Assembly (NCBI GenBank): GCA_021826835.1
Contig: JAKAYH010000194.1
Location: 1-5,337, forward strand
Length of the DNA stretch: 5,337 bases
From: Thermoplasmata archaeon
GTDB taxonomy: Archaea > Thermoplasmatota > Thermoplasmata > Thermoplasmatales > Thermoplasmataceae
Direction of reading: 5' to 3'
This document shows positions 1-5,337 of this stretch, piece after piece. The notes beneath the pieces are model-generated. The model had not been told where the DNA came from, made no database searches, and was given only the letters and a program-made list of their open reading frames with translations. The translations under genes were made by a program, and so were the position numbers. Numbering within the stretch: the first letter of the stretch is position 1; each line of letters opens with the position of its first letter.

Positions 1-2
1 TG

Positions 3-101
3 CCTGATGTGAATAGGTGGTTTGAAGAGAACTGTGTTAGTGGGAGCAAGAAGTATTGGAAGTTTGGGAATACCATAGGTTCTGGATATACTACGATATA
101 A
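3..101 (+). CDS. Possible 3' end of a gene entering from the left edge (unrecognised)
   Basis: An open frame runs from the window edge to a TAA at 99-101 and gives about 32 residues. It starts PDVNRWFEENC and ends KYWKFGNTIGSGYTTI. The composition (several aromatics, charged residues, no low complexity) is protein-like, and the other two forward frames stop early here, at bases 5-7 and 10-12. No start codon or domain can be seen and I do not recognise the family. It could be the C-terminus of an intact upstream gene or part of the decayed stretch that follows. Confidence 0.3.
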   Translation, partial: PDVNRWFEENCVSGSKKYWKFGNTIGSGYTTI

Positions 102-190
102 ACCAAAGAGTAAAGAAGAATGTGAGGGCAGTGAACTGAACGATGATCGATGGAAAAGATCACATTCTGTGCGAGTACAAGAATGATTTG

Positions 191-529
191 TTAGACACAG
201 AAGCTACATGTTGATTTGCATATATTGATTTGAAATTTATTTGCTCAGTAAATAGATCCGGGATTTTCTAAAAAAAATAGGTCTTCTTCCCTGTCAATTT
301 CATTGTTCCTTGACTTGTCTATGTAATATAAAACTCATCTTATTAAGTATGGTTCCTGATGATACTCTTTGTTAATCCACTTCGAAAGTGCACCTTCCAT
401 TTCGTTTACCCTTTCGTCTGAATTTGTGCTTCCACGTAATTCTTCTTTGACTAGTGTCTTGAATTTATATGATTGTTTTAATTCATATACATAAACAAAT
501 CCTAATTCATCCCCTGCAAAGGTTATCAA
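191..529 (-). pseudogene. Decayed or TGA-interrupted small gene of unknown function
   Basis: A TTG at 529 opens a 64-codon frame that reads like real protein (ITFAGDELGFVYVYELKQ near its start, ALSKWINKEYHQEPYLIR at its end) and stops at a TGA at 335-337. The same frame continues for 29 more protein-like codons (VLYYIDKSRNNEIDREED, then LFFLENPGSIY) to a second TGA at 245-247. A further 17 codons containing CKSTCSFC lead to a TAA at 191-193. Coding-like sequence on both sides of the first TGA in one frame suggests a gene broken by a point mutation such as CGA to TGA. There is no ATG near the start, and the frame is closed upstream by a TAA at 552-554. A TATA-like element lies about 27 bases upstream of the TTG. 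Selenocysteine readthrough is possible in principle, but I saw no supporting structure. The family is not recognised. Confidence 0.4.
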
Positions 530-553
530 GAGATTCTTTACGCCACTCCTACC

Positions 554-560
554 TTATATT
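554..560 (-). promoter_or_regulatory. Possible TATA box for the minus-strand remnant
   Basis: On the minus strand this reads AATATAA, followed by GGTAGGAG. Its centre is about 27 bases upstream of the TTG at 529, the spacing expected for an archaeal promoter with a leaderless transcript. The region is A+T-rich, so a chance match is quite likely. Confidence 0.25.
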
Positions 561-605
561 AGAAAAAAAGATTTTTTTGTCATGCAGATAACATATTCAA
601 AGTGA

Positions 606-704
606 TATAATAATATATCTAAAGAACAATTAGATTTGTTCAATGCATTAGAACATAATCCTATGAAAATATTTTTCTGTGCTTCATGTGACTATTTCTC
701 TTAA
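606..704 (+). pseudogene. Short coding remnant with a CxxC pair
   Basis: Between a TGA at 603-605 and a TAA at 702-704 one frame encodes 32 residues. It begins YNNISKEQLDLFNALEHNP and ends MKIFFCASCDYFS. The first part has the flavour of the start of an archaeal winged-helix regulator (…LFEALEHPIR…), but the frame closes before a recognition helix. The only ATG, at 663-665, would give a 13-residue peptide carrying CASC. I read it as a fragment of a decayed gene. Chance remains possible at this length. Confidence 0.22.
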
Positions 705-770
705 AATATTGATTTCATGATCCTTCAGTTATGAGATGATTCGTTTCAAGCGTTATTGCGAATGAAAATC
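705..770. other. Intergenic DNA upstream of the SWIM-finger gene
   Basis: I see no coding frame, RNA gene or clear repeat here. It completes the account of bases 1-802: apart from the three possible remnants and two TATA-like elements listed separately, that stretch holds no intact gene. Other short frames in it lack a plausible start or protein-like composition. Confidence 0.4.
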
Positions 771-778
771 TATATAAT
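771..778 (+). promoter_or_regulatory. Archaeal TATA box for the SWIM-finger gene
   Basis: TATATAAT is preceded by GAAAATC, a purine/A-rich stretch where the BRE would sit. Its centre is about 28 bases before the ATG at 803, so transcription would start at or just before the start codon. No Shine-Dalgarno-like sequence lies between the box and the ATG, which fits a leaderless or very short-leader mRNA. Confidence 0.6.
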
Positions 779-802
779 AGTTAGATTGTATATGTAAGAA
801 AT

Positions 803-1408
803 ATGGAAGTCAGAACTACTCCTCAGTTTGATCAGATGTCCCTACTTCCTGAACTTGTTTCAAATATTCTCAAGCCGAAGTTTGAGAAGAGTATAAGGAA
901 AACGGGAGATGAGGGTCTTATAAATATCGTAACAAAATTTATTGGAAGAAAAATAATTTTCAAAGAGTTCACACAAAAAGGTATGGAGGTTACAGAGCAG
1001 CTCAAGAAAGCAGAGGAAATCGCAAATTCTCCCACTGTAGAGATCAAGGAAATGGATGAACTTGACCTCACGATGATTAACGAGGAAGAAGAGATGGCAA
1101 TGCAGCTCAATCTCCTGTTCCATATCAATGTGATGGATGACCACATCACAGTCGAGGAAGTGAAGCCAGGAAAGCCTTCAAGGATATTCAACATCTATGT
1201 GAAGAGGAACGGAAATGGTGAATTCAGGCTGTGGTGCGAGCATGACGATTCATACGACTGCTGGCACGTCAAGGCAGCATGGACATATCCGCATGTCCAG
1301 AAGATGATGATGCACTACAAGGAAAAGGCAAAAGTTTGCGTGAATTGCCATGAAAGCAACGATTCAGATGCAATATTTTGCAAGCGCTGTGGAGTGAGGC
1401 TGGAATGA
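803..1408 (+). CDS. SWIM-type zinc-finger and zinc-ribbon protein
   Basis: This 201-residue soluble protein has no signal peptide or membrane segment. Residues 1-60 are basic and mixed; residues 60-105 are charged and helical, with an acidic EEEE at 94-97. Residues 128-172 look like a SWIM zinc finger: β-type sequence FNIYVKRNGNGEFRLW, then C145-x-H147-x5-C153-x-H155 and a helix. Canonical SWIM fingers are CxC…CxH, so the second ligand would be His instead of Cys. Residues 179-196 are a zinc ribbon (CVNC…CKRC). SWIM fingers are known to bind DNA or protein and occur in transposases, SWI2/SNF2 helicases and small archaeal proteins. A nucleic-acid-binding or regulatory role is inferred, but the partner is unknown. 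The start is chosen from the TATA box spacing. The gene may be co-transcribed with the small gene 21 bases downstream. Confidence 0.8.
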   Translation: MEVRTTPQFDQMSLLPELVSNILKPKFEKSIRKTGDEGLINIVTKFIGRKIIFKEFTQKGMEVTEQLKKAEEIANSPTVEIKEMDELDLTMINEEEEMAMQLNLLFHINVMDDHITVEEVKPGKPSRIFNIYVKRNGNGEFRLWCEHDDSYDCWHVKAAWTYPHVQKMMMHYKEKAKVCVNCHESNDSDAIFCKRCGVRLE

Positions 1409-1418
1409 TGTATAATAT

Positions 1419-1424
1419 GGTGAT
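1419..1424 (+). promoter_or_regulatory. Shine-Dalgarno site (GGTGAT) deciding the small gene's start
   Basis: GGTGAT is complementary to the anti-SD near the 3' end of 16S rRNA and lies 5 bases before the ATG at 1430. It favours that start over the ATG at 1405 in another frame, and over later ATGs. Confidence 0.5.
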
Positions 1425-1429
1425 TCAAG

Positions 1430-1576
1430 ATGGATCGATGCAAATGTTCAAAATATCCAAAGGAAACAACGATAAGTCTGACCGAGAAGGGAAGGGAGAT
1501 TGGATTAAAGTTAAGGGAAGTCGAAAAGATGATGAAAAATGAATTGGAAGACGACAATGAAAGTAATGAAGACTAG
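1430..1576 (+). CDS. Small 48-residue protein, winged-helix-like tail
   Basis: The protein starts MDRCKCSKYP, has the core TISLTEKGREIGLKLREVEK, and ends in an acidic tail (EDDNESNED). The core closely resembles the wing strand and final helix of archaeal winged-helix DNA-binding domains, where 'LTEKGREI..KL.EIE' is common. The usual preceding helix-turn-helix is absent and the N-terminus carries a C-x-C pair (C4, C6) instead. It may be a free-standing mini-regulator, a partner of the SWIM-finger protein 21 bases upstream, or the tail of a broken wHTH gene. The GGTGAT ribosome site 5 bases before the ATG argues that it is translated. Function is otherwise unknown. Confidence 0.55.
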   Translation: MDRCKCSKYPKETTISLTEKGREIGLKLREVEKMMKNELEDDNESNED

Positions 1577-1621
1577 ATTGTTGAAGAGTGATCACAAGGA
1601 ATTCACTTTGAATGAACTTCT

Positions 1622-1641
1622 AAGATTAAATCTTCTTTTTT
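1622..1641 (+). terminator. Possible T-rich terminator after the small gene
   Basis: A short inverted repeat (AAGAT/ATCTT, loop TAA) is followed after one base by six T residues, between the small gene and the next operon. Archaeal termination often needs only a T-tract. The stem is weak, and the A+T-rich core could equally be part of the next operon's promoter. Confidence 0.3.
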
Positions 1642-1657
1642 GGTCTAAAGCTGTATT

Positions 1658-1662
1658 GAGGT
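1658..1662 (+). promoter_or_regulatory. Shine-Dalgarno site (GAGGT) for the zinc-finger/coiled-coil gene
   Basis: GAGGT lies 10 bases before the ATG at 1673. This supports that start and implies a leadered transcript, unlike the leaderless arrangement at 803. I see no confident TATA box. TTAAAT-like sequence around 1625-1631 is a weak candidate. Confidence 0.45.
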
Positions 1663-1672
1663 CAGATCAATA

Positions 1673-2455
1673 ATGAATGGAAGTAATAACCCTAGCATGA
1701 CTTGTCACAATTGTAATGAAAACCCTTTACCTATTTTAAAGTTTATAGATAACTCTTTAACTAACTACAGGACATATAATGTCTTAATAGGGTGCTCACG
1801 CGGCCATCTAACTCCTTTTGTTATAAAATCTAGCAATACAGGAAAAGTATTGATAGAGCATGATAAGTCAATATTAGGAAGAATATCTAGCTTCGAGAAA
1901 AAATTTAAAGACATTATAAGTAATTTTAAAAAGGTGGAAGACCTTCAAGACACCTATTCCGACATTATAAATTCGATTATTTCTAAAGATAAAACTGGAT
2001 CAATAATTCATATCCGATATTTTATGGAGGTACATCAAAAACTTAGATTATTCAATTTATTAAATTACCCTGAAAGTGATGAAACGGAAGAGATGTGGGC
2101 GGAAGTTAAGGGTTCCCCTTTATATAGTTTTTTTTCCGAAGAAAAAAAGAAAGAATCAAAGTTATCTTTCGAAAAAATGGTTGATTCTAGTAAAAAAATT
2201 ATAAACGTGAATAAAAATAATATAGAAATATTAAAAAACATATATAACTCATTATCAGAACAGCTACATTATTTCAAGAGAGATAAGAATAAGTATAAGA
2301 CACTAGCTAAAAAGGAATGGGCAATAAGTGATGTTATATCAAAATTTGAAGAATTTCTAGAAATAGCTAAAAATATTGAGGACTCATATCTTATCAGTGA
2401 AGGAGAAAGCGAATCAGAAATAGAGAACGAGATGGAAAGAGGTGAAAACGAATGA
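1673..2455 (+). CDS. Zinc-finger/coiled-coil protein, partner of the GHKL ATPase (unknown function)
   Basis: I do not recognise this 260-residue protein. Near the N-terminus, C11-x2-C14 (TCHNC) and C41-x3-H45 (GCSRGH) could form one C2-CH zinc site, with a hydrophobic, β-like stretch between them. From about residue 70 to the end it is mostly predicted helix, rich in Lys, Glu, Ile and Asn, with coiled-coil-like stretches near 70-100 and 150-240. A strongly acidic tail (SEGESESEIENEMERGE) ends it. There is no signal peptide or membrane segment, so it should be cytoplasmic. Its stop overlaps the ATPase start (ATGA), so the two are translationally coupled and probably act together. A sensor or adaptor for the ATPase is an inference from context. 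Codon use is very A+T-rich, like the ATPase gene and unlike the SWIM-finger gene. Confidence 0.75.
   Translation: MNGSNNPSMTCHNCNENPLPILKFIDNSLTNYRTYNVLIGCSRGHLTPFVIKSSNTGKVLIEHDKSILGRISSFEKKFKDIISNFKKVEDLQDTYSDIINSIISKDKTGSIIHIRYFMEVHQKLRLFNLLNYPESDETEEMWAEVKGSPLYSFFSEEKKKESKLSFEKMVDSSKKIINVNKNNIEILKNIYNSLSEQLHYFKRDKNKYKTLAKKEWAISDVISKFEEFLEIAKNIEDSYLISEGESESEIENEMERGENE
2438..2445 (+). promoter_or_regulatory. Strong Shine-Dalgarno site inside the upstream gene
   Basis: AGAGGTGA lies 6 bases before the ATG at 2452, within the last codons of the zinc-finger/coiled-coil gene. With the ATGA overlap it fixes the ATPase start and indicates coupled, independently efficient initiation. Confidence 0.6.
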
Positions 2456-4392
2456 ATAATAGTAATTTTTTGGAAAATATTGCTTTAAGATTATCTCCAA
2501 AGGTTTTGCAGCATATTTCCTCAAATATTTATAGGCAACCTGCAAGCGCATTTAAGGAACTTGCATCTAATGCTTTTGATGCGAGTGCTACTAATTTTGA
2601 AATTAAATTTAAAATTAAATTCTTGGATAAAAAGATCAATGAAGACGAAGAACTTGCAGAGTTGGATAGTATAGAGATTACGGATGATGGAGAAGGAATT
2701 TCCTACGAGGATTTTCAATCTATCTTTACCAATATTGGTTATAGTAGAAAGGTTAAAGATTTGTCATACGATTCTCAGGACGCACTTAATAAAACTATCA
2801 AATCAAGACCAATAATAGGAAGGATAGGGATCGGTTTATTTAGTGTCGTTGCTGCAAGTGATGAATTCGAGATTGAATCAAAGAAAAAAAATGACAAATG
2901 TTATATCGCTAAAACCAAGATACCTGACTTTGCTAGACTCAATGTTACAAATATTGACCTTGAATCATTTCAAACTGGCGAAGCATTAATATATGAGAAA
3001 AATGATAGTGAGGAAAAAAAAGAGTCTTACACAAAGATTACACTAAGAAATTTCAAAAAACCATTCATGGAAGAAATAATGGGGAATTTTTCGAAATCTC
3101 AAATTTATCCAATGGCATTGGAAAATAAGTATAGATCTGTACATTCAGTACAAGAAAAGGAGTTTGAGGAATATTTAGAAAAAATTGTAAAGAGTAAAGA
3201 GAAGATAGAAGATTTGGATGGGAACATAGACCAATTCATTTTTAATCTAGCTTTACAACTGCCAATTGAATACCTTCCTAATGGTCCTTTTAAGGAGTGC
3301 GTTAAAATATTCGGATCCGATGAAGATAAAAACCCAGAGAGGATAATAGAGGAGATCAAAGAAAGATTGACCTCATACAAATTTAATGTGTTTTTCTCCA
3401 TGGAGTTCGTGAATCGTAGAATTAATCCCTATAAAATTAAACTATTCAAACCAATATCATTACCCTCTCAAAGAGATTTAGACCAGTTTGGCTCAGGAAA
3501 ACTAGATCCTAGAGCTTTTATATATAAAAAAGAAGATAAAATAAAGAACGAAATAGACGACGAAGTAGATATTGAAATTTCGATGTATGCTTATCGGCAA
3601 GCAAAGAGGATAGTTCCACACGAACTGAGAGGTATATTATTTAGGGTTTACGATGTTGCTGTAGGAGATTACGACTATGAAAAATTAAGGCCATATAACA
3701 CTTCTGCTTTGCAATTTCAAACATCATATGAAATATTTATGAACAAAGGGTTCCAATCTGCAGTAAATGTAGATAGGGAGAGTTTGTATGAAGCATCCTA
3801 CTCTTATAGATATCTGAAAAGGTACTTTGACTACATTTTAGGAAAGATGGACGAAGAAGACGAGGATAGTGATAGAACCAGGGATTATTTTACAGAATTT
3901 TTAACCTATTCGGAAGAATCAACTAATGATAGTAGTCCTAATAACGCCCAAAAAAGTGGCACTTCCAATACTTCAAATCTGATAGAGGGGTCTTTCAATG
4001 AAAAATTAGATAAAGAGTTCAGTCGGAAAAATCCTAAGCCTCTAATTAAAACTTTAAATGAACTAAGATTGAAAAACACCGTTGAGAGAAAAAAACAGAG
4101 AGTTCAAAAACAAAAAAATAACCCCATTCTTAGACGAGTGAGAGAAGAATACGACATAAACCTAGAGACCATAGAAAACATTGAAATAGAGGAATCAAAA
4201 AATCTATCAGAAATAGAAAAGACTGAATCTGGTATAGCTGTTAAAACTAAATTCAAACCGGATAAACTTTCTAAATTGCCATTCATTGATGCGGTGTTGC
4301 TTGCGCACCTCGAACTCAAAGGAGAGGAAAGAGCAAGATTCTTATCTTTGCTAGAAGAGTTGTACAAATTTTATAAAGAAAAAGAACCATAA
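2452..4392 (+). CDS. GHKL (Hsp90/MORC-like) ATPase
   Basis: A 646-residue soluble protein. Its N-terminal ATPase domain shows all the main GHKL (Bergerat) motifs. The N box is KELASNAFDA, with catalytic-type Glu36 and Mg-binding-type Asn40. The G1 box is TDDGEGI (D78-x-G80-x-G82), and the G2 box is GRIGIGLFSV (from G123). A later SYTKITL strand (192-198) fits the G3/Thr position. Residues 310-465 look like the S5-like transducer domain of Hsp90-like ATPases, with RGILFRVYDVAVG (393-405) and VNVDRESL (438-445). Residues 466-510 are an acidic, Ser/Asn-rich linker. The C-terminus (511-646) is charged and helical, ending in a Leu-rich helix that may mediate dimerisation. GHKL proteins are known to close as ATP-dependent clamps or chaperones, and relatives recur in prokaryotic defence loci. 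A client and a defence role are inferred, not seen. It is coupled to the preceding gene and its 3' end overlaps the convergent DndC-like gene. Confidence 0.88.
   Translation: MNNSNFLENIALRLSPKVLQHISSNIYRQPASAFKELASNAFDASATNFEIKFKIKFLDKKINEDEELAELDSIEITDDGEGISYEDFQSIFTNIGYSRKVKDLSYDSQDALNKTIKSRPIIGRIGIGLFSVVAASDEFEIESKKKNDKCYIAKTKIPDFARLNVTNIDLESFQTGEALIYEKNDSEEKKESYTKITLRNFKKPFMEEIMGNFSKSQIYPMALENKYRSVHSVQEKEFEEYLEKIVKSKEKIEDLDGNIDQFIFNLALQLPIEYLPNGPFKECVKIFGSDEDKNPERIIEEIKERLTSYKFNVFFSMEFVNRRINPYKIKLFKPISLPSQRDLDQFGSGKLDPRAFIYKKEDKIKNEIDDEVDIEISMYAYRQAKRIVPHELRGILFRVYDVAVGDYDYEKLRPYNTSALQFQTSYEIFMNKGFQSAVNVDRESLYEASYSYRYLKRYFDYILGKMDEEDEDSDRTRDYFTEFLTYSEESTNDSSPNNAQKSGTSNTSNLIEGSFNEKLDKEFSRKNPKPLIKTLNELRLKNTVERKKQRVQKQKNNPILRRVREEYDINLETIENIEIEESKNLSEIEKTESGIAVKTKFKPDKLSKLPFIDAVLLAHLELKGEERARFLSLLEELYKFYKEKEP
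4371..4392. other. 22-base tail-to-tail overlap of convergent genes
   Basis: The ATPase stop TAA is at 4390-4392, and the minus-strand DndC-like stop is at 4371-4373. The last codons of each gene are therefore shared. No room is left for an intergenic terminator, so the two transcripts must be complementary at their 3' ends unless expressed at different times. Confidence 0.85.
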
Positions 4393-5337
4393 TCATGATA
4401 TTTATGGTCTTCAAGCAACTTTTCAATAGCTCCAATTTCATTTTCCGTAATTAGTTTTGTTTTAATTTCTTTCTCTAAGTCAATAATCTTAGATAATATT
4501 TCCTTCCTAAACCCAACTCTTAGTCTTCCCTTTCTCCCATCCTTCCTGAAATACCTGTTCTCAGGCTTTTTGCATTCTTCAACTATCCATTCTCTGAATT
4601 CAAGAAGTTTTTGAACTTTATAATCCCCGGATTTGGCCAGTGCAATCATGGTTTTATCTTTCATTACGACAGTGCACATCCAGCATCCAAATCTCATTGA
4701 AGTGTTTCCATATAGATCAACAACAAGCTGTGTTTCTTGTATTGCTTTTTTACCGGGGAACATCAAAAAATACCATACATCCTCAGCCGTCCAGTGAATA
4801 ATTGGAGCTGCTACATCTATTCCTTTCTGGTTCACCCATACATCACTGCCACATTCATTTGCCCCTCCATCTAAGCATGAACTTTTAAGTCGTATATCTC
4901 TCTGTTGGCTTTCCCCAATCCTCAATCCAGTTATAAAGAGTCCATTGTCTTCGTGGAGTTTCCTTGAGGGCTTGATCTTAATTTTTGGGGTGCACCACCT
5001 GAATCTTGGCCCTGGAGGGGGATAACCTCTGCCGATCATCCTGACCCAGTAGGTGTCATTTATATCAGGATAAACGATCTTCACTTCGGCAGGATACTTC
5101 TTCTCTATTGACTTTAAGAATGTATAAGCAACTACTGACATTTGTGGTATTTCCATCATAGTGTCTGAATAGGTAATGTTCAGATCAATATCAGGGTGGA
5201 CTGTTTTCATATACAATGATAGAACCACAAGGGCAGTGCTATCCTTTCCTCCAGAATAGGTTACAATCCATCTTTTGTTCTTTTTGTAAAGTTGTTCTAA
5301 AATATTTATGCTTTCCTGGAATTTTTCTTTAAAAGTA
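4371..5337 (-). CDS. DndC-like PP-loop sulfurtransferase / PAPS-reductase family (N-terminus off the window)
   Basis: The frame is open from the stop at 4371 to the right edge, giving 321 visible residues; the true start lies outside. The GTG at 5228 cannot be the start because it falls after the PP-loop TYSGGKDSTAL, encoded at about 5226-5258. That loop (SGGKDS, 5238-5255) binds ATP and activates the substrate as an adenylate. Further DndC-family marks are YSDTMMEIP, IGRGYPPP…FRWCT…KIKP, HWTAEDVW and RFGCWMCTVVMKDKTM. In the known Dnd pathway, DndC is an Fe-S protein that supports insertion of sulfur into the DNA backbone. Here the cysteines usually found just before FGCWxC seem replaced (ETQLVVDLYGNTS). 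Instead C154 and C162 (visible numbering; SSCLDGGANECG) could join C218 and C221 at an Fe-S cluster. The C-terminus after that is basic and helical, and the protein seems shorter than typical DndC. Thus the family is clear, but DNA phosphorothioation is not assured. Confidence 0.85.
   Translation of the reverse strand, partial: TFKEKFQESINILEQLYKKNKRWIVTYSGGKDSTALVVLSLYMKTVHPDIDLNITYSDTMMEIPQMSVVAYTFLKSIEKKYPAEVKIVYPDINDTYWVRMIGRGYPPPGPRFRWCTPKIKIKPSRKLHEDNGLFITGLRIGESQQRDIRLKSSCLDGGANECGSDVWVNQKGIDVAAPIIHWTAEDVWYFLMFPGKKAIQETQLVVDLYGNTSMRFGCWMCTVVMKDKTMIALAKSGDYKVQKLLEFREWIVEECKKPENRYFRKDGRKGRLRVGFRKEILSKIIDLEKEIKTKLITENEIGAIEKLLEDHKYHDYGSFSL

Follow-up and report, generated by a model that had tools for sequence, protein, structure and literature searches.

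The window analysed here (the whole stretch of DNA, 5,337 nucleotides) has the following layout:

1430 to 1576, plus strand: remnant of a winged-helix regulator gene, 48 amino acids, recognised from its translation and its relatives
1673 to 2455, plus strand: partner ORF, a zinc-site protein of 260 amino acids, possibly with a C-terminal, divergent DUF4145/HEPN-like domain
1703 to 1807, plus strand: zinc site of the partner, C11-x2-C14 ... C41-x3-H45
2015 to 2269, plus strand: span with the codons of partner residues R115, E119 and H199, invariant in 9/9 rows in each of two partner alignments
2438 to 2455, plus strand: Shine-Dalgarno-like AGAGGTGA and ATGA start/stop overlap, leading from partner to ATPase
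2452 to 4392, plus strand: GHKL ATPase with an S5/transducer-type second domain, 646 amino acids
2557 to 2571, plus strand: GHKL N box (E36...N40)
2683 to 2697, plus strand: GHKL G1 box (D78-x-G-x-G82)
2818 to 2835, plus strand: GHKL G2 box (G123...G128)
4371 to 5337, minus strand: DndC-like PP-loop ATP pyrophosphatase, convergent and running off the window end, 321 amino acids seen
4674 to 4994, minus strand: span with five invariant cysteine codons (residues 115, 154, 162, 218 and 221 of the DndC-like fragment)
5235 to 5255, minus strand: PP-loop SGGKDST of the DndC-like protein

An earlier note on this DNA had described the partner and the ATPase as a co-translated two-gene module with a DndC-like gene next door. 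Co-translation is confirmed by the ATGA overlap and the Shine-Dalgarno-like sequence, and the C2-CH zinc site ascribed to the partner could be located. The DndC-like gene does adjoin the pair and, lying convergently on the opposite strand, is not co-transcribed with it. The C-terminus of the winged-helix remnant recurs upstream of the partner in locus L001 (86% over 29 amino acids), and locus L024 carries upstream a full relative of 171 amino acids with an HxlR-like HTH (50% over 26 amino acids to the remnant); the L001 and L024 relatives share 42% over 55 amino acids. The remnant region matches a single place in genome G001, with 81% DNA identity over 97 bp. An Rfam scan of the window gave no match at gathering score, and promoter and terminator scans showed no excess, the promoter model being a bacterial one unsuited to archaea.

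We compared eight loci, namely the window and seven fetched from genomes of one archaeal class, several of them on short contigs. In all seven testable loci the ATPase faces a short DndC-like PP-loop gene tail to tail, in the same orientation and with near-touching stops, and in 7/7 a partner-type ORF precedes the ATPase. Homologues of the pair are thus regularly adjacent, where rare adjacency would have spoken against the module. As drawn, the two-gene module was nevertheless incomplete, since it left out the DndC-like gene, which is constantly present as a third member. Among 400 genomes of the class the ATPase was found in five and DndC matches in eight. The four strong DndC-like matches (E <= 1e-68) all adjoin the ATPase, and none of the four weaker ones lies beside it, two of these being true dndCDE loci; the fifth ATPase genome (G002) has on its contig a DndC end of 76 amino acids, which owing to its length falls below the E <= 1e-68 cut-off. 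A broader ATPase profile recovered the same loci from 367 class genomes, and in two orders the ATPase is present in 2/106 and 4/117 genomes.

A triad carried by viruses or plasmids was rejected. With the ATPase as query, viral scans yielded no confirmed relative, a phage set held no match to it, and a viral scan with a DndC alignment that included a fragment gave no match; a second one returned 23 DndC-like loci, with the triad in 0/23. On plasmids, ATPase matches occurred in six records, covering 21-24% of the query, and the four neighbourhoods examined represent other settings, three of them with an adjoining cytosine methylase. In six plasmid DndC-like stretches (of 187 records) no listed gene is named as such an ATPase, one stretch being unannotated.

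The ATPase had been described as having intact N, G1 and G2 boxes and an S5-like domain, and this was borne out: the three ATP-binding motifs are invariant in 22/22 sequences, the window protein scores 46.5 bits on HATPase_c_3 (Pfam cut-off 25), and it has an S5/transducer-type second domain. Its top curated model is the restriction enzyme BbrUII/HgiDII, an identity that we rejected, as it scores 65.1 bits against the 550 of the NF050001 equivalog and only residues 12-206 match. The C-terminal part has no Pfam match at E <= 1, hence no DUF4263 PD-(D/E)xK nuclease as in GHKL-Shedu/paraMORC3 proteins, and Pfam recognised no nuclease signature either there or in the partner. MORC membership was likewise rejected: the strict GhXhhpXXRhl motif in S5 (PMC2292703) is matched by 0/28 sequences, and a loosened version by 12/28, of which one match lies off site. 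The best structural matches include Hsp90 and MutL, a common fold that would suit a housekeeping chaperone or repair system of the Hsp90/HtpG or MutL kind. However, the window ATPase reaches 32.6 of the 455 bits needed on the HSP90-family model and 31.5 of 180 bits on the MutL model, and its presence is patchy (5/400 class genomes and, in the two orders, the few given above). A housekeeping chaperone is therefore rejected, and we find the chaperone or repair reading scarcely credible. Adjacency in 7/7 loci and housekeeping scores so far below cut-off support a conserved, undescribed module.

The best family matches of the DndC-like protein are by far DndC and PRK06850, with weaker SspD and BrxP matches (PADLOC). 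The open-ended window copy scores 144.8 bits on TIGR03183, below the equivalog cut-off of 290.4, and four other triad proteins score 145.9-181.7 bits. Cysteines 115, 218 and 221, which would hold an iron-sulfur cluster, are kept in 20/20 DndC-family sequences, as is SGGKDS by eye. The second cysteine pair (154/162), present in 6/6 triad, 0/5 dndC-type and 2/9 other sequences, sits away from the DndC position, and DndC's own second pair is also missing from two of the five dndC-type sequences (L097, where a GHKL match is present, and L098). Searched against PDB sequences, the DndC profile had no match at E <= 0.01. Substrates of PP-loop enzymes include tRNA and small molecules, and the protein has weak matches to the CysH, TilS and TtcA models, so that it might thiolate a non-DNA target, such as a tRNA or a nucleotide signal, to which the ATPase pair would respond. 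The dominance of the DndC and PRK06850 matches and the retained DndC iron-sulfur cysteine pattern argue against this, and we regard it as very unlikely.

In the DndC tree, triad DndC and dndCDE-type DndC fall on either side of a starred branch. In a first tree of 42 rows, where the long-branch rows G221 and G085 were drawn beside the triad rows, the test still allowed the triad rows to form a single clade (p-AU 0.27); eight rows (L099, L100, L033, L035, L036, L051, L038 and L039) were then dropped and the tree recomputed by a quicker method. No DndD or DndE was found by tblastn in the window and the seven fetched loci, some on short contigs, and the same search recovered both beside two of the four weaker DndC, in two class genomes. 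In the six triad genomes, DndD exceeded its cut-off in 0/6, with weak matches in three, and DndE in 0/6, a model that passed its cut-off in 1/2 control plasmids and 0/14 control genomes. On these grounds, a full Dnd system at the triad was rejected.

The partner had been called unrecognised. This no longer holds for its distant relatives, which profile comparison places with DUF4145 of the HEPN superfamily; the window clade is linked to them indirectly. Against a DUF4145 side of six proteins, clade C partners gave P values of 9e-8 and 4e-7, clade B 0.005-0.008 and the window clade, A, 0.3-0.4, so its HEPN link is reached through the steps A-B (P 2.4e-4) and B-C (7.7e-4), the direct A-C comparison giving 0.8. 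The Pfam DUF4145 model had no match in G001, though this genome carries a clade B partner. The structure model of the partner is poor (pLDDT 55), and a fold search with it gave nothing better than E 0.8, as expected at that pLDDT; the best PDB match to the partner profile was no better than E 0.3. A HEPN RNase toxin was rejected: the catalytic Arg is absent from most partners, and the R-x4-6-H motif was seen by eye in one of seven loci (L001).

The members of the triad have diverged unevenly. Across four loci the DndC-like proteins are 74-85% identical versus 33-37% for the ATPases. For six locus pairs DndC distances are 0.21-0.46 and ATPase distances 2.6-4.5, a ratio of 8.0-21.5, whereas for the nine remaining pairs the ratio is just 2.1-3.1; the large ATPase distances are saturated, the ATPase of L003 is incomplete and L024 carries a long-branch flag. 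Between the window and L001, the left flank is alike at the DNA level (81% over 97 bp) and so is the right flank (83% over 804 bp), with a dissimilar middle, the match in DndC ending about 150 nt before its stop codon. From these comparisons, the ATPase-partner pair seems to be an exchangeable cassette, swapped between strains next to a near-constant DndC. Given the saturation, the partial sequence and the long branch, fast evolution of the pair may be the cause instead. If the pair is exchanged, it would be the pair that determines specificity for target or trigger. The discordant divergence, together with the co-translation of the pair, a DndC on the opposite strand and island genes that vary from locus to locus, would also suit a self-contained defence pair, with the DndC-like gene conserved next to it yet functioning independently. 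Such independence accords poorly with a DndC-like gene in 7/7 testable loci, always in one orientation with near-touching stops, and with strong DndC-like matches of which none was found away from the ATPase among the 400 genomes of the class, and we hold it to be clearly unlikely.

The zinc-site protein, the ATPase and the DndC-like enzyme are probably components of one undescribed system for DNA-sulfur chemistry or defence. Our preferred explanation, put forward tentatively and with less than even confidence, is a module for sulfur modification or defence with a DndC-family enzyme, whose GHKL ATPase and zinc protein would handle the DNA in place of DndD/DndE or SspB/SspC. The gene set and its order, the intact motifs and the uneven divergence are observed, whereas DNA as the substrate, the desulfurase, the task of the pair and a defence purpose are inferred. 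The DndC-like enzyme, with its ATP-pyrophosphatase loop, three iron-sulfur cysteines and cysteine pair, would carry out the sulfur chemistry. DNA is its most likely substrate, and a cysteine desulfurase of the host would supply the sulfur. DNA handling and target recognition would fall to the co-translated pair, the ATPase and a zinc-site partner that is perhaps DUF4145-like: ATP-driven closure of an ATPase dimer may clamp or remodel DNA, and the zinc protein may read the target. The place that the pair would fill belongs to DndD/DndE in Dnd and to SspC/SspB in Ssp. We count against this explanation the sub-cut-off DndC score, the shifted cysteine pair and the opposite strand; the lack of any protein named as a cysteine desulfurase, DndB or nuclease among the four window proteins scanned; the small number of loci and the absence of the triad from the viral DndC loci; and the indirect HEPN link with a poor partner model that has no fold match.

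Gene context suggests defence as the purpose of the module. Neighbours across the triad loci include a type I R subunit with adjoining HsdS/HsdM-like ORFs (by eye), HsdS-like, D12 methylase, SIR2 and NB-ARC/TPR genes, and a fragment with endonuclease matches just below cut-off. Near both true dndCDE loci of the class lies a different, MzaB-like GHKL protein with HATPase_c_3 over cut-off. In G095 a ResIII/DEAD helicase gene and a PLD-type gene flank its gene, directly upstream of dndC and in the same direction. Here GHKL coexists with DndD/DndE and does not replace them, which favours a restriction-modification logic: the DndC-like enzyme would sulfur-mark host DNA, and the ATPase and partner would be a restriction arm attacking or blocking unmarked DNA. 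This arrangement would also fit the BbrUII/HgiDII model as the closest curated one, the cytosine methylases beside plasmid homologues, convergent genes as separately regulated arms, and the GHKL-helicase-nuclease sets that parts of PMC2292703 describe as restriction systems. But the BbrUII match is confined to residues 12-206, a nuclease signature is lacking and the HEPN motif occurs in one of seven loci; the replacement for DndD/DndE is left unexplained, and a marker and an attacker sharing a site should both vary, yet DndC is nearly constant. We see a restriction arm, which ranks close behind the preferred explanation, as possible but somewhat unlikely.

If the DndC-centred explanation holds, sulfur modification of DNA would not be bound to ATPases of the ABC or Orc/CDC6 kind, and DndC-type chemistry would gain a connection to a GHKL clamp, of which we found no description in the literature searched. 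The near-constant DndC beside swapped pairs would then be a natural experiment on the gene that sets specificity. A bolder version, which we consider fairly unlikely, is a further DNA-backbone sulfur chassis, in which a GHKL (MORC/MutL-type) clamp and a DUF4145-like zinc reader replace DndD/DndE and SspB/SspC, and specificity is changed by cassette swap beside a constant sulfurtransferase.

Several known systems resemble the triad in part. DUF4145 zinc-ribbon HEPN proteins have in common with the partner a zinc ribbon and a domain with R..E and a late His, and clade C partners match them by profile (P about 1e-7), whereas the window partner is too diverged for a direct match and the catalytic Arg is mostly gone. 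VcSduA, a GHKL-Shedu protein of Vibrio cholerae, also has a GHKL ATPase, which according to mutational data in parts of PMC12137116 is needed for phage defence, but it carries in the same chain a DUF4263 nuclease of which Pfam recognises none in the window ATPase. The paraMORC GHKL ATPases of restriction-modification systems and BbrUII/HgiDII share a GHKL and S5-type module and defence neighbourhoods (as covered in parts of PMC2292703, whose main text has no occurrence of Dnd or PAPS); the window ATPase differs in having no recognised C-terminal nuclease, no strict MORC motif and a DndC-like pairing. The GHKL-helicase-PLD set of G095 likewise has, within this class, a GHKL ATPase encoded next to dndC, but its MzaB-like ATPase matches the triad profiles weakly (27-30 bits) and DndD/DndE are present. 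DndACDE has a PP-loop sulfurtransferase with the same three cysteines, acting with an ATPase and a DNA-binding-type protein (parts of PMC10853773), whereas the triad protein falls short of the DndC cut-off and has its second pair elsewhere, its gene is convergent, the ATPase is GHKL and not ABC, and no DndD/DndE was found. In SspABCD and type-4 BREX the ATPase is of Orc/CDC6 or BrxC type, with SspB/DUF4007; PADLOC gave no SspB/SspC or DUF4007/BrxC match in the four window proteins, thus none in the three other than the DndC-like one, which itself has the weaker SspD and BrxP matches. What these systems have in common with the proposed triad is that they show a DndC relative to be able to function alongside an ATPase of quite another kind (parts of PMC10853773 and PMC12839542). 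Indeed, phosphorothioation systems already vary in the ATPase beside DndC/SspD, from an ABC DndD with DndE to an Orc/CDC6 SspC with SspB (parts of PMC10853773), and this existing variety we count in favour of the DndC-centred explanation.

Five ORFs of interest lie in the window:

803-1408, plus strand: zinc-ribbon protein of unknown role (Pfam matches under the cut-off; SWIM-like by eye)
1430-1576, plus strand: 48-aa remnant of a winged-helix regulator, from translation
1673-2455, plus strand: partner protein, 260 aa
2452-4392, plus strand: GHKL ATPase, 646 aa (Pfam HATPase_c_3)
4371-5337, minus strand: DndC-like PP-loop gene, open at the window end

The partner and ATPase genes are joined by an ATGA overlap, with AGAGGTGA ahead of it. 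Besides its Pfam assignment to HATPase_c_3, the ATPase shows weak N-terminal matches to BbrUII-type restriction enzymes, HSP90 and MutL in NCBIfam and PADLOC, where the third gene is a sub-threshold DndC; no credible family match was found for the partner in Pfam, NCBIfam or PADLOC. GC content is 29% in the partner, 33% in the ATPase and 38% in the DndC-like gene; the zinc-ribbon gene, at 42%, adjoins the low-GC pair.

The earlier note had proposed a module of two genes, partner and ATPase; our comparison indicates that this triad is very likely a conserved three-gene module, of which we found no description in the literature searched. The first three loci came from a search of genome contigs of Thermoplasmata MAGs and four further ones from whole-genome searches of G002 again and of other genomes of the class, giving eight: the window, L001 (G001), L002/L027 and L007 (both G002), L003 (G003), L024 (G347), L025 (G172) and L026 (G254). 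A convergent DndC-like gene lies downstream of the ATPase in 7/7 testable loci (the L002 contig ends 65 bp past the ATPase, and that of L007 holds the DndC C-terminus only), and a partner-type ORF lies directly upstream in 7/7 (L003 is cut). By ORF coordinates, with starts set mechanically, the ATPase gene and the DndC-like gene share 22, 4, 4 and 101 nt at their ends in four loci and are 2, 17 and 86 nt apart in the other three. A small protein of the window (335-529, minus strand, 64 aa as seen) is related to proteins encoded close to the triad in L024 (11779-12072, 53% identity; 69% DNA identity over 290 nt) and L003 (2342-2587, 42%), and is possibly a recurrent island gene.

Among 400 genomes of the class, the ATPase profile matched five and the DndC-like query eight. 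All four strong DndC matches (E <= 1e-68) adjoin the ATPase, and the DndC fragment of G002 was below the cut-off; the remaining four (E 1e-31 to 4e-28) do not adjoin this ATPase family. By tblastn, two of these weaker matches (G095, G057) adjoin DndD and DndE, neither of which was found in the fetched stretches of the other two, and neither was detected in the eight triad loci, where some contigs are short. Family searches of six triad genomes placed DndD over the cut-off in none (weak matches in three) and DndE likewise in none; the DndE result is weak on its own because, of the two control plasmids, the model identified the gene over the cut-off in one and yielded just a weak off-target match in the other. 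Overlapping samples of 106 and 117 genomes from two orders and of 367 from the class contained no ATPase loci beyond the known ones, and in 389 phylum genomes the DndC-like protein was matched in G001 and G172 at E <= 1e-45.

L099 and L100 (G221, G085) encode very divergent DndC-like proteins, with no DndD, DndE or GHKL match in the fetched neighbourhood. The IMG/VR contigs L038-L040 encode a DndC-like protein 37% identical to that of the window, with no GHKL match on the fetched stretch; their aligned representative, L039, has a relocated cysteine pair like the triad. In two further IMG/VR contigs (L046 2583-7494, L041 7291-9029) a membrane-type protein, as judged by eye, precedes the DndC-like gene; the two are 30% identical (E 5e-12), and in L046 a GHKL protein and a cytosine-methylase-looking ORF lie ahead of both genes. 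On the plasmid stretches L032 (4470-8104) and L034 (6099-8173), a DNA methylase immediately precedes a PAPS-reductase-family gene.

The DndC-like protein keeps SGGKDS and three cysteines common to all 20 sequences compared. DndC carries three iron-sulfur cysteines and a separate cysteine dyad, according to PMC10853773; here, a second pair at 154/162 occurs in 6/6 triad proteins, 0/5 of dndC type (DndD/DndE adjoin four; the fifth, L096, is without annotation) and 2/9 others. Triad and dndCDE-type DndC fall on opposite sides of a starred branch in our trees, in which a single triad clade was neither rejected (p-AU 0.27) nor recovered.

Three partner clades, A (the window's), B (L001, L002, L024) and C (L025, L026, L007, P0070-P0073), have R115, E119 and H199 in common. 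In one-off pairwise profile comparisons rather than database searches, clade C matched DUF4145 proteins (P 9e-8 and 4e-7, probability 93-94%), clade B weakly (P 0.005-0.008) and clade A showed no link (P 0.3-0.4); between clades, values were 2.4e-4 (A-B), 7.7e-4 (B-C) and 0.8 (A-C). The Pfam DUF4145 model itself gave only 0.067 (P0073) and 0.21 (L007). PMC3710099 assigns DUF4145 to the HEPN superfamily and reports Ymh-type HEPN domains joined to paraMORC ATPases in an R-M context. Since the usual HEPN catalytic arginine is absent, by eye, from 6/7 partner loci, we read the HEPN-like domain as one that may serve in binding or sensing. In the window the zinc site is of C2-CH type; L025, L026 and L007 have four cysteines there, and L001, L002 and L024 have lost part of it.

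Across the six pairings of window, L001, L003 and L024, DndC identity is 74-85% and ATPase identity 33-37% (aligned parts; L003 partial), and partner identity is 19-25% in three pairs (aligned parts); the ATPase/DndC tree-distance ratio is 8.0-21.5 in those six pairs vs 2.1-3.1 in nine others. At the DNA level, window and L001 have dissimilar ATPase-partner pairs between alike flanks. The left match covers 97 bp at 81% and occurs at a single site in G001, with no counterpart in five other genomes; the right match covers 804 bp at 83%. The left flank is part of the winged-helix gene, which is upstream in L024 too. GC is 35, 35 and 40% in L024 (partner, ATPase, DndC-like), and ATPase and DndC-like genes differ by 1-4 points in L001, L003, L025 and L026. 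The simplest account is that the pair was swapped as a cassette; alternatively, its two genes have diverged very fast.

Among the genes near the triad, L001 has a D12 methylase and one that is HsdS-like, L026 a type I R subunit next to ORFs resembling HsdS/HsdM by eye, L024 SIR2 and NB-ARC/TPR genes, and L003 a fragment with endonuclease matches under the cut-off. Three ORFs were scanned in L025: one is a transposase, and the others gave no match. This setting is defence-island-like, which is no proof of function; judged from gene context, a defence role is plausible. Among the open-licence PMC papers listed, we found no description of a GHKL ATPase-DndC association, nor any open-licence PMC paper on a PAPS reductase and DUF4145 defence system or on phosphorothioation with GHKL or in Ferroplasma. 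The main-text portions available do not mention GHKL, MORC or MutL (PMC10853773), GHKL or MORC (PMC12839542), GHKL (PMC12988326) or DndC (PMC8011034), and those of PMC10354927 and PMC8569181 hold nothing on the association.

A different GHKL ATPase is encoded near each of the two true dndCDE loci found in the class:

L097 6751-12529: G095 Dnd locus, MzaB-like GHKL ATPase between a ResIII/DEAD helicase gene and one of PLD type, upstream of dndC
L098 10939-14407: G057 Dnd locus, MzaB-like GHKL ATPase near the dndCDE genes

The helicase, GHKL and PLD-type genes of G095 run in a row immediately ahead of dndC and share its strand; the GHKL ORF of G057 is downstream of dndE, with one ORF between. 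These proteins match MzaB and, weakly (27-32 bits), the triad ATPase profiles. In this class, then, GHKL proteins are found with sulfur modification alongside DndD/DndE, where they are most simply a restriction arm, and this strengthens the rival view that the triad couples DNA sulfur chemistry to a GHKL restriction arm. We give that view slightly less weight than the plausible reading in which the GHKL pair is a recognition cassette for DNA sulfur chemistry.
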